Source of the DNA: Lachnospira sp.
GTDB lineage: Bacteria; Bacillota; Clostridia; Lachnospirales; Lachnospiraceae
Direction: 5' to 3'
Length of the DNA: 64,000 bases
Assembly (NCBI GenBank): GCA_015057605.1
Contig: SVDX01000002.1
Coordinates: forward strand, 88,312-152,311
Shown: positions 1 to 64,000 of the stretch, piece by piece
How positions within the stretch are numbered: the first letter of the stretch is position 1
Layout of the letters: every line of letters begins with the position of its first letter
Position numbers and translations under genes: made by a program
Notes under the pieces: model-generated
Databases searched by the model: none
The model's input: the letters and a program-made list of their open reading frames with translations, nothing else
What the model was told of the DNA's origin: nothing

Positions 1-1625
1 TTTATAACTCTGTCAGCTCTTGCTATTGTGGATGGTCTGTGTGCAATCATAATTGTTGTTTTACCTTCCATCAAATGACTTATCGCCTCAGATACAAGTG
101 CTTCTGATTCATTGTCAAGCGCAGAGGTTGCCTCATCTAAAATAAGAATTGGAGCATTTTTTAAAATTGCTCTTGCTATTGCTATTCTTTGTCTTTCGCC
201 ACCAGAGAGCCTATTTCCACGTTCACCAGCAATTGTATCATATCCATTTTCCAAATTAACAATAAAATCATGTGCCTGTGCCGCTTTTGCTGCCTCTATT
301 ATTTCTTCCATCGTTGAATTTTCTTTGCCATATGCAATATTTTGCGCAATGGTCATCTCATATAAATATGGTTCTTGTGGCACATATGCAATTAAATCTC
401 TGACATTTGCAAGTGTATATTCACCAAATGCTTTTCCATCAATTGAAATCGCACCGGCCTGAGGTTCATAAAATCCAAGTAAAATCTTTAATATCGTACT
501 CTTACCACGACCAGAGCCACCAACCAAAGCAACACATTCACCTTTGTTTATATGCATTGAAAAATCATCAAATATCTGACGTTCTTCATTATAAGCAAAA
601 TCAAGATTTTCAATTGATATATATTCATCCGATTTTGCTGCCGGTATCAAAAAGCTTTCTTTTTCTCCTGGCTGGTCGATAAATTCAAATACCCTCTTAG
701 CATTTGCAAGGCAATTTGTCATTTCTGGCATATATCGTCCGAGCTGTAAGAAATGCCAGTTAAATGCACCATACATCGCATATACAGCTGCTATTTCTCC
801 TATACTTACAATGCCCAAATCTAAATAGTAAACACCTATTACTAAAAACAACAGTGTACAAATAACCTCAAGAGTATAGTTTAAGCTCTGAAGCGTTGAT
901 GACATAGTATTTTGCTTGTTTACATGCTTTGTGTATTGCTTATTAATTGTTTTATAATCATTTGAAAGCTTATCTCCTGCATCAAATATCTTTATTACAT
1001 CACTTGCTGCAAGTAAATTTGTAAGCTTTTCAAACAAGCTTGCATTTTCTTTTGAAATAACTGTTCCAACCTTTTTCATCGGCTTCATAAATAAGCTGTT
1101 TATAAGCAAAGCAACACAACTTAACAAAAGCATAGCAAGTGTTAGTTGCCAGCAAAGTAACATCATCGGCACAAAATATACGACAACCGAAATTGATGGT
1201 GCAACCAGTCTTCTAAACCTTGAACCAAATATGTCTCCGGCTTTGCTTGTATCAAATATCATTCTTGAAATAAAATCTGCACTGTGATTTTCCTCATAGT
1301 ATGACATAGGTAATCTTACAGCTTTTGAAAATACCATTTTTTCAAGATTTGCAATACCTCTTTTCGCCTCAACATTGTATATAATTATTGCCCAGCGCCA
1401 TACCAATACAGCTAATACACCTATAATCACATTTATAGCCAACTTCATCGGCAACTTTGATGCATCCTTTAGTTGAGCCATCTCGAGTATGTCTTTCAAA
1501 AGATATGAAGATATCACTCCATATACAGTCATACTAATTGTTGTTATCAAAACCACAAATAGATATAACCAAAGTCGCTTATCTAATACTTTCATCAAGC
1601 GAATAAATGTACTCTTGTTATTCAT
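1..1625 (-). CDS. ABC exporter subunit (permease-ATPase fusion), C-terminus cut by window edge
   Basis: Open from an ATG at 1623-1625 to the left edge (about 541 residues visible), so the extreme C-terminus is missing. The N-terminal half carries hydrophobic segments typical of a type-I ABC exporter membrane domain. The ATPase half shows Walker A GGSGRGKST (about 490-530), the signature LSGGERQRIA (about 185-220), Walker B ILILDEATSALD and an IAHRPST H-loop. A GGAGGTGG ribosome site precedes the ATG, which overlaps the stop region of the upstream subunit by 8 nt. The two genes therefore probably encode a heterodimeric exporter of drugs, lipids or peptides. The substrate cannot be told from sequence. 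Confidence 0.93.
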   Translation of the reverse strand, partial: MNNKSTFIRLMKVLDKRLWLYLFVVLITTISMTVYGVISSYLLKDILEMAQLKDASKLPMKLAINVIIGVLAVLVWRWAIIIYNVEAKRGIANLEKMVFSKAVRLPMSYYEENHSADFISRMIFDTSKAGDIFGSRFRRLVAPSISVVVYFVPMMLLCWQLTLAMLLLSCVALLINSLFMKPMKKVGTVISKENASLFEKLTNLLAASDVIKIFDAGDKLSNDYKTINKQYTKHVNKQNTMSSTLQSLNYTLEVICTLLFLVIGVYYLDLGIVSIGEIAAVYAMYGAFNWHFLQLGRYMPEMTNCLANAKRVFEFIDQPGEKESFLIPAAKSDEYISIENLDFAYNEERQIFDDFSMHINKGECVALVGGSGRGKSTILKILLGFYEPQAGAISIDGKAFGEYTLANVRDLIAYVPQEPYLYEMTIAQNIAYGKENSTMEEIIEAAKAAQAHDFIVNLENGYDTIAGERGNRLSGGERQRIAIARAILKNAPILILDEATSALDNESEALVSEAISHLMEGKTTIMIAHRPSTIARADRVI

Positions 1626-3360
1626 AAGCCACCTCCATATCCTTAGCCTCAGCTAAAAGCTGTTTTCCGTATAATTCAGCATATATTCCATTTTGGTTAA
1701 GAAGTTCATTGTGTGTTCCACTTTCCTTTATAACTCCGTCGCTTAATACATAAATATTATCTGCCCCGATAACTGTATTAAGTCTGTGAGCTATGATTAT
1801 TACAGTTTTACCCACTGATATCCTATCAATAGCTTCCTGAATAAGTTTTTCAGTTTCAACATCAATTGCCGAGGTAGGCTCGTCTAATAAAAGTATAGGT
1901 GCATTTTTTAAAAATGCTCTTGCAATTGATATTCTTTGACGTTCTCCACCAGAAAGTCTTACTCCACGCTCGCCAACAACAGTATCATAGCCCTGTGGAA
2001 GACTCATAATAAAATCATGTATATTAGCATTTTTACATGCCTTAATAATTTCATCCATAGTAGCATTCTTTTTCCCATATGCTATATTATCTGCAATACT
2101 TTCAGGGAGCAAAAATACATTTTGTGAAACTAAAGAAAAACACTCTCTTGCTGATTTGAGATTCCATTTTTCAAAATCTTCATTAAATAATTTATATGAA
2201 CCGCCATTTGCACGATAAAAGCCACAAATAAGTTTAAAGATTGTACTCTTTCCACCGCCAGAAGTACCGATAATTGCAGTCTGTGTAGCTGTTTTTGCCA
2301 CAAAATCAATGCCATCCAACACATTTTCTTCCTGATTATATGAAAAGGTTACATTGCTAAATTCAATAGCATTTTCAGTATCTAAATCGCCTTTATATGT
2401 ACCTGTTTTTTCAATAGGTGCTGCTAAAAGCTGATTAAGTCTTTTTACTGATACAAGACATTCCTTAAGTTCTATTATTCCCATTGGAATATTCTCTATA
2501 TTACGAGATACTATATTTAGTAATACTGCAAATGCAAGCATTTCTCCCGCTGTTATACTGTCATTTAACACCTCATAAAGTGCGACAACATAGCTTATAA
2601 CTATTGGCAACCACCCAATAAGTGTTTCTAACACAAATGCAAGCGAGCTTATACTTGTACGCGCCTTTTCACTCTTAAAAACCTCATCTACAACAACGCC
2701 AACGCGTTCATCCTGTTGCTTTTCAAGATTATAGCTTTTACCAACAACTATACCCTGCACGCAATCATTTATAATTGCAGTTCTTTCATCCAAAAGATTT
2801 CTTCTTAAATTTACAAGCTTTTTAACCTTGTTACTAACGATATTCGATATATAAAGCAGTATCGGATATATAATTATTGTAACAAGACTAAGCTTTACGT
2901 CCAAAGCAATCATATATATCATAACCGCAGTTATAACTATTACTGACGATATCATCATAGGAATATTTTCCGAAAATAATTTATTAAGCTCTCCTACATC
3001 TGAAATCAAACGATTCATAATTCCACCAGAGCCTTTTTCATCAAAATATGCATATTCTATATCCGGTATTCTATCAGCTATTTTCTTTTTGTACTGTGTC
3101 TGTACTCTAACGCTATAAAGTTTAAGCACAAAACCTTCTAAAAAAGTGGCAATCAATGCGATTATCGCCACAAGCACAATGGCCTTTATATAATATGTCA
3201 TATTCATATTTTTTGCATCCGACATAACTTTATCAACAGCTTCGGCTACCAAATCATTACTGTATATAGTTACAGCCGCTGATACAAATGACATAATTAC
3301 ACCAACCAAAAATAACAGACCATTATTTACAGCTATCTTTCCAATAGTACATTTTTTCAT
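1618..3360 (-). CDS. ABC exporter subunit (permease-ATPase fusion)
   Basis: A 580-residue half-transporter: six-helix exporter domain (about 1-310), then an ATPase with Walker A GTSGGGKST, signature VRLSGGERQRIS, Walker B ILLLDEPTSAID and the IAHRLNT H-loop. The Walker B catalytic position reads Asp-Glu, so this site looks competent. The reading frame is open from 3390, but the ATG at 3358-3360 has GGGAG 4 nt upstream and gives the usual exporter N-terminus, so I chose it. The gene overlaps its partner subunit by 8 nt and forms a two-gene unit with it. The cargo is unknown; multidrug or peptide export is plausible. Confidence 0.93.
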   Translation of the reverse strand: MKKCTIGKIAVNNGLLFLVGVIMSFVSAAVTIYSNDLVAEAVDKVMSDAKNMNMTYYIKAIVLVAIIALIATFLEGFVLKLYSVRVQTQYKKKIADRIPDIEYAYFDEKGSGGIMNRLISDVGELNKLFSENIPMMISSVIVITAVMIYMIALDVKLSLVTIIIYPILLYISNIVSNKVKKLVNLRRNLLDERTAIINDCVQGIVVGKSYNLEKQQDERVGVVVDEVFKSEKARTSISSLAFVLETLIGWLPIVISYVVALYEVLNDSITAGEMLAFAVLLNIVSRNIENIPMGIIELKECLVSVKRLNQLLAAPIEKTGTYKGDLDTENAIEFSNVTFSYNQEENVLDGIDFVAKTATQTAIIGTSGGGKSTIFKLICGFYRANGGSYKLFNEDFEKWNLKSARECFSLVSQNVFLLPESIADNIAYGKKNATMDEIIKACKNANIHDFIMSLPQGYDTVVGERGVRLSGGERQRISIARAFLKNAPILLLDEPTSAIDVETEKLIQEAIDRISVGKTVIIIAHRLNTVIGADNIYVLSDGVIKESGTHNELLNQNGIYAELYGKQLLAEAKDMEVAYE

Positions 3361-3400
3361 TTTTCTCCCTTTCTTTCGTATATTACTCAAATTTTATCAA

Positions 3401-3436
3401 AATCCACCTTTCTAATGAATATAAAAAGGTGGATTC
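3401..3436 (-). terminator. Rho-independent terminator after the GGDEF gene
   Basis: An 11-bp inverted repeat (AATCCACCTTT / AAAGGTGGATT) lies directly after the diguanylate cyclase stop and is followed on the minus strand by a short T-rich tail. It separates that gene from the downstream ABC exporter pair. Confidence 0.7.
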
Positions 3437-3439
3437 TAA

Positions 3440-4750
3440 TTATTTATCACTATATAAAATATATTTATTCTTGCCTTCGCGCTTAGCCTTGTAAAGTGCA
3501 CTATCCGCTTTGGCATATAATTCATCTACTGTTTTCCCATTATTAGGGTACATACTTACGCCAATACTTCCAGAAACCTTTGCTTCATTGTATTTTGCAC
3601 AAAGTTCCTGTATGGTTTCTAATAGCTCCTGCGCCTTCTTGTTAACAACATCAATATCTGAAGCATTTTTCAAAAATGCAAAGAACTCATCACCACCTAC
3701 ACGACCTACAATATCATCATCGCGGAAGCAATTCTTTATTGCCGCAGCAAACAAAACCAAAAATTCATCACCTGTTTGATGACCGAGTGTATCATTTAGT
3801 TGTTTAAAATTATCGACATCAATCATAAACAAAATATGATTTTGATTAGCACTACGCGCAAGAACATCACCTATGCTCGCCATAGTAGCATCTCTGTTTA
3901 AAAGCATTGTCATTCGATCGGTCATTGCAGCTTTTGCAAGCTCCTGTTCCTCGCTCTTTTCTGCGTCTATATTCTTAGCAGAGAGCATTACACACAAATG
4001 TCCTGTATCAACATCCATCATAAATCGTACCTTGTTGCGAACCCAATGTGTTGTTCCATCTGGCATACGTCTCTTGTATTCAAACACCATCTGTCTTCTG
4101 CCACTTGTATAAATACCATTCAAATAGTCACTTGAAAAATTTGTATAAAATTCGAGTGCGACATTTGCATCTGCTGATATATTTTCAAGTGCAGCCTTGC
4201 AAAGTTCCTCCAATGAATAGCATTCCTGAACTGAAGTCCCATCAATATCTTGTCTTATCTGATTAATAATTCTCCAATCATCAACATCAATATATGAAAC
4301 TGCATATGTATTCTCTGGAATTTCAAATAAATATTTGAGTTCCTGCTCATAGCTTTGCTTTGCAATATATTCCTTAGTTATATCCTTAGTTATACCCAAA
4401 ATGCCAATAATTTCTTTATCATCATTGCGTAAAATGTATTTTGAAGTTGAGCCATATCTTGCATGACCATTTTCCTGTGTAATAGGCTCCATATAATTTA
4501 GTAAATCCTTACCTGCTTCAAGTAACTTTTTATCATCTGAAATGTATCTCTTAGCAAGCTTTTTATCTTCAAATATCTCCATATCGGTCTTACCGATAAT
4601 ATCTAAAACCTCATCCTTTCCAACCATCTTAACAAATGGTAGTGAAGCCGCAATGTAAACTGAATCTTCATTTTTAACAAAAATCATATCTGTAGTATTC
4701 GCAAGCATTGCATAAAAAGCAGCACCTATAACAGAATTATTTGATTTCAT
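3440..4750 (-). CDS. PAS-GGDEF diguanylate cyclase
   Basis: Predicted to make cyclic di-GMP from two GTP. It has 436 residues: an N-terminal PAS-like sensor (about 10-125), a second PAS-like segment (about 140-265) and a C-terminal GGDEF domain (about 275-436). The active-site motif is an intact GGDEF, with the metal-binding IDVDNFK upstream. An RDDD five residues before GGDEF matches the inhibitory I-site, so product feedback is likely. There is no signal peptide or membrane helix, so it acts in the cytosol. The frame is open to 4786, but the ATG at 4748-4750 has GGAGG 8 nt upstream. The gene stands alone between its own promoter and a terminator. Confidence 0.92.
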   Translation of the reverse strand: MKSNNSVIGAAFYAMLANTTDMIFVKNEDSVYIAASLPFVKMVGKDEVLDIIGKTDMEIFEDKKLAKRYISDDKKLLEAGKDLLNYMEPITQENGHARYGSTSKYILRNDDKEIIGILGITKDITKEYIAKQSYEQELKYLFEIPENTYAVSYIDVDDWRIINQIRQDIDGTSVQECYSLEELCKAALENISADANVALEFYTNFSSDYLNGIYTSGRRQMVFEYKRRMPDGTTHWVRNKVRFMMDVDTGHLCVMLSAKNIDAEKSEEQELAKAAMTDRMTMLLNRDATMASIGDVLARSANQNHILFMIDVDNFKQLNDTLGHQTGDEFLVLFAAAIKNCFRDDDIVGRVGGDEFFAFLKNASDIDVVNKKAQELLETIQELCAKYNEAKVSGSIGVSMYPNNGKTVDELYAKADSALYKAKREGKNKYILYSDK

Positions 4751-4790
4751 AAAAGTTCCCTCCATTGTTTTTGCTACAAAACACATATAA

Positions 4791-4819
4791 ATTATATATC
4801 AATGCTCAATTCAATACAA
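4791..4819 (-). promoter_or_regulatory. Sigma-A-type promoter of the GGDEF gene
   Basis: On the minus strand TTGTAT and TATAAT are separated by exactly 17 nt, about 40 nt upstream of the chosen start codon. Confidence 0.7.
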
Positions 4820-4900
4820 CAGGTTTTTTTCTCATTTATTAATGTTTTTTTCAGTTTTTTGTAGTATAATAATTTTATCAATTTTAGGAGGACAATGCCG

Positions 4901-7090
4901 ATGAAAAAAATCGTTTCTTTATTTCTCATATTTACACTCCTACTTACTATGTCTGTAGGATGTAACAAAAACAAAAATACTACTAACACACCTACAAGTT
5001 CTCTTAGTGGTGAAGAAATTGCAAAGCTATTACTTGCAAATGAGCGTCTCGACTCATCAGTTCTTGGCTCAGGCACTGACATTATAGCTGCAAGAAATGC
5101 TAGAAACTATTTATTCTCAGAAGATTATAGAAACTCTATTATACAAAGGGTAAGTGCATCTTCTGGTACTTGTAGTGTTTCAGGCAATACTTATAGTTGG
5201 TCAGATTTTGGAAATTATTGTAATATAAAGGGGTTCTTTTCTTCCTATGAAGCTAACATTATAGGCAGTATAGAATCTGCTTGTTCTTTAATTGATATGG
5301 TAAAACGTGATTTACAAATCACTAATAAATGGTTAAAATCTTCTCCTACTGATACCTACCAATTTATGCTTAAGGTTGATGAGAATTCCGAAGCATTATT
5401 TGAATCAATGGATGAATGTTATATGATTTGCAAAAGATATACTAACTCTTTAGCGCAAAATGTATATGAAATGTATCAGTATGACTACGCAACTGCAAAT
5501 TCATATCATTTTACATATATTAAAGACCATTCATACGAATATGTTAGTAAGATGAATAATGTTATAGATCTTTGTGTTAAAGGCGAAAAGGTTGGCGATT
5601 CTTGGACATTCTTTTATTGCGTAGACATAGCAGGCCATTGTAATTCTTCTTATGTAGTTGCAAATGGAGACATTTCTTATCTTTTCGACTATATGATTAA
5701 TAATAATGCACCTAATACTACTGAACTTACAATAATTGATGGAAATATGTCAGCTGATATTTTAAAGTATAACCCTAATGGTACTTTCACAATATACCCA
5801 GGCGCATTTACAGGCATAAAGGCTTTACAAGTTACAACTACCAATGTAACAACTTCTATGGACAACCGTGATGCCGATATATTATTTAGTAATAATGTTT
5901 ATACCACAGTAAACGCCGTTCCAAGCATTATACTAAGCAATGGTAATGTACTGAATGTGCAGACCCAACATGAAAATATGACATTTGAAGAATTCCAAGC
6001 TTTACAAAGCAGCATATATTATAGACACGGAAATGTCTCTGGCTCTATAGATGGATATCATTTTGAATTAATCTTCAATACTCCAACAAATGTTAGCCTA
6101 AGCGAACAGTTCAATATGTTAAATAGATACTTAACATCAAATGGTATTGCCTGCAAATATAATTATTCAAACATAGTGAATAATGCCGTTTATGCCAATG
6201 CATTTATGAAGCAATTCCTTAATAGCTATACCATTAACGAAATGCCTATTAATAATTATACTAACGCTCACAATGCTATGCTTGCTTACGAAAAACATTT
6301 TACTGAATATGCTAATTTATATGAAAGTGTTAAGAATTATGAGGTTGTAATTTTAGACAAAGAGTCTTTCCTTATTTCAAATTATAACTTTACCTCAATT
6401 CAAAGCACTAATAATGGTAACATAAGCATAGATGGCGAAAATATTACTGTAAGCGATTTATCCTTAACACTTAATAATCTCTTACTTATAGATTCTGGTA
6501 CATCATACACAATAAAACTTGCCTTAGCGGCTAAGGATGAAAGCGGTAAATATGACGCTTGTCAAATTAGACCTCTTCCTTCAGAAAACATAGAATACAC
6601 AAGCTATAATTCAGGAGAAAGCTTTACGCTAAAACAAAATGCTACTTTTTCACTTAATTGTTTTTTAAATCCTGGTAAATATGATTTGATAGGCTTTATA
6701 TCAACCTCAAATGATATAAGAGTAAGTGAATTTTTCACTATCATTTCATCACACTCTCCTAACACAAGCTACACAGTTAATGAAAATGAATTCAAAATCA
6801 ATGCTGATGGCTCTGTAACTGCATTTTGTAATTTCGATTATAACATTACAAATACTCTCGAAATCTCAGATTCATTTAGTACATATAATGATGTCTATAA
6901 TCATTTCTTGTGTGTAATCGCTAATTATGGCATTGCATCTAACAACATAGAAATACAAAATGCCGACGATTCTTGGAGTACATTTAATAGCACCTCTACC
7001 GTTATGGCCTCTACTCTTAGAATGGCATACACATATACAGATAGTAATAATGAAAGCAAAACTGCTTACTATACATTAACAATTAAATAG
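4901..7090 (+). CDS. Large secreted lipoprotein of unknown function
   Basis: A 729-residue protein beginning with a lipoprotein-type signal: two lysines, a hydrophobic run and SVGC at about residues 18-21, where Cys would be lipidated. It is Asn/Thr/Ser/Tyr-rich, as expected for an exported protein. The first 200 residues look helical; the rest looks beta-rich. I recognise no domain. An ATG six nt upstream (4895) is in frame, but AGGAGG at 4886-4891 sits 9 nt from 4901 and only 3 nt from 4895. A TATAAT at 4865-4870 could be the -10 box, with a poor -35. A strong terminator follows. Single-gene unit; function unknown. Confidence 0.85.
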   Translation: MKKIVSLFLIFTLLLTMSVGCNKNKNTTNTPTSSLSGEEIAKLLLANERLDSSVLGSGTDIIAARNARNYLFSEDYRNSIIQRVSASSGTCSVSGNTYSWSDFGNYCNIKGFFSSYEANIIGSIESACSLIDMVKRDLQITNKWLKSSPTDTYQFMLKVDENSEALFESMDECYMICKRYTNSLAQNVYEMYQYDYATANSYHFTYIKDHSYEYVSKMNNVIDLCVKGEKVGDSWTFFYCVDIAGHCNSSYVVANGDISYLFDYMINNNAPNTTELTIIDGNMSADILKYNPNGTFTIYPGAFTGIKALQVTTTNVTTSMDNRDADILFSNNVYTTVNAVPSIILSNGNVLNVQTQHENMTFEEFQALQSSIYYRHGNVSGSIDGYHFELIFNTPTNVSLSEQFNMLNRYLTSNGIACKYNYSNIVNNAVYANAFMKQFLNSYTINEMPINNYTNAHNAMLAYEKHFTEYANLYESVKNYEVVILDKESFLISNYNFTSIQSTNNGNISIDGENITVSDLSLTLNNLLLIDSGTSYTIKLALAAKDESGKYDACQIRPLPSENIEYTSYNSGESFTLKQNATFSLNCFLNPGKYDLIGFISTSNDIRVSEFFTIISSHSPNTSYTVNENEFKINADGSVTAFCNFDYNITNTLEISDSFSTYNDVYNHFLCVIANYGIASNNIEIQNADDSWSTFNSTSTVMASTLRMAYTYTDSNNESKTAYYTLTIK

Positions 7091-7103
7091 CTTTTTATAT
7101 AAC

Positions 7104-7133
7104 AAAAGAGACCTCGTTTTGAGGTCTCTTTTT
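7104..7133. terminator. Bidirectional terminator between convergent genes
   Basis: AAAAGAGACCTC and GAGGTCTCTTTT form a 12-bp stem with a 4-nt loop, with T-runs readable on both strands. It serves the lipoprotein gene (plus) and the AEC transporter (minus). Confidence 0.85.
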
Positions 7134-7137
7134 AATT

Positions 7138-8133
7138 TTATAATAAGCCTATACTTCTTAATATCACTACCATAACAAATATAGTAAAGATGGAGCTAAT
7201 TGAGGTCCATACTACAAGCTGTCCTGCTAAGACACCATCATTATCCATTTCCTGAGCCATAATTGCACTTGATACTGCTACCGGCGAACCAAATAATGCT
7301 ACTAAGGCAGGATATACCGAAGAATCAAACTCCAATAACACGGCTACAAATAATACCGCTGCCGGCACCACTACAACTCTTGCCATAGTCCCAATAACAA
7401 TTTGCTTTCTTAACTCTTTAACCGCCGAAAAGTCAAACAATCCACCCAGTATTATAAGTGCTAATGGCGAGCAAATCTTTGCTACATTTCCAAGTGCAGT
7501 ATATACAAACGGCAAATCTCTTGATATAGAAAATGCAAGTTCTCCGTTAGTATTAAGCGGAATAAATGAGCGTATCAAAAGTACAATCAGACCACACAAA
7601 ACGCCCCAAATAAGAGGATTTTTTGCTATTGTCTTTAAGCAGCCAAACAAGGATATCTTTTTGCCATTCTCGTCTCTTTTGTACATACTAAGCGCCACTA
7701 CAGCCAATATATTAAAGGTCGGAATTGAAAATGCGCTTAATACTGCTGCAATTCCAACACCTGCTACTCCACCCAAGGTTTCAGCTAATGGAATTCCTAT
7801 AATGGCAAAATTAGATCTAAATACACATTGTAATATGACACCTTTTTGTTTTTCGTCCGGTATAAAGAACTTTACAAGCAAAAGTCCCATTACAAATATT
7901 ACAAAAATGGCTACTTCAGAATATAAAACTACATTCCAATCAATCGCTTTAAATGATTCAATATTATAAACATTTACAAAAAGCAATACAGGTAGGCATA
8001 TCCTAAAAATCAGCTTATTGCCCTTTTTAAACCATTGCTCATCCAAGAAATTTTTCTTTTTTAAAATATAGCCTAAGAATATCAATAAAATCATAGGCAT
8101 AATAGCATTTACCGCAAATAAAAATGTATTCAT
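7138..8133 (-). CDS. AEC (auxin efflux carrier) family transporter
   Basis: A 331-residue integral membrane protein with about ten hydrophobic helices in two halves, matching the AEC/MdcF-type permease family in length and layout. Family members move organic acids such as malate or malonate, or amino-acid derivatives. The family assignment rests on the N-terminal pattern (GYILKKKNFLDE), the conserved LPVLLFVN helix and the IIGIPLAETLGG segment. An AAGGAGA ribosome site lies 9 nt before the ATG at 8133. The gene is monocistronic, between the pectate lyase terminator and the bidirectional terminator at 7104-7133. The substrate is not predictable. Confidence 0.88.
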   Translation of the reverse strand: MNTFLFAVNAIMPMILLIFLGYILKKKNFLDEQWFKKGNKLIFRICLPVLLFVNVYNIESFKAIDWNVVLYSEVAIFVIFVMGLLLVKFFIPDEKQKGVILQCVFRSNFAIIGIPLAETLGGVAGVGIAAVLSAFSIPTFNILAVVALSMYKRDENGKKISLFGCLKTIAKNPLIWGVLCGLIVLLIRSFIPLNTNGELAFSISRDLPFVYTALGNVAKICSPLALIILGGLFDFSAVKELRKQIVIGTMARVVVVPAAVLFVAVLLEFDSSVYPALVALFGSPVAVSSAIMAQEMDNDGVLAGQLVVWTSISSIFTIFVMVVILRSIGLL

Positions 8134-8192
8134 AATTTTTCTTCTCCTTCAAAACACATTATATACAATTTTATTGCAAAACACAACAAAAA

Positions 8193-8222
8193 GAGGTATG
8201 TCTTGTATTTAGACATACCTCC
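8193..8222 (-). terminator. Terminator of the pectate lyase gene
   Basis: AGGTATGTCT / AGACATACCT forms a perfect 10-bp stem with a 7-nt loop. It is followed on the minus strand by CTCTTTTTG, just after the stop at 8235. Confidence 0.88.
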
Positions 8223-8234
8223 ATTATATATCAA

Positions 8235-10745
8235 TTAATCAATTGCATATGTTATTTTTGAACTTTGAGCTCCTGCATAATTCATAGCCCATGTTCTTGC
8301 ATCACTTGCACTTCTTGTTGCATAACCATAATTATTAGATGGTCTCCAACTTGTAGCGCCTGTTGAAAGACTTGATACACTGCTTGAAAGCACAGAGCCA
8401 GAATCTGTAAATGCACCTACACCCTTGTCATCTACAACCTTGCCTGAGTAGCTTCCCTTATCAAAGTAATTCTTTTCAGAATAAATGTTGCACTCTGTAT
8501 ATGGTGTATATCCTAAATTAAATCCATATACAAAGTTGTTATAACAATGGAAATAACCATATCGCATTAATCCTGGTGCTCTTGTGTAAACATTGTAGAA
8601 ATAATTGTTACAAATAGTCATGTGTGGATATCCTGTATAAGTTCCAGAACCATCCTCGTTTGGATAGCCAAGAATTAAGCCATATTTGTGACCGCCAAAA
8701 TAACAGCCTGTAACTGAAACAAAATCAGCTTTTAAGCCAACATACATATGCTTATCAACATCACTATCTGTCATAGATGTATGGCCTGTAAATGTACAGT
8801 GATCAACCCAGAAATTATTACCATCTGAAATGTACATTTGGATGTCATCATTTGCATTTATACTCGCATCATGCTTAAATGTAATATTCTTAAAGATTAC
8901 ATTACCAGAACTACTAATACATCTGAAATGAATATTATTTAACTGTGCTTTACCAAATGCACCAACAAATGTCTTGTTCTTTCCTACATTTACCTTTGTA
9001 AGACTTGATGCTGAAATGTTGCTGTTAATAACAATTGTATATGGTGTTGAGCCAGATGCATATGATTGTAATTGACTTAATGATGTCACATATACAACAT
9101 CGCCTAAAACACCACCTGTTACAGAAGCCTTTTCTTTATTACTCATATTAAGAGAATAGCCTGCAAAGCCTTCTGCACCATATGAATTAAATCTAAAGTT
9201 CTGTGCCGAACTGCCTGAATATGTATTTAATACATATTTTCCGCTTGATAATGTAAGTGCTAAGTTTGTATTAGCATAATTTACAACCTTATAATTTAGA
9301 TTATCGCCATTGCAATCTGTCTTTGTGGCAACAATCTTCCAGTATTGAGCGCTACCACTTGGTGATGATGTTGTAACAACACTTGCACCACTTGATGCAC
9401 TATTATTTGCTGGTGCAAGCACCTGACCATTTGACGCATTTACAATCTTATAATAATCGCTACCTGATTTTACAAGTTTCCATCTGTTAGCAGTTGAGCT
9501 TGTTGTACTTGATACAACAGATGAACTGCTAACACTTACAAATGCACCATCGCTTGTGCTTACAAATGTCATAAGCTGATCTGGATATCCATCAGCATCA
9601 ATAGCACTGCTAATTGAACTGCTTGATGAACCACTTGAGCTTGATCCACTTGATGAGCTACCAGAGCCTGAAGAGCTTCCATAGCTGTCTACCTGTATTT
9701 TATAAATATTAATTCCACTATTCGATGAGTAAATATATACATATCCTGATGAACCTGAGTATGAATATGTACCTGTCGCAGCTGTTGTCCCTGCTGTAAT
9801 TGTTCCAAGTTTATTTCCTGAAGAATCCGCTACTACTAATGTTCTTGAAGAGCTTCCTGAACTCTTACAAGTAACCTTAATTGTATCTGTTCCTGTAACT
9901 GGAACCTTTACTGCACGATAACTTGTACTTCCACTTCCGCCAAGTGCTAATGCATATGTGTATGAAACATTATCCACTGTTTGGCTGTTTGAAACAACTG
10001 ACATCGTCTTTGAACTTGTAGCTACTAATGTTAAATTATTAATTGTTTTTGAAGATGAAATTGTTCCTAAGCTCTTAAAATCTGTATCTGACATATTCCA
10101 AGATGTTGATGAGCCAGTACTTGATGTAGTAGTTGATGAGCTACTTGAGCTACTTGAACTACTTGAACTACTTGAGCTTGATGAACTACTTGAGCTGCTT
10201 GAACTACTTGAACCATAGCTGTCAACCTGAACCTTGTATAAATTAATTCCGCTATTTGATGAATAAATATATACATATCCAGACGAACCAGAATATGAAT
10301 ACGAGCCTGTTGCTGCTGTTGTTCCTGCTGTAATTGTTCCAAGCTTCTTACCAGAAGCATCCGCTACAACCAATGTTCTTGCAGAGCTTCCCGAACTCTT
10401 ACAAGTAACCTTAATTGTATCTGTTCCTGTAACCGGAACCTTTACTGCACGATAACTTGTACTTCCACTTCCACCAAGCGACAACGCATAAGAGTAAGTT
10501 GTGCCGTCTACTGTTTGACTATTAGAAACAACTGACATTTTCTTTGAACTTGTAGCTACTAATGTCAAATTATTCACTGTAGTCGAGGATGAAATTGTCC
10601 CTAAGCTTCTAAAACCAGCATCAGAAAAATTCCAGGATGTTGATGTCCCAGTATTTGATGCTACTGCTTTGCCCATAAATGCATTTGAAATCAATACACA
10701 TGCGACAATTGCAAGTGATATCAATACCTTTGTTCCTTTTTTCAC
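8235..10745 (-). CDS. Secreted multimodular pectate lyase (PL1 family)
   Basis: An extracellular enzyme predicted to cleave polygalacturonate by beta-elimination. It has 836 residues. A signal peptide ends near AVA (residue 29). Two near-identical beta-rich modules of about 145 residues follow (about 38-181 and 217-360), probably carbohydrate-binding, separated by a run of about 26 serines. A ricin-B/CBM13-like region lies at about 395-525 and a PL1 parallel beta-helix at about 535-836. PL1 hallmarks are WVDHCTF and RAPGLMRYGYFHCYNN, including the conserved Arg. The start is GTG at 10743-10745, with GGAGG 7 nt upstream. A perfect 12-nt palindrome lies in the leader. The unsaturated products would feed KduI/KduD and KdgK encoded elsewhere in the window. 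Confidence 0.93.
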   Translation of the reverse strand: MKKGTKVLISLAIVACVLISNAFMGKAVASNTGTSTSWNFSDAGFRSLGTISSSTTVNNLTLVATSSKKMSVVSNSQTVDGTTYSYALSLGGSGSTSYRAVKVPVTGTDTIKVTCKSSGSSARTLVVADASGKKLGTITAGTTAATGSYSYSGSSGYVYIYSSNSGINLYKVQVDSYGSSSSSSSSSSSSSSSSSSSSSSSSSSTTTSSTGSSTSWNMSDTDFKSLGTISSSKTINNLTLVATSSKTMSVVSNSQTVDNVSYTYALALGGSGSTSYRAVKVPVTGTDTIKVTCKSSGSSSRTLVVADSSGNKLGTITAGTTAATGTYSYSGSSGYVYIYSSNSGINIYKIQVDSYGSSSGSGSSSSGSSSSGSSSSSISSAIDADGYPDQLMTFVSTSDGAFVSVSSSSVVSSTTSSTANRWKLVKSGSDYYKIVNASNGQVLAPANNSASSGASVVTTSSPSGSAQYWKIVATKTDCNGDNLNYKVVNYANTNLALTLSSGKYVLNTYSGSSAQNFRFNSYGAEGFAGYSLNMSNKEKASVTGGVLGDVVYVTSLSQLQSYASGSTPYTIVINSNISASSLTKVNVGKNKTFVGAFGKAQLNNIHFRCISSSGNVIFKNITFKHDASINANDDIQMYISDGNNFWVDHCTFTGHTSMTDSDVDKHMYVGLKADFVSVTGCYFGGHKYGLILGYPNEDGSGTYTGYPHMTICNNYFYNVYTRAPGLMRYGYFHCYNNFVYGFNLGYTPYTECNIYSEKNYFDKGSYSGKVVDDKGVGAFTDSGSVLSSSVSSLSTGATSWRPSNNYGYATRSASDARTWAMNYAGAQSSKITYAID
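9666..10634 (-). repeat. Duplicated ~430-bp module plus serine-codon tract inside the pectate lyase
   Basis: Two copies of a module-coding segment (about 10203-10634 and 9666-10097) are very similar in DNA and protein, which suggests recent tandem duplication. Between them (about 10098-10202) is a low-complexity tract of serine codons in short TACTTGAACTACTTGAGCT-like units. It could change length by slippage without breaking the frame when units of three are gained or lost. Confidence 0.8.
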
Positions 10746-10772
10746 TGTAAAACCTCCAAAAAATTATATATT

Positions 10773-10784
10773 TGTTGCGCAACA
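10773..10784. promoter_or_regulatory. Candidate operator: perfect 12-nt palindrome upstream of the pectate lyase
   Basis: TGTTGCGCAACA is a perfect palindrome with a central CG, as in LacI-family operators. On the minus strand it starts about 8 nt after a TATAAT, so it would cover the transcription start. The -35 upstream (GTGGAA, 18-nt spacing) is weak. Operator function is an inference. Confidence 0.4.
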
Positions 10785-10903
10785 CAATAATTATATAAAT
10801 TTTTTAGAATTATTTCCACTTTTTTATATTGTATTTACCTTAATTTACTACTTATTTTTATAGAACTCGTTGTCGAATTTAATATTTTTTTAGGTGGTCA
10901 TTT

Positions 10904-11689
10904 CTATTGTTCTAATTTTACAACTATTACCGGGCGTACACATATATGATTATACCATATAGAATTGCCACCTGTTTGTATTTTACCACTGCCAAGTACT
11001 GTCTGTGCATTATACAATGCTGCAGGTTGTGAACGTAACCACCAAATAACTGCCTTATCAGCAGTTAGATAATCATCTTTAGAAGCAGCATATTCTGTAC
11101 AATATGCACTCGCTCCTGTTGTAGTATTACCAACGTGCAATTTTGCTTTTACCTCTTTTTCATTTAATAGAAACACAAAATCATTTGTGTCACCACCTCT
11201 TGAATTCGTCAATGTATTTTCCAATATAATATCTGCACCTTTTGGGAAAGCACTATTGTAGAAGGTATCGTTAAGCCATTTTCTTATCGTAGAACCTTTC
11301 CAAGTATCGCTATTAGACTCATCAAATGCAATAGCATCAATGCATTTTTCTGTTATAAGCATAGCACTTTTATCGTTTACACTAATTACACGCCATTCAA
11401 TAACTTCTCTTCCGTTATCTAAATTATTATCCTGTTCATATAAACCAAATTTAACGATATTACCTAAAACAGCGTCTTCTTTTTTTATAATATCATATGC
11501 TGATTCTTTATTTTCTTCGGTTGGTTCAACTTTAGTCTCATCGTTATTGAATTCGGTTTTGTTGCTATTAGGTCTTTTATTATTTTCATTATTATCTTCA
11601 TTTTTTACGCTACAACCACAAAGCATTCCTGCTGTCAATGAAGCAATCAATATTAGGCATATAATTTTTTTTGCATTATTCTTTTTCAT
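10904..11689 (-). CDS. Lipoprotein with a C-terminal DUF6273-like domain
   Basis: A 261-residue protein with a lipoprotein signal (hydrophobic stretch ending LCGC at about residue 26), a charged Asn/Glu/Lys-rich linker (about 30-70) and a C-terminal domain (about 75-261). The domain's IEWRVISVNDKSAMLITEK, TWKGSTIRKWLND and WWLRS patterns resemble the DUF6273 group common in Clostridia, often on cell-surface proteins; its function is not established. TGAGGT lies 8 nt before the ATG. No clear hairpin was seen after the stop. The family call is from memory of the pattern and is moderate. Confidence 0.8.
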   Translation of the reverse strand: MKKNNAKKIICLILIASLTAGMLCGCSVKNEDNNENNKRPNSNKTEFNNDETKVEPTEENKESAYDIIKKEDAVLGNIVKFGLYEQDNNLDNGREVIEWRVISVNDKSAMLITEKCIDAIAFDESNSDTWKGSTIRKWLNDTFYNSAFPKGADIILENTLTNSRGGDTNDFVFLLNEKEVKAKLHVGNTTTGASAYCTEYAASKDDYLTADKAVIWWLRSQPAALYNAQTVLGSGKIQTGGNSIWYNHICVRPVIVVKLEQ

Positions 11690-11716
11690 ATCATGTACCT
11701 CACATTCTTTATATTA

Positions 11717-12196
11717 TCACTTATGATATGGTTCCCCATTACTTATTCTAAAGGCTCTATAAATCTGTTCTAATAAGATAACTCTCATCATCTGATGTGG
11801 AAATGTCATCTTTGAAAAGCTTAGTTTATAATCAGCTCTTTTCATAACATTTTCACTAAGGCCTAATGAACCACCTATAATCAATACTATATTACTATTT
11901 CCCATTAGCGCCAAGTCATCTATTTTCTTAGAAAGTTCTACTGAATCTAACATTTTTCCTTCTATAGCAAGCGCTATAACATAAGCACCTTCTGGTATAT
12001 TCGATAGTATTCTTTCTCCTTCTTTATCTTTAATTGCATTTGCCTGAGCTTCTGATGGGGCCTCTACTGTCTTTTCATCTGCTACTTCAATTATATTTAA
12101 TTTGCAATATCTAGAAAGGCGTTTTGTATATTCGTCAATTGCCATATTCCAGTATTTTTCTTTTATTTTCCCAACTGTTATTAATGTTATCTTCAT
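11717..12196 (-). CDS. rlmH: 23S rRNA (pseudouridine-1915-N3) methyltransferase RlmH
   Basis: A SPOUT-class methyltransferase that methylates pseudouridine 1915 in helix 69 of 23S rRNA. The N-terminus [16 protein letters not shown], the IGGSLGLS segment of the cofactor-binding knot and the C-terminal [13 protein letters not shown] are diagnostic. An ATG 9 nt upstream (12205) overlaps the Shine-Dalgarno AAGGA. The ATG at 12194-12196 is correctly spaced from it and gives 159 residues, the usual RlmH length. The gene begins just downstream of the terminator of the EAL gene and is followed by the DUF6273 lipoprotein. Confidence 0.96.
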
Positions 12197-12215
12197 ATTT
12201 TTCATCCTTTAAAAT

Positions 12216-12241
12216 ATGGCAACGAGGTTAATCGTTGCCAT
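12216..12241 (-). terminator. Terminator of the natA-to-EAL unit
   Basis: ATGGCAACGA / TCGTTGCCAT forms a perfect 10-bp stem with a 6-nt loop, followed on the minus strand by ATTTTA, immediately after the EAL gene stop. Confidence 0.8.
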
Positions 12242-12246
12242 TTAAA

Positions 12247-13671
12247 TTAATGTGTCATCATATATTCATAAAAATCTTCTATCGGCATTGGTTTTGCATA
12301 AAAATAGCCCTGTGCGATATCACACCCCATACTCTTAAGCATATTTACCTGTTCTATTGTTTCAACGCCTTCACATACAACCTTCGAATCAAGACCATGT
12401 GCAAGCTCAATAATCTTACCGATAATATATTTACTTCTTTCTGAATTTTCTGTTTGAACCAAGAAAATACGGTCAATCTTTAATACATCAAAGCTTACAT
12501 CTTTTAAAAGGTTAAGCGATGAATAACCACTTCCAAAGTCATCGATTGCAATCGAAAATCCTACTCTTCTTAATTTATTGATTAAACCAACTATCTCAAC
12601 CGACATATCTTCAAATACATATTCTGTAAGCTCTAACTCTATGTATCCTGTAGGTACATTATAGCTATCTACAATTTCTTTAATCTCATTTACATAGTAC
12701 GGCTTTGAAAGATTGTTTCTTGATTGATTAACAGATATCGGTACAATTCTCTTGTCTTCATTCACTAATTTTTGAATGTATTCACAAATTTGTGTCAATA
12801 CATATTTATCAACTTCTGTAACGAATCCATTCTTTTCAAATAATGGTATAAATTCACCTGGTGAAACAAAGCCTAGTTCCTTAGATATCCATCTTATTAA
12901 TGCCTCGCCGCCTATTACCTTTCCAGTTGCAAAATCAACCTTAGGTTGAATATATACCTTAAATTCATTATTTGCCAACGCCTTTTCCATAAGCACTGTC
13001 ATACTTTGGTTCTTTTCTAACTTTACAGCATAATTCTGATCAAAGGCTGCAACCTTACCAATCTTCGATTCTCTAATATTTTTTAAGGCTATCTCAGCTT
13101 TATCAAGCATTAACTGAAGGTCATCGTCTTCTTCTTTAAAGCAGACACCGCAGTTACAAACAAGCTTTATTTTTTCATCATTTGACAGCACTATATCTAA
13201 CGTTGCCAAATATGAGTTAAGTACATATAGCAAGGTATTTTTATCAATGTATCTTATACAAAATACAAATTTATCTGCAACCTCTCTTGCATAACAGCCG
13301 TCATCCTGTACGATATCGCCAATCTTACTCATTACGTTTCTTAGGATTTCATTACCTTTTTCAATTCCGTACATATCATTTATGTATCGGAAATTTTTAA
13401 TATTAACGTAGCCTATGGCACAATTTTTCTTTAAAACATCATTTTCAATGATGTATGTTTTAAATCTATTCATATTCCAACCACCTGTTATGTGGTCTAC
13501 ATACGCCATTTGTTTTACTTTATTTCGCTTAATATTAAGTTTTGAAATGATAAACATTTCTATCAAAAGACCTATAATAAGCACAAAGATAAGAGCATAC
13601 ACAACCTTTTCATTGGATATACCATCAATCTTTAGCATTATATTACTGTCTTCTAATAGAAATGTTTTCAT
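12247..13671 (-). CDS. Membrane-anchored c-di-GMP phosphodiesterase (degenerate GGDEF plus EAL)
   Basis: Predicted to hydrolyse cyclic di-GMP to pGpG. It has 474 residues: one membrane helix at about 22-43, a GGDEF-fold domain at about 55-205 whose signature is degraded to EVADKF, and an EAL domain at about 220-474. The EAL domain keeps GEALIRW, the Asn of NQSRNN, ELELTE, DDFGSGYSS, the Lys of LKIDR and CEGVET, so it should be active. The GGDEF domain cannot be a cyclase but may sense GTP. An AAGGAC site precedes the ATG. It is the last gene of the natA-natB-zinc ribbon-nfnA-nfnB unit, 19 nt after nfnB. Confidence 0.92.
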   Translation of the reverse strand: MKTFLLEDSNIMLKIDGISNEKVVYALIFVLIIGLLIEMFIISKLNIKRNKVKQMAYVDHITGGWNMNRFKTYIIENDVLKKNCAIGYVNIKNFRYINDMYGIEKGNEILRNVMSKIGDIVQDDGCYAREVADKFVFCIRYIDKNTLLYVLNSYLATLDIVLSNDEKIKLVCNCGVCFKEEDDDLQLMLDKAEIALKNIRESKIGKVAAFDQNYAVKLEKNQSMTVLMEKALANNEFKVYIQPKVDFATGKVIGGEALIRWISKELGFVSPGEFIPLFEKNGFVTEVDKYVLTQICEYIQKLVNEDKRIVPISVNQSRNNLSKPYYVNEIKEIVDSYNVPTGYIELELTEYVFEDMSVEIVGLINKLRRVGFSIAIDDFGSGYSSLNLLKDVSFDVLKIDRIFLVQTENSERSKYIIGKIIELAHGLDSKVVCEGVETIEQVNMLKSMGCDIAQGYFYAKPMPIEDFYEYMMTH

Positions 13672-13690
13672 AATTTATTGTCCTTTTATA

Positions 13691-15076
13691 TTATTTTTCC
13701 TTTAAGTATTCATCAATACCCTTAGCTGCCGCTTTACCAGCACCCATAGCTAAGATAACTGTAGCCGCACCTGTTACTGCATCGCCGCCGGCAAATACAC
13801 CTTCTTTTGATGTTCTACCAAATTCTTCATCTGCCACGATACATTTCCACTTGTTAATCTCTAAACCTTCTGTTGTAGAAGAAATGAGTGGGTTAGGTGA
13901 TGTACCAAGTGACATAATAACTGTATCTACATCGATTGTAAATTCTGAACCTGGAACTTCAACTGGTCTTCTTCTGCCAGATGCATCAGGCTCGCCAAGT
14001 TCCATCTTAATACATTTAATGCCGCTTACCCAGCCTTCTTCATTTACTAAGATTTCTACTGGATTAGTTAAAAGGTCAAAGATAATTCCTTCTTCTTTAG
14101 CATGATGTACTTCTTCAACTCTGGCTGGCAATTCTTCTTCGCTTCTTCTATACACGATGTGAACCTCAGCGCCAAGTCTTAATGCTGTTCTTGCAGCATC
14201 CATAGCAACGTTACCGCCACCAACAACTGCAACCTTCTTACCACCAATAATTGGTGTATCATATGATTCATCAAATGCTTTCATAAGGTTATTTCTTGTT
14301 AAATATTCGTTAGCTGAGAATACGCCATTAGCATTTTCGCCAGGAATACCCATAAACTTAGGAAGACCTGCACCAGAACCGATAAATACAGCATCAAAGC
14401 CTTCTTCTGTTAGTAATTCGTCAATGGTTGTTGACTTACCAATAATTACGTTAGTCTCAATCTTAACACCAAGACTCTTTACGTTTTCAATTTCTGACTT
14501 AACAACTGTTTCCTTTGGTAAACGGAATTCAGGAATACCATATACTAATACGCCACCTGCTTCATGTAAAGCTTCAAAAATTGTTACTTCATAGCCCATC
14601 TTTGCAAGATCACCAGCACATGTTAAACCTGCAGGACCGGAACCAATAACTGCTACCTTCTTACCATTTGTAGACTCTGGCTTAACTGGTAAAATCTTGT
14701 TTTCTCTTGCATAATCTGCAACAAATCTTTCAAGCTTACCAATTGATACTGGTTCACCCTTAATACCACGAATACATTTACCTTCACATTGTGATTCCTG
14801 TGGACATACACGACCACATACTGCAGGTAATGCTGATGATTCGCTAATTACGCCATATGCGCCTTCAACATCTCCTGTTTTTACTTTTGCAATAAAGCCT
14901 GGAATATCAATTGATACTGGACATCCCTTTACACATTGTGCATTTTTACATCCAATACATCTGTTAGCTTCTTCCATAGCTTCTTCCATATTGTAACCTA
15001 AACATACTTCATCAAAATTAGTTGCTCTAACCTTTGGCTCCTGTTCTCTTACAGGTACTTTCTTTAATACGTCCAT
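13691..15076 (-). CDS. nfnB: NADH-dependent ferredoxin:NADP+ oxidoreductase subunit B (NfnB)
   Basis: Large flavoprotein subunit of the electron-bifurcating transhydrogenase that links NADPH to NADH plus reduced ferredoxin. It has 461 residues: an N-terminal iron-sulfur region (CIGCKNAQCVKGCP at about 41-54, and CGRVCPQESQCEGKC), an FAD-binding GSGPAGLTCAG at about 146 and a second dinucleotide fold VVGGGNVAMDAARTA at about 290. Homologues are often annotated as glutamate synthase small subunit, but the adjacent NfnA gene and the absence of a large glutamate synthase subunit favour Nfn. Its ATG overlaps the nfnA stop by 1 nt (TAATG), so the subunits are translationally coupled. Confidence 0.92.
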   Translation of the reverse strand: MDVLKKVPVREQEPKVRATNFDEVCLGYNMEEAMEEANRCIGCKNAQCVKGCPVSIDIPGFIAKVKTGDVEGAYGVISESSALPAVCGRVCPQESQCEGKCIRGIKGEPVSIGKLERFVADYARENKILPVKPESTNGKKVAVIGSGPAGLTCAGDLAKMGYEVTIFEALHEAGGVLVYGIPEFRLPKETVVKSEIENVKSLGVKIETNVIIGKSTTIDELLTEEGFDAVFIGSGAGLPKFMGIPGENANGVFSANEYLTRNNLMKAFDESYDTPIIGGKKVAVVGGGNVAMDAARTALRLGAEVHIVYRRSEEELPARVEEVHHAKEEGIIFDLLTNPVEILVNEEGWVSGIKCIKMELGEPDASGRRRPVEVPGSEFTIDVDTVIMSLGTSPNPLISSTTEGLEINKWKCIVADEEFGRTSKEGVFAGGDAVTGAATVILAMGAGKAAAKGIDEYLKEK

Positions 15077-15966
15077 TATTTGTCACCTCCGCAACCACAA
15101 CCACCGTGGTGATGTGTATCTCCTTCTCTTAACTTAAGAATAGCTCTGCCTTCCTCTGTCTTATACATTTGTTGTCTCTTCATAGCTTCGTCGAAGTTAA
15201 CTAAATGTCCGTCAAATTCAGGGCCATCAACACATGCGAATTTAACCTCGTTACCAACTGTAACACGACATGCACCGCACATACCTGTACCATCAACCAT
15301 AATAGGATTTAAGCTTACGATTGTTGGAAGTCCAAGTTCCTTTGTTAAAATACAGACAAACTTCATCATAATCATAGGTCCGATTGCTACACACACATCG
15401 TATTTCTTACCTTGATTATTAACTAAATCCTTGATTACATCTGTAACCATACCTTTTCTTTCATAGCTTCCATCGTCTGTTGTAACATAAAGATTACCAG
15501 CAACAGCTCTCATTTCATCTTCAAGAATTAATAAATCTTTGTTCTTTGCACCAATGATAACATCAACATCTACTCCATGCTCATGTAACCATTTAACCTG
15601 TGGATATACTGGTGCTGTACCAACACCACCTGCTACAAATAACATCTTCTTGTTCTTTAATTCTTCAATATCTTCATTAACAAATTCAGAAGCACATCCT
15701 AAAGGACCTGTAAAGTCTCTAAATGAATCTCCTGCCTGTAATGTAGCCATCTTTTCTGTTGAAGCACCAACAATCTGCAATACGATTGTCACGGTACCTT
15801 CTTCGCGATTATAATCGCAAATTGTGAGTGGGATTCTTTCTCCCTTTTCATCCATCTTAGCGATGATGAATTGTCCTGGTTGGCATGACTTTGCTACTCT
15901 TTCAGCCTTTACGTCCATCAAGTAAATCTTGTCAGCCAATTTTCTTGCCTTTAAAATTTGATACAT
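15076..15966 (-). CDS. nfnA: NADH-dependent ferredoxin:NADP+ oxidoreductase subunit A (NfnA)
   Basis: A 296-residue protein of the ferredoxin-NADP reductase / DHOD electron-transfer-subunit type. The FAD-binding beta-barrel shows RIPLTICD. The NAD site is FVAGGVGTAPVYPQ. A [2Fe-2S] site has only three cysteines (CGAC and a later AC at about 232-247), preceded by Asp in DGTGMCGAC. In characterised NfnA an aspartate replaces the fourth cysteine, so the missing Cys fits the family. The C-terminus is His/Cys/Gly-rich (HHHGGCGCGG). It is coupled to nfnB by a 1-nt overlap and lies 24 nt after the zinc-ribbon gene. Confidence 0.92.
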   Translation of the reverse strand: MYQILKARKLADKIYLMDVKAERVAKSCQPGQFIIAKMDEKGERIPLTICDYNREEGTVTIVLQIVGASTEKMATLQAGDSFRDFTGPLGCASEFVNEDIEELKNKKMLFVAGGVGTAPVYPQVKWLHEHGVDVDVIIGAKNKDLLILEDEMRAVAGNLYVTTDDGSYERKGMVTDVIKDLVNNQGKKYDVCVAIGPMIMMKFVCILTKELGLPTIVSLNPIMVDGTGMCGACRVTVGNEVKFACVDGPEFDGHLVNFDEAMKRQQMYKTEEGRAILKLREGDTHHHGGCGCGGDK

Positions 15967-15989
15967 ATTTACCTCCGTATTTTTATTTG

Positions 15990-17516
15990 TTATTCTTGAA
16001 TTTTATATAAACCATTACTTAGTGTAACAGTAAACACTTCCGCTGTTCTTGTATCAACGCCATACATATATGTCTGTCTTTGTCCATCAAGCTCATACCA
16101 TATAATATAAAGCGTATGTTCACCTATTGTTTTCTTGGTTCTATAAACAAAATTAACTTCTTTTCCTGCTTGTGTTTCGTTACCTCCATTTTTAAGGATG
16201 CCCTTTTCAATGAGATCACTCTTTAGCATATTAACCGCCTGTGAGTATGTATACTTTGCTGGAAGTTCAAGTATATACGCTCTTGTTGAAACAACACTTG
16301 TAAGATCATATCTGTTCTTAACTATTACAGATAAAATGTGCTGTCCATTTTTCATTTCAATCTTTTCTTCAGGGTCATATTCCACAAAGTCATCTGTTAA
16401 AGTGTTATGAGCCACACTATCCCAAATGTAATAAGCCTTTCCACCCTCTGGTATATTGCCTACCTCTATTGTTTTTTCAGATGTATACTGTCCACTTGCT
16501 ACTGAAATTACTGGTGCGCTTGGTCTTTCATAGTTTATGAAATATGTAAGACCTATAACATCACTTGTAACACCAATGTTATTAATCGCTATAACCTTAA
16601 CCTCATGGCTGCCTTCTTCAAGCAATAATGCTCCTGTAAGCTCATTACTAAGCGCTGTTGGAATCGTTCCATCCATAGTATAATATATTTTTGTTCCTAT
16701 GTCACTTGTAAATTCCAATGAAATATTTTCCGAATATGAACCAGCTTCTATATTAACTACCGGTGTATTAACCATATATTTTGCAAGTCTTGCATATCCG
16801 TCCTTCGCCTTATACTTTGACATAAGTTCGTTAAGCTTAACACCATTTCCAGAAGCATAATATACTTCTGCTAATGAATCCAACGCCTCTACATAATTCG
16901 GATCAAGTACAAGAACCTTGTTAAGAGTCTCTATAGCCTTATTAACATCGCCACTATCATAATAACAATCGTATAAACACATATTTAATACAATAAGTTG
17001 ATCCACTTCTTTTGCATTAGTAAGGCTTATTGCTTTTTCAAAATATGGTATTGAATCAGCATAATTTTTCTCATTATACAAAGAAACTGCTTTATTATAA
17101 TTAAAATCATATGAATCTTCATATAAAGATTTTACCATAGATAAAAGTATCATTACTACAGCAACAAATGCTACCGTAAGTACTATGGCTATAACATAAT
17201 TTGATTTACCTTTTTTTCTCTTTCTTCTAACCTTAACGCTGTCAAAATCATCCGAAAGATCCATGTCAACTACATCTTCATACTCTTCTATGTAATCTTC
17301 GTCATCTTCATCGATAAGCTCAATCTCTGTGTCTGTGAAACTTTCAGTCTTTGCAATTGATTTTAACTCTTTTTTATCAAGTTCTGTAGTGATATCAATA
17401 TATTCAAGGACTACTGTTTCTTCCGTAGACACATCCTCTTCTTCGACAAATGTTCCACAAGATTCACATTTTATCTGGCCTGCATATAAAACGCGTCCAC
17501 ATTTTTTACATCTCAT
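15990..17516 (-). CDS. Zinc-ribbon, membrane-anchored TPR protein with a C-terminal Ig-like region
   Basis: A 508-residue protein. An N-terminal zinc ribbon (CKKCG...CESCG) lies in the first 22 residues, then an acidic cytoplasmic stretch, a membrane helix at about 110-132, two or more TPR-like helices (about 140-235) and chitobiase-C/Fn3-like segments (YYTMDGTIPT; YYIWDSVAH), followed by a final domain at about 420-508. The frame is open from a GTG at 17546, but GGAG six nt before the ATG at 17514-17516 places the start directly at the zinc ribbon. The topology implies extracytoplasmic TPR and beta domains. Function unknown; it sits between natB and nfnA. Confidence 0.85.
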   Translation of the reverse strand: MRCKKCGRVLYAGQIKCESCGTFVEEEDVSTEETVVLEYIDITTELDKKELKSIAKTESFTDTEIELIDEDDEDYIEEYEDVVDMDLSDDFDSVKVRRKRKKGKSNYVIAIVLTVAFVAVVMILLSMVKSLYEDSYDFNYNKAVSLYNEKNYADSIPYFEKAISLTNAKEVDQLIVLNMCLYDCYYDSGDVNKAIETLNKVLVLDPNYVEALDSLAEVYYASGNGVKLNELMSKYKAKDGYARLAKYMVNTPVVNIEAGSYSENISLEFTSDIGTKIYYTMDGTIPTALSNELTGALLLEEGSHEVKVIAINNIGVTSDVIGLTYFINYERPSAPVISVASGQYTSEKTIEVGNIPEGGKAYYIWDSVAHNTLTDDFVEYDPEEKIEMKNGQHILSVIVKNRYDLTSVVSTRAYILELPAKYTYSQAVNMLKSDLIEKGILKNGGNETQAGKEVNFVYRTKKTIGEHTLYIIWYELDGQRQTYMYGVDTRTAEVFTVTLSNGLYKIQE

Positions 17517-17561
17517 ACTAATCTCCATTTCTGAGCGTGCATTCACACTAAGCTCTTATTA

Positions 17562-18782
17562 TTAGGAATTTTGCATTATCTTTTCGTTTGCAAACATTTT
17601 TCCAATAATAAATGTAATTATGATTGCTAATAAATATATACTAACAAGAGTAGCTGCTAACTGTCCTCCTGTAATAGTCTGTTCAAATATCGCCTTTAGA
17701 GCTGTAGGTCCATTGCAAATCGGAATAAGGTACTGTACTATACCTGTCTTTGCACTACCATACATAGTTGTTATTCCACCAAATATAACTATGAAATATA
17801 ATGGCAATACATATGAATTGGCTTCCTTAATTGTCTTAGCAAATACCGCAACAAGTGCTACCATTGCTACATAAAGGAATACCATACCGATTACAAGTGC
17901 TGTAATCTGTAAGAACTGCTCAACGGTAAAGTTTATAGCTAAGCCTTCAAATGCACTTGCATCTCCATCACCTAACATATTCTTTACTAATACCGGGAAG
18001 CCGACTACCATTGTGATTACATATATTGCAGCTGAAATTATTGATAAAATAATCAATGCTACAATCTTACCTGTAGCTATATTAACTCTTCTTACAGGAG
18101 TTATAAGAAGTGCTGTCATAGTACCTCTTTCTTTTTCTCCGGTAAATACATCAACACCCAAACTCATGGCTGTTGAAAACAGTAAAATAGATACCATATA
18201 AGGTATAATTGCACCAAGCATCTTGCCTGTCGCCTTCTCTGAATAATACAACTGCGACTGTTCATTTTTCATATCTACTGTAAAAATTGTAATTTTATTC
18301 AAATCAGTGATACGCTCTGTAAGCAAAACCTGTCTATATTGCTCAAGTAAAGCTGTATATTTAGCTCTTGCTGATGAAGAATAATCCTCTGATGGATTGT
18401 AATATGTATAAACATCAGGTATCACACTGCCATCAGCTTTGTTAATTCCTTCTGCAAAATTATCAGGAAATTCAATTATTAAATCAACATTGCCTTCCTT
18501 TATATCTTCCTTATAAGTCTCAAGCTTATCCTTATTCTCAAGCAAAGTAACGCTATCGTTAAGAGTTTCAGTAATAGCAACAAACTCCTTAGGTGCATTT
18601 ATCATAAATACAATAGACTGATGCTCTTCTACTTCCTTCTCAGCATTCGATATCATCATAAACATCAAGGCATATACACCAATCAATATTATTATTGGTA
18701 ATATAAACATTGAAAAAATCATTTTCTTATCTTTAAAAATTCTTGTAAGTTCTTTAATACAGATAATTTTAACTGTGCTCAT
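17562..18782 (-). CDS. ABC-2 type transporter permease, NatB-like
   Basis: Membrane subunit of an ABC exporter. It has 406 residues: an N-terminal helix, a large extracytoplasmic domain (about 45-195) and five or six C-terminal helices. Signatures include the ISVLLF-type helix followed by GEKERGTMTALLITPVRR, the coupling-helix motif of NatB/YhaP-type permeases. The best-known relative exports sodium, but substrates vary. Its ATG overlaps the stop of the ATPase gene by 1 nt (TAATG), so the two are translationally coupled. Confidence 0.9.
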   Translation of the reverse strand: MSTVKIICIKELTRIFKDKKMIFSMFILPIIILIGVYALMFMMISNAEKEVEEHQSIVFMINAPKEFVAITETLNDSVTLLENKDKLETYKEDIKEGNVDLIIEFPDNFAEGINKADGSVIPDVYTYYNPSEDYSSSARAKYTALLEQYRQVLLTERITDLNKITIFTVDMKNEQSQLYYSEKATGKMLGAIIPYMVSILLFSTAMSLGVDVFTGEKERGTMTALLITPVRRVNIATGKIVALIILSIISAAIYVITMVVGFPVLVKNMLGDGDASAFEGLAINFTVEQFLQITALVIGMVFLYVAMVALVAVFAKTIKEANSYVLPLYFIVIFGGITTMYGSAKTGIVQYLIPICNGPTALKAIFEQTITGGQLAATLVSIYLLAIIITFIIGKMFANEKIMQNS

Positions 18783-19558
18783 TATACTTCCTCCGAAACA
18801 TTATTCTTATAATATTCAAAAAATGCATCCTCTAAATCTGCTGCGTTAGTTTCTTTGAGTATCTCTTCTAAAGTACCCTCAGTAACCTTTTTGCCATTAA
18901 TAATAATTGCGATTCTGTCGCAAAGCTTTTGCGCCTCAGACATAATATGAGTTGAAATAAGCACTAATTTACCTTCATTCTTCATCTTAATAAGATAATC
19001 TGTAACAAGTCTTGCTGTTATAATATCAAGACCATTAGTAGGTTCATCAAAAATAAGTATATCAGGATTATGTACTAAAGACACTGCAATAGCAGCCTTT
19101 TGTTTCATACCTGTTGATAATTCTGAAACCTTCTTTTCTTCAAAATCCTTAATTCCAAAATATTCAAAAAGCTCAACTCTTCTTTCATCAATAACCTTTT
19201 GCTCAATTCCATGTAGCTTGCCAAAAAAATCAAACAAATACTTTGGTGTAAATTGTGGATCAAGCTTTATATCGTTAGTTAAAAAGCCAATCTTACCTCT
19301 TACATTCTTAGAGTCCTTAACCGTATCAAAGCCTTCTACAACAACTTCACCTTCTGTAGGTCTAAGTATCGTCGATATACATCTAAGTGTTGTTGTCTTG
19401 CCTGCACCATTAGGTCCTAACAATCCAAATATCTCACCTTTTTTTGCCTCAAAGCTTACACCATCAACAGCAACCTTAATATTACTCTTTGACTTAAGTT
19501 CAGCCATCTGCTTTTTGTTAAGCTTGTATATCTTGGTTAAATTATTAATCTGAATCAT
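18782..19558 (-). CDS. ABC transporter ATP-binding protein, NatA-like
   Basis: A 258-residue ATPase partner of the NatB-like permease. Walker A is GLLGPNGAGKTTT (about residues 48-60), the signature is LSTGMKQKAAIA, Walker B is ILIFDEPTNGLD, and the H-loop is STHIMSEA. The frame is open to a GTG at 19573, but GGAGGAG lies 6 nt before the ATG at 19556-19558, giving the standard N-terminus. It is first in a six-gene unit with its own strong promoter. Confidence 0.93.
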   Translation of the reverse strand: MIQINNLTKIYKLNKKQMAELKSKSNIKVAVDGVSFEAKKGEIFGLLGPNGAGKTTTLRCISTILRPTEGEVVVEGFDTVKDSKNVRGKIGFLTNDIKLDPQFTPKYLFDFFGKLHGIEQKVIDERRVELFEYFGIKDFEEKKVSELSTGMKQKAAIAVSLVHNPDILIFDEPTNGLDIITARLVTDYLIKMKNEGKLVLISTHIMSEAQKLCDRIAIIINGKKVTEGTLEEILKETNAADLEDAFFEYYKNNVSEEV

Positions 19559-19591
19559 CACATACTCCTCCACTTTTTAGTTTACCTATAT

Positions 19592-19620
19592 ATAATACCA
19601 TTTTGAGAATTTTGTGTCAA
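19592..19620 (-). promoter_or_regulatory. Strong sigma-A promoter of the natA unit
   Basis: TTGACA, 17 nt, TATTAT on the minus strand, 34 nt before the natA start. It is back to back with the deacetylase promoter; the two -35 boxes are 5 nt apart. Confidence 0.85.
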
Positions 19621-19625
19621 TTTAC

Positions 19626-19654
19626 TTGTGTAATTTTATAATAAATTGTATAAT
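19626..19654 (+). promoter_or_regulatory. Sigma-A promoter of the polysaccharide deacetylase gene
   Basis: TTGTGT, 17 nt, TATAAT, with the gene's ATG 32 nt downstream of the -10. Confidence 0.8.
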
Positions 19655-19685
19655 AAATATATGTTTTAAAACGGAGGACAATAAT

Positions 19686-20555
19686 ATGAAGATTTACAAG
19701 GTTTTTCCTAATGGAGCCAACAAAGTACTTACATTAAGCTACGACGATGGCAAGCATGCTGACAGACATTTAGTTAGCATGTTAAATGAATATGGTATCA
19801 AGGCGACCTTCAACCTTAATCCGGGTATGGAGGGCGATGAAAATAGAATCCCAATCAAAGAATGGCCAGCACTATATGAAGGTCATGAAGTTGCATGTCA
19901 TACACGTACTCATCCTACTATTGACCGTTGCCCTACTTTAGAGGTAATTGACGAGGTTCTATCTGACAAAATAGCTCTTGAGCAGATTTTCAAACGTCCA
20001 ATAAGAGGTCTTGCCTACCCTAACGGTTCGTACAGCACAAGAATTGAACGTATTTTAGAGGATATCGGCATCAAGCACGCAAGAATAGTTGGCGACTACT
20101 ATGGCGAGGTTATGGTAGCTAAGCAGACAAAGGAAGCATCCGGTTATGCAGTTGTTGGTGATACACACGGCTTTGCCTTCCCTACTAACTATCTTGAATG
20201 GAAAGCGACTTGCCACCACAATCACAATTTATTAGGTTTTGCAAATGATTTTGTTAACCTTAACAAAAAACAGCATTTATTCTTAATGTATGTATGGGGT
20301 CACAGCTATGAATTTGACAGAGATAACAATTGGGATATGATGGAAGAATTCTGTAAGACAGTTTCTAACCGCGAAGATATCTGGTACGCTACTAATATTG
20401 AAATCGTTGACTATATGGAAGCCTTTGACAGACTTCAGTTTTCAGCAGATTTAAGCTTTGTATATAACCCTTCTGTTATGTCAGTATGGTTATTAATTGA
20501 TGATAAGCGTGTTGTTGAAGTACCTGGTGGTGCTACAGTTGAGTTAAGTGAATAG
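19686..20555 (+). CDS. Polysaccharide deacetylase family protein
   Basis: A 289-residue carbohydrate esterase 4 (NodB-like) protein expected to remove acetyl groups from a polysaccharide or small amide. Motif 1 reads LSYDDGKHADR (the DD pair supplies the base and a metal ligand). Motif 2 is HTRTHP, giving the two metal-binding histidines. The chain lacks a signal peptide, so it may act in the cytosol on oligosaccharides. A GGAGG site precedes the ATG at 19686; longer in-frame starts lie upstream of the -10 box and are excluded. A bidirectional terminator follows. The physiological substrate is unknown. Confidence 0.9.
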   Translation: MKIYKVFPNGANKVLTLSYDDGKHADRHLVSMLNEYGIKATFNLNPGMEGDENRIPIKEWPALYEGHEVACHTRTHPTIDRCPTLEVIDEVLSDKIALEQIFKRPIRGLAYPNGSYSTRIERILEDIGIKHARIVGDYYGEVMVAKQTKEASGYAVVGDTHGFAFPTNYLEWKATCHHNHNLLGFANDFVNLNKKQHLFLMYVWGHSYEFDRDNNWDMMEEFCKTVSNREDIWYATNIEIVDYMEAFDRLQFSADLSFVYNPSVMSVWLLIDDKRVVEVPGGATVELSE

Positions 20556-20568
20556 ATTTTTGTAATAC

Positions 20569-20597
20569 AAAACCAGCGATTTAAGTCGCTGGTTTTT
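20569..20597. terminator. Bidirectional terminator between the deacetylase and sigma paralogue A
   Basis: AAAACCAGCGA / TCGCTGGTTTT forms an 11-bp stem with T-runs on both sides. The AACCAGCG stem core recurs in the terminator at 23497-23529. Confidence 0.85.
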
Positions 20598-20644
20598 ATG
20601 TATTTTTAGTTATTCGCTTTCACCGCTATACTTACAGGTGCATC

Positions 20645-23164
20645 TTACTCTTGGTTTTGTATATCAAGCTCAGTAAGTACATATTTTGTTCCGTTGTATG
20701 TGGCAACGCACCTATATGTACAATATAATTCGCCATCTAATTTAAATTTATCAATTTCAAATACAATCTCACTATCACTTGATGAGATGATTCTAAAGCT
20801 TCCTATATTCAGCGCATAATCCGGATTTTGTTCAGGTATTGGCATATATAAATAACCATTATTATCGGTAAATAAATTTTCCACTCCGTTATAGTAAGGA
20901 GTAATTTTATTTAATACTTCATCTGAAATATATTCTCTTATATGCGCATTAACTTCGTCTACACTATTACAGCATTCAATTTGTACAACTGTTGATGTCC
21001 ATGTTATCCCTTGGCTTTGCATATAATCATCACTCAAAATAACAGGGGAATAAGCACAATTTATTCCAAATTGTTCATAGCATGACATAGAACCCACCAA
21101 TCGTAATACAATTTGACTATACTTTATATCTTCCAAAATTGTTGAATTTCCAGATAAAGTGATATTTTGCTCATCCAACAGAATATAACCAAAACATCTA
21201 TAATATGTATCCGGATTAGCATCTATTACTACCGTGCCCGTTAAACTTTCACAGTCATCAAATGTTCCATTCATCGACTTTACCGTAGAAGGGATTCTAG
21301 GCGCTGTCACCATATTATAACAATGTTGAAATGTATAATCCATATCAACTACTGGATAACCTAAGATTTCACTTTCAATTTCTTCATAACTTGTTTTTGA
21401 CCTATCCTTTACTACAACTTGCCATCCAAATCCTTCCGCATAACGATACTCATAATCCTTTGTAAAATAGATATCTCCTGTTTCTGCTTTATCGCAAATA
21501 AAGTTTCCTGCAACTAAAGTTTCTCCTGTTGATTTTCTGTAGTATGTACAACCCTCTGGTATTGAAAAGCCATCTATTCTTTCAATATCAGTTATAACAT
21601 AATTGCTTCCATTGTATGTAAGCGTTATTACCTCAACAGAATCCACAATTCCTCCATACATCATTTTAGTAACTTCAAATACAATTTCATTATCAGAAGC
21701 AGACACAACTAAAACACTATCTTCAGACCAAAAATATCCTTCATCTCTACTCATTGCCATATATAGATTGCCATCATAAACAAATAAATTTTCAACCCCA
21801 TTATATACAGGTGTAATAGTATTTAAAATATTTTCAGAAAAATATTTATTAATATCTGCAGTAACCTCGTCTACATTTTTACAACAATCTATTTTACATG
21901 CAAACTCCGCCCAATTAAAACCTTGACTCTTCATATAACTTATTAATTCTTCCGAATAGTTTATTTCCCAGTTACAGCACACACCATATATATAATAGTT
22001 TGAATACTTATCAAGCATTCTTTTTGCAATAGCCTCAGCTTTTGTATCACTTGTATCTTTCAAATCTGATAATTTACTAGAGGCTCCTGATAAGATTATA
22101 TTTTGTTCATCAATACAAGTACCTCCAAAACATCCGTCATAGCTGTCAGGATTAGCATCAATTGTCACTGTACCTGTTAAGCTTTCACAGCCATAAAATG
22201 TTCTATTCATTGACTTTACAGTAAAAGGTATTTTAGGTGCTGTAACCATATTTACACAACCTTCAAATGTACTATCCATATTAACTACTGGAAGATATGA
22301 AATTTCACTTTTTATTTCTTCATAACTTGTTTTTGTCTTGTCCTTTACCGAAACACTCCAAGTATTTCCATAATGTGTATACACATAGTCATTAGTATGA
22401 TGTTCATATCCATGCATTAAACCAACTGTAGGATTTTCTACTCTTTCTTCTGTCGGTTTTTCTATTCTTCCTGAACTTGACTCCTCTGTCGCCTTTGTCT
22501 GTGCCTCTTCTTTATTGTATCCAATCTTTCGAAGCGCCTCTTTTACTGTATTTGTATTTAGTGCAAATATCAACAAACATGCCGCCAAAGCTACAACAAA
22601 TACACCAGTCAAAGCCTTTTTCATCTTTGACTTTGCTCTGAATATATTAGAGCTTACAGTGTTTTCTGCTATGTCAAGTTCTTTTGCGATGTCCTTTTGC
22701 TTCATATCATTGTAATAATAACCTACTACGCAGTTTTTCTCATCTTCTGTAAGCTCAGTATTGATTACTTCTCTAACCTTATCTTGTTTTTCCTTGCTTA
22801 AAACCACTTCTTCTGGAAGCATGTTGTTGTCATCTGCAAGGTCGTTAAAGCTTTCATCCTCACCTAATAGCACATATTTTCCATTCTTTCTTAAAAAATC
22901 ATATGTTCTTCTCTTAGCAATTGTAGCGGCCCAATTCAAAAAGTCATCCGTTTCATTAAGCTTTGAAATGTTCTTGCTTATATCAAAATAAGCATCCTGC
23001 ATTATGTCCTGAATTACATCTTCATTCTTGTAATCACTATTTAATGTGTTAGCAATACATACATATATGTAGCCCTTCGACTCTTCATATATGGTTGAAA
23101 ATGCATCCTCATTACCTTTTTTATAATTTTCTAGTGCTTCTCTTAATTCATTTGTTAGCTTCAT
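20645..23164 (-). CDS. Sigma-TM-LRR protein A: ECF sigma factor fused to a membrane helix and LRR ectodomain
   Basis: An 839-residue hybrid. Residues 1-95 are sigma-70 region 2 (DVIQDIMQDAYFDI is the core-binding helix). About 133-182 are region 4, with helix-turn-helix DIAKELDIAENTVSSNIFRAKSK. A single helix (about 185-202, GVFVVALAACLLIFA) follows. The remainder looks extracellular: two rounds of a GD-YYT-DY beta module, AP-IP-TV...TF-GC leucine-rich repeats, a TIDANP...CF...LSG cap and a Cys-containing module (CC...NLF.YDGNLYM). It carries fewer repeats than B or C. Its ATG lies 1 nt after the small partner gene, under the shared ECF-like promoter. Likely a membrane-held sigma factor controlled by an outside signal. 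No separate anti-sigma gene is adjacent. Confidence 0.88.
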   Translation of the reverse strand: MKLTNELREALENYKKGNEDAFSTIYEESKGYIYVCIANTLNSDYKNEDVIQDIMQDAYFDISKNISKLNETDDFLNWAATIAKRRTYDFLRKNGKYVLLGEDESFNDLADDNNMLPEEVVLSKEKQDKVREVINTELTEDEKNCVVGYYYNDMKQKDIAKELDIAENTVSSNIFRAKSKMKKALTGVFVVALAACLLIFALNTNTVKEALRKIGYNKEEAQTKATEESSSGRIEKPTEERVENPTVGLMHGYEHHTNDYVYTHYGNTWSVSVKDKTKTSYEEIKSEISYLPVVNMDSTFEGCVNMVTAPKIPFTVKSMNRTFYGCESLTGTVTIDANPDSYDGCFGGTCIDEQNIILSGASSKLSDLKDTSDTKAEAIAKRMLDKYSNYYIYGVCCNWEINYSEELISYMKSQGFNWAEFACKIDCCKNVDEVTADINKYFSENILNTITPVYNGVENLFVYDGNLYMAMSRDEGYFWSEDSVLVVSASDNEIVFEVTKMMYGGIVDSVEVITLTYNGSNYVITDIERIDGFSIPEGCTYYRKSTGETLVAGNFICDKAETGDIYFTKDYEYRYAEGFGWQVVVKDRSKTSYEEIESEILGYPVVDMDYTFQHCYNMVTAPRIPSTVKSMNGTFDDCESLTGTVVIDANPDTYYRCFGYILLDEQNITLSGNSTILEDIKYSQIVLRLVGSMSCYEQFGINCAYSPVILSDDYMQSQGITWTSTVVQIECCNSVDEVNAHIREYISDEVLNKITPYYNGVENLFTDNNGYLYMPIPEQNPDYALNIGSFRIISSSDSEIVFEIDKFKLDGELYCTYRCVATYNGTKYVLTELDIQNQE

Positions 23165-23165
23165 T

Positions 23166-23399
23166 TTACATTTCTACCTTTCTTAAAACAATTCGACTTT
23201 TTTTAGTGTACATTATGCCATCAATAATATCTCCAAACACCTCTATGCACTGGCCTTTATTTATAAACACATTATCTTTTACGGACTGATATCCCTTTGA
23301 TATTACTTTGTATTTTTCATTCAGACTCTGTACTTCATATATGCAAAAGTCACCTTTTATAATCGGATTTGAAATAATTACTCCAACTATTTTTTTCAT
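23166..23399 (-). CDS. Small OB-fold-like partner of sigma-TM-LRR A
   Basis: A 77-residue soluble protein, predicted all-beta, with the pattern G-V-I...P...Y.V....YKVISK.YQ.VKDN.FIN.GQ.IEV.G.I......KKSRI.LRK, found in all four small paralogues. Alternating hydrophobics and the GQ/G turns recall an OB fold, hence possible nucleic-acid or protein binding. No helix suggests a membrane or classical anti-sigma domain. AGAGGT precedes the ATG. The stop is 1 nt from the sigma gene, so the two are co-translated. Function unknown; a regulator or assembly partner of the sigma protein is my inference. Confidence 0.82.
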   Translation of the reverse strand: MKKIVGVIISNPIIKGDFCIYEVQSLNEKYKVISKGYQSVKDNVFINKGQCIEVFGDIIDGIMYTKKSRIVLRKVEM

Positions 23400-23430
23400 A
23401 TTAGACCTCTTTTCTTAAGGTTTCTAATAA

Positions 23431-23461
23431 TATAGTCGTAGCATGTTCAAAAAAGCTTGCA
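23431..23461 (-). promoter_or_regulatory. ECF-type promoter of sigma pair A
   Basis: On the minus strand TGCAAGC at 23455-23461 and CGACTATA at 23431-23438, with 16 nt between them. The spacing from TGCAA to CTATA is identical in the four small-protein/sigma pairs. It resembles ECF promoters (AAC -35, CGxC -10) rather than TTGACA/TATAAT. Confidence 0.7.
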
Positions 23462-23496
23462 AAAATATTTTAATATTTTTATATAATTAATGTCAA

Positions 23497-23529
23497 CAAA
23501 AACCAGCGATTATTAAACCGCTGGTTTTA
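23497..23529 (-). terminator. Terminator of sigma pair B
   Basis: AAAACCAGCGGTTTAATAATCGCTGGTTTT on the minus strand forms a stem with a short loop and T-run just after the stop at 23540. Its core matches the terminator after paralogue A. Confidence 0.82.
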
Positions 23530-23539
23530 TGTAATTTAG

Positions 23540-26314
23540 TTATTCACTTTTTATGATTTCGAGTATGGTATATTCACATTCATATAGCGCTACTCCATCA
23601 GAAAATTCTGTTACTACAAAGCTTTCACCTACTGTTTTTCCTATTGCAGCTGTCAAATCCGTCCAGAGAGATATACTATCAATATTCACTACAAACTCTT
23701 TATCTTCCTTATCAACCCATTCCTCTTCATTTTCACTAATATACCTCATTCTACAAGATACTTTAATTACATCCCCATATTCTAATACATTCTTATTAGC
23801 TTCAATTTTATCAGTTGTTAACTTTATATCAGCTAACTTCTCAGATTCTCCTTTTATTGTTAGGTTTTGTCTCGAAAAATCAAGTCCATAAAAACATTCA
23901 TTATAAATAATCGGATTTGAATCTATTACTACTGTTCCTGTAAGATTAGTACAACCTGCAAATGTTCTATATAAGCATACAACCGTACTTGGTATAACCG
24001 ACGCTGACTCAATACTAGTACAGCCTTCAAAGGTTCTCTCTAAATTCGCAACATCAGGGATATTTGGTGCTTTTATTAAGCTTGTACAACCCGCAAATGT
24101 TCCCTTTAATCTAATAACTTCATCACCAAATGATGGTGCTTCTTTCATGTTAGTACAGCCTGCAAATGTTCCGCTTAAGTCAATACTCCCAATAATACCG
24201 ATAATGTCTTCATATTTTTCTTTTGTAATATCTTTAACCTTTACTGTCCAAACACCATACTCTATGAGCGTTGCTTCAGCCTCACATGTATATTCATAAT
24301 CCCTTGTAATAATTTTATCACCCGTATAATCATTTGCAAACTCATATGATGGATAAAAAATAAAATCACCATCATACACTGTAGTTTTATCCTCTGATTC
24401 ATCATAGAATCCAATAACCTCTGGTACTACAATTGAATATGCTCCTGTGTCTTTTATTTCAGAAAGAAGTGTTGAGGAACCTGATAAATTAATCTTTTGC
24501 GCTACTATTCTTACTCCTTTAAAACAGTCTTCATAATTATCTGGCGATGCATTTATAATAATATCTCCTGTTAGACTAGTGCAGCCTGCAAATGTTGCAT
24601 TCATAGATGTAACTGATTCCGGTATTACTGGTGCTTTTACTAAACTTGTGCAACCTTCAAATGTTGATGGCAAACCCTCAACTAATTTTGGTATTGCCGG
24701 TGCTTCTACTAAACTTGTACAGCCATAAAATGTACTATTTAGTCGTGTAATCAATTCTGGTATTACTGGCGCTTTTACCAAACTTGTGCAACCATAAAAT
24801 GTCCAATCCAAACCTAATTCTACAACTGATTTTGGTATTACTGGCGCTTCTACCAAACTTGTGCAACCTTCAAATGCTGAAGCCAGATTATCAACTGACT
24901 CTGGTATTACTGGTGCTTCTACCAAACTTGTGCAACCTCGAAATGCTCCACCCATATTTGTAACCGATTTTGGTATTACTGGTGCTTCTACCAAACTTGT
25001 ACAGCCAGAAAATGTTCCACCCAATCCTTCAACTAATTCCGGTATTACTGGTGCTTTTACTAAGCTTTCGCAGCCTTCAAATGTATCATACAGATTTATA
25101 ATCGTTTTTGGTAGTTCTGGCGCTTTTACCAAACTTTTACAGCCTGAAAATGTATATGACATATCTGTAACCGTTTCTGGTATTACTGGTGCTTCTACCA
25201 AACTCTTACAGCCTGAAAATGTATATGACATATCTGTAACCGTTTCTGGTATTACCGGTGCTTCTACCAAACTTGTACAACCTTGAAATGTAGCAGACAT
25301 ATTCGTAACTGTATCCGGTATTACTGGTGCCTTAATAAGCTGAGTACAATCTGCAAAAGTACTTGCCATCGACACAAGTGGTTCACCTGCTATAGTAGGC
25401 ATTATTGCTTCATATTCTCGCTTATTAGTATTATCAACTTTTAATTTCCAAATACCTTCTGTTCGAATATACATGTAATCTGCTGTCAATAAATAGTCTC
25501 CATCTGAAAGCGTTTTTAAAAACTTTTCGCCTGCTAGATATGTTTTATTAGTTTTTGCAGAATGATACTGGCAGCCTTCTGGTATTATCTCCTTACCAAA
25601 CTCCTCTACCACACTTGGTTCTTCTACCTCGCTTGCTTGTTCACTTGACTCCTCTGTCGCCTTTGTCTGGGCCTCTTCTTTATTGTAGCCAATCTTACGA
25701 AGTGCCTCTTTTACTGCATTCGTATTTAACGCAAATATCAACAGACACGCCGCTAACGCTACAACAAATACGCCACTCAAAGCCTTTTTCATCTTAGACT
25801 TTGCTCTAAAAATGTTTGATTTCACTGTATTTTCAGGCATATCAAGCTCTTTTGCTATGTCCTTTTGTTTCATGTCATTGTAATAGAAGCCTACAACACA
25901 GTTCTTCTCATCCTCTGTAAGCTCTGTGTTGATTACTTCTCTTACCTTTTCTTGTTTTTCCTTACTTAATACTACTTCTTCTGGAAGCATGTTGTTATCC
26001 GAAAGATCATCGAAGCTTTCATCTTCACCTAATAATACATATTTGCCAGCTTTCTTTAAAGCACGATATGCTTTTCTTGTTGATATTGTCTTTGCCCATG
26101 GTAAAAAGCTTTCAACATTTTCTAAACCTTTAAGATTCTTGCTAATTTCAAGATATGTATCCTGCATAACATCATTTATCATATCTTCGTCATTCTTTAA
26201 AATGCTTTTAAGATTAGCATAAATGTATCTGTTAGATTCTTCGTATATAATAGAAAATGCATTTTCATCGCCTTGTAAATAATTTTCAATTGCCACCTTT
26301 AATGTTTCGTTCAT
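23540..26314 (-). CDS. Sigma-TM-LRR protein B: ECF sigma factor with 14-repeat LRR ectodomain
   Basis: A 924-residue hybrid. Sigma region 2 is at about 14-80 (clearly diverged from A and C), region 4 at about 130-178 and the membrane helix at about 180-198, both nearly identical to A and C. A linker follows, then about eleven consecutive 23-residue repeats of the form SLVEAPVIPETVTDMSYTFSGC, a TGDIIINASP...CF cap, a second short block of three repeats with another cap, and a C-terminal beta segment. The repeats resemble BspA/DUF285-type surface LRRs. The ATG is 8 nt after the small partner's stop. Expected to sit in the membrane with the sigma domain inside and the repeats outside. Confidence 0.9.
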   Translation of the reverse strand: MNETLKVAIENYLQGDENAFSIIYEESNRYIYANLKSILKNDEDMINDVMQDTYLEISKNLKGLENVESFLPWAKTISTRKAYRALKKAGKYVLLGEDESFDDLSDNNMLPEEVVLSKEKQEKVREVINTELTEDEKNCVVGFYYNDMKQKDIAKELDMPENTVKSNIFRAKSKMKKALSGVFVVALAACLLIFALNTNAVKEALRKIGYNKEEAQTKATEESSEQASEVEEPSVVEEFGKEIIPEGCQYHSAKTNKTYLAGEKFLKTLSDGDYLLTADYMYIRTEGIWKLKVDNTNKREYEAIMPTIAGEPLVSMASTFADCTQLIKAPVIPDTVTNMSATFQGCTSLVEAPVIPETVTDMSYTFSGCKSLVEAPVIPETVTDMSYTFSGCKSLVKAPELPKTIINLYDTFEGCESLVKAPVIPELVEGLGGTFSGCTSLVEAPVIPKSVTNMGGAFRGCTSLVEAPVIPESVDNLASAFEGCTSLVEAPVIPKSVVELGLDWTFYGCTSLVKAPVIPELITRLNSTFYGCTSLVEAPAIPKLVEGLPSTFEGCTSLVKAPVIPESVTSMNATFAGCTSLTGDIIINASPDNYEDCFKGVRIVAQKINLSGSSTLLSEIKDTGAYSIVVPEVIGFYDESEDKTTVYDGDFIFYPSYEFANDYTGDKIITRDYEYTCEAEATLIEYGVWTVKVKDITKEKYEDIIGIIGSIDLSGTFAGCTNMKEAPSFGDEVIRLKGTFAGCTSLIKAPNIPDVANLERTFEGCTSIESASVIPSTVVCLYRTFAGCTNLTGTVVIDSNPIIYNECFYGLDFSRQNLTIKGESEKLADIKLTTDKIEANKNVLEYGDVIKVSCRMRYISENEEEWVDKEDKEFVVNIDSISLWTDLTAAIGKTVGESFVVTEFSDGVALYECEYTILEIIKSE
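24585..25355 (-). repeat. Tandem 69-bp coding repeats (LRR array of protein B)
   Basis: About eleven units of 69 bp, recognised on the plus strand by recurring GGTATTACTGGTGCTTCTAC and ACAGCC...AATGT blocks. Each encodes one 23-residue repeat, so gain or loss of a unit keeps the frame. Confidence 0.9.
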
Positions 26315-26322
26315 TTGTTTAC

Positions 26323-26547
26323 CTACTTTCTTATCCTTATATTACTTGTTTTTGAATAAATTGTATCACCTATGATTTCACCAGTTATTGTAATTATCTG
26401 TCCTTTGTTTACAAATATCCTATCCTTAACTGCCTGATAATCCTTCGATACTACTTTGTATCTTTTGTTATTCATTTCTATCTCATATATACAATTATCA
26501 TCTTGTATTATAGGAATATCAACAACTTTTCCACTCATTACCTCCAT
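26323..26547 (-). CDS. Small OB-fold-like partner of sigma-TM-LRR B
   Basis: A 74-residue member of the small beta-rich family, with YEIEMNNKRYKVVSKDYQAVKDR and GQIITITGEIIG. The frame is open to 26610, but AAGGAGGT lies about 8 nt before the ATG at 26545-26547, and this start aligns with the paralogues. The longer version would run through the shared ECF promoter. It precedes sigma gene B by 8 nt. Soluble, with no cysteines conserved among paralogues. Role unknown. Confidence 0.82.
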   Translation of the reverse strand: MEVMSGKVVDIPIIQDDNCIYEIEMNNKRYKVVSKDYQAVKDRIFVNKGQIITITGEIIGDTIYSKTSNIRIRK

Positions 26548-26578
26548 ATACTGTACCTCCTTTTTTATCCGTACACTA

Positions 26579-26609
26579 AATAGAGTCTCCAAATATATAA
26601 AAGGTTGCA
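26579..26609 (-). promoter_or_regulatory. ECF-type promoter of sigma pair B
   Basis: TGCAACCTTT at 26600-26609 on the minus strand, with CTATT aligned to the CTATA of the other pairs at the same distance. The bases before it are ACT rather than CGA. Confidence 0.65.
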
Positions 26610-26650
26610 ACTTTTTTCATTTTTTATCATTTTTATTATTATAACACGAG

Positions 26651-26689
26651 AAAATGCCTTTGACCATATAGTAGGTCAAAGGCATTTTT
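26651..26689 (-). terminator. Terminator of sigma pair C
   Basis: AAAATGCCTTTGACC / GGTCAAAGGCATTTTT forms a 15-bp stem with T-runs on both strands. It lies 13 nt after the distal reading frame at 26702, not after the premature stop at 27060, so the original gene end is here. Confidence 0.9.
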
Positions 26690-26701
26690 AGGATTTATAA
26701 A

Positions 26702-27068
26702 TTAGTTTATCTCAATATCAGCTATAATATAATCTTCGCCATTCTTTGTAAGCGTAAATGTATATACAGCCCTATATGCATCATCCGTAGGCACTAATTC
26801 ATCAACTTTAAATATAATTTCATTATCATTAGATGATATGATTGAAATACTATCATAATCAAAATAAGAGTAATCTCCTTCTCTCATAGGCGCCATATAT
26901 AATGCCCCATCATAAATAAATACTGTGTTTTCAGGATTATAAATCGGAGAAAATTCATTTAACACCTCTTCTGAAAAGTATTTTTTCCAATGTGCAATAA
27001 GTTCCTCTAAATTCTTACAACAATTGATTTTATAATGACCATAATAACAGCCAAACTTATTATATATA
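26702..27068 (-). pseudogene. Out-of-frame distal end of sigma-TM-LRR C
   Basis: This stretch encodes the C-terminal Cys-containing module seen in protein A: INCCKNLEELIAHWKKYFSEEVLNEF, then VFIYDGALYMAP and the terminal YIIADIEIN. An ATG at 26965 opens an 87-residue frame, but homology to protein A continues upstream of it to the TA tract at 27061-27069. Adding one TA there restores a single 738-residue protein with paralogue A. A strong terminator follows directly. It is therefore the severed tail of the gene rather than an independent gene. Confidence 0.8.
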
Positions 27069-28916
27069 TTGTCCTATTTCACCATAGTCGTTGTCATACT
27101 TATCATAGTCACAAACTATACCATCTATTCTGTATATCTGAAACATCCTTACCATACGTTTTTCTTCGCTATCAGCCGTTGCCTTTAATTCTGCCAGTTT
27201 ATTCGAAGCTCCTGATAAGGTTATATTTTGTTTTTCTAAGAAAATATATTCAAAGCAATTTATGTAATAATCAGGATTAGCATTAATTATCACTGTACCT
27301 GTTAGGCTTGTACAACCAGCAAATGTATAAGTCATATCCGTAACTGATTCTGGTATTATTGGTGCTTCTACTAAACTGCTACATCCGCTAAATGTATAAT
27401 ACATATTTGTAACTGTATCCGGTATTACCGGTGCTTCTACTAAGCTAGTACATCCCCAAAATGTACAACGCATATTTGTAACTTTTTCTGGTATTACTGG
27501 TGCTTCTACTAAACTGCTACATCCGCTAAATGTATAATACATATCTATAACTGATTCTGGTATTACCGGTGCTTCTACTAAACTACTACATCCGTCAAAT
27601 GTGCATTCCATATTTGTAACTGATTCTGGTATTACCGGTGCTTCTACTAAACTGCTACATCCGCTAAATGTATAATACATACTTGTAACTGTATCCGGTA
27701 TTATAGGTGCTTCTACCAAACTGATACATCCATAAAATGTATAAGACATATCTATAACTGATTCTGGTATTACCGGTGCTTCTACTAAACTGCTACATCC
27801 AGAAAATGTGCATTCCATATTTGTAACTGTATCCGGTATTGTAGGTACTTCTACTAAACTGCTACATCCTTTAAATGTATAAGACATATCTGTAACTGTA
27901 TTTGGTATTGTAGGCGTCTTAATAAGATACTCACAGTTCTTAAATACTTCTTTTATTGATAAAAGCGGTTCGCCTGCTATAGGCGACATTATTGCCTCAT
28001 ATTCCGTCTTATTAGTATCTTTAACTTTTAATGTCCAAATACCACCTGTTCGAATATATATGTAATCCGTCGTCCAAAAACGATCTCCATCAGAAGGAGT
28101 TTTTAAAAACTTTTCGCCTGCTCTATATGTTTTATAAGTTTTTGCAGAATAATACTCACATCCTTCTGGTATTATCTCTGTACCAAACTCCTCTACCACA
28201 CTTGGTTCTTCTACCTCGCTTGCTTGTTCACTTGGCTCATCCATCACCTTTGTCTGTGCCTCTTCTTTATTGTAGCCAATCTTTCGAAGTGCCTCTTTTA
28301 CTGCATTTGTATTTAACGCAACTATCAACAAACACGCAGCCAAAGCCACTACAAATACACCACTCAAAGCCTTTTTCATCTTTGATTTTGCTCTAAAAAT
28401 GTTAGACTTTACCGTATTTTCTGGCATATCAAGCTCTTTTGCTATATCTTTTTGCTTCATATCGTTGTAGTAGAAACCTACTACACAGTTCTTCTCATCC
28501 TCTGTAAGTTCTGTGTTGACTACTTCTCTTACCTTTTCTTGTTTTTCCTTGCTTAATACTACTTCTTCTGGAAGCATATTGTTGTCAGTAAGATTGTCAA
28601 AGCTTTCATCCTCACCTAATAATACATATTTTCCTTGCTTCTTCAAATAGTCATAAGTTCTTCTCTTTGCAATTGTAGCAGCCCAACTAAGAAAATCCTC
28701 TGTATTATCAAGTTTTATCAAATTTTTGCTTATATCAAGATATGCATCCTGCATTATATCCTGAATTACATCTTCATTCTTATAATCACTATTTAATGTG
28801 TTAGCTATACATACATAAATATAGCCCTTCGACTCTTCATATATGGTTGAAAACGCGTCTTCATTACCATTTTTGTAGTTTTCAATTGCTTCTCTTAATT
28901 CATTTGTTAGTTTCAT
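27060..28916 (-). CDS. Sigma-TM-LRR protein C, truncated by a frameshift
   Basis: 618 residues as read. Sigma region 2 at about 10-85 is very close to protein A, with region 4 at about 130-180 and the membrane helix at about 183-200. A GD-x-x-YI beta module, nine 23-residue repeats (SLVEAPVIPESVTNM.CTF.GC) and the NANP...CF...LSG cap follow. The frame ends at a TAA created within ATATATATAATAA, where protein A continues into a further module. A 2-nt change in the TA run would join it to 26702. Start and ribosome site are normal, 1 nt after the small partner gene. The truncated form keeps sigma, membrane helix and LRR, so it may still function. Confidence 0.88.
   Translation of the reverse strand: MKLTNELREAIENYKNGNEDAFSTIYEESKGYIYVCIANTLNSDYKNEDVIQDIMQDAYLDISKNLIKLDNTEDFLSWAATIAKRRTYDYLKKQGKYVLLGEDESFDNLTDNNMLPEEVVLSKEKQEKVREVVNTELTEDEKNCVVGFYYNDMKQKDIAKELDMPENTVKSNIFRAKSKMKKALSGVFVVALAACLLIVALNTNAVKEALRKIGYNKEEAQTKVMDEPSEQASEVEEPSVVEEFGTEIIPEGCEYYSAKTYKTYRAGEKFLKTPSDGDRFWTTDYIYIRTGGIWTLKVKDTNKTEYEAIMSPIAGEPLLSIKEVFKNCEYLIKTPTIPNTVTDMSYTFKGCSSLVEVPTIPDTVTNMECTFSGCSSLVEAPVIPESVIDMSYTFYGCISLVEAPIIPDTVTSMYYTFSGCSSLVEAPVIPESVTNMECTFDGCSSLVEAPVIPESVIDMYYTFSGCSSLVEAPVIPEKVTNMRCTFWGCTSLVEAPVIPDTVTNMYYTFSGCSSLVEAPIIPESVTDMTYTFAGCTSLTGTVIINANPDYYINCFEYIFLEKQNITLSGASNKLAELKATADSEEKRMVRMFQIYRIDGIVCDYDKYDNDYGEIGQYI
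27303..27930 (-). repeat. Tandem 69-bp coding repeats (LRR array of protein C)
   Basis: About nine 69-bp units with recurring ACTAAACTGCTACATCCGCT blocks on the plus strand, each encoding a 23-residue LRR. The units are more alike within this gene than to those in gene B, as expected from local unit duplication. Confidence 0.88.
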
Positions 28917-28917
28917 T

Positions 28918-29151
28918 TTAGTTTTCTGCCTTTCTTAAAATAATTCGACTTTTCTTAGCGTACATTGTGTTATCAATGATATCTCCAAACACTTCTATGT
29001 GCTGTCCTTCATTTATAAATATGTTGTCTTTTACAGCCTGATAATCCTTTGATATTACTTTATATTTCCTGTTTGCACTTTGTACTTCATATGCGCTTAC
29101 ATTCCCTTTTACTACAGGGTCTGACACAATAACTCCAACCAAACTGTTCAT
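28918..29151 (-). CDS. Small OB-fold-like partner of sigma-TM-LRR C
   Basis: 77 residues, closely similar to the partner of A (VGVIVSDPVVKG, YKVISKDYQAVKDNIFIN, GQHIEVFGDIID, KKSRIILRK). AAGGAGGT 7 nt before the ATG at 29149-29151 fixes the start; an in-frame ATG further up (29178) is not led by a ribosome site. One nt separates it from sigma gene C. Function unknown, but the constant pairing with intact sigma genes argues for a joint role. Confidence 0.83.
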   Translation of the reverse strand: MNSLVGVIVSDPVVKGNVSAYEVQSANRKYKVISKDYQAVKDNIFINEGQHIEVFGDIIDNTMYAKKSRIILRKAEN

Positions 29152-29181
29152 ATAAAAACCTCCTTTAAGGTCCTTCAATAA

Positions 29182-29212
29182 TAAAGTCGTTTAAATTTTA
29201 AAAAAGGTTGCA
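29182..29212 (-). promoter_or_regulatory. ECF-type promoter of sigma pair C
   Basis: TGCAACCTTTTTT and CGACTTTA on the minus strand, with the same spacing and the same CGACT as pair A. Confidence 0.7.
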
Positions 29213-29244
29213 GCTCTTTTGTAATTTATTACTTTTTCACAAAA

Positions 29245-31029
29245 TCACTTAATTGTGATATTAATACTTCCACCATCATATATTTGAGGATAATAACAAT
29301 TAGTATCATTGCAAGCTACAATTTCAGCAAGCTTTTTAAAGGAACCAGTCAATATAATGTCTTCAATATTATCTATTTCACATAACATATGCTCATGTAT
29401 TATCAATTCCTTAGAATTAATTCTGATTTCACCATTAAGATTTTTGCAATAATAAAATATTTGCCCTATATATTCTACATTTTCCGGAATGACTGGTGCT
29501 GTTTCTAAATTTGTGCAAAATGCAAATGTTCCTTTCATCCATTTCACAGTAGAAGGTATTGGGGGTACTGTTTTAATCATACTTTTAAACATAAATGTTT
29601 CATTCATTGCAACAACCGGTATTCCTAACACATTTTCTGGTATATCTTCATATGTTTTTTTATTTATACCATTTGAAGAAACATTCCAACCATTACTAAT
29701 ATCTATTCCAAGCTTTTGAGCTTCTTTATCTGTATAAGCATACTCGTACACATAAGAGCCGGTATAATATAGGTCGCCCGGATATATTTTCATAGGGAAT
29801 TCACTACCTTCATTGTAGTATGTATTTAACATTTTCGAATAGTACTGACAACCATCTGGTATTACTCCATTAACTAAAAGCAATCTTCCACGGTTCTTAT
29901 AATCGTTATAATATGTAACAATCTTTGAAGTTCCACAAAAATTTACTTTATCAATATTAATACCTTCAAAACAAGATCTATAATATTCTTCGTCATCAAT
30001 ACTTATTAGTGCATTTATTACAATGTCTCCAGAAAGACTTTTGCAATTTTTAAATGTTTCACTCATATATCGTACATTAGTCGATATTTCAGGTGCCTCT
30101 ATTAAGCTTGTACAATTTGCAAAGGTTGATGATAAACTATTCACACTTAAAGGTATTTTAGGTGGATTTTTTAAGCTTGTACACCCTACAAATGTATCAT
30201 TTAAACTTTTAACATTATCCGGAATAACCGGCGCTTTTGTAAGATTAATACAATTATAAAATGTTCTATTCAAATTAGTTACAGTTGCAGGTATCTTTGG
30301 TGCTTCAATAAGATTTTCACAATCAGCAAAGGTTCCATACATCGTAGCTATCGGTTCTTCTAATATATAATCTAATATAGGTTCATATTGCGCATTTGTT
30401 TTATTTCTTACCATTACACCCCATTTGTCAGTATACGAATAATTATATCTGTAATCCTTCGTATAGTAAACATCTCCGGTAACAGGCTCTTTTGGCATAG
30501 GTTCTCCGTAAACATAATTTTTAGCATCTATACTTGAATAATAAATACAGCCTTCCGGCACCGTTAATACTGTAGGTGTTATAACATTTTCCTTTGTATT
30601 AACTTCTTTTTCATCTTTTCCTTTAAATAAATTTATTGTAAATATTAAAACACATACACCTAAAGCTATTGCAAATATCGCAAGTATGATTTTCTTTGAT
30701 TTTGGCTTTTTTGCCACAATATTATTAACTTCACTTTTGTATTCTTCTATTTTACCTAAATATATATTTACTTTTTCATTTACTATCTTAGATACCCAAT
30801 CAAAGAAACCCTCTATATCATCAAAATTATTAAGCTCTTTTCTGATAGTTTCAAACGTTTCTTTCATTATATTATTGATCACAGTCTCAGATTTATTTTC
30901 ATCCTTTAATATATTAATTATACATATATATACATAACCCTTTGTCTCTTCATATATGGTTAAAAATACTTCTTTATTGCCATCTTTATAGCTGTCAATT
31001 GCATCTCTTAATTCATATGTCAATTTCAT
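29245..31029 (-). CDS. Degenerate paralogue D: sigma region 2 remnant-TM-LRR, region 4 missing
   Basis: 594 residues. The first 95 align with region 2 of the other proteins (ELRDAIDSYKDGNKEVFLTIYEETKGYVYICI), but the helix-turn-helix region 4 (about 60-70 residues) is absent. The membrane helix comes at about 113-134 after a lysine-rich stretch. Two ectodomain rounds follow, each with YYS, GD-YYT-DY module, a few TF-C repeats and a cap. There is no small partner gene and no ECF-like promoter; GGAGGGC leads the ATG. Without region 4 it should not recognise a -35 element. It could be a decoy, a receptor or a decaying copy. Confidence 0.85.
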   Translation of the reverse strand: MKLTYELRDAIDSYKDGNKEVFLTIYEETKGYVYICIINILKDENKSETVINNIMKETFETIRKELNNFDDIEGFFDWVSKIVNEKVNIYLGKIEEYKSEVNNIVAKKPKSKKIILAIFAIALGVCVLIFTINLFKGKDEKEVNTKENVITPTVLTVPEGCIYYSSIDAKNYVYGEPMPKEPVTGDVYYTKDYRYNYSYTDKWGVMVRNKTNAQYEPILDYILEEPIATMYGTFADCENLIEAPKIPATVTNLNRTFYNCINLTKAPVIPDNVKSLNDTFVGCTSLKNPPKIPLSVNSLSSTFANCTSLIEAPEISTNVRYMSETFKNCKSLSGDIVINALISIDDEEYYRSCFEGINIDKVNFCGTSKIVTYYNDYKNRGRLLLVNGVIPDGCQYYSKMLNTYYNEGSEFPMKIYPGDLYYTGSYVYEYAYTDKEAQKLGIDISNGWNVSSNGINKKTYEDIPENVLGIPVVAMNETFMFKSMIKTVPPIPSTVKWMKGTFAFCTNLETAPVIPENVEYIGQIFYYCKNLNGEIRINSKELIIHEHMLCEIDNIEDIILTGSFKKLAEIVACNDTNCYYPQIYDGGSINITIK

Positions 31030-31071
31030 CTTATGCCCTCCGTTGAATTAATATATAATAGTATAGCATAC

Positions 31072-31102
31072 AAAAAGAGGGATGTCATCCATCCCTCTTT
31101 TT
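31072..31102 (-). terminator. Terminator of sigma pair E
   Basis: AAAAAGAGGGATG / CATCCCTCTTTTT forms a 13-bp stem with a 5-nt loop and T-run right after the stop at 31107, isolating paralogue D from E. Confidence 0.9.
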
Positions 31103-31106
31103 AATG

Positions 31107-32558
31107 TTATTTACCTGTTTCTTTTATTTCTTTAAGATTAAAGGATCTACCTGATAGCACTATTCCCTGCGCCTCAAAATCAACATCTTCAAAACAATGT
31201 GCGTAATACGATGTGTATGTATCAATCACAATTTCACCTGTCAAACTTGTACAACCCCAAAATGTTCCATTAATATATTCAACATTTTTTGAAATATGTG
31301 GAGCGTTTACAAGACTTTCGCATTTGTAAAATGTTTCTGTCATTTTTGTTATTGTTTCAGGTAGTTTTGGGGCATTAATAAGACTCTTACAGTTATAAAA
31401 TGTACATGTAATATCTTCAACGCCTTCTGGAATTGCTGTCATTTCGACCATACTCTCGCAGCCTCTAAATGCTTCTTTCATATTGCGTACTGTATAAGGA
31501 ATTTTAGGCGCCTTTTTTAAGCTTTTACAATTTTTAAATGCTTTTTCAATACTTTGTACGTGGTCTGGTATCTTTGGTGCCTCTATCATATTGGTACAGT
31601 TTTCAAAAGTTCCATTAATCTCTATTATTGCCTCACCATTTATACTTTCCTGTATGTCTTCATAGAATTCTTTTGTCGTATCTTTAACAGCTACCTTCCA
31701 TTTTAATTTTGAAACACCATTCACAGCACCAACTACGTATGTATAGACATAATCATTTGTATAATACTTATCATCATAGGATGAATACATTGGAAATTCC
31801 TGTCCTGCCTCTAATAAAACATCCTCACTGCAATCATAATAAGCGCATCCATTTGGTATTACTCCGACCTTTTTCTGTGTTTGAATACGGTCATCATTAT
31901 TATTTTTTATAACACCTTTAAGCGAAACCAGATGTTTTACATCATCCATCTTCATAAAAAAAATTGCTATGCCCGCTCCAATTGCCACAAACATTACCTT
32001 TTCTAATGCCGAACGTAGCTTGGATTTAGCTCTGAAAATATTAGATTTTACTGTATTTTCAGGCATATCAAGCTCCTTTGCAATATCCTTTTGTTTCATA
32101 TCATTGTAGTAATAACCAATAACACATGACTTTTCATCCTTGGTCAACTTATTATTAACTGCATTTCGAATCTTTTGCTGTTTTTCCTGGTCTACTACTA
32201 TATCCTCTGGAATTATATTGCTTTCATCCAAAAGATTATCAAAGTTTTCATCATCTTTTAAAAGCACATACTTATCCTCTTGTTTTAAAGCGGCATAAAC
32301 CTTTCTGTGAGCAATGGTTTTAGCCCACCCAAAAAAGCTATTAACGCTAATTAGTTTTCTTATATCCTCGCTTATCAAAAGATACGTATCCTGCATTATA
32401 TCCCTAATAAAATCTTCTTTCTGATATTCTGGTTTTAACTTATTTTTAATACATGTGTATATGTATGCGTTCGACTCCTGATAAATAATCTCAAACGCTC
32501 TCTCATTACCTTTTTTATAATCTTTAATTGCATCCTTTAACTTTGTACTTACATTCAT
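31107..32558 (-). CDS. Sigma-TM-LRR protein E: shortest complete member
   Basis: 483 residues. Region 2 at about 15-85 (FIRDIMQDTYLLI), region 4 at about 138-186 (DIAKELDMPENTVKSNIFRAKSK), membrane helix at about 187-203 (VMFVAIGAGIAIFFM), then one ectodomain: YYD/GQEFP/DKYYTNDYVY module, six TF-C repeats with the AP-IP or AP-LP core, and the CF...LSGRS cap. Region 2 and the helix differ clearly from A-C, while the helix-turn-helix is conserved. Its ATG overlaps the small partner's stop by 1 nt (TAATG). This single-unit layout shows the minimal architecture of the family. Confidence 0.9.
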   Translation of the reverse strand: MNVSTKLKDAIKDYKKGNERAFEIIYQESNAYIYTCIKNKLKPEYQKEDFIRDIMQDTYLLISEDIRKLISVNSFFGWAKTIAHRKVYAALKQEDKYVLLKDDENFDNLLDESNIIPEDIVVDQEKQQKIRNAVNNKLTKDEKSCVIGYYYNDMKQKDIAKELDMPENTVKSNIFRAKSKLRSALEKVMFVAIGAGIAIFFMKMDDVKHLVSLKGVIKNNNDDRIQTQKKVGVIPNGCAYYDCSEDVLLEAGQEFPMYSSYDDKYYTNDYVYTYVVGAVNGVSKLKWKVAVKDTTKEFYEDIQESINGEAIIEINGTFENCTNMIEAPKIPDHVQSIEKAFKNCKSLKKAPKIPYTVRNMKEAFRGCESMVEMTAIPEGVEDITCTFYNCKSLINAPKLPETITKMTETFYKCESLVNAPHISKNVEYINGTFWGCTSLTGEIVIDTYTSYYAHCFEDVDFEAQGIVLSGRSFNLKEIKETGK

Positions 32559-32791
32559 TATATCTCACCTTCCCTTAAGATTATCTTGCTTTTTTTGATG
32601 TGAATTGTACCTTCACAAACACTTCCTATAAGCTCTACCATTTGTCCAACATCAATGAATATATTATCTAATGCAGCTTGGTAATCCCTTGATACTACTA
32701 TATATTCACAATTAGAAGCTGTAATCTTATAAGTACAAATGCCATCTAAATACACCGGTACACAGCTGACCTTTCCAATTAACAACTCCAT
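32558..32791 (-). CDS. Small OB-fold-like partner of sigma-TM-LRR E
   Basis: 77 residues and the most divergent of the four (GKVSCVPVYLDG, YIVVSRDYQAALDNIFIDVGQ, KKSKIILRE), yet with the same spacing of hydrophobic and Gly positions. AAGGAGGT lies 7 nt before the ATG at 32789-32791. The frame extends to 32854 but that would include the promoter. Coupled to sigma gene E by a 1-nt TAATG overlap, the closest linkage of the four. Function unknown. Confidence 0.82.
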   Translation of the reverse strand: MELLIGKVSCVPVYLDGICTYKITASNCEYIVVSRDYQAALDNIFIDVGQMVELIGSVCEGTIHIKKSKIILREGEI

Positions 32792-32820
32792 AATAAGACC
32801 TCCTTTTCTTGACATCCTAT

Positions 32821-32853
32821 TATATAGTGCAAATTTTAAAATTAAAGGTTGCA
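32821..32853 (-). promoter_or_regulatory. ECF-type promoter of sigma pair E
   Basis: TGCAACCTTT at 32844-32853 and GCACTATA at the same offset as CGACTATA in pair A, on the minus strand. A TATAAT overlaps the end of the element, but no -35 lies at sigma-A distance from it. Confidence 0.65.
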
Positions 32854-32859
32854 ATTATT

Positions 32860-33744
32860 TTATTTATTTTTTGCAGGTAATTGTGCAAGTACTATTCCCA
32901 CAAATATTAATCCACATCCAAGCAACTGTCTTAAATCCATACTTTCTTTTAGGATAATCCAACCTGCCAATGCCGCAAACACCGATTCCAAACTCATAAG
33001 CAATGATGCCACCGTTGGATTAACATTCTTTTGTCCAACTATCTGCAAAGTGTACGCAACACCTGATGAAAGCACACCAGTATAAAGTACAGGTATTAAA
33101 ACCTGTCCACTGCTAAATCCATCTATAATTAATTTAAAATCATTTTCAAAAATAAACATCAATATAAATGATATTATGCCTGCAACCAAAAATTGTATTG
33201 CTGACATTTTTACGCCATCAACCATTGGCGAAAAATGGTCAATAACCATAATGTGAAATGTAAATGCCAGCGCACATAATAACAATAACAAATCAGCCAC
33301 TTCAATGCCTGACGAACCACTCTTAATGCAAAGCAAATACAATCCAACAATTGCAATTACAACTGCTATCCATACATTTTTTCCACATTTTCTTTTCAAA
33401 AATATCCCTGCAATAGGAACCATCAATATATAACATGCTGTAAGAAATCCAGCCTTACCAGCTGATGCACCAAGATATAGTGCAAACTGCTGAATGTTGC
33501 TTGCTATTCCAAGTATAATACCACAGCAGATTCCACCTACTATGAGTGTCTTTTTATCTTCATTTCTTTCTTTTTTTCCACGATTCAAAATGGCAATAAC
33601 CGGCAATAACACCAGCGCACCAATAAATGACCGTATCCCATTAAAAGCATAAGGTCCTATAACATCTCCGCCCTCGCTTTGAGCGACAAATGCAACACCC
33701 CAAATCAGTGCTGCTAAAACTAATAATAACGAATTCTTTTTCAT
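32860..33744 (-). CDS. EamA/DMT-family transporter
   Basis: A 294-residue inner-membrane protein with ten hydrophobic helices arranged as two EamA repeats (first from about 5, second from about 150). The conserved ending of repeat 2 reads ASLLMSLESVFAALAGWIILKE. Family members export amino acids, metabolites or drugs; the substrate is not readable here. The ribosome site is weak. It starts downstream of the kduD terminator, and its stop is only a few bases from the ECF promoter of pair E, with no separate terminator seen. Confidence 0.9.
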   Translation of the reverse strand: MKKNSLLLVLAALIWGVAFVAQSEGGDVIGPYAFNGIRSFIGALVLLPVIAILNRGKKERNEDKKTLIVGGICCGIILGIASNIQQFALYLGASAGKAGFLTACYILMVPIAGIFLKRKCGKNVWIAVVIAIVGLYLLCIKSGSSGIEVADLLLLLCALAFTFHIMVIDHFSPMVDGVKMSAIQFLVAGIISFILMFIFENDFKLIIDGFSSGQVLIPVLYTGVLSSGVAYTLQIVGQKNVNPTVASLLMSLESVFAALAGWIILKESMDLRQLLGCGLIFVGIVLAQLPAKNK

Positions 33745-33766
33745 AATCTGTGACTTCCCATATAGT

Positions 33767-33799
33767 ATTAAAGGAGAGACATACGCCTCTCCTTTAAAT
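33767..33799 (-). terminator. Hairpin after kduD
   Basis: TTAAAGGAGAG / CTCTCCTTTAA forms a strong stem with a short loop after the kduI-kduD unit. The T-run is short, so termination may be partial. Confidence 0.65.
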
Positions 33800-33834
33800 A
33801 TTTTAAAATTAAAATTCTAATTTACCAATGTAAA

Positions 33835-34632
33835 TTATGATGGTTGCTTACCAATGTATGCTAAGATACCACCATCTACGTAAAGGATGTGTCCATTTAC
33901 GAAGTCTGAAGCTTCAGAAGCTAAGAATACAGCTGGACCAGCTAAATCATCAGCTTCACCCCATCTGTTAGCTGGAGTCTTAGCTAAGATAAATTGATCA
34001 AATGGATGTCTTGAACCATCTGGTTGAATCTCTCTAAGTGGAGCTGTTTGTGGTGTAGCGATGTAACCAGGTCCGATACCATTACATTGAATGTTGTATT
34101 GACCATATTCTGAACAGATATTCTTTGTTAACATCTTTAAACCGCCCTTAGCTGCTGCATAAGCAGAAACTGTTTCACGGCCTAATTCTGACATCATTGA
34201 ACAAATGTTGATAATCTTACCATGACCCTTCTTAATCATGCTAGGAATAACTGCCTTAGCCATGATGAATGGAGCATTTAAGTCAACATCGATAACTTGT
34301 CTGAATTCTGCTGCTGTCATTTCGCACATTGGAATTCTCTTGATGATACCAGCGTTGTTTACTAAAATATCAATAACGCCTACTTCTTCTTCAATCTTAG
34401 CGATCATTGCATTAACTTGTTCTTCGTTAGTAACGTCACATACATAACCATGTGCCTTAATACCTAACTCTGCGTATGATGCAAGTCCCTTATCTACTAA
34501 TTCTTGCTTAATATCGTTGAATACGATTGTTGCGCCAGCTTTTGCATATGCGCTTGCAATAGCAAAACCGATACCGTATGAAGCACCAGTTACTAAAGCA
34601 ACTTTTCCTTCAAGTGAAAAATTAACTGCCAT
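33835..34632 (-). CDS. kduD: 2-keto-3-deoxygluconate / gluconate 5-dehydrogenase type SDR (KduD)
   Basis: A 265-residue short-chain dehydrogenase: cofactor motif TGASYGIG, NNAG, catalytic Ser (ICSMMSELGRE) and YAAAK. Asp after the second strand (FNDI) favours NAD(H). The core resembles IdnO-type gluconate 5-dehydrogenases. The upstream kduI in the same unit, however, argues that it reduces 2,5-diketo-3-deoxygluconate to 2-keto-3-deoxygluconate in pectin breakdown. The ATG at 34638 overlaps the AGGAG site, so I chose the ATG at 34630-34632 (7-nt spacing). It lies 48 nt after kduI. Confidence 0.88.
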   Translation of the reverse strand: MAVNFSLEGKVALVTGASYGIGFAIASAYAKAGATIVFNDIKQELVDKGLASYAELGIKAHGYVCDVTNEEQVNAMIAKIEEEVGVIDILVNNAGIIKRIPMCEMTAAEFRQVIDVDLNAPFIMAKAVIPSMIKKGHGKIINICSMMSELGRETVSAYAAAKGGLKMLTKNICSEYGQYNIQCNGIGPGYIATPQTAPLREIQPDGSRHPFDQFILAKTPANRWGEADDLAGPAVFLASEASDFVNGHILYVDGGILAYIGKQPS

Positions 34633-34680
34633 TTTCATTCTCCTTTTAATTTTAAATTATTAATTTATAATGAAGCCTTA

Positions 34681-35523
34681 TTATCTAAGGTCTTTCATCG
34701 CTACTGGATCCATATCGTCGAAATCCTGATTCTCACCTGGCATACCCCAGATAAATGTATAAGCATGTGTAGCACTTGCTGAGTGAATTGACCAGCTTGG
34801 TGAAATAACTGCTTCTTCATTACGCATAACGATATGTCTTGTCTCTGTTGGTTCTCCCATATAGTGGAATACAACAGCATTTTCTGGAACTTCGAAGTAT
34901 AAATAAACTTCCATTCTTCTGTCATGTGTGTGACATGGCATTGTGTTCCATACGCTACCTGGCTTAAGTGCAGTCATACCCATAACTAACTGACAGCTTT
35001 CAACTTGTCCAGGTAAAATGTACTTGTTGATTACTCTGTGGTTAGCATCCTCTAAGCAACCAAGCTCAACCTTGTTCTCAGGCTTGATGTCCTTCTCAGG
35101 ATTAATAAATACTGTTGGATATGTCTTATGTGCAGGTGCACTGTTAATGTAGAACTTAGCTGGATTAGAAGGATCTTCACTTTCAAAAGTAATATCCTTA
35201 GCACCCATACCTACATAAATACCATCTTTATAATCAAAGTTGTATACAGTACCGTCAATTGTCATCTTACCCTTGCCACCGATGTTAATAACACCCATCT
35301 CTCTTCTTTGTAAGAAGTAATCTGCTCTTAACTCATCACCAGCTGTTAAAACAAGTGCTTCTGTAGTTGGTGTTGCAGAACCTGTAATGATTCTGTCGAT
35401 GTGGCTGTATACCATCTTAATCTCGCCTGGTACAAATACTTTTTCAATCAAAAAGTCATCTCTAAGTCTTTGTGTATCATAATGCTTTACGTCATTAGGA
35501 TTAGCACCAAATCTGATTTCCAT
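34681..35523 (-). CDS. kduI: 5-keto-4-deoxyuronate isomerase KduI
   Basis: Converts 5-keto-4-deoxyuronate, from unsaturated pectin fragments, to 2,5-diketo-3-deoxygluconate. It is 280 residues, the family length. The N-terminus RFGANPNDVKHYDT, the RREMGVINIGG strand, the metal-binding HTHDRRMEVY and the later His of SIHSASATHAYTFIWGM are characteristic, as is the C-terminal DMDPV. A zinc ion is expected at the cupin centre. It heads the kduI-kduD unit with a clear sigma-A promoter and a possible operator at the transcription start. Confidence 0.96.
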   Translation of the reverse strand: MEIRFGANPNDVKHYDTQRLRDDFLIEKVFVPGEIKMVYSHIDRIITGSATPTTEALVLTAGDELRADYFLQRREMGVINIGGKGKMTIDGTVYNFDYKDGIYVGMGAKDITFESEDPSNPAKFYINSAPAHKTYPTVFINPEKDIKPENKVELGCLEDANHRVINKYILPGQVESCQLVMGMTALKPGSVWNTMPCHTHDRRMEVYLYFEVPENAVVFHYMGEPTETRHIVMRNEEAVISPSWSIHSASATHAYTFIWGMPGENQDFDDMDPVAMKDLR

Positions 35524-35549
35524 AATAAAAATCTCCTTTACAACTTACT

Positions 35550-35570
35550 ATGAGGCGCACCCCACGTCAT
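35550..35570. promoter_or_regulatory. Candidate operator at the kduI transcription start
   Basis: An imperfect palindrome, ATGAGGCGC-ACC-CCACGTCAT, with ATGA/TCAT ends and matching inner G/C positions, lies just downstream of the kduI -10. It is a plausible repressor site for pectin genes. It does not match the pectate lyase palindrome. Confidence 0.35.
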
Positions 35571-35576
35571 TAAATA

Positions 35577-35605
35577 AATATATCATATTTTGTAAGTATT
35601 TTCAA
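35577..35605 (-). promoter_or_regulatory. Sigma-A promoter of kduI-kduD
   Basis: TTGAAA, 17 nt, TATATT on the minus strand, 54 nt before the kduI ATG. Confidence 0.8.
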
Positions 35606-35624
35606 TCATATTTTATTACTAAAA

Positions 35625-37061
35625 TTAGTACATCCAATCCACTTTTATGTCTTTATTCACATAACTTTCTGTAAGTTCCACAATGTGCTCCGCTCTCTTA
35701 TGCTCATCTCTAGAACAGTTCTTCCAAAAATCATCTACATAAATCACCTCATCCATAGAGATAGCGACTTCTCTTAAAAAGCATAAGGTACAGGTGTTGT
35801 AATAATCCAAGATTTCTGGCAAATCATAAATATCTGGCGTAACAGGAATTACTCTTAATAGCCTTTGTGCATTCACGTTATTCTTAATATTCTTAAGCTT
35901 ATAAATGTACTCAATATTATCAAGAATTGACAAATTATTAAATATTGCCTCGCACCTTTCACACTGTATTTTCTTTGCCGCAACAGCATCATACTTTTTA
36001 AATATGAGCATAACAATGATAAATGCCACAACTAAAAGTGCCAACGTAACAAACAGATATATACTATAAGATATTACTTCACTAAAAAGTGCACCTATAT
36101 ATGCGCATACAAACATTACAATACAAGCATTATAATGCAGTCTATTTAAGAATTTATTATACGGAATATCATAAAGTCTAAATATGTATAGTTCTTTTTT
36201 AATCGCATTTCTCATAACCACCAAATACATCACATAAAATGCCACCAAAAGTACATAAGAAACAATTCCAATAAATAGCGACATCTGCTTAGGACAGCCC
36301 TTTTCTAACTGCGCAAAGCTATATATTTTACCATACTCTTCCATCTTTGCCATTTGTTCCTGCGTATAATCCAAAGGATTAAAGCAATATACTGTCTGCG
36401 TAAACCGTGTATCTAATTCTGTATTTTTAGGATTAAGTATATATAGATTTTTACTATCTTCGTTCTTAATATCTCCTACCATTTTTGTAAAATTAAGTTT
36501 ATCTTTTATAACAAAACTCCCTTGAAAATATACCTCAGGTTTAGCAATACCTATTACCTTTAATTTACATCCATTAATCTCAATTATATCGCCAACCTTA
36601 CTGTTACCTTTAATACATACAACCTCGTTAACATCTTCCGAAAAATCAGTATAAGAATAATGCCCCGAGCTAACGATTTCGTAGTTATCACTACTAGTTT
36701 GTATTCCAAGCAAATCATATTTACTCATATCACTACCCATAATGCTTTCACGCCACGCTGCATATCCTTTTCCTGCGACATTAAGAATACCCTCTTTTTT
36801 TTCTTCGTCAGTTACTTCTGTTATATCTTTCATAAGATATTCATCAACTTCATAAAAATCCTGAACAAAGAAATAGCAATTCTCGTAATTAGACATATCG
36901 CCTTTGATTTTCTTAATATCAAATGCTATAAATGCATTCAATATATTTAACGCAAACAAAGCCGCAGCTATCCCAATAGGGATAAGCGCATACGACTTTG
37001 AAATAAGCTTCTTTCTAAATATTTTTTTATATTGTAGTTTTAATTCTTTTGTTAACTTCAT
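35625..37061 (-). CDS. Membrane protein of an ABC-2-type exporter locus
   Basis: A 478-residue protein. It has a positively charged N-terminus, a first helix at about 27-47, a large extracytoplasmic region (about 50-255), four helices at about 258-365 and a C-terminal soluble domain with a CERCE motif. The helix-loop-helices plan resembles ABC exporter permeases with an extracellular domain, but I recognise no family. It is last in the four-gene set (three membrane proteins plus one ATPase). It follows the 213-residue gene directly, with no intergenic bases. The substrate is unknown. Confidence 0.8.
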   Translation of the reverse strand: MKLTKELKLQYKKIFRKKLISKSYALIPIGIAAALFALNILNAFIAFDIKKIKGDMSNYENCYFFVQDFYEVDEYLMKDITEVTDEEKKEGILNVAGKGYAAWRESIMGSDMSKYDLLGIQTSSDNYEIVSSGHYSYTDFSEDVNEVVCIKGNSKVGDIIEINGCKLKVIGIAKPEVYFQGSFVIKDKLNFTKMVGDIKNEDSKNLYILNPKNTELDTRFTQTVYCFNPLDYTQEQMAKMEEYGKIYSFAQLEKGCPKQMSLFIGIVSYVLLVAFYVMYLVVMRNAIKKELYIFRLYDIPYNKFLNRLHYNACIVMFVCAYIGALFSEVISYSIYLFVTLALLVVAFIIVMLIFKKYDAVAAKKIQCERCEAIFNNLSILDNIEYIYKLKNIKNNVNAQRLLRVIPVTPDIYDLPEILDYYNTCTLCFLREVAISMDEVIYVDDFWKNCSRDEHKRAEHIVELTESYVNKDIKVDWMY

Positions 37062-37703
37062 TTAACGATACCTTTCGTACTTTTTATTAAGTATAACTCC
37101 GAATGCAAAGAATACTATTGCCAAAGCAAATATCTCAATGTATCTATCTGTAAGTACTTTTGTGGTCATATGAGACTCATACACATAGGCGCCTATACTC
37201 TTTCCCTTCAAATAGAACATCGAAAGTATATTGTATAATACAATTGCTGTAAATGCCAAGCCCGTACTAGAAACTATATATGCTAATGTATAAAATATTG
37301 CATTAAACAAAAAACATATTATTGCCATTCTCACAAATTCAAGCATTGTTATAAAAGTCATTGCATTAATAGTTAGATAATACACATATACATGTAGCAT
37401 ATACACAATATAAGAGCCTAAAACCATTACATATTTATTTCTGTCAGTTATGTATAATACTTCATTTCCTCTTGCCTCTATATGGTTGTTCAAAAGCAGC
37501 ATGGGCCATATAACCGAAAATATTGGAATTATCGTATTGTTAAGCCCAACTATAGTTTGCCACAAGATTTCAATTTTATCTGGTTTTAATACATCTTCTT
37601 CACGAAGCATAATAATAACCAACTCTGGTAAAACCATCCATAAAACAACAAGTGGTATAAGGATTGATAATCTTAATTGTTTTATATGTCGTTTAACATA
37701 CAT
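37062..37703 (-). CDS. Small membrane protein of the ABC exporter locus
   Basis: A 213-residue protein with about six hydrophobic helices and no extracellular domain, comparable to ABC-2 permease subunits. GGAGG lies 10 nt before the ATG, and the gene overlaps the ATPase gene by 22 nt. Its stop abuts the next membrane gene. Probably one of several membrane partners of the ATPase. No motif identifies a substrate. Confidence 0.8.
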   Translation of the reverse strand: MYVKRHIKQLRLSILIPLVVLWMVLPELVIIMLREEDVLKPDKIEILWQTIVGLNNTIIPIFSVIWPMLLLNNHIEARGNEVLYITDRNKYVMVLGSYIVYMLHVYVYYLTINAMTFITMLEFVRMAIICFLFNAIFYTLAYIVSSTGLAFTAIVLYNILSMFYLKGKSIGAYVYESHMTTKVLTDRYIEIFALAIVFFAFGVILNKKYERYR

Positions 37704-38512
37704 ATGTATCCATCCTCCAACTTAGGTGCTACACTTAGTGCATCAAGCTTTTCTTTAGATGCAACTCTATAGATAATCTTGCCCTCTTTTTCACTACAGG
37801 ATATCATCTTATGCGATTCATTTATCTTGTCAAGCTCATAAATCTTATCATTTGCACATGCCTTTAATTCTTCGCAAGTAAGATTACAGAGAATCTTACC
37901 CTTACTCATAACTAAAACTTTATCACAAACTGCCTCAATATCATCTACAATGTGTGTCGAAATAATAATTACTCGGTCTCTTGAAATTGTATTAACTATA
38001 GATTTAAAACGTAATCTTTCTTCTGGATCAAGACCTGTTGTAGGCTCGTCAAATATAAGAATCTTTGGATTGTTAATAAGTGACTGTGCAATACCAAGAC
38101 GCCTTAACATACCACCCGAAAGCTTTCCAACCTTAGAATTAATCTTTTCAGTTAAGTTAACCTTAGCTATACAATCTCTTATCTCCTTATCTACAGCCTT
38201 TTTATCAACGGACTTTATGCTACAAAAATATTCCATAGCATCATACACGCTAAGCTCTTTAAATAATTCAAACTTTTGTGGCAAATAGCCTATGGTCTTA
38301 TAGTATTCCTTGTCTTTGTTAGAATACTGATTATCCATTGTTATATTACCTGCATTAGCTTTATAAAGTCCGGTAAGCACCCTTAAAAGTGTTGTCTTAC
38401 CAGCGCCATTAGGTCCTAATAGTCCATATATTCCATTTTCTAATGTGATGTTGATATCATCAACGGCATAAAATTTACCAAATTTCTTTTTTAATCCCTG
38501 TATTTCAATCAT
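37682..38512 (-). CDS. ABC transporter ATP-binding protein
   Basis: A 276-residue ATPase with Walker A GLLGPNGAGKTTLLR (about 30-44), a Q-loop in GYLPQKFELFKEL, the signature LSGGMLRRLGIAQ, Walker B ILIFDEPTTGLDPEE and the H-loop STHIVDDIE. The C-terminal tail (about 215-276) is typical of ABC-2 exporters. Its start overlaps the stop of the 573-residue membrane gene by 1 nt. It energises the three membrane proteins encoded around it. Confidence 0.93.
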   Translation of the reverse strand: MIEIQGLKKKFGKFYAVDDINITLENGIYGLLGPNGAGKTTLLRVLTGLYKANAGNITMDNQYSNKDKEYYKTIGYLPQKFELFKELSVYDAMEYFCSIKSVDKKAVDKEIRDCIAKVNLTEKINSKVGKLSGGMLRRLGIAQSLINNPKILIFDEPTTGLDPEERLRFKSIVNTISRDRVIIISTHIVDDIEAVCDKVLVMSKGKILCNLTCEELKACANDKIYELDKINESHKMISCSEKEGKIIYRVASKEKLDALSVAPKLEDGYICMLNDI

Positions 38513-40233
38513 TACTTCTTCTCCTCTTGTTTCTTTTTTAAGAAGTCTTTGTAGTAAATGTCCATTTTTTTCGAATATAATTCGACATAATCATTCTCAA
38601 AATTAGCCCTTTCAATACTTGTTGGGTGATGATACTCATGTATGAAAATTTTCTTTCCGCTAATTGTATAATCTGTACTATACTCTTTTTCATATTCATA
38701 AAACTCTGTAATCATCTTTTCTAATTTTTCTTTAGTATACTCTATTTCCGACAAATATGGATATACAATCGTTATATCTTTCACCTGTATTTCTTTTAAA
38801 AATCCACCTATTATAAATAGGCGATCAGTATTGCCTTCGAAGGTATTATATCCATTAGATGAAAGATTGGAATATATCTTCATATATGAATCTATATTTA
38901 CTTTGAAATTTGCTTTTTGAGGCGATTTTAAAATACCGAATTGTGGCATTTTAAGTTCATTCCCTCTATTAGCATTGATCTCCTTATCTTTTTCTGGATC
39001 TCCAGTGCTTATTGGCGGAAGCTCTACCTTACCTAATGACTTATATGTTTGTATATTATAAGTTCCCGCATAAGGATAATATGGAAATATTCCCGATAGA
39101 TATGTAGCATCCCTATCAGCATAATATACATTTACCTTACCTTGATAAATCATTCTTATTTTTTCGATGTCATTTCCATCACTAAATACTTTTATATGGT
39201 CTCCATTTTGTTCAAATGTAAGTTCATTATCCGACTGGTTATACACCTTTGACACCTTAAATGTATGGTATAATGTAAATCTATATTCTTCTAATTTAGT
39301 ATTATCTGGAGTCATAGTACAGTCAACAGTCAAATCATTTCTAATCTTAATATCCATATCATAGGAAGTTATATTATAATTTTGTTCTTCCAAAACTTCT
39401 ATATAATCAGTATAAAACAAATCTCCTAATAATTCAGACTTCTCTTCCTCTTTATACAAAAGCACCATAGAAAAGAGTAAACATATACTTATTATATTGA
39501 TCAACAATTTTTTATTAGAAATATATATATTAGCAAATATTATAAATGCCCCAATAATTAATATTGATATCCTACACCAATCGAATAGTTCAATTGGATA
39601 TGCATATAGTGGTTTAGTATATTCAATTTTAGAAGGCAGGAATTTCAACAATTCTATAAGCAATTTATCAACCTTAATATTATGTGATAAGTCTATTAGT
39701 ATTGACGAATTCACTATGCAAGCAATAACAACCATTGCTATAACAGAAATAATCCTTTTATTAAAGCATGTTAAAAGCATTCCTAAAATAATTGCCAAAA
39801 CACCTGGCAAAAAGAAATATAACGCTATTATTCTTACTATATACCAGCAATATTGTAACGTAAAGTTATTATGCATTGATGACATAATAACAATTATAAC
39901 TGTCATAATAGTTGTAGTTAATATATTTATAATGTTTAATGAAATCCAATAATATAAATATCCATTTTTTGCAGTATTAACCTTCATAAGTTCTTCAAAT
40001 TGTGATTTTTTAAATCTATACAAACACTGATTAACTACAAATAGAATCATCACAAAATATATATAAGCACATTCAATACTATATATCACTTGATTATATG
40101 TAAGGTGTCTATCCGCTTTTGGTACATACCATACAATAATATTATAAAATATATAGACTGTAAGAATTGCAACAAGTATATTAGTGTATTTATCACTTAA
40201 TATCAGCTTTAAATTATTCTTTATCTTATTCAT
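38512..40233 (-). CDS. Large ABC-2-like permease with a C-terminal extracytoplasmic domain
   Basis: 573 residues. About seven helices lie in residues 18-258, then a soluble domain (about 262-573) rich in Tyr, Asp and Lys with FPYYPYAGTYN. It resembles ABC permeases joined to an M1-aminopeptidase-like beta domain, but no HExxH zinc site is visible. The role of the extracellular part is unknown. GGGAGA precedes the ATG, which overlaps the stop of deoA by 1 nt (TAATG). The exporter genes therefore seem to be read from the deoB promoter. Confidence 0.82.
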   Translation of the reverse strand: MNKIKNNLKLILSDKYTNILVAILTVYIFYNIIVWYVPKADRHLTYNQVIYSIECAYIYFVMILFVVNQCLYRFKKSQFEELMKVNTAKNGYLYYWISLNIINILTTTIMTVIIVIMSSMHNNFTLQYCWYIVRIIALYFFLPGVLAIILGMLLTCFNKRIISVIAMVVIACIVNSSILIDLSHNIKVDKLLIELLKFLPSKIEYTKPLYAYPIELFDWCRISILIIGAFIIFANIYISNKKLLINIISICLLFSMVLLYKEEEKSELLGDLFYTDYIEVLEEQNYNITSYDMDIKIRNDLTVDCTMTPDNTKLEEYRFTLYHTFKVSKVYNQSDNELTFEQNGDHIKVFSDGNDIEKIRMIYQGKVNVYYADRDATYLSGIFPYYPYAGTYNIQTYKSLGKVELPPISTGDPEKDKEINANRGNELKMPQFGILKSPQKANFKVNIDSYMKIYSNLSSNGYNTFEGNTDRLFIIGGFLKEIQVKDITIVYPYLSEIEYTKEKLEKMITEFYEYEKEYSTDYTISGKKIFIHEYHHPTSIERANFENDYVELYSKKMDIYYKDFLKKKQEEKK

Positions 40234-41537
40234 TAATGTATTTCTCCCATTATCATCTCATTTTTCTCTACTTTATCCGCCGAATACGCATAAACTCTCT
40301 CAAATCTTTTCACTGCCGCATCAAGTTTTTCTTCATCGTTGGCATATAGTGTAGCTATTACATCACCCTTTGCTACATAATCACTAACCTTTTTGTGAAT
40401 TATAACACCTACACTAAGGTCAATCGTACTTTCTTTACAAGTGCGTCCACCGCCAAGTATCATGGCTACATTGCCCACTTCTTCTGATACAATTTTAGCT
40501 ACATAGCCCTCAGCTTCTGACTTTATTTCCTTTTCATAAGCCGCCTTTTTAAAATATGTATAGTCATATATTGCTCTTGCATCACCATTTTGACTTTTTA
40601 CCAATTCTTCAAGTTTCTTTAGGGCACTACCGTCTTCTATCGTACTGATAAGCATTTCTCGAGCCTTAGCAACATTTTCTGCCTTCTTTGCAAGAACGAC
40701 CATATGAGAACCCAAGCAAAGACATAACTCAAGCAGGTCCTTAGGGCCTCTTCCCTTTAAGGTTTCAATAGCTTCAATTACTTCAAGGTTGTTGCCAACT
40801 GCATTACCAAGTGGCTCATCCATATTAGAAATAACGGCAACCATCGCACGACCAGCACCCTTTCCTATGTTAACCATAGCTGTTGCAAGCTTATTTGCAT
40901 CCTCAAATGTTTTCATAAATGCACCACTGCCCACCTTGACATCTAACACAATGCCATCAGCGCCTGATGCAAGCTTTTTGCTCATAATGCTGCCCGCAAT
41001 TAATGAAATGTTATCAACAGTCGCAGTAACATCTCTAAGAGCATATAGCTTCTTATCTGCTGGTGCAAGATTGCCTGTTTGTGATGCAATTGCAATCTTA
41101 ATATCATTAACATTTTTAATAAATGTTTCCTCGTCTATAGCTGTGGTAAAGCCTTCAAAGGACTCTAATTTATCAATGGTTCCGCCTGTATGACCAAGAC
41201 CTCTTCCTGACATCTTAGCTACTGGTACACCAAGTGCCGCAACCATAGGAGCAAGCACTAATGTAGTCTTGTCTCCAACGCCACCTGTACTGTGCTTATC
41301 AACCTTAATTCCATTAATTGCAGACAAATCAAGCATATCGCCCGAATGTGCCATAGCCATAGTAAGATTAAGTGTCTCTTCATCTGTCATACCGTTAAAA
41401 TATATAGCCATCAAAAGCGCAGACACCTGATAATCCGGTATCTCACCCTTTACATAACCATCAATGATAAAATCTATTTCTTCCTTTGTAAGCTCTTTCG
41501 CATTACGTTTTTTCAAAATCAAATCATACATTCTCAT
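40233..41537 (-). CDS. deoA: Pyrimidine-nucleoside phosphorylase (thymidine phosphorylase family)
   Basis: Splits thymidine, deoxyuridine or uridine with phosphate to base and (deoxy)ribose-1-phosphate, in the cytosol. It has 434 residues. The signature [19 protein letters not shown] (about 83-101) and [13 protein letters not shown] bind phosphate and nucleoside; [25 protein letters not shown] is the family block. The length fits Gram-positive Pdp enzymes, which accept both uridine and thymidine. It lies 19 nt after deoB, whose product uses the pentose-1-phosphate formed. GGGGGT is the ribosome site. Confidence 0.95.
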
Positions 41538-41556
41538 AAAGCTACCCCCGCTTTCA

Positions 41557-42735
41557 TTAAAGAAGTGTCAAATAACTGATACCTGATGCTAATGGTTCTA
41601 AATCAAATATATCCGCTATTGTCTGACCTATATTTGCAAATGTATCTCCTGTTCTAAAGTCTCTGCAAGAAACTGCATTTTTACTATACATAAGTAATGG
41701 CACATATTCTCTTGTGTGGTCCGTACCCTCTGTTGTAGGGTCACAGCCATGGTCTGCTGTAATCATAAGCAAATCATCATCTTTCATAGCTGCCATAATT
41801 TCAGGCAACCTTGCATCAAACTCTTCAAGTCCTCTGCCATATCCTTCATAGTCATTTCTATGGCCCCATTTACTGTCAAACTCAACTAAATTTGTAAATA
41901 TAAGACCTCTATTATCAGCCTTCATATATTCAATTGTTTTATCTATGCCATCCTGATTGTCCTTTGTATGAATAGCTTCGGTAATGCCAACACCTGCAAA
42001 AATATCCTCAATCTTTCCTACGCCAATAACATCAAGACCTTTATCCTGCAATCTGCAAAGTACATTGTCAGTAGTTGGCTTTAGTGAAAAATCTCTTCTG
42101 TTTGAGGTTCTTGTAAAATTACCAGGCTCGCCTACAAATGGTCTTGCAATTACTCTTGCTACTGCATGCTCGTCTTTAAGCATTTTTCTTGCTATCTCGC
42201 ATATTTCGTAAAGTCTGTCAACTGGTATAACATCTTCATGAGCCGCTATCTGAAATACACTATCCGCGGATGTATATATTATCGGATAACCAGTATCCAT
42301 ATGTTCCTTACCAAGCTGTGCTATAATAGTTGTACCCGATGCAGTGCAGTTACCAAGATAGCCCTTTTCACCAGTCTTTTCAAGAAATTCATCCATTACT
42401 TCCTTAGGAAATCCATTAGGATATGTTGGAAATGGATTCTTTGTAACAATACCCGTCATCTCCCAATGTCCAATAGTAGTATCCTTACCTGCCGACACCT
42501 CTGCAAGTCTTGCAAACGAGCCTTTAGGCTTTGTAACCTTTGTAAATTCTCTCATTCCTTCTATATTACCAAGTCCTAAATCTATCATATTAGGTATATT
42601 AAGTCCACCCAACTTTTTAGCTACATTATTGATTGTGTTAACGCCGTAGTCGCCAAATTTATGCGCATCCGGCAATGCACCCATTCCCACACTGTCTAAT
42701 ACTATCAATATAACTCTGTTAAATTTATTATCCAT
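41557..42735 (-). CDS. deoB: Phosphopentomutase
   Basis: Interconverts (deoxy)ribose 1-phosphate and 5-phosphate. It has 392 residues of the alkaline-phosphatase superfamily: metal-binding [17 protein letters not shown] at the N-terminus, the catalytic Thr in [12 protein letters not shown], and [22 protein letters not shown] near the C-terminus. GGAGG lies 8 nt before the ATG. It heads the deoB-deoA-ABC exporter unit, driven by a TTGAAT/TATAAT promoter with a palindrome over the -10. Confidence 0.97.
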
Positions 42736-42766
42736 TATACATTTCCTCCAAATATACTATAGGTAT

Positions 42767-42795
42767 ATTATACCTTTTTCATAAATATCATTCAA
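42767..42795 (-). promoter_or_regulatory. Promoter of deoB with overlapping palindrome
   Basis: TTGAAT, 17 nt, TATAAT on the minus strand. The 13-nt palindrome GGTATAATATACC spans the -10, a possible repressor site controlling the nucleoside-catabolic genes. Confidence 0.75.
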
Positions 42796-42813
42796 GTTTT
42801 TTGAAAAATTATA

Positions 42814-42842
42814 TAGACAAACAAAAAAAATTGTGTTACAAT
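42814..42842 (+). promoter_or_regulatory. Promoter of the DAHP synthase gene
   Basis: TAGACA, 17 nt, TACAAT, 39 nt before the chosen ATG and divergent from the deoB promoter. No T-box or riboswitch-like leader fits in the short upstream space. Confidence 0.75.
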
Positions 42843-42881
42843 GCTTTAAAGCGTTAAACTATTAAAAGGATGGTGGATTAT

Positions 42882-43913
42882 ATGAGTTTCAATTTTATTA
42901 GAAAATTACCAGTTCCAAAGGACATTAAGGAGGCTTATCCATTAAGTAGTGAAAGCCTCTTAATTAAAGAAAAAAGAGATGCCGAATTAAAAAATATAAT
43001 TACTGGCAACTCTGATAAATTTTTAGTTATTGTTGGACCATGCTCTGCAGACAATGAGGATTCTGTTATGGACTACACTCTTCGTCTTGCAAAAGTACAG
43101 GAAAAGGTAGCAGACAAATTGCTTATCGTTCCAAGAATCTATACTAATAAGCCTCGTACAACAGGTGAAGGCTACAAGGGTATGCTTCACCAGCCTGACC
43201 CAACAAAGGAATCTGACTTATTAGCAGGTATTATCGCAATTAGAAAGCTTCATATGGATATAATCAATTCAACTGGTCTTACTACCTCTGATGAAATGTT
43301 ATACCCTGAAAACTACTGGTATCTTGCTGATATTTTATCTTATGTTGCCGTTGGTGCTCGTTCTGTTGAAGATCAACAACATCGTTTAACTGTAAGCGGT
43401 ATGAATATTCCTGCCGGTATGAAGAATCCTACAAGTGGTGACTATACTGTTATGTTAAATTCTGTTGTTGCTGCTCAAGGCGCTCATTCATTTATATATA
43501 GAGGTTGGGAAGTTACAACTGATGGTAATCCTCTCACTCACACTATTTTAAGAGGTGCTGTTAATAAGCACGGTCAGGCAATTCCTAACTATCATTATGA
43601 AGACCTTATTCGTCTTCACGATATGTATGCAGCAAAGAATCTTGCTAACCCTGCATGCATAGTTGATGCTAACCACAGCAATTCAAACAAGCAATATAAA
43701 GAACAAATAAGAATAGTTAAAGAAGTTCTTCATAGTCGTCGCCACAGTGCAGACCTTAACAAGCTTGTAAAGGGTGTTATGATTGAAAGCTATATCGAAG
43801 AAGGCAACCAAAAGGTTACTGATTGCGTATATGGTAAATCAATCACAGACCCATGTCTTGGTTGGAATGATACAGAAAAATTATTATATGATATTGCAGA
43901 AAATTTAGTCTAA
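42882..43913 (+). CDS. 3-deoxy-7-phosphoheptulonate (DAHP) synthase, class I
   Basis: First enzyme of the shikimate pathway, joining phosphoenolpyruvate and erythrose 4-phosphate. It has 343 residues. VGPCSADNED, the PRIYTNKPRTTGEGYKGM block, GARSVEDQQHR and the metal-binding DANHSNSNKQYKEQ identify the AroF/G/H type. ATGs at 42870 and 42882 are in frame; GGTGG 5 nt before 42882 favours the second. It is a single gene with its own promoter and terminator. The sequence does not tell which aromatic amino acid inhibits it. Confidence 0.95.
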   Translation: MSFNFIRKLPVPKDIKEAYPLSSESLLIKEKRDAELKNIITGNSDKFLVIVGPCSADNEDSVMDYTLRLAKVQEKVADKLLIVPRIYTNKPRTTGEGYKGMLHQPDPTKESDLLAGIIAIRKLHMDIINSTGLTTSDEMLYPENYWYLADILSYVAVGARSVEDQQHRLTVSGMNIPAGMKNPTSGDYTVMLNSVVAAQGAHSFIYRGWEVTTDGNPLTHTILRGAVNKHGQAIPNYHYEDLIRLHDMYAAKNLANPACIVDANHSNSNKQYKEQIRIVKEVLHSRRHSADLNKLVKGVMIESYIEEGNQKVTDCVYGKSITDPCLGWNDTEKLLYDIAENLV

Positions 43914-43914
43914 T

Positions 43915-43952
43915 AAAAAAGAAAGAATCTCGTAATTGAGATTCTTTCTTTT
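43915..43952. terminator. Bidirectional terminator between DAHP synthase and xerD
   Basis: AAAGAAAGAATCTC / GAGATTCTTTCTTT forms a 14-bp stem with A- and T-runs on the two sides, so it can act in both directions for the convergent genes. Confidence 0.88.
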
Positions 43953-44835
43953 ATTTTCTTGGATGTGTTTTATCATAAACTTCTTTAATTCTTTTACCGC
44001 CAAAATCAGCATATATCTGTGTTGTTGATAATACTGAATGTCCTAACATCTCTTGAACTGATTTTAAATCTGCTCCATTGCTTACAAGATGTGCTGCAAA
44101 TGAATGTCTTAAGGTATGTGGTGTAATCTCTGATTCTATGCCAGCCTTGTCACCATATTTTTTAAGAAGCTTCCAAAAGCCCTGTCGACTCATTGGCTCT
44201 CCATGACAATTTACAAACAGATAGCTTAAACTTGGATCCTTAAGCATGTCCTTTCGCCAATTAGTCATATATTCTTTCAAAGCATCCTTAGCCTTATTAC
44301 CAAATGGAACTATACGTTCTCTTCCTGATTCACGACATACAATATATCCCAAATCTATATTAACGTCCTCTGCCTTGAGATTAATAAGCTCAGTAACACG
44401 AATACCTGTAGCATAAAGCAGTTCAAGCATTGCCTTGTCTCTTACTTCAATATCGTTCTTAGCCGATGGCTGTTCAAGCAATCTGTTAATCTCATCAACA
44501 GTAAGTATGCCCGGCAATTTCTTCTCAAGTTTAGGTGCCTTAATATTCTCTCCTGGAATAGTGTCTATTACCTTATTCTTATAAAGATATGTAAAGAATG
44601 ACCTCATAGATGCTACCGCTCTTGATATTGTAGATGAGGCACTGTTATTCTTCTCTAAATACATTATATAAGAATTAAGGTTAGTACTTGTAACCGATTT
44701 AACATCTGTTACACCCACACTATTAAGGTATGAACAAAGCTTGTTCAAATCTCTCTTGTAGGATACCTCTGTATTTTCAGTTGTTTTCTTCTCGTTATGA
44801 AGATACATAATAAAGCTATCTATATTTGACTGCAT
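43951..44835 (-). CDS. xerD: Tyrosine recombinase XerD
   Basis: 294 residues. An N-terminal SAM-like DNA-binding domain (about 1-85) and a C-terminal catalytic domain carry Arg in ATGIRVTELINL, His-x-x-Arg in HTLRHSFAAHL, the second His in LGHSVLSTTQIY and the Tyr nucleophile. Its length and lack of mobile-element neighbours fit the housekeeping enzyme that resolves chromosome dimers at dif, rather than a phage integrase. The ribosome site is GGGGGA. It is the last gene of a proC-nudix-spoIIM-like-xerD series. Confidence 0.93.
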   Translation of the reverse strand: MQSNIDSFIMYLHNEKKTTENTEVSYKRDLNKLCSYLNSVGVTDVKSVTSTNLNSYIMYLEKNNSASSTISRAVASMRSFFTYLYKNKVIDTIPGENIKAPKLEKKLPGILTVDEINRLLEQPSAKNDIEVRDKAMLELLYATGIRVTELINLKAEDVNIDLGYIVCRESGRERIVPFGNKAKDALKEYMTNWRKDMLKDPSLSYLFVNCHGEPMSRQGFWKLLKKYGDKAGIESEITPHTLRHSFAAHLVSNGADLKSVQEMLGHSVLSTTQIYADFGGKRIKEVYDKTHPRK

Positions 44836-44894
44836 TAAATGTCCCCCAAGCCTTTTAGTGATAACTCTAATTATATATTTTCATTTCAAATAAA

Positions 44895-45446
44895 TCAATG
44901 CATTTTTAACACTTTTTTGACTAATTCGTAGTTAATTGTGCTCTCGCACCAGGCCCCTAGCACATATAGTGCCACGCATATTAACAACACACAAGATATA
45001 TGTTTTGCATTTTCTGCTCTTCTTTCAAAATTAAGGCTTTTTATCACCAAAAACATCGCAAATACATATATAATGAATTGTGGAAATATACTTGCAAAAA
45101 ATAATGTTATCCCATTAGCCGAATATTGCATCACAATAACTGATTCAACAAATGCAAATATTCCTCCAACAAGACCAAACAATACTTTCAAAAGCTTTTT
45201 TGCATTAGGCAAAAATGACACCATTATAAGCGCAAAGATTTCCTTTAATCGTACTTCAAGAACATATTTAAACATCGCATTTTTATTCATTTGAACATTA
45301 TAATAGTTATTTATTATATCCGGGCCAAAAACATTTGCACATGCTTCGCTTTTGTTCACAAAAAAATTTGCACATATTGTTCCTATAATAATTCCAGACA
45401 AAAAAATAATGTATAAATTATTATTTAGGGATAGTTTTATCTTCAT
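44895..45446 (-). CDS. SpoIIM-like membrane protein
   Basis: A 183-residue integral membrane protein with about five helices. The overall plan and the terminal ALYVLGAWCESTINYELVKKV resemble SpoIIM/DUF95 proteins. In spore formers these sit next to xerD and help drive engulfment; here the neighbour is indeed xerD. Sequence drift means it may have another role if the organism does not sporulate. AGAGGTG lies 7 nt before the ATG. Confidence 0.72.
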   Translation of the reverse strand: MKIKLSLNNNLYIIFLSGIIIGTICANFFVNKSEACANVFGPDIINNYYNVQMNKNAMFKYVLEVRLKEIFALIMVSFLPNAKKLLKVLFGLVGGIFAFVESVIVMQYSANGITLFFASIFPQFIIYVFAMFLVIKSLNFERRAENAKHISCVLLICVALYVLGAWCESTINYELVKKVLKMH

Positions 45447-45498
45447 AAATACACCTCTTTTTCTAACTTATACATTATATGTAAGTAATATTAAATTA

Positions 45499-46041
45499 TT
45501 AACCTTTTTGTCCACAAATTGCCTTATATGCGAGTATCGCCGACACAGTCTTTGAATCAACAATCTGTCCTTTGAAAATCATATCACAAAGCTCATCTAA
45601 CTCATATTCTTCTACCTCAACAAATTCGTCCTCATCTAAATTCTGCTGTGTCTTAACAAGGTCCTTTGCCAAATAAATGTCTATTTTTTCATCGCAAAAT
45701 GCTACTGTTGTAACCACTGAAATAAGATATGTTATATTCTCACTTCTATAACCTGTTTCTTCCTCAAGCTCACGCGCTGCCGCATCTTTAGTAGGTTCGT
45801 CAATTGAGTTAAGTCCGCCAGCCGGAATCTCGATAGTTTCGCGATTAAGTGCATTACGATACTGTCTTACCATGATAATCTTTCCTTCTTCATTAACTGG
45901 AAGCACTGCCGCTGCACCCTTGTGACCTATATAATCCCATTCAGCGATATTGCCATTAGGAATTTTAACATAATCCTTGTAGACATCAATTATTGCACCT
46001 TTATATACAAGTTCTCTTTTTAATCTTTCTATTTTTTCCAT
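45499..46041 (-). CDS. Nudix hydrolase, ADP-ribose pyrophosphatase type
   Basis: A 180-residue cytosolic enzyme with a complete Nudix box, GLNSIDEPTKDAAARELEEETG (about 76-97; key residues G, E, REL, EE, G). The N-terminal domain-swap strand region and the IPAGGL segment are typical of NudF/ADP-ribose pyrophosphatases, which split ADP-ribose to AMP and ribose 5-phosphate. GAGGT precedes the ATG. It lies 15 nt after proC. Substrate range cannot be confirmed from sequence. Confidence 0.92.
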   Translation of the reverse strand: MEKIERLKRELVYKGAIIDVYKDYVKIPNGNIAEWDYIGHKGAAAVLPVNEEGKIIMVRQYRNALNRETIEIPAGGLNSIDEPTKDAAARELEEETGYRSENITYLISVVTTVAFCDEKIDIYLAKDLVKTQQNLDEDEFVEVEEYELDELCDMIFKGQIVDSKTVSAILAYKAICGQKG

Positions 46042-46056
46042 ACTATGGATACCTCA

Positions 46057-46836
46057 CTAAATATTTTCGCATTTGTCATAGCATTTGTCAGTTGCCTTAA
46101 TTATTGCATTTCTAAATCCACATTCTTCAAGTGCTGCCACACCAGCTATTGTTGTTCCACCAGGCGAGCACACATTATCCTTTAAAACACCTGGATGTTC
46201 ACCTGTTTCTAACACCATCTTAGCTGCACCTAATACTGTTTGTGCAACCATTTCGTAAGCATCCTTGCGAGGCATACCATATTTAACAACGCTATCTGCC
46301 ATAGCTTCAATAAACATATATACGTAGGCAGGCGAGCTTCCTGATGCACATACAACCGTGCTCATAAGCTTTTCAGGTACTATTACCATCTTACCAAAGC
46401 TTTCAAAAAATGCTTTTACATCTTCAAGCTCTTTATCTGTAAATACACTTGCGTCATAAGTCACACCTGTCATACCCTCAAGTACTAATGCTGGTGTATT
46501 AGGCATAGCTCTGACAATCTTGTCTGTTTTAGTAATATATCCCTTGATATAATCAATAGTCTTACCTGGAGCAATTGATATAATTATCTGTTCTGAGGTT
46601 ATATAGTCCTTAATTTCTGTTAAAACCTCATGATAAAACTGTGGTTTAACTGCTAACACTATGTATTTTGCTTCCTTAACACATTCTACATTGTCAGCCA
46701 CCTGTCTTACGCCCATAATATCTTTAGTGCCACATTTTTCACTAAATATCATATCCTCTTTGTTAAATGTCTTTAGTGCGCCCTTCAACATCGCACTTCC
46801 CATATTGCCCATTCCAATAAAACCAAACTTTGCCAT
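46057..46836 (-). CDS. proC: Pyrroline-5-carboxylate reductase
   Basis: Last step of proline synthesis, reducing pyrroline-5-carboxylate with NAD(P)H. It has 259 residues: Rossmann motif GFIGMGNMGSAM at the N-terminus, VRAMPNTPALV and the C-terminal block DNVCSPGGTTIAGVAALEE, which binds substrate. The frame opens at a TTG 12 nt upstream, but GGAGG is correctly placed for the ATG at 46834-46836. It is first of a four-gene series, downstream of the terminator of the aminotransferase. Confidence 0.96.
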   Translation of the reverse strand: MAKFGFIGMGNMGSAMLKGALKTFNKEDMIFSEKCGTKDIMGVRQVADNVECVKEAKYIVLAVKPQFYHEVLTEIKDYITSEQIIISIAPGKTIDYIKGYITKTDKIVRAMPNTPALVLEGMTGVTYDASVFTDKELEDVKAFFESFGKMVIVPEKLMSTVVCASGSSPAYVYMFIEAMADSVVKYGMPRKDAYEMVAQTVLGAAKMVLETGEHPGVLKDNVCSPGGTTIAGVAALEECGFRNAIIKATDKCYDKCENI

Positions 46837-46869
46837 ATTAGCCTCCAAATATATTCTCTTAAAATTACA

Positions 46870-46898
46870 AAAACTGCCGAATTAAAAACGGCAGTTTT
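46870..46898 (-). terminator. Terminator of the aminotransferase gene
   Basis: AAAACTGCCG / CGGCAGTTTT forms a 10-bp stem followed by TTTTTG on the minus strand, between the aminotransferase stop and proC. Confidence 0.85.
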
Positions 46899-46914
46899 CG
46901 CATCTGTTATTATA

Positions 46915-48111
46915 TTACAACATCTTTAAAAAATTTTCAATTCTTGAAATACCTTTTTCTATCTGTTCAATAGAAATTGCATAAGATAATCTGATGTGAT
47001 CAGCAAATCCAAAGTCTGCACATGGGATTACTGCAACATTGAAATCATCTATTAATATTCTTGCCAATTCAGAAGCTGTTTCAATCTTCTTACCCTGATA
47101 TTCCTTTTCAAGAGCCTTACTTACATCAATAAATACATAGAAAGCTCCTTGTGGTTCTAATGCAGAAACTAAAGGCAAGTCGCAAACTCTCTTGTACATA
47201 TATTGTCTTCTCTCATCAAATGCTTTTGTCATAGCCTTTACTGTATCCTGCGGACCTACTAAAGCTTCAACTGTTGCCTTTTGAGCAATTGAGTTAGGAT
47301 TTGATGTCAAATGGCTCTGAACACTGCCCATTAAAGTTGCAATCTCAGCACTTGAGCCTGTATAACCAATTCTCCAACCTGTCATGGCATAGCTCTTAGC
47401 AACACCACTAACAGTAATTGTTCTCTTATAAATTTCTTCGCCTAATGAAGCGATACTAATATGCTTCTGCGAACCATATACAAGGTTTTCATACATTTCG
47501 TCTGAAACAACATAAATGTCGTTTTTCACTACAACTTCTGCTATCTCTCTTAATTCTTCCTCTGTATATAACATACCTGTTGGGTTATTTGGAGAGTTAA
47601 TAATTACAGCCTTTGTCTTATCTGTAATTGCAGCCTCTAACTGCTTAGCATTAATCTTATATCCTTGTTCCTTTTCTCCTCTAACAAATACAGGAACACC
47701 GTCTGATAGTTTAACCATTTCTGGATAACTCAACCAATATGGTGCAGGTATAATAACCTCATCACCTGGATTTAAAATAACAGAAAAAATATTTGTTAAT
47801 GAATGCTTACCACCATTACTGATTACAATCTGATTTGGCTTGTAATCTAAACCGTTAAATTCTTTAAATTTCTTACAAATTGCTTCCTTTAATTCAGGTA
47901 TACCTGAAGCAGGTGTATATTTTGTAAATCCGTCATTAATTGCCTTAATAGCAGCCTGGTTAATATTGTCAGGAGTATTAAAATCAGGTTCTCCTGCACC
48001 AAATCCAACTACGTCAATTCCCTGTGATCTTAATTCTTTAGCCTTAGCTGTTATTGCTAAAGTTGATGAAGGCTTAACCTCCATAGCTTTTCTTGATAAT
48101 GTTAATGACAT
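46915..48111 (-). CDS. Aspartate aminotransferase-type PLP enzyme (class I)
   Basis: 398 residues. The PLP lysine lies in SGVAKSYAMTGWRIGY (about 235-250), with substrate-binding NSPNNPTGMLY, DEMYENL and an Arg near the C-terminus (HIRLSYA). The N-terminus LSRKAMEVKPSSTLAITAKAKELR is typical of subgroup Ib aspartate aminotransferases in Gram-positives, which may also act on aromatic or prephenate substrates. AAGGAC is the ribosome site. It is a single-gene unit ending at 46870-46898. Confidence 0.93.
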   Translation of the reverse strand: MSLTLSRKAMEVKPSSTLAITAKAKELRSQGIDVVGFGAGEPDFNTPDNINQAAIKAINDGFTKYTPASGIPELKEAICKKFKEFNGLDYKPNQIVISNGGKHSLTNIFSVILNPGDEVIIPAPYWLSYPEMVKLSDGVPVFVRGEKEQGYKINAKQLEAAITDKTKAVIINSPNNPTGMLYTEEELREIAEVVVKNDIYVVSDEMYENLVYGSQKHISIASLGEEIYKRTITVSGVAKSYAMTGWRIGYTGSSAEIATLMGSVQSHLTSNPNSIAQKATVEALVGPQDTVKAMTKAFDERRQYMYKRVCDLPLVSALEPQGAFYVFIDVSKALEKEYQGKKIETASELARILIDDFNVAVIPCADFGFADHIRLSYAISIEQIEKGISRIENFLKML

Positions 48112-48230
48112 TACATTCGCACCGTCCTTATTTTTTTCGTAAAATTCCTATTCATTGTAATACAATAATAAGTTATTTGCAAGTTATTTATTTTAAAAAA
48201 AGGTTTTTAAAGATATTTCTTAATATAATT

Positions 48231-48261
48231 AAAAGGGCACCCTAATTTGTGGGTGCCCTTT
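48231..48261 (-). terminator. Terminator of rny
   Basis: AAAGGGCACCC / GGGTGCCCTTT forms an 11-bp stem with an 8-nt loop after the rny stop. Confidence 0.88.
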
Positions 48262-48288
48262 ATATAGTTCATTTAATTTTTAAAACCG

Positions 48289-49845
48289 TTATTTCGCATA
48301 ATCAACAACACGTGATTCTCTTATAAGATTTACCTTGATTTGTCCTGGATAATCCATTTCTTCTTCAATCTGTTTTGAAATCTTTCTTGCTAAGAGTACC
48401 ATCTCGTTATCGTTAACCGCTTCTGGAACTACTATTATTCGAACCTCTCTACCTGCTTGAATAGCAAAAGATTTGTCAACTCCTTCATATGAGTTAGTTA
48501 TCTCTTCCAATTTCTTTAATCTGTTTGTGTAAGTTTCTAATGTTTCACGTCTTGCGCCAGGTCTTGCAGCAGAAATAGCATCAGCTGCCTGTATTAAGCA
48601 GGCAATTAAGCTTTCTGGCTCAACATCACCATGATGCGCTTCAACAGCATTGATAATAATAGCAGACTCTTTGTACTTACGGCATAATTCAACACCTAAT
48701 TGGATATGTGAGCCTTCCATCTCATGATCTACTGCTTTACCAATATCATGTAACAAACCTGCACGTTTTGCTGTTCTTACATCAACACCAACCTCAGCTG
48801 CAAGCAATCCTGCTATAAGTGCAACCTCGATTGAATGCTTTAATGCATTCTGACCATAACTTGTTCTGAACTTCATCTTACCAAGCAATCTGATAAGTTC
48901 TGGATGAATTCCGTGAACGCCAACCTCTAAAGCTGCCGATTCACCATCTTCTCTCATCATGTACTCAACTTCATTCTGAGCCTTTTCAACCATCTCTTCA
49001 ATTCTGGCTGGATGAATTCTTCCATCAACAATCAACTTTTCAAGTGCAACACGTGCAACTTCCCTTCTTATAGGATCAAATCCTGACAAGACTACCGCTT
49101 CAGGAGTATCATCAATAATTAAATCAACACCTGTCATTGTCTCAAGAGTACGAATATTACGTCCTTCTCTACCAATGATTCTACCCTTCATCTCATCACT
49201 TGGAAGTTGTACAACAGAAAGTGTAGATTCTGACACATGGTCAACTGCACACTTCTGTATAGCATTAACAACTAATTCCTTAGCTCGTTTACTAGATTCT
49301 TCTTTCGCTTTATTCTCCAATTCTTTAATAAGAACTGCAGTGTCATGCTTAACTTCATCTTCAACAGTCTTCAAAAGATATTCTTTTGCTTGTTCGGAGG
49401 TTAATCCCGAGATTCTTTCTAGTTCCTGTATCTTCTTCTGTGCAAGATTCTCCATCTCTTGCTTTTGCGCCTTAAGCTCTTCTTCTTTTCTTGATAAGTT
49501 CTGATCACGCTTCTCAACGCTTTCGATTTTCTTGTCTAAAGTCTCTTCTTTAGTCATCAATCGTCTCTCCATACGTTGCATATCAGCACGTCTTTCCTTA
49601 GTCTCCTTTTCAAGCTCATTCTTAGTTCTAATTGACTCTTCCTTAGCTTCAATAAGAGCTTCTCTCTTAGTAGTCTCAGCTTTCTTTAAAGCTTCGTCTA
49701 TAATCTCTGTAGCCTTAGCTTCCGCACTGCCAATCTTTGATTCTGAAATCTTCTTTCTATAAGCGATAGCTAAAGACCATACTATAGGAGCAACAATTAT
49801 TATAGTCACAACAACGGCAATAATAATCTTTAATGTATCAGACAC
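48289..49845 (-). CDS. rny: Ribonuclease Y
   Basis: Membrane-tethered endoribonuclease that starts mRNA decay in Firmicutes. It has 518 residues: an N-terminal helix (about 5-26), a long charged coiled coil (about 35-200), a KH domain around [15 protein letters not shown], and an HD domain with the metal motif [10 protein letters not shown] (about 365). The start is GTG at 49843-49845, with AGGAGG upstream. It follows recA-recX, the usual Firmicutes order, with a small gap containing a TAAAAT -10-like box. Confidence 0.97.
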
Positions 49846-49914
49846 AGGTACACCTCCTTTTTTTAATTTGCTGTAGGAAAACTACAACAGTACTATTTTA
49901 CAATTTTATTGCTA

Positions 49915-50514
49915 TTATGTCAAGTTCAAAACTGTACTAATAGTACAATGTTGAAAACCTTTTCTCTCTAAATACATATATGTTTTTCTAAGTTCTTCTT
50001 CTGTAGCTGTCTTAGCATTGAAATTCCTCTTACGAAGCAGTTGTTTTATTGTCTCTGTCTCATCAACAGTATCATAAATAGCTGAATCAAGCTTCTTAAT
50101 ATCAATGCCTTTTTGTTTTAATAAATACTGCAGTTCCTTCTTACTTTTACAGTTCTGCTTGCATCTTATAAAGTTCTCTGCAACTCTGTCATCATCTATG
50201 TACTTATATCCTTTAACATAATCAATAACTATATCAATAACTGCTATTGAATAATAGCCTTCTTTTAATTTTTGTCTTAATTGCTGTTCTGATTTATCCA
50301 GATTCTTAAGTATATATAACGCTCTACGCTTTGCGCGTTTTATAATAATATCATTGATAATTTCCTCATAAACGAGAGAAGATATCACTTCTCCTTCGAC
50401 AAGTTGATATCTTCTAATCTCGCTATTGTATAATGGCAATGTATTATTATAATTAATATACACTACTGACTTCTTATCAGATACTTTCTTAATACCTGTT
50501 ATAAGATACTCCAT
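49915..50514 (-). CDS. recX: Regulatory protein RecX
   Basis: A 199-residue RecA modulator that binds within the RecA filament. Three-helix RecX repeats are visible: RALYILKNLDKSEQQLRQKLKEGYYS and RVAENFIRCKQNCKSKKELQYLLKQKGID, with a shorter third. It starts 3 nt after the recA stop and is presumably translated from the recA transcript under LexA control. The ribosome site is poor, consistent with low expression by coupling. Confidence 0.92.
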   Translation of the reverse strand: MEYLITGIKKVSDKKSVVYINYNNTLPLYNSEIRRYQLVEGEVISSLVYEEIINDIIIKRAKRRALYILKNLDKSEQQLRQKLKEGYYSIAVIDIVIDYVKGYKYIDDDRVAENFIRCKQNCKSKKELQYLLKQKGIDIKKLDSAIYDTVDETETIKQLLRKRNFNAKTATEEELRKTYMYLERKGFQHCTISTVLNLT

Positions 50515-50517
50515 ATA

Positions 50518-51543
50518 CTATTCATCTTCTCCTTTATCGGCATCAGAAGCATTTAACTGATAATATTCTCTTACCTTATCATCAACTTCTTTTAAAATGT
50601 CAGGATTCTCTCTAAGGAACTGCTTAGCGTTCTCACGACCTTGACCAATCTTAGCGTCATTATATGCATACCATGCACCGCTCTTGTTGATAATACCTAT
50701 ATTAGCAGCTAAATCAAGTACATCTCCCTCAACAGAAATACCCTTGCCGAACATAATATCAAACTCTGCTTCCTTGAATGGTGGTGCAATCTTATTCTTA
50801 ACAACCTTAATTCTTGTTCTGTTACCAACAACATCTCCTCCCTGCTTTAGAGATTCAATACGTCTTACATCCATACGAATAGATGCATAAAACTTCAAGG
50901 CTCTACCACCTGTTGTTGTCTCTGGATTACCAAACATAATACCAACCTTTTCCCTTAACTGGTTAATAAATATAACAATACAGTTAGTCTTACTGATAGC
51001 TGCTGTAAGCTTTCTTAAGGCTTGAGACATAAGTCTTGCCTGTAAGCCCACATGAGAATCACCCATATCGCCATCAATCTCTGCCTTAGGTACTAAGGCT
51101 GCAACTGAGTCTACGATAACAATATCAACTGCACCAGATCTCACCATAGTCTCAGTAATCTCTAATGCCTGTTCACCATTGTCTGGCTGTGATATATATA
51201 AGTTATCAATGTCAACACCTATATTCTTAGCATATGCAGGATCAAGCGCATGTTCTGCATCAATAAAGCCTGCAATACCACCTCTTTTCTGAACCTCTGC
51301 AACCATATGTAATGCTACTGTTGTCTTACCACTTGATTCAGGACCATATACTTCTACAATTCTTCCCTTAGGAATACCACCAAGGCCCAAAGCTAAATCA
51401 AGGCTTAATGCTCCTGTTGGAATAGTCTCTATATTAAGGTTCGCTGATGAATCACCAAGCTTCATAATTGAACCTTTACCATACTGTCTCTCAATGTTAG
51501 TAATAGCTGCTTCAAGCGCTCTTAACTTATCATCTTTAATCAT
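50518..51543 (-). CDS. recA: Recombinase A
   Basis: ATP-dependent strand exchange and SOS co-protease. It has 341 residues: Walker [13 protein letters not shown] (about 64-75), DNA-binding loops with [18 protein letters not shown], and the acidic C-terminus. The frame extends to 51636, but AAAGGAG before the ATG at 51541-51543 and the standard N-terminus ([25 protein letters not shown]) fix the start. The promoter and LexA box lie directly upstream. Confidence 0.98.
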
Positions 51544-51559
51544 ATTATAATCTCCTTTA

Positions 51560-51573
51560 CGAACAAATGTTTG
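51560..51573. promoter_or_regulatory. LexA (SOS) box of recA
   Basis: CGAACAAATGTTTG matches the Firmicutes LexA site CGAACRNRYGTTYG at every position. It lies between the recA -10 and the start codon, so LexA would block transcription. Confidence 0.88.
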
Positions 51574-51582
51574 TTTTTTATT

Positions 51583-51611
51583 ATAGTATAATATTTCTCC
51601 ATTGTTGTCAA
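51583..51611 (-). promoter_or_regulatory. recA promoter
   Basis: A perfect TTGACA -35 at 51606-51611. Possible -10 boxes are TACTAT (17-nt spacing) or TATACT (15-nt); TATAAT lies slightly further down. Confidence 0.7.
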
Positions 51612-51714
51612 TAGATTTATCAAAAAAATCGAACATATTTTCTGTTTATAGGGAAAAATGGCTGAAATGCCTTAAGGATTGCACTGATAATTATACCACT
51701 TTCCCATTTGCATA

Positions 51715-52230
51715 TCAACCATTCTTTTCTGCTTTAAATTTGAATTTTTTATCTAAAATATCATATAAAATACCCTTTAATTCTTTAAGCTCATCCTTTG
51801 TAAGCGTTGCTTTTGATATGGTAACAAACTGTTCCTTTGCAAAATATACAAGTATAACATTTTTCAATTCATATGCACATCTTAGCTGACTTGCCTTTAA
51901 GGTCATAGGAACTGTCATTCTCTTAGCCTTCATAGTCAGCTTTTCATGACTAACAGTAATCTCCCATTCTTTAATATCCATATCATACATAGTATTAACA
52001 ACCTTTTTAATTCTGCTATTAGTCATCATTACAGAGCATGCTGCTAATGCAAGCATAATAACACCTACCCATGTTATTGTTTGTCTAAAAACCAAATCTG
52101 CAATAATAGCAAGTATACCACACACTGCCACAAATACCACATACCACATCATCTTTTTCTTCTTGTAAAAGTAGAATTTTTGTATTTCGTAGTATTCGTC
52201 TTTAGTGATATTTTCTTCTATCTTAATCAT
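51715..52230 (-). CDS. Small two-helix membrane protein, YcxB-like
   Basis: A 171-residue protein. A charged N-terminus is followed by two adjacent helices (about 28-45 and 52-70) and a C-terminal beta-rich cytoplasmic domain with ITVSHEKLTMKAKRMTVPMTLKASQL. The layout resembles YcxB/PH-like membrane proteins; function unknown. AAGGAG is 7 nt before the ATG. It overlaps the cinA stop by 4 nt (ATGA), so it belongs to the rimO-pgsA-cinA unit and is an extra gene in an otherwise conserved order. Confidence 0.75.
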   Translation of the reverse strand: MIKIEENITKDEYYEIQKFYFYKKKKMMWYVVFVAVCGILAIIADLVFRQTITWVGVIMLALAACSVMMTNSRIKKVVNTMYDMDIKEWEITVSHEKLTMKAKRMTVPMTLKASQLRCAYELKNVILVYFAKEQFVTISKATLTKDELKELKGILYDILDKKFKFKAEKNG

Positions 52231-52700
52231 ACATTTTCTCCTTTTAAAAATGCTATCGCCATTGCAAATGCATTTTCTACCGCAAGTTTTCTTATATCAC
52301 TTCTTGTACCTTCAAACAAAAATGTTTTGCTAACCGTGTGATTTTTATCGGTCACGGAAATGCATACGCAACCAACTGGCTTTCCTTCACTTGCAAGCGG
52401 TCCGGCATTGCCACTAATCGCCACAGCTATATCAGCATTAATTTGTCTTAACGCCCCTTTTGCCATAGCATTTGTCGTATGCTCGCTTATTGCGCCATAG
52501 GTATTTAAAATATCTTCTAAAACGCCTAAAAGACTTTGTTTTGTCTCATTTGAATATGTAACAAAGCCACCCTTGTACACCAAAGAAGCTCCACTTACAT
52601 TTACAAGTGTCGCACTTGCAAGACCTGCCGTACACGATTCTGCAAAGGTTATTGTTAACCCCTGTGCCTTTAGTTCATTTACAAGTTGTTGTTCTAACAT
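52227..52700 (-). CDS. pncC: CinA C-terminal-type nicotinamide-nucleotide amidohydrolase
   Basis: 157 residues, corresponding to the C-terminal CinA domain alone. It deamidates nicotinamide mononucleotide to nicotinate mononucleotide for NAD recycling. Motifs include TFAESCTAGLASATL (catalytic Ser region), VYKGGFVTYSNETKQSLLGV and AVAISGNAGP; most relatives read SGIAGP or TGIAGP at the last position. The N-terminal domain of full-length CinA is absent. The gene sits between pgsA and recA, the usual place for cinA. Confidence 0.9.
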   Translation of the reverse strand: MLEQQLVNELKAQGLTITFAESCTAGLASATLVNVSGASLVYKGGFVTYSNETKQSLLGVLEDILNTYGAISEHTTNAMAKGALRQINADIAVAISGNAGPLASEGKPVGCVCISVTDKNHTVSKTFLFEGTRSDIRKLAVENAFAMAIAFLKGENV

Positions 52701-52708
52701 ATAAACTC

Positions 52709-53257
52709 CTATTTTTGTCCGTCCTTCATTACATCCTTATTTTTCACTAAATAATCAATTAATGAAATAACTGTAAGTATTACTGCAATCCATACTATAA
52801 CAAGTTCTACAATATCAATATATGGAATATCTAATTGAAGAATAAGAAGGATAATCATTATCATTTGGAAGGTTGTCTTATATTTGCCCCACATACTTGC
52901 AGCTATTACAACACCATTATCTGCTGCAACCTGTCTAAATCCACTAATTATAAATTCGCGGCTGATTATAAGTATTACAATCCATGGTGACAACATATCC
53001 AAATATGTAAGTGCAATTAAGGCAGCACTTACTAAAAGCTTATCTGCAAGCGGATCCATAAATTTACCAAAATTTGTTACAAGATTATATTTTCTTGCAA
53101 TTTTTCCATCAAGTAAATCTGTAAGACTCGCGATTATAAATATTGCTACAGCTATGTATTTGTTGTATTCGCCACCAATCAAATCTGTAAGCATAAATAA
53201 TAAAAATACTGGTATCATTATAGTTCTTAATATTGTTAGTTTATTAGGTAAATTCAT
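52709..53257 (-). CDS. pgsA: Phosphatidylglycerophosphate synthase
   Basis: A 182-residue membrane enzyme joining CDP-diacylglycerol and glycerol 3-phosphate. The CDP-alcohol phosphotransferase motif is complete: DLLDGKIARKYNLVTNFGKFMDPLADKLL (key residues D, D-G, A-R, G, D, D at about 45-73). It has about five hydrophobic helices. It overlaps the rimO stop by 14 nt. Its product feeds the cardiolipin synthase encoded nearby. Confidence 0.95.
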   Translation of the reverse strand: MNLPNKLTILRTIMIPVFLLFMLTDLIGGEYNKYIAVAIFIIASLTDLLDGKIARKYNLVTNFGKFMDPLADKLLVSAALIALTYLDMLSPWIVILIISREFIISGFRQVAADNGVVIAASMWGKYKTTFQMIMIILLILQLDIPYIDIVELVIVWIAVILTVISLIDYLVKNKDVMKDGQK

Positions 53258-54578
53258 AGTCTATTTCTCCAATCAAATCATATTCTAACGCTCCTGTTAC
53301 CTTCGCATATACGAAATCTCCTGTAACAAGTTCTTCGTCTGTATTAATAAATATATACCCGTCAACATTTGGCGCATCCATATAAGTTCTTCCAACGTAT
53401 GCATTTTCATCTGCCAACTTGCCTTCTATCATAACCATAAATGTTTTTCCTACAAGTGCTTCCGCTTTTTCAAATGCTATTTCTTGCTGAAGTTCCATAA
53501 TTTCTGCCTGTCTGTCAAGCTTTACTTCTTCGTCAATCTGGTTGTCAAACTCAGCCGCCGGTGTTCCTTCCTCTGGCGAATATGTAAATACACCCAGTCT
53601 ATCAAATTCCATTGTGTCAACAAATTCCATAACCTCTTCGTGTTGCGTTTGTGTCTCACCTGGAAATCCTGTTATAAGTGTAGTTCTAATTGCAATGCCT
53701 TCTATCTCATTACGCAATTTACCAACTACATCAATCAAATGCTGCTTATTGGTTCTTCTTCCCATCTTCTTTAATATGGCATCCGATGCATGCTGAATTG
53801 GGATATCTATATACTTACATATCTTTGGCTCATTTTTCATAACCTTAATAAGCTCGTCTGTTATCTCCTCTGGATAACAATACAACAACCTAATCCACAC
53901 TAAACCATTAATTGCACATAGCTCTTTTAAGAGTGTCGGAAGCATTTTTTTGCCATAAATATCTGTTCCATAAACCGTTGTTTCCTGCGCCACTAAAATA
54001 AGCTCCTTAACACCATTTGCCACTAAATCCTTTGCCTGATTTAATATCACTTCCATCGGATAGCTTCTAAAATCGCCTCTTATCTTTGGGATTATACAAT
54101 ACGTGCAGTGCTTATCACAGCCTTCTGCAATTTTTAAATATGCAAAATGGCCACCAGTTGTAAGCGTTCTTTTAACATCAATTGATGGAAGTCTTAAAAG
54201 TTCATCACATTTTTTAAATTCCTTGCCCTTTAGTACTTCATCAAGCGCTTCTATTATTTTGTCAAATGAACTGGTTCCTAAAATGGCATCAACCTCTTTA
54301 ATTTCGTCAAATATTTCCTGTTGATATCTTTGTGCCAAACAGCCTGTTACAATAAGAGCCTTACAGCTTCCTTCTTTCTTGTACTCAGCCATTTCAAGTA
54401 TAGTGTTAACACTTTCTTGCTTAGCATCATGTATAAAGCTACAGGTATTTACAACAATGATATCTGCATTTGCTTCATCATCTGTAAATTCATAGCCTGA
54501 CTTTGCCAAAAGTCCCATCATAACTTCTGTATCAACTAAATTTTTATCACAACCTAAAGATACAAATAATACCTTCAC
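53244..54578 (-). CDS. rimO: Ribosomal protein S12 methylthiotransferase RimO
   Basis: A radical-SAM enzyme that methylthiolates Asp of ribosomal protein S12. It has 444 residues: N-terminal UPF0004 domain with Cys in VSLGCDKNLVDTE, NTCSF and VTGCLAQ; radical-SAM motif CDKHCTYCIIPKIRG (about 147-161); C-terminal TRAM domain. The start is GTG at 54576-54578, with AGGAGG 5 nt upstream. It heads the rimO-pgsA-cinA unit, 13 nt after cls. Confidence 0.96.
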   Translation of the reverse strand: MKVLFVSLGCDKNLVDTEVMMGLLAKSGYEFTDDEANADIIVVNTCSFIHDAKQESVNTILEMAEYKKEGSCKALIVTGCLAQRYQQEIFDEIKEVDAILGTSSFDKIIEALDEVLKGKEFKKCDELLRLPSIDVKRTLTTGGHFAYLKIAEGCDKHCTYCIIPKIRGDFRSYPMEVILNQAKDLVANGVKELILVAQETTVYGTDIYGKKMLPTLLKELCAINGLVWIRLLYCYPEEITDELIKVMKNEPKICKYIDIPIQHASDAILKKMGRRTNKQHLIDVVGKLRNEIEGIAIRTTLITGFPGETQTQHEEVMEFVDTMEFDRLGVFTYSPEEGTPAAEFDNQIDEEVKLDRQAEIMELQQEIAFEKAEALVGKTFMVMIEGKLADENAYVGRTYMDAPNVDGYIFINTDEELVTGDFVYAKVTGALEYDLIGEIDYEFT

Positions 54579-54591
54579 ATTTACCTCCTAA

Positions 54592-56127
54592 TTATAATAT
54601 TGGCGCAAACAATCTTAAAATGCTTTGCATAATTCTAAGAAGCAAGCCTCTTTCGTCGCAGTCTTTTTTTGTTATCTCAACAGACTTTTCAAATGTATTT
54701 TCAAAGTCTTTTCGTATATTTTCAATCTCATCACAGCAATACATAATTACCCCTGATTCAAAATGCAAATATAAGCTTCTAAAATCCAAATTAATTGAGC
54801 TGACACTTGCCACTTCATCATCACTTACAAAGGTCTTTGCATGTAAAAATCCCGGTTTATACTCATAGATTCTTACCCCAGCCTCTATCAATTGTGGGTA
54901 ATAGGATTTTGTTGCCATAAATACCATTTTCTTATCTGGAATACCAGGAGTTACGATTCTAACATCTACTCCTGACATTGATGCAAGACATAATTGAGAA
55001 ATCATTTCATCATCAATAATAAGATATGGTGTATACATATACACATAATCCGTAGCTGTTTTTATAATATTTAAATATACATTCTTGCCAACATGTTCTT
55101 TATCTAATGGTGTATCCGCATATGGCTGTACATAGCCTTTGCATTCAGTATCATCGTATTTAGCATTATCAAAAAATGTACCATAGCTTGTATCGCCCTT
55201 TGCAAGAACATTCCACATACCTAAAAACATTGCCGTTAAGTTATCTACTGCCTTGCCCTTTATAAGCACGCCCGTATCCTTCCAATGTCCGAATTTACAG
55301 TTAATGTTAGCATACTCATCAGCAAGATTGTATCCGCCCATAAAGCCTACCTTGCCATCGATTACTGTAATCTTTCTGTGATCACGATTATTCATAAATG
55401 CTGCTAAGACAGGCAGAACCGGATTAAAGCGTCTAAAATTAATTCCAGTCTGTTTTAGCTTTGCCATACATTTTTTATCTACGTACGGCAATGAGCCTAT
55501 ATCATCAAACATAAGTCTTACATCAACACCAGCCTTATGCTTTTCTTCTAAGACTTCTAATATTTCACTAAAGACCTTACCCTTTGGCTCTACTATAAAA
55601 TATTCCATAAAAATGAACTTTTGTGCTTTTTTAAGCTCGTTTAACAAATCAGCAAGTCCGTCATCTCCAAGTGGATGATACTTTATATAATGATTACGAT
55701 ATATTGGATATTTTGCTGTATTAGTAATATATCTGCTTGTGTTATACAGCTGCTTGTCATACGTCTTAAGCTCATTTACTATATCATCATCATAATACAA
55801 ATATTTTTCAAACTGTCTGTCGCTTTTTGCAAATGCTTTTTTAATCTGCCTGCTTACTCCGCTATGTCCAAACAATAAATATAATAACACACCAAACACC
55901 GGCAACGCTAAGAGCATCAAAATCCAAATAAGCTTATATGCCGGATTATCACGTCTACTGACTATATAAATAGCTACAATAATTGTAATCCAACTGATAA
56001 CATCCTTTATCCAACCTGTAGTACCATCAAGGCGCAACACAATATAACCAATCCAACCTAATTGAATCAGTAACAAAACAATTGTTATTGGCATACGGCT
56101 AAAAACTATCTTCAGCTTGTTTCTCAT
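54592..56127 (-). CDS. cls: Cardiolipin synthase
   Basis: Condenses two phosphatidylglycerols to cardiolipin. It has 511 residues: two or three N-terminal membrane helices (about 10-95), then two phospholipase-D HKD motifs, HRKITVIDGKVGFMGG (about 258-273) and HAKTFVSDDEVASVSSINLD (about 425-445). A well-formed TTGATA/TATAAT promoter precedes it. It may co-transcribe with rimO and pgsA; no terminator was seen in the 13-nt gap. Confidence 0.95.
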   Translation of the reverse strand: MRNKLKIVFSRMPITIVLLLIQLGWIGYIVLRLDGTTGWIKDVISWITIIVAIYIVSRRDNPAYKLIWILMLLALPVFGVLLYLLFGHSGVSRQIKKAFAKSDRQFEKYLYYDDDIVNELKTYDKQLYNTSRYITNTAKYPIYRNHYIKYHPLGDDGLADLLNELKKAQKFIFMEYFIVEPKGKVFSEILEVLEEKHKAGVDVRLMFDDIGSLPYVDKKCMAKLKQTGINFRRFNPVLPVLAAFMNNRDHRKITVIDGKVGFMGGYNLADEYANINCKFGHWKDTGVLIKGKAVDNLTAMFLGMWNVLAKGDTSYGTFFDNAKYDDTECKGYVQPYADTPLDKEHVGKNVYLNIIKTATDYVYMYTPYLIIDDEMISQLCLASMSGVDVRIVTPGIPDKKMVFMATKSYYPQLIEAGVRIYEYKPGFLHAKTFVSDDEVASVSSINLDFRSLYLHFESGVIMYCCDEIENIRKDFENTFEKSVEITKKDCDERGLLLRIMQSILRLFAPIL

Positions 56128-56147
56128 GTCATCATCTCCATCAGTAC

Positions 56148-56176
56148 ATTATATCAAACAATATTAATTATATCAA
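56148..56176 (-). promoter_or_regulatory. Promoter of cls and downstream genes
   Basis: TTGATA, 17 nt, TATAAT on the minus strand, about 20 nt before the cls ATG. Confidence 0.78.
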
Positions 56177-56184
56177 ATATTTCC

Positions 56185-56213
56185 TTTACTACGCGGTAAA
56201 AATATTGTAAAAT
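56185..56213 (+). promoter_or_regulatory. Probable promoter of the ABC-F gene
   Basis: TTTACT, 17 nt, TAAAAT, divergent from the cls promoter. Confidence 0.55.
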
Positions 56214-56241
56214 AGTAAAAATATCAGAAATGGAGTTTTTT

Positions 56242-57795
56242 ATGAGCATTTTAAATGTAGTTAATTTATCTCACGGCTTTGGTGACCGTGCAATTTTTAA
56301 TAATGTGTCATTTCGTCTTTTAAAGGGCGAACACATCGGACTTATTGGTGCTAACGGTGAAGGAAAATCAACCTTTATGAATATTGTAACTGGTAAACTT
56401 ATGCCTGATGACGGTAAGGTTGAATGGTCAAAAAATGTGCGCGTAGGCTATCTTGATCAGCACACGGTGTTAGAGAAAGGAATGTCAATCCGCGATGTCC
56501 TAAAAACAGCATTTGCATTTCTTTTTGAATTAGAAGAAAATATGAATCAGATTTGTGACAAAATGGGTGATGCTGATGAAGACACCCTTAACGAAATGAT
56601 GGAGGAGCTTGCTTACATTCAAGAAACTCTTACTATGCACGACTTTTACATAATTGATTCTAAAATTGAAGAAGTTGGACGTGCTCTTGGTCTTAGTGAA
56701 ATAGGACTTGACAGAGATGTTAGTGAGCTTTCTGGTGGTCAAAGAACTAAGGTTTTACTTGCAAAACTTTTACTCGAAAAGCCTGATATTCTCTTGCTTG
56801 ACGAGCCTACTAACTATTTAGATACAGTTCACATTGAATGGTTAAAACGTTATTTACAGGAATACGAAAATGCATTTATACTCATTTCTCATGATATTCC
56901 ATTTTTGAATAGCGTTGTCAATTTGATTTATCATATGGAAAATCAAGAGCTTAACAGATACGTTGGCGATTACGACAAATTTATGGAAGTTTATGAGATG
57001 AAAAAGGCTCAGCTTACCGCTGCTTACAACCGTCAGCAACAAGAAATCAAGGACCTTGAGGATTTCGTTGCCCGTAATAAAGCAAGAGTTGCCACAAGAA
57101 ATATGGCTATGTCTCGTCAGAAAAAGCTTGATAAAATGGAAGTTATTGAACTTGCCAAGGAAAAACCAAAGCCAGAATTTAACTTTAAAGAAGCCCGTGC
57201 TTCTGGACGTTACATTTTTGAAACTAAGGACTTAGTTATAGGCTATGACGAGCCTCTCTCTACTCCTATTAACTTAAGTATGGAAAGAGGCGAAAAGATA
57301 GTATTTACGGGTGCTAACGGTATTGGTAAAACTACTCTTCTTAGAAGCATTTTAGGTCTTAACAAGCCAATTAGTGGTAGTGCAACTCTTGGAGATTATC
57401 TTTACATTGGATATTTCGAACAAGAAATTACAGCCGACCCTAATACTACCTGTATTGAAGAGATTTGGAAAACATTTCCTTCTTACACTCAATACGAAGT
57501 TAGAAGTGCCCTTGCAAAATGCGGTTTCACTACAAAACATATCGAAAGTCAGGTTCGCGTATTAAGTGGTGGCGAACAGGCAAAAGTCAGACTTTGTAAG
57601 CTCATCAATACAGAAACCAATATTCTTCTATTAGACGAGCCAACAAACCACCTTGACGTCGATGCAAAGGATGAATTAAAACGAGCTCTAAATGCATATA
57701 AAGGAAGCATACTCCTTATCTGCCACGAGCCCGAATTCTACGAAGGACTTGCAACCAAAGTAATCGATTGCACTCAGTGGAGTACTAAAATATAA
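56242..57795 (+). CDS. ABC-F family ATPase
   Basis: A 517-residue soluble twin-ATPase that acts on the ribosome (translation factor or antibiotic protection). First domain: GANGEGKSTF, LSGGQRTKVLLA, LLLDEPTNYLD. A linker rich in Lys/Arg (about 235-310) follows. Second domain: GANGIGKTTLL, LSGGEQAKVRL, LLLDEPTNHLD. No membrane part exists, so it is not a transporter. The longer start at 56230 is less likely than the ATG at 56242, led by GGAG with 6-nt spacing. Whether it gives resistance cannot be judged. Confidence 0.93.
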   Translation: MSILNVVNLSHGFGDRAIFNNVSFRLLKGEHIGLIGANGEGKSTFMNIVTGKLMPDDGKVEWSKNVRVGYLDQHTVLEKGMSIRDVLKTAFAFLFELEENMNQICDKMGDADEDTLNEMMEELAYIQETLTMHDFYIIDSKIEEVGRALGLSEIGLDRDVSELSGGQRTKVLLAKLLLEKPDILLLDEPTNYLDTVHIEWLKRYLQEYENAFILISHDIPFLNSVVNLIYHMENQELNRYVGDYDKFMEVYEMKKAQLTAAYNRQQQEIKDLEDFVARNKARVATRNMAMSRQKKLDKMEVIELAKEKPKPEFNFKEARASGRYIFETKDLVIGYDEPLSTPINLSMERGEKIVFTGANGIGKTTLLRSILGLNKPISGSATLGDYLYIGYFEQEITADPNTTCIEEIWKTFPSYTQYEVRSALAKCGFTTKHIESQVRVLSGGEQAKVRLCKLINTETNILLLDEPTNHLDVDAKDELKRALNAYKGSILLICHEPEFYEGLATKVIDCTQWSTKI

Positions 57796-57810
57796 AATAA
57801 AGAAGTACAC

Positions 57811-57921
57811 AGCTAAGCTTAAGTGCGTAGCACTTATAAGCAAAGAAGCCTGCCATCTTATGCTTGCATAAAGAATGGTAGGCTTTCTTGCTTATACAAT
57901 ACCGTAGGTAAAAGCTTAGCG
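57811..57921. repeat. Cloverleaf-like palindromic element between convergent genes
   Basis: A 9-bp outer stem (GCTAAGCTT at 57812-57820 with AAGCTTAGC at 57912-57920) encloses a small hairpin (AAGTGC-GTA-GCACTT) and a long one, whose arms at 57836-57859 and 57871-57895 (ATAAGCAAAG...) are complementary with few mismatches. It lies 16 nt after the ABC-F stop and may end its transcript, but its size exceeds a simple terminator. I see no gene in this interval. Confidence 0.75.
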
Positions 57922-57940
57922 TCACTCATACCAAAAATGC

Positions 57941-58086
57941 AAAAAATACGCATTTATAACAAAGAGCCTTTGTCCTCGTCAGTACTTAGCTATCAGTCGA
58001 TGTCAATCGAACTGGTAGCTTATGTACTGTTACGTAGGACAATGGAGTGCAAACGTCTCTTTGTTATAAATGCGTGTATTTTTTAA
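57941..58086. repeat. ~145-nt near-perfect hairpin element flanked by A/T tracts
   Basis: Perfect 18-bp arms (57949-57966 and 58057-58074) continue inward through TTGTCCT/AGGACAA, CAGTAC/GTACTG and AGCTATCAG/CTGGTAGCT to a TCGA-TGTCAA-TCGA tip. The ends are AAAAAATA and GTATTTTTT, so T-runs follow the stem on both strands. It ends at the stop codon of the Big_2 gene. It could be a large bidirectional terminator, a MITE-like element or a structured RNA. The 87-codon plus-strand frame crossing it is not credible as a gene. Confidence 0.8.
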
Positions 58087-61000
58087 TTGATATTATCCTC
58101 TATATCCACTACAGTCACTGTACAAGTCATTGTCTTGCCTTCAACAGTTGCTGTAATTGTTGTTGTACCAGGTTCTCTTGCAACTACATTACCATTTGAT
58201 GTAACCGTTGCAACACGTGGATTACTACTTCTAAATGAAGCTGCGCTTGGAGCACCATCCACATAAAGCTGGAAGCTATCGTATTGTTCCATTACAAGCT
58301 TGGTCTTGCTTAATGCCATTGAATATATTGTACATACGCCTTCTGTTCCTGTAACTGTTGAGTAAGCTATTACATGAGCCACACCAACACCAACTGTTGT
58401 AATAACACCAGTTTCTGAAACTGTTACAATCGAAGGATCTGAACTTCTCCAAAGCAACTCTTCTGTTGTATTAAGCGGATACATTGTTGCCTTTAATTGT
58501 CTGCTCTTTCCTGCAAGCATACAATACTCTGCTTCGTCTATTTTTACCTGTGTTGTATTAACAACTGCTATTACATATACTGTATAATATGCTGTAACAT
58601 TGTTACCATCTGTACTTGTTGCTGAAATCTTTACCTTACCAGGAGATACACCTGTTACTTCACCATCTTCATCTACAGTTGCTATTGTAGGATCTGAACT
58701 TTCCCATTTAAGCTTTTGTACTGTCGCATTTGATGGCTTAATAGTTGCCTTTAATAATAAATGCTGTCCGACAAGAATTATTTCCTTTTCTATTGTTTCC
58801 GGATCTATTTTATCTATTACGATATCCTTTACTGGTTCAATTACCTGAACTATACAACTTGTACTTGCACCACCACCATCTAAGGCTGTTACAGTAATAA
58901 CCGCTGTTCCGTAGTTAACACCATAAATATTACCATTCTGGTCAACTCTTGCGATTGTATCGTCGCTTGATGTCCATAATATTCTCTTATCTGTTGCTGT
59001 TTCTGTATATACAGTAGCATTCAATTTAAGGAATGAATTAATATTTACATATGTAAAATCTTTATCAAGCTCAATCTTGCTAACCTTTTCAATAACTGTT
59101 ATGTTACAAGTTGCCATAAGGCCTCTTTCTTCTGTCTTTGCTATAATTACACACTCGCCACCCTTTAATGCTGTAATTACACCATTTTCATCAACTACAG
59201 CTATTTCTGGATCACTTGAAGTGTAAATAACATTTTTATTAGTAGCATCAATTGGCTGAACATCTGGAATTAATGCAAATTTACTTCCTACTAACAGTCT
59301 TTCTGCGCTTGAATTTAATGTAATGCTTGTTACTGGCTCTGTTACTAATACCTGACAGGTTGCTGTAACACCCGTATCATCACTTATCGCAGTAATAAGA
59401 ACCGTTCCTGTTGCTAAGGTGGTTACATGTCCATCTGGACTTACCTGTGCTATTGTATCATTTGAAGAAGTCCAGCTTATTGCCTTATTATCAGCGTGTT
59501 CTGGTAAAACGTATGCTGATAACCAGAAATCCTGTCCCTTCTTAACAGATATTTCGGTTGCACTAATTACAACGCTTGTTACCTGTTGTCTAACATAAAT
59601 ATTACATACTGCTGTAATACCATCTTCTTCTGATTGACAAAGGATTGCCGCATAACCGCTTCCTACTGCAACCATATTACCTTTTTGGTCAATTTGAACT
59701 ACATTTTCATTACTTGATGACCATATAACATTTTTATTACTTGCATCAATTGGGAATACAGCTGCTGTAAATACAAGCTTATCGCCAATCTTAATATGTT
59801 CTTCTGTATGATTAAGTACAATCTCAGTTACTGGTTTCTTAATGTAAAATTCACATAAATCATATGGTGCACCTTCACCATAGTCAAAGTTCGAATCAAG
59901 TGTTTGACAGTAAACTGTCGCATAACCAGGAGCTACGAATTCTACTAAACCATTTTGGTCTACTTTAAGAATATCTTCATTTGATGAACTCCAAGTTACC
60001 TGTTGATTAACACCTGGTACATTTGGATATACCTTATAAGTTAACTGGTAGAATTGTGTTGCCATATCAATTGTAAGATGATGAATATTTAATTCAATAT
60101 CTGTTACTCTTACTACTACTTCAACCTCACAATATGCAACCTGTAATCCATCTTCTGTAATAGCTGCAATTGTAGTCTTACCACCCTTTAAACCTTTGAT
60201 AATAGCTCCAAGTGAATCACCCTCAGCTATAGCTACATCTGGATTAGTTGATGTCCATCTAACATTTTGATTATCTGCATTAAGTGGATCAAAGAATAAC
60301 TTTACTTCTTTTTCCTGACCAACTGGTATCATTAATGAATCCGGGTCAATTCTAATTGTTGATACTGGCTCACTTATAATAATCTTACATGTAGCCGTCT
60401 TAATTGTACCATTGATATTTTGTGTTACAACAATTGTTGTTTCACCCTTCTTAAGACCTATAAACTTTTCTGTTACGCCAGATTTTGTTGTCTTTTTATC
60501 TGCAAATTTAACTATATTTTCATCTGCAATTGCCCAATGAAGTGTTGCTTCTTGATTCGTAATTAAAGCTGTTATACTAAATTCAACATCTTTGTTAATA
60601 ACTACCTCTGTCTTATCCAAAGAAAATGTATCAACTACGTTAATTAAGGTACTAATTGATTCATAGGTTGTTATACCATTCTCATCAACCATAGCTCTGA
60701 TTGCTGTAACAGTAGCCATACCTTCTTTAACACCGACAATTGTACCATCATTATTATTATTAACAAGCTGAAGCATCAATACATCTGCATCCGAGGTTAC
60801 CCATGTAACAGTTGATGGGTCGGCTGATGTTTGCAACTTAAATGTATCGCCTACGTTGAGAGTTACAATCTTTTCAACCCACATAAATGGTACTTTGATA
60901 TTTATCTTAACTGTCATATCATCTGCAAAATCAGGATCGGAACTTATGTAGAGGACTGTTTCGCCAGTATAAACACCCTTTATAATACCATTTTCAATAG

Positions 61001-61808
61001 TTGCTATTTCTCTGCCTAATGGTGATAAATCTGTCTTACAGAATACTGCATTAGCATTTATAACATTAGTAAGATCACTTATACTCATGCTCTGATTTGT
61101 ATCAAGAGTTATATTATCATAATATAATTTTGGCTTTACTACGACTTCAAAGCTTGTAGATACACCATCCTGTGTTGTTCCTGTAACAATTGTTCTACCT
61201 GCACCAACAACCTTAATTGTTGCTGTCTCAAATGTATTTGTATCACTTTCAACTGTTACAACATTTTCATTACTGTAGGTCCAAGTAATAGCGTTATGAA
61301 TTGTTGCATTAGTCATAACTGTTACATCTGCATTATCTGCTTCGAGTATAATTACATCATTTGATAAAACCTGATCGTCCATTGTTCTAACAACTAACGG
61401 AACTGTAATGTTGGCATAAACAGGTCTTGTAAATTCAGGATCATCGTCCAAATCTCCTGATAACCAATATTTTGCTTCTAATTGAGCAATACCTGCTGAT
61501 ACTGGCATTACCTCAATTAAACTTCCTTCATCATTACCATATCCCAATACATCAAATATTCTCTCATTGGTTGATGCATAAAATATTCTGGTATAATCTG
61601 TATTACCGTTCTCATCCTTACCTGCAAGTCCAATATAAACATTCATGCTGTCTATATCAGTAGCAAATTGTAATACTTCACCATCTCTACCAATAACAAT
61701 TTTAATAGAGTTAGCTGCCACAGCATATACAAGACCGCCGATTCCTACGGATAAGACAGCAATCATAATACCTATAGTTATCTTCCATTTTTTCTTTAAT
61801 CTCTTCAT
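58083..61808 (-). CDS. Large secreted protein with tandem Big_2 (bacterial Ig-like) domains
   Basis: 1241 residues. A charged N-terminus and hydrophobic helix ending near AVAAN act as signal peptide or anchor. About thirteen immunoglobulin-like units of 80-90 residues follow. The last eight or nine show the Big_2 pattern: VTSI.L....L..G....L.....P..A....V.W.SSN..IA.VD..G.V.....G...I.A....G....C.V.V. The first few are divergent. There is no LPxTG, S-layer or catalytic domain, so surface attachment is unclear; an adhesin or spacer role is plausible. GGAGG lies 7 nt before the ATG. The stop lies inside the palindromic element at 57941-58086. Confidence 0.93.
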   Translation of the reverse strand: MKRLKKKWKITIGIMIAVLSVGIGGLVYAVAANSIKIVIGRDGEVLQFATDIDSMNVYIGLAGKDENGNTDYTRIFYASTNERIFDVLGYGNDEGSLIEVMPVSAGIAQLEAKYWLSGDLDDDPEFTRPVYANITVPLVVRTMDDQVLSNDVIILEADNADVTVMTNATIHNAITWTYSNENVVTVESDTNTFETATIKVVGAGRTIVTGTTQDGVSTSFEVVVKPKLYYDNITLDTNQSMSISDLTNVINANAVFCKTDLSPLGREIATIENGIIKGVYTGETVLYISSDPDFADDMTVKINIKVPFMWVEKIVTLNVGDTFKLQTSADPSTVTWVTSDADVLMLQLVNNNNDGTIVGVKEGMATVTAIRAMVDENGITTYESISTLINVVDTFSLDKTEVVINKDVEFSITALITNQEATLHWAIADENIVKFADKKTTKSGVTEKFIGLKKGETTIVVTQNINGTIKTATCKIIISEPVSTIRIDPDSLMIPVGQEKEVKLFFDPLNADNQNVRWTSTNPDVAIAEGDSLGAIIKGLKGGKTTIAAITEDGLQVAYCEVEVVVRVTDIELNIHHLTIDMATQFYQLTYKVYPNVPGVNQQVTWSSSNEDILKVDQNGLVEFVAPGYATVYCQTLDSNFDYGEGAPYDLCEFYIKKPVTEIVLNHTEEHIKIGDKLVFTAAVFPIDASNKNVIWSSSNENVVQIDQKGNMVAVGSGYAAILCQSEEDGITAVCNIYVRQQVTSVVISATEISVKKGQDFWLSAYVLPEHADNKAISWTSSNDTIAQVSPDGHVTTLATGTVLITAISDDTGVTATCQVLVTEPVTSITLNSSAERLLVGSKFALIPDVQPIDATNKNVIYTSSDPEIAVVDENGVITALKGGECVIIAKTEERGLMATCNITVIEKVSKIELDKDFTYVNINSFLKLNATVYTETATDKRILWTSSDDTIARVDQNGNIYGVNYGTAVITVTALDGGGASTSCIVQVIEPVKDIVIDKIDPETIEKEIILVGQHLLLKATIKPSNATVQKLKWESSDPTIATVDEDGEVTGVSPGKVKISATSTDGNNVTAYYTVYVIAVVNTTQVKIDEAEYCMLAGKSRQLKATMYPLNTTEELLWRSSDPSIVTVSETGVITTVGVGVAHVIAYSTVTGTEGVCTIYSMALSKTKLVMEQYDSFQLYVDGAPSAASFRSSNPRVATVTSNGNVVAREPGTTTITATVEGKTMTCTVTVVDIEDNIN

Positions 61809-61975
61809 AAACAGCCTCCTAACCTACGTTCTCTTTATATCAAGATCCCACATATAGGGTATAGTATTTCTAAATCATACTATATATCGGATAGTTTTTA
61901 ATTTTACTTAAGTATAATTTTTAATTTTATTGCAAATATTATATCATATTTTTTTCAAAAAATCTTCTATTGAGC

Positions 61976-62010
61976 AAAAAAGGAAAGCATATAAATGCTT
62001 TCCTTTTTTG
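61976..62010 (-). terminator. Terminator of kdgK
   Basis: AAAAAAGGAAAGCAT / ATGCTTTCCTTTTTT forms a 15-bp stem with a 5-nt loop after the kdgK stop. The remaining 61811-61975 holds only AT-rich leader of the Big_2 gene, including an ATAGTAT...ATACTAT inverted repeat. Confidence 0.9.
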
Positions 62011-62030
62011 TAAATAATATAAAATTATAA

Positions 62031-63062
62031 CTATCTTTGTACTCTACCTGAAGCATCGCCACCAGCAAGTGTTTCAACTTCTTTTCTTGATACAAGGTTG
62101 AAGTCACCAGGAATTGTGTGCTTAAGAGCCGAAGCAGCTACACCAAATTCAAGAGCTGACTTAAAGTCCTTACCATCAACTAAACCGCAGATAACACCAC
62201 CTGCGAATGAGTCACCACCACCTACACGGTCAACAATTGGGTGTACTCTGTATTCTTTTGAATGATAGAATTCCTTTGTATCTCTTGAGTAGATACATGC
62301 TGACCAACCGTTATCTGAAGCTGAGTGAGAAACTCTTAATGAGCTTACAGCATATTCAAAGTTGAACTTTTCTACCATTTGTTCGAAGATTGACTTGTAA
62401 CCTGCTAATTCAAGTTCACCACTTGTAACGTCTGTGTTACCTGGCTTGAAGCCTAATACTAATTCAGCATCTTCTTCGTTACCGATACATACGTCAACGT
62501 ATTGCATTAAGTTTGTCATAACCTTTTGAGCCTTTTCTGAAGACCATAATTTCTTACGGAAGTTAAGGTCAACTGAAACCTTAACGCCATGCTTCTTAGC
62601 AGCCTTTAAAGCTTCTTCTGTTAATACAGCAGCAGCATCTGAAACAGCTGGTGTAATACCTGTGAAGTGGAACCAATCAGCACCTTCAAAAATCTTATCA
62701 AAATCGAAATCAGCAGCTGTAGCTGTTGAGATTGATGAGTGAGCTCTATCATATACAACCTTTGATGGTCTCATAGAAGCACCTGTCTCTAAGAAATAGA
62801 TACCAAGTCTTTCACCGCACTTAGCAATGTTATCTGTCTTAACATTGTACTTTCTAAGAGCTGCAACTGCACATTCACCAATTTCATTGTTTGGAACTGC
62901 TGTTACGAATTCAGCGTCATGTCCGTAGTTTGCTAATGATACAGCAACGTTAGCTTCGCCACCACCATAGCATACATCAAATTCATCAGCTTGGATGAAC
63001 TTTTCATTGTTTGGAGTAGATAATCTTAACATAATCTCTCCCATAGTAATTACTTTAGCCAT
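62031..63062 (-). CDS. kdgK: 2-keto-3-deoxygluconate kinase
   Basis: Phosphorylates 2-keto-3-deoxygluconate to the 6-phosphate, which an aldolase then splits. It has 343 residues of the PfkB sugar-kinase family: N-terminal GEIMLRLSTP and CYGGGEANVAVSLANYG, and the catalytic motif RVGGGDSFAGGVICGL (about 298-313) with the base Asp. It is the common end point of the kduI/kduD branch and the galacturonate (uxaA) branch. AAGGAG precedes the ATG. It has its own promoter despite lying downstream of uxaA. Confidence 0.95.
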   Translation of the reverse strand: MAKVITMGEIMLRLSTPNNEKFIQADEFDVCYGGGEANVAVSLANYGHDAEFVTAVPNNEIGECAVAALRKYNVKTDNIAKCGERLGIYFLETGASMRPSKVVYDRAHSSISTATAADFDFDKIFEGADWFHFTGITPAVSDAAAVLTEEALKAAKKHGVKVSVDLNFRKKLWSSEKAQKVMTNLMQYVDVCIGNEEDAELVLGFKPGNTDVTSGELELAGYKSIFEQMVEKFNFEYAVSSLRVSHSASDNGWSACIYSRDTKEFYHSKEYRVHPIVDRVGGGDSFAGGVICGLVDGKDFKSALEFGVAASALKHTIPGDFNLVSRKEVETLAGGDASGRVQR

Positions 63063-63102
63063 TGTAAAAATCTCCTTTAATTATATTGTTTTATATTTTA
63101 AC

Positions 63103-63128
63103 ACTAAAACATACACATATATTTTAGT
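63103..63128. promoter_or_regulatory. Candidate operator over the kdgK -10/start region
   Basis: A 7-bp inverted repeat, ACTAAAA and TTTTAGT, separated by 12 nt, overlaps the kdgK -10 and transcription start. It is a plausible repressor site, for example for a sugar-acid-responsive regulator. Not proven. Confidence 0.4.
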
Positions 63129-63149
63129 ATTTTATAAACTTTTTGTCAA
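63121..63149 (-). promoter_or_regulatory. Strong sigma-A promoter of kdgK
   Basis: TTGACA, 17 nt, TAAAAT on the minus strand, 58 nt before the kdgK ATG and just after the uxaA stop. Confidence 0.85.
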
Positions 63150-63160
63150 CCTTTAAGCTA

Positions 63161-64000
63161 CTATAATGTAACACCCTGTTTAAAGATTGCTAAATCATGG
63201 AAGCCTGCTTCTTCTGCTTTTACCTTCTTACCAGAAGCAACTGCTAATACATAATCAAATAATTCCTTTGAAATCTCTTCCATAGTCATATCTTCAACTA
63301 ATCTTCCGCAGTTAAAATCAATCCAGTTAGCCTTGCTATTAGCAAGTCTTGAGTTAGTTGAAATCTTAACTGTTGGAACTGGTGAAGCAAATGGTGTACC
63401 TCTACCTGTTGTAAATAATACAATATGTGCACCTGATGCTGCTAATGCAGTTGATGCAACAAGGTCGTTGCCAGGAGCACTTAAAAGATTAAGACCCTTT
63501 GTTTCTACCTGCTCTCCATATGCCAATACGCCTCTTACTAAAGCGCTACCAGATTTTTGTGTACAACCAAGTGACTTATCTTCAAGAGTTGTAATACCAC
63601 CATCCTTGTTACCAGGAGAAGGGTTTTCATAAATCTCTTGACCATTTTTAATGAAATATTCTTTAAAATCATTGATTAAATGAACTGTCTTATCAAATAA
63701 TTGCTCATTTGCACATCTATCCATAAGAAGAGTTTCTGCACCAAACATTTCTGGAACTTCTGTTAAAATAGTTGTACCACCCTTTGATACCAACATATCA
63801 GAGAACATACCAACTGTTGGATTAGCTGTGATACCTGATAAACCATCTGAACCACCACACTTCATACCGATGATAAGTTCTTTAGCATTAACCTTTTCTC
63901 TCTTAAATGTAGCTGCATAAGCCATAAGCTCTTCCATCATCTTTGCTGCTACTTCTTGTTCGTCCTCAACATCCTGTACCTGTAAGAACTTAACTCTGTC
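63161..64000 (-). CDS. uxaA: Altronate dehydratase, C-terminal part (5' end beyond window)
   Basis: Open in frame to the right edge, so the N-terminal part of this roughly 495-residue enzyme is outside; 279 residues are visible. It dehydrates altronate, from galacturonate, to 2-keto-3-deoxygluconate. Family blocks are ELIIGMKCGGSDGLSGITANP, the NPSPGNKDGGITTLEDKSLGC block with conserved Cys, and LFTTGRGTPFASPVPTVKISTNS. An ATG at 63940 is internal, not the start. The product is the substrate of kdgK, the next gene downstream. Confidence 0.95.
   Translation of the reverse strand, partial: DRVKFLQVQDVEDEQEVAAKMMEELMAYAATFKREKVNAKELIIGMKCGGSDGLSGITANPTVGMFSDMLVSKGGTTILTEVPEMFGAETLLMDRCANEQLFDKTVHLINDFKEYFIKNGQEIYENPSPGNKDGGITTLEDKSLGCTQKSGSALVRGVLAYGEQVETKGLNLLSAPGNDLVASTALAASGAHIVLFTTGRGTPFASPVPTVKISTNSRLANSKANWIDFNCGRLVEDMTMEEISKELFDYVLAVASGKKVKAEEAGFHDLAIFKQGVTL

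What the first reader, a model, noticed from the sequence alone, without database searches (positions are those of the whole stretch)
20645..32854. A family of membrane-anchored ECF sigma factors fused to leucine-rich-repeat ectodomains
Four genes (20645-23164, 23540-26314, 27060-28916, 31107-32558) each encode sigma-70 regions 2 and 4, then one hydrophobic helix, then a large repeat domain of extracellular type. This joins promoter recognition, membrane anchor and outside sensor in one chain, where ECF systems normally use a separate membrane anti-sigma. Release of the sigma part, for example by regulated proteolysis near the helix, or gating by the small partner, would be needed. I know of sigma factors with C-terminal extensions, but not of a described system with this layout. 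The function is inferred; the architecture is directly visible.
Basis: partly seen in the sequence, partly recalled or inferred. Interest (0 to 1): 0.95.

Follow-up and report, generated by a model that had tools for sequence, protein, structure and literature searches.

The report
Surface-receptor sigma factors that read themselves
In one bacterium a family of genes joins, in a single protein chain, a sigma factor (the part of RNA polymerase that finds promoters), a predicted membrane helix and, in most members, a repeat domain of cell-surface type, and each intact gene sits behind a promoter that its own sigma part is predicted to read, so that a signal outside the cell would likely switch on more of the same receptor.

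Summary
In detail: genes A, B, C and E encode ECF sigma regions 2 and 4, one hydrophobic helix, then 23-residue BspA-type repeats. A fifth paralogue, D, lacks region 4. (1) The six intact copies found in the genome, and neither region-4-less copy, follow a SigW-like promoter found at exactly six places in 2.23 Mb. Among 120 variable sigma columns, only residue 170 sorts the paralogues as base -31 does (K/C, S/G, A/T). In SigW, K170 contacts base -31. So each sigma very likely reads its own operon. (2) The helix starts at a fixed distance behind the recognition helix, leaving no room for the zinc anti-sigma domain of ECF52. (3) The small partner is predicted to be an SSB/PriB-like OB fold; 9 of 9 copies found in 299 genomes lie beside a sigma-TM gene. 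Fused membrane sigmas are known (ECF52, IutY), and long-linker relatives are numerous, so this is a new variant of a known kind. Most likely mechanism: membrane tethering silences the sigma, an outside signal triggers intramembrane cleavage, and the freed sigma amplifies its own receptor. Cleavage, signal and partner role are untested.

The parts
20645..23164 (-). Gene A: sigma r2+r4, membrane helix, 4 LRR units in two blocks, extra C-terminal domains (839 aa)
22559..22615 (-). Predicted membrane helix of A (residues 184-202)
23166..23399 (-). Small partner of A (77 aa), one base before the sigma start
23430..23461 (-). ECF-type promoter of operon A: TGCAA-GC-TTT N15 ACTATAT, 62 nt before the partner ATG
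23540..26314 (-). Gene B: sigma r2+r4, membrane helix, 16 LRR units (924 aa)
25727..25783 (-). Predicted membrane helix of B (residues 178-196)
26323..26547 (-). Small partner of B (74 aa from the ATG; the longer TTG-start ORF runs into the promoter)
26580..26609 (-). ECF-type promoter of operon B: TGCAA-CC-TTT N13 ACTCTAT (spacer 2 shorter)
26702..26965 (-). Out-of-frame remnant of the C-terminal domain of gene C
27060..28916 (-). Gene C: sigma r2+r4, membrane helix, 10 LRR units (618 aa)
28314..28370 (-). Predicted membrane helix of C (residues 183-201)
28918..29151 (-). Small partner of C (77 aa); the partner modelled (OB fold)
29181..29212 (-). ECF-type promoter of operon C: TGCAA-CC-TTT N15 ACTTTAT
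29245..31029 (-). Gene D: region-2 remnant, no region 4, membrane helix, 6 LRR units; no partner, no ECF-type promoter
31107..32558 (-). Gene E: sigma r2+r4, membrane helix, 6 LRR units (483 aa); the full chain modelled
31953..32009 (-). Predicted membrane helix of E (residues 184-202)
32558..32791 (-). Small partner of E (77 aa from the ATG), sharing one base with the sigma start
32822..32853 (-). ECF-type promoter of operon E: TGCAA-CC-TTT N15 ACTATAT

Best explanation
These genes encode ECF sigma factors joined in one chain to a predicted membrane helix and, in five of the six intact copies, an LRR domain of cell-surface type, and each intact copy sits behind a promoter that its own sigma part is predicted to read, so they likely work as receptor-sigma factors that amplify their own display. 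Shown by sequence: sigma r2+r4; one hydrophobic helix at fixed distance behind the recognition helix; 23-residue LRR units (in the sixth copy an F5/8C-type domain); a SigW-like promoter pattern at exactly the six intact operons; a small partner gene in five of the six; the residue-170/base -31 covariation. Predicted: N-in/C-out topology and the OB fold of the partner. Inferred: because the recognition helix runs straight into the membrane helix, the resting sigma is held against the membrane and is weakly active or inactive; a ligand or surface contact sensed by the ectodomain leads to cleavage in or near the helix (the genome holds one site-2-type M50 protease); the freed sigma enters RNA polymerase and transcribes partner plus receptor-sigma, giving positive feedback. 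The OB-fold partner likely tunes the sigma, either by helping to hold the melted promoter strand or by covering the sigma.
For: Sigma domains align end to end with SigW (5wuq, E 1.4e-12 with C alone; 2.2e-11 with the profile). The E model's best Foldseek match is sigmaE (1or7, E 4.4e-7), followed by bacterial LRR proteins (4fs7 E 8.2e-7; 4gt6 E 2.2e-4). Purifying selection. Promoter pattern TGCAANNTTTN{12,16}ACTNTAT: 6 places in 2.23 Mb, reversed-pattern control 0, each before one of the six intact sigma operons; at fixed spacing with one mismatch allowed there are 10 further sites, against 8 in the control, i.e. background. The two region-4-less paralogues (D, C13) have neither promoter nor partner. 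Covariation: 1 of 120 variable columns (26 with three states; gap columns counted) splits the six as base -31 does, and it is residue 170. SigW K170 hydrogen-bonds to G'-31 and R175 to G-35 (PMC6713349, passages); R175 and G-35 are kept in 6 of 6. It runs against overall similarity: A is 88% identical to C but differs at both, E is 59% identical to C but shares both. The helix window starts 15 residues after the recognition-helix motif in 6 of 6 intact own genes and in 8 of 9 other proteins of this group. More positive net charge before than after the helix in 8 of 8 paralogues. Partner: 9 of 9 copies found in 299 same-family genomes lie beside a sigma-TM gene. One M50 protease. Outside the genome, TGCAAC lies about 60 nt before 2 of 3 partner-first operons (L124, L125), whose sigmas carry K at the place of residue 170.
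Against: No transcription, cleavage or localisation data exist. The promoter pattern was written after reading the six upstream regions, so its six hits show exclusiveness, not an independent prediction; in a leave-one-out matrix test the sites score 9.0-21.4 and two of five (E 9.0, C18 14.3) fall within the best background scores (14.8). The covariation rests on six paralogues (1/60 under random labels of the same group sizes); base -30 varies together with -31, so only the SigW contact singles out -31, and the density for SigW K170 was weak. SigW R172 is N here and A-34 is C. Operon B has a shorter spacer. No target outside the family was found, which is unusual for a sigma. The promoter was not found upstream of 26 more distant sigma-TM genes with the expression used (0 of 26, one without upstream sequence; shuffle rate 3.5%). 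An M50 protease rings in all 14 control genomes, so its presence says little. E's model has low confidence at the helix (block means 26-53 over residues 181-230), and its sigmaE match has rmsd 20 A because the two sigma domains lie differently. A possible zinc anti-sigma match just under cut-off (21.5 of 22.2 bits, 108-aa frame) lies about 2.5 kb outside the window on the same contig. The partner has no tested activity.
Confidence: 0.5

Rival explanations
1. The sigma works while still anchored, like ToxR or CadC: ectodomain binding changes clustering or position and RNA polymerase is recruited to promoters near the membrane, without cleavage.
For: The junction is of fixed length with no spacer that must be cut. 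No site-1-type protease was searched for, so none can be named.
Against: In the E model the recognition helix runs straight into the membrane helix (H167-201, low confidence at its end), leaving some eight to ten residues between the DNA contact and the membrane; ToxR/CadC-type proteins have longer linkers (recalled). The long-linker relatives would suit this mode better.
Confidence: 0.25
2. The OB-fold partner is the switch: it acts as a cytosolic anti-sigma (or obligatory co-factor) and proteolysis plays no part.
For: Partner linked to sigma-TM genes in 9 of 9 loci; gene ends abut; absent together with region 4 in D and C13.
Against: The intact C18 member keeps region 4 and promoter but has no partner, so the partner is not obligatory for the kind. 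The SSB/PriB-like fold suggests single-strand binding rather than an anti-sigma. In L126 the partner is downstream.
Confidence: 0.15
3. The sigma part is vestigial: these are surface LRR adhesins whose cytosolic tail happens to be a dead sigma domain.
For: D and C13 show that region 4 can be lost while helix and LRR stay, and the genome has LRR proteins without sigma.
Against: Purifying selection on six intact copies, conserved R175 and covarying residue 170 with base -31, promoter pattern only at intact copies.
Confidence: 0.05

Closest known systems
ECF52 sigma factors (SCO4117, Streptomyces)
   Same: Sigma, helix and outside domain in one chain; outside domain carbohydrate-binding (compare C18, with a proline-rich linker and an F5/8C-type domain); putative positive autoregulation; cleavage proposed (PMC5826349, PMC8999054, passages).
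   Different: ECF52 has a zinc-finger domain between sigma and helix and is reported only from Actinobacteria. Here the helix follows sigma4 directly, the outside domain is mostly LRR, the genes are an expanded paralogue array, and a separate OB-fold partner is co-encoded.
IutY (ECF243, Pseudomonas putida)
   Same: Sigma fused to a membrane-anchored part; freed by Prc and RseP (PMC8999054, passage).
   Different: IutY is fused to an anti-sigma factor of an iron cell-surface signalling system; none was recognised here.
SigI/RsgI of Clostridium thermocellum
   Same: Several paralogues in one clostridial genome that sense different substrates; RseP cleaves in the helix (PMC12203970, passages).
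   Different: There the sensor chain is the anti-sigma and the sigma is a separate protein of the SigI type.
Long-linker sigma-TM proteins of the same family and other Clostridia (unnamed)
   Same: Sigma r2+r4, helix, variable outside domain; at least 1808 proteins match one of them; P0016 has an LRR ectodomain.
   Different: 64-118 residues from recognition-helix motif to helix in 16 rows (189 in L096, which has masked residues), with a LYSxAP-hydrophobic motif in between; in three more rows the first segment found is nearer (25-31 residues).
SSB / PriB OB-fold proteins
   Different: No sequence match to an SSB family; only 74-77 aa; every copy located so far lies beside a sigma-TM gene.

Membership tests
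ECF (group IV) sigma factor | Only sigma regions 2 and 4 | tested here: met
   r2 of E is under the Pfam cut-off but its whole sigma part passes TIGR02937
ECF (group IV) sigma factor | Recognition helix and -35 element of ECF type | tested here: met
   R175/G-35 kept in 6 of 6; residue 170 covaries with base -31
ECF (group IV) sigma factor | Directs transcription with core RNA polymerase | not testable with these tools
   no bench data
ECF52 | Zinc-finger anti-sigma domain between sigma and helix | tested here: not met
   helix starts 15 residues after the recognition-helix motif; the genome's only zf-HC2 match is under cut-off and outside these genes
ECF52 | Transmembrane helix after sigma | tested here: met
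   (prediction)
ECF52 | Proline-rich region and carbohydrate-binding domain | tested here: inconclusive
   C18 has a proline-rich linker and PF25302 (F5/8 type C), the other five have LRR; sugar binding untested
ECF52 | Restricted to Actinobacteria (PMC5826349) | tested here: not met
   the named close hits, P0003 and P0032, are Lachnospiraceae
Canonical ECF sigma with membrane anti-sigma | Co-encoded membrane anti-sigma factor | tested here: not met
   the only co-encoded gene is 74-77 aa and its model is a small OB fold with one 10-residue helix; anti-sigma activity itself not testable
BspA-type LRR surface protein | LRR_5 repeats of about 23 residues | tested here: met
   B, C, D, E over cut-off; 4-16 units at 23-residue spacing in A-E; A by unit count only
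SSB / PriB | OB fold | tested here: met
SSB / PriB | Sequence match to an SSB family | tested here: not met
   no SSB family at E<=1 in any of 14 members
SSB / PriB | Binds single-stranded DNA | not testable with these tools
   no bench data

The most novel reading that the evidence does not exclude
A closed family of receptor-sigma factors in which the sigma is the cytosolic tail of a surface receptor, needs no anti-sigma because the membrane itself silences it through a rigid recognition-helix/membrane-helix junction, reads only its own promoter by a paralogue-specific residue-170/base -31 code, and is assisted by a dedicated mini-SSB that holds the melted strand: an all-or-none switch in which binding of a surface ligand selects which receptor the cell goes on to display.
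Probability: 0.22. Interest if true: 0.92.

Novelty: new variant of a known kind. Interest (0 to 1): 0.78.

Why it matters
It would put sensor, membrane relay and promoter recognition in one molecule without an anti-sigma domain, with a readable sigma-promoter code inside one genome (six natural sigma/promoter pairs differing at residue 170 and base -31). It gives a direct test of whether membrane tethering alone can silence a sigma factor, links adhesin-like LRR proteins to their own transcription, and points to a large class of clostridial sigma-TM-ectodomain proteins on which I found no paper in the held library. If the OB-fold partner binds promoter single strands it would be a new kind of initiation co-factor.

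Tried and rejected
SigW-like promoter in distant relatives: 0 of 26 upstream regions (one empty, L097) with a -35/-10 expression, shuffle rate 3.5%. Four looser expressions were then tried: TGCAAC gave 2 of 26, both partner-first operons (shuffles reach this in 8 of 200); the other three gave 2, 2 and 1 of 26 and were reached by 63, 33 and 24 of 200 shuffles. The L124 site lies 60 nt before the first ATG of its partner (75 before a second ATG with a ribosome-site-like lead), the L125 site 58 nt before its ATG and is followed by AATT, not by the T run. Targets outside the family: none above background. Stand-alone LRR genes: no convincing site in the 129 kb scanned (best non-family scores 14.8 bits, against 28.2-36.2 for the five N15 sites that built the matrix and 17.3 for B, which was left out). 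Vestigial sigma: rejected by dN/dS and covariation. Zinc anti-sigma inside the chain: rejected by spacing. Partner as a known family: nothing over cut-off in Pfam or NCBIfam, no PDB sequence relative (hemocyanin rows at E 0.4 taken as chance). 'All ECF sigmas of this genome are anchored': rejected; 15 Sigma70_r4_2 matches include shorter frames. Rfam (gathering) and ARAGORN gave nothing in the window. Genome-contig scan gave 2 distant loci only (records near the window's genome may be left out there). Genus search: no other genome of the genus is held. Literature: the listings of searches showed no paper on LRR-sigma fusions or on clostridial sigma-TM proteins; passages of PMC8103513 showed none either. 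The 2021 ECF re-classification paper (by a DOI that I recalled) and a 2020 ECF evolution paper are not held, so a group number may exist there.

Counts to read with care: one search covered 150 genomes drawn from the family; its match list was cut. From the listed matches with long open frames I fetched 31 loci; 24 of 31 have a segment over the hydropathy threshold after the sigma match (in L107 the match is region 2 only), 7 do not. In one search the recognition-helix expression failed in many distant rows, and spacing is stated only where it matched. The 1808 proteins are those over threshold among 7996 scored candidates (a capped set); 120 are listed, and their helices were not checked.
Full report
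What is there. On the - strand of 20645-32854 lie five paralogous genes. A, B, C and E (20645-23164, 23540-26314, 27060-28916, 31107-32558) encode sigma regions 2 and 4, one strong hydrophobic segment and a long repeat part. D (29245-31029), not in the finding, keeps only a weak region-2 remnant (residues 5-91), no region 4, but the same kind of helix and repeats. The repeats are BspA-type LRR units with a 23-residue period inside each block: 4, 16, 10, 6 and 6 units in A to E; in B and C they show as 69-bp tandem repeats. A, B, C and E are each preceded by a small gene of 74-77 codons, one base (A, C) or eight bases (B) before the sigma start or sharing one base with it (E); D is not.

The rest of the genome. 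The window is part of a 2.23-Mb draft genome, 97% complete. The close protein relatives that bear a name are from Lachnospiraceae (P0003, P0032). Two more intact sigma-helix genes lie elsewhere: C37 (742 aa, LRR, with partner) and C18 (527 aa from its ATG, no partner, whose outside part is a proline-rich repeat linker plus an F5/8 type C domain, PF25302). A second region-4-less paralogue, C13 (892 aa), resembles D. The partner profile finds five copies in the genome, each directly before one of the five sigma-helix-LRR genes.

Promoters. Upstream of the four partner genes I noticed TGCAA(C/G)CTTT followed 13-15 bases later by ACTNTAT. The pattern TGCAANNTTTN{12,16}ACTNTAT occurs at six places in the whole genome, the reversed pattern at none, and the six places precede the six intact operons, 61-62 nt before the partner ATG in the four of the window. 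At fixed spacing N15, five are exact; one-mismatch sites number 10 against 8 in the control. D and C13 have none. The pattern was written after reading these regions, so what the search adds is exclusiveness; a leave-one-out matrix test is weaker (two of five sites within background). The -35 letters resemble the SigW consensus T-36 G-35 A-34 A-33 A-32 C-31 X-30 T-29 T-28 T-27 (PMC6713349, passages), with C at -34.

A sigma-promoter code. The letters at -31/-30 differ: CC before B, C and E, GC before A, TA before C37 and C18. Of 120 variable columns in the six sigma domains, one sorts the six in the same way: residue 170 (K in B, C, E; S in A; A in C37, C18; numbering of C). In SigW, K170 hydrogen-bonds to the guanine opposite C-31 (its density was weak) and R175 to G-35; C aligns with SigW without offset there, and R175 and G-35 are kept in all six. 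The pattern cuts across overall similarity (A-C 88% identical but different; C-E 59% but the same). With six genes the chance value under random labels is 1 in 60, but the column picked out is the one known to touch that base. This is the strongest evidence that each sigma reads its own operon. From two other genera, partner-first operons L124 and L125 have TGCAAC about 60 nt before the partner, and their sigmas carry K at that place, as do L079 and L126; L079 has no such site, and L126 has its partner behind the sigma gene.

The junction. In all six intact genes the hydrophobic window starts 15 residues after the start of the recognition-helix motif; 8 of 9 further proteins of this group have the same spacing, P0013 reads 20 by hydropathy. 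The E model draws residues 167-201 as one helix, with low confidence at its end. So there is no cytosolic linker and no room for a zinc anti-sigma domain. Net charge is +5 or +6 before and 0 to +3 after the helix in 8 of 8 paralogues, which predicts N-in/C-out. In the structure search the E model matches sigmaE first and bacterial LRR proteins next; the sigma match is by domain (rmsd 20 A over both).

Relatives. The direct-anchor group looks rare: the search with the sigma-helix part of C gave 25 hits among proteins of fitting length in a set of 5.8 billion, of which P0001-P0013 are of this type, four of them (P0001, P0006, P0008, P0012) this genome's own. A long-linker class, with a LYSxAP-hydrophobic motif before the helix, is common in the family (24 of 31 fetched loci with a helix after the sigma match) and has at least 1808 database relatives (helices not checked). 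It carries many kinds of outside domain, once LRR (P0016). P0011 carries LRR and F5/8C together. Outside domains are thus found on both anchors.

Mechanism. I commit to this reading: tethered and held against the membrane by its own recognition helix, the sigma is silent; the outside domain senses a ligand or contact; intramembrane cleavage frees the sigma (one M50 protease is present, as in all 14 control genomes); the sigma then transcribes partner and receptor-sigma, a positive feedback confined to its own operon. Promoter self-reading is well supported (about 0.85), anchoring likewise (about 0.9), cleavage is the weakest step (about 0.5). Operon A also has a housekeeping-like promoter just upstream (TTGACA N18 TAAAAT, 23467-23496; function untested), which would give the basal supply that such a loop needs.

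Known or new. ECF52, ECF48, ECF53 and IutY are described sigma factors with a membrane-anchored extension (review PMC8999054, passages of section 3.5.3; SCO4117 paper PMC5826349, passages). ECF52 even has helix, proline-rich region, carbohydrate-binding domain and putative autoregulation. So 'sigma, helix, outside domain in one chain' is a known kind. What differs is the absence of an anti-sigma domain, the fixed junction, the LRR sensors, the paralogue array with its own promoter code, and the OB-fold partner. I found no paper on these in the held library. I file it as a new variant of a known kind.

Noticed in passing
29245-31029; L024:2736-5414: Two paralogues keep helix and LRR but have no region 4, no partner and no ECF-type promoter; they look like receptors without a transcription output, or decoys.
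   Followed up: partly
26702-27080: Gene C stops in a TA-rich run right after its repeats and the rest of its C-terminal domain continues in another frame; true frameshift, phase variation or assembly error cannot be told apart.
   Followed up: partly
most of L077-L100; P0014-P0022: A common class of sigma factors in the family with a LYSxAP-hydrophobic motif, a linker, one helix and varied outside domains, on which the paper searches showed nothing.
   Followed up: partly
L026-L033: Twelve LRR proteins of 268-373 aa without sigma part, with an N-terminal hydrophobic stretch by eye, share the same kind of outside domain; perhaps the source of the ectodomain.
   Followed up: partly
26548-26610 and 32792-32854: The mechanical ORF list starts partners B and E at TTG codons that are part of the TTGCAACC promoter element; starts annotated that way would be wrong.
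   Followed up: yes
24608-25330 and 27321-27909: 69-bp tandem repeats (10.4 and 8.5 copies) encode LRR units of B and C; copy number may vary by recombination.
   Followed up: no
L024:2338-2650: Six near-identical copies of a 55-bp repeat (AAGCTTCTAAGGCGGAAAATAAGAATATTTTTT...) lie before C13, with one inverted copy behind the gene.
   Followed up: no
23467-23496: Housekeeping-like promoter (TTGACA N18 TAAAAT) directly upstream of the ECF-type site of operon A.
   Followed up: no
G000:C16:85708-85797 (outside the window, about 2.5 kb to its left): A weak zf-HC2 match (21.5 bits, cut-off 22.2) in a 108-aa frame; possible separate zinc anti-sigma, not examined.
   Followed up: no
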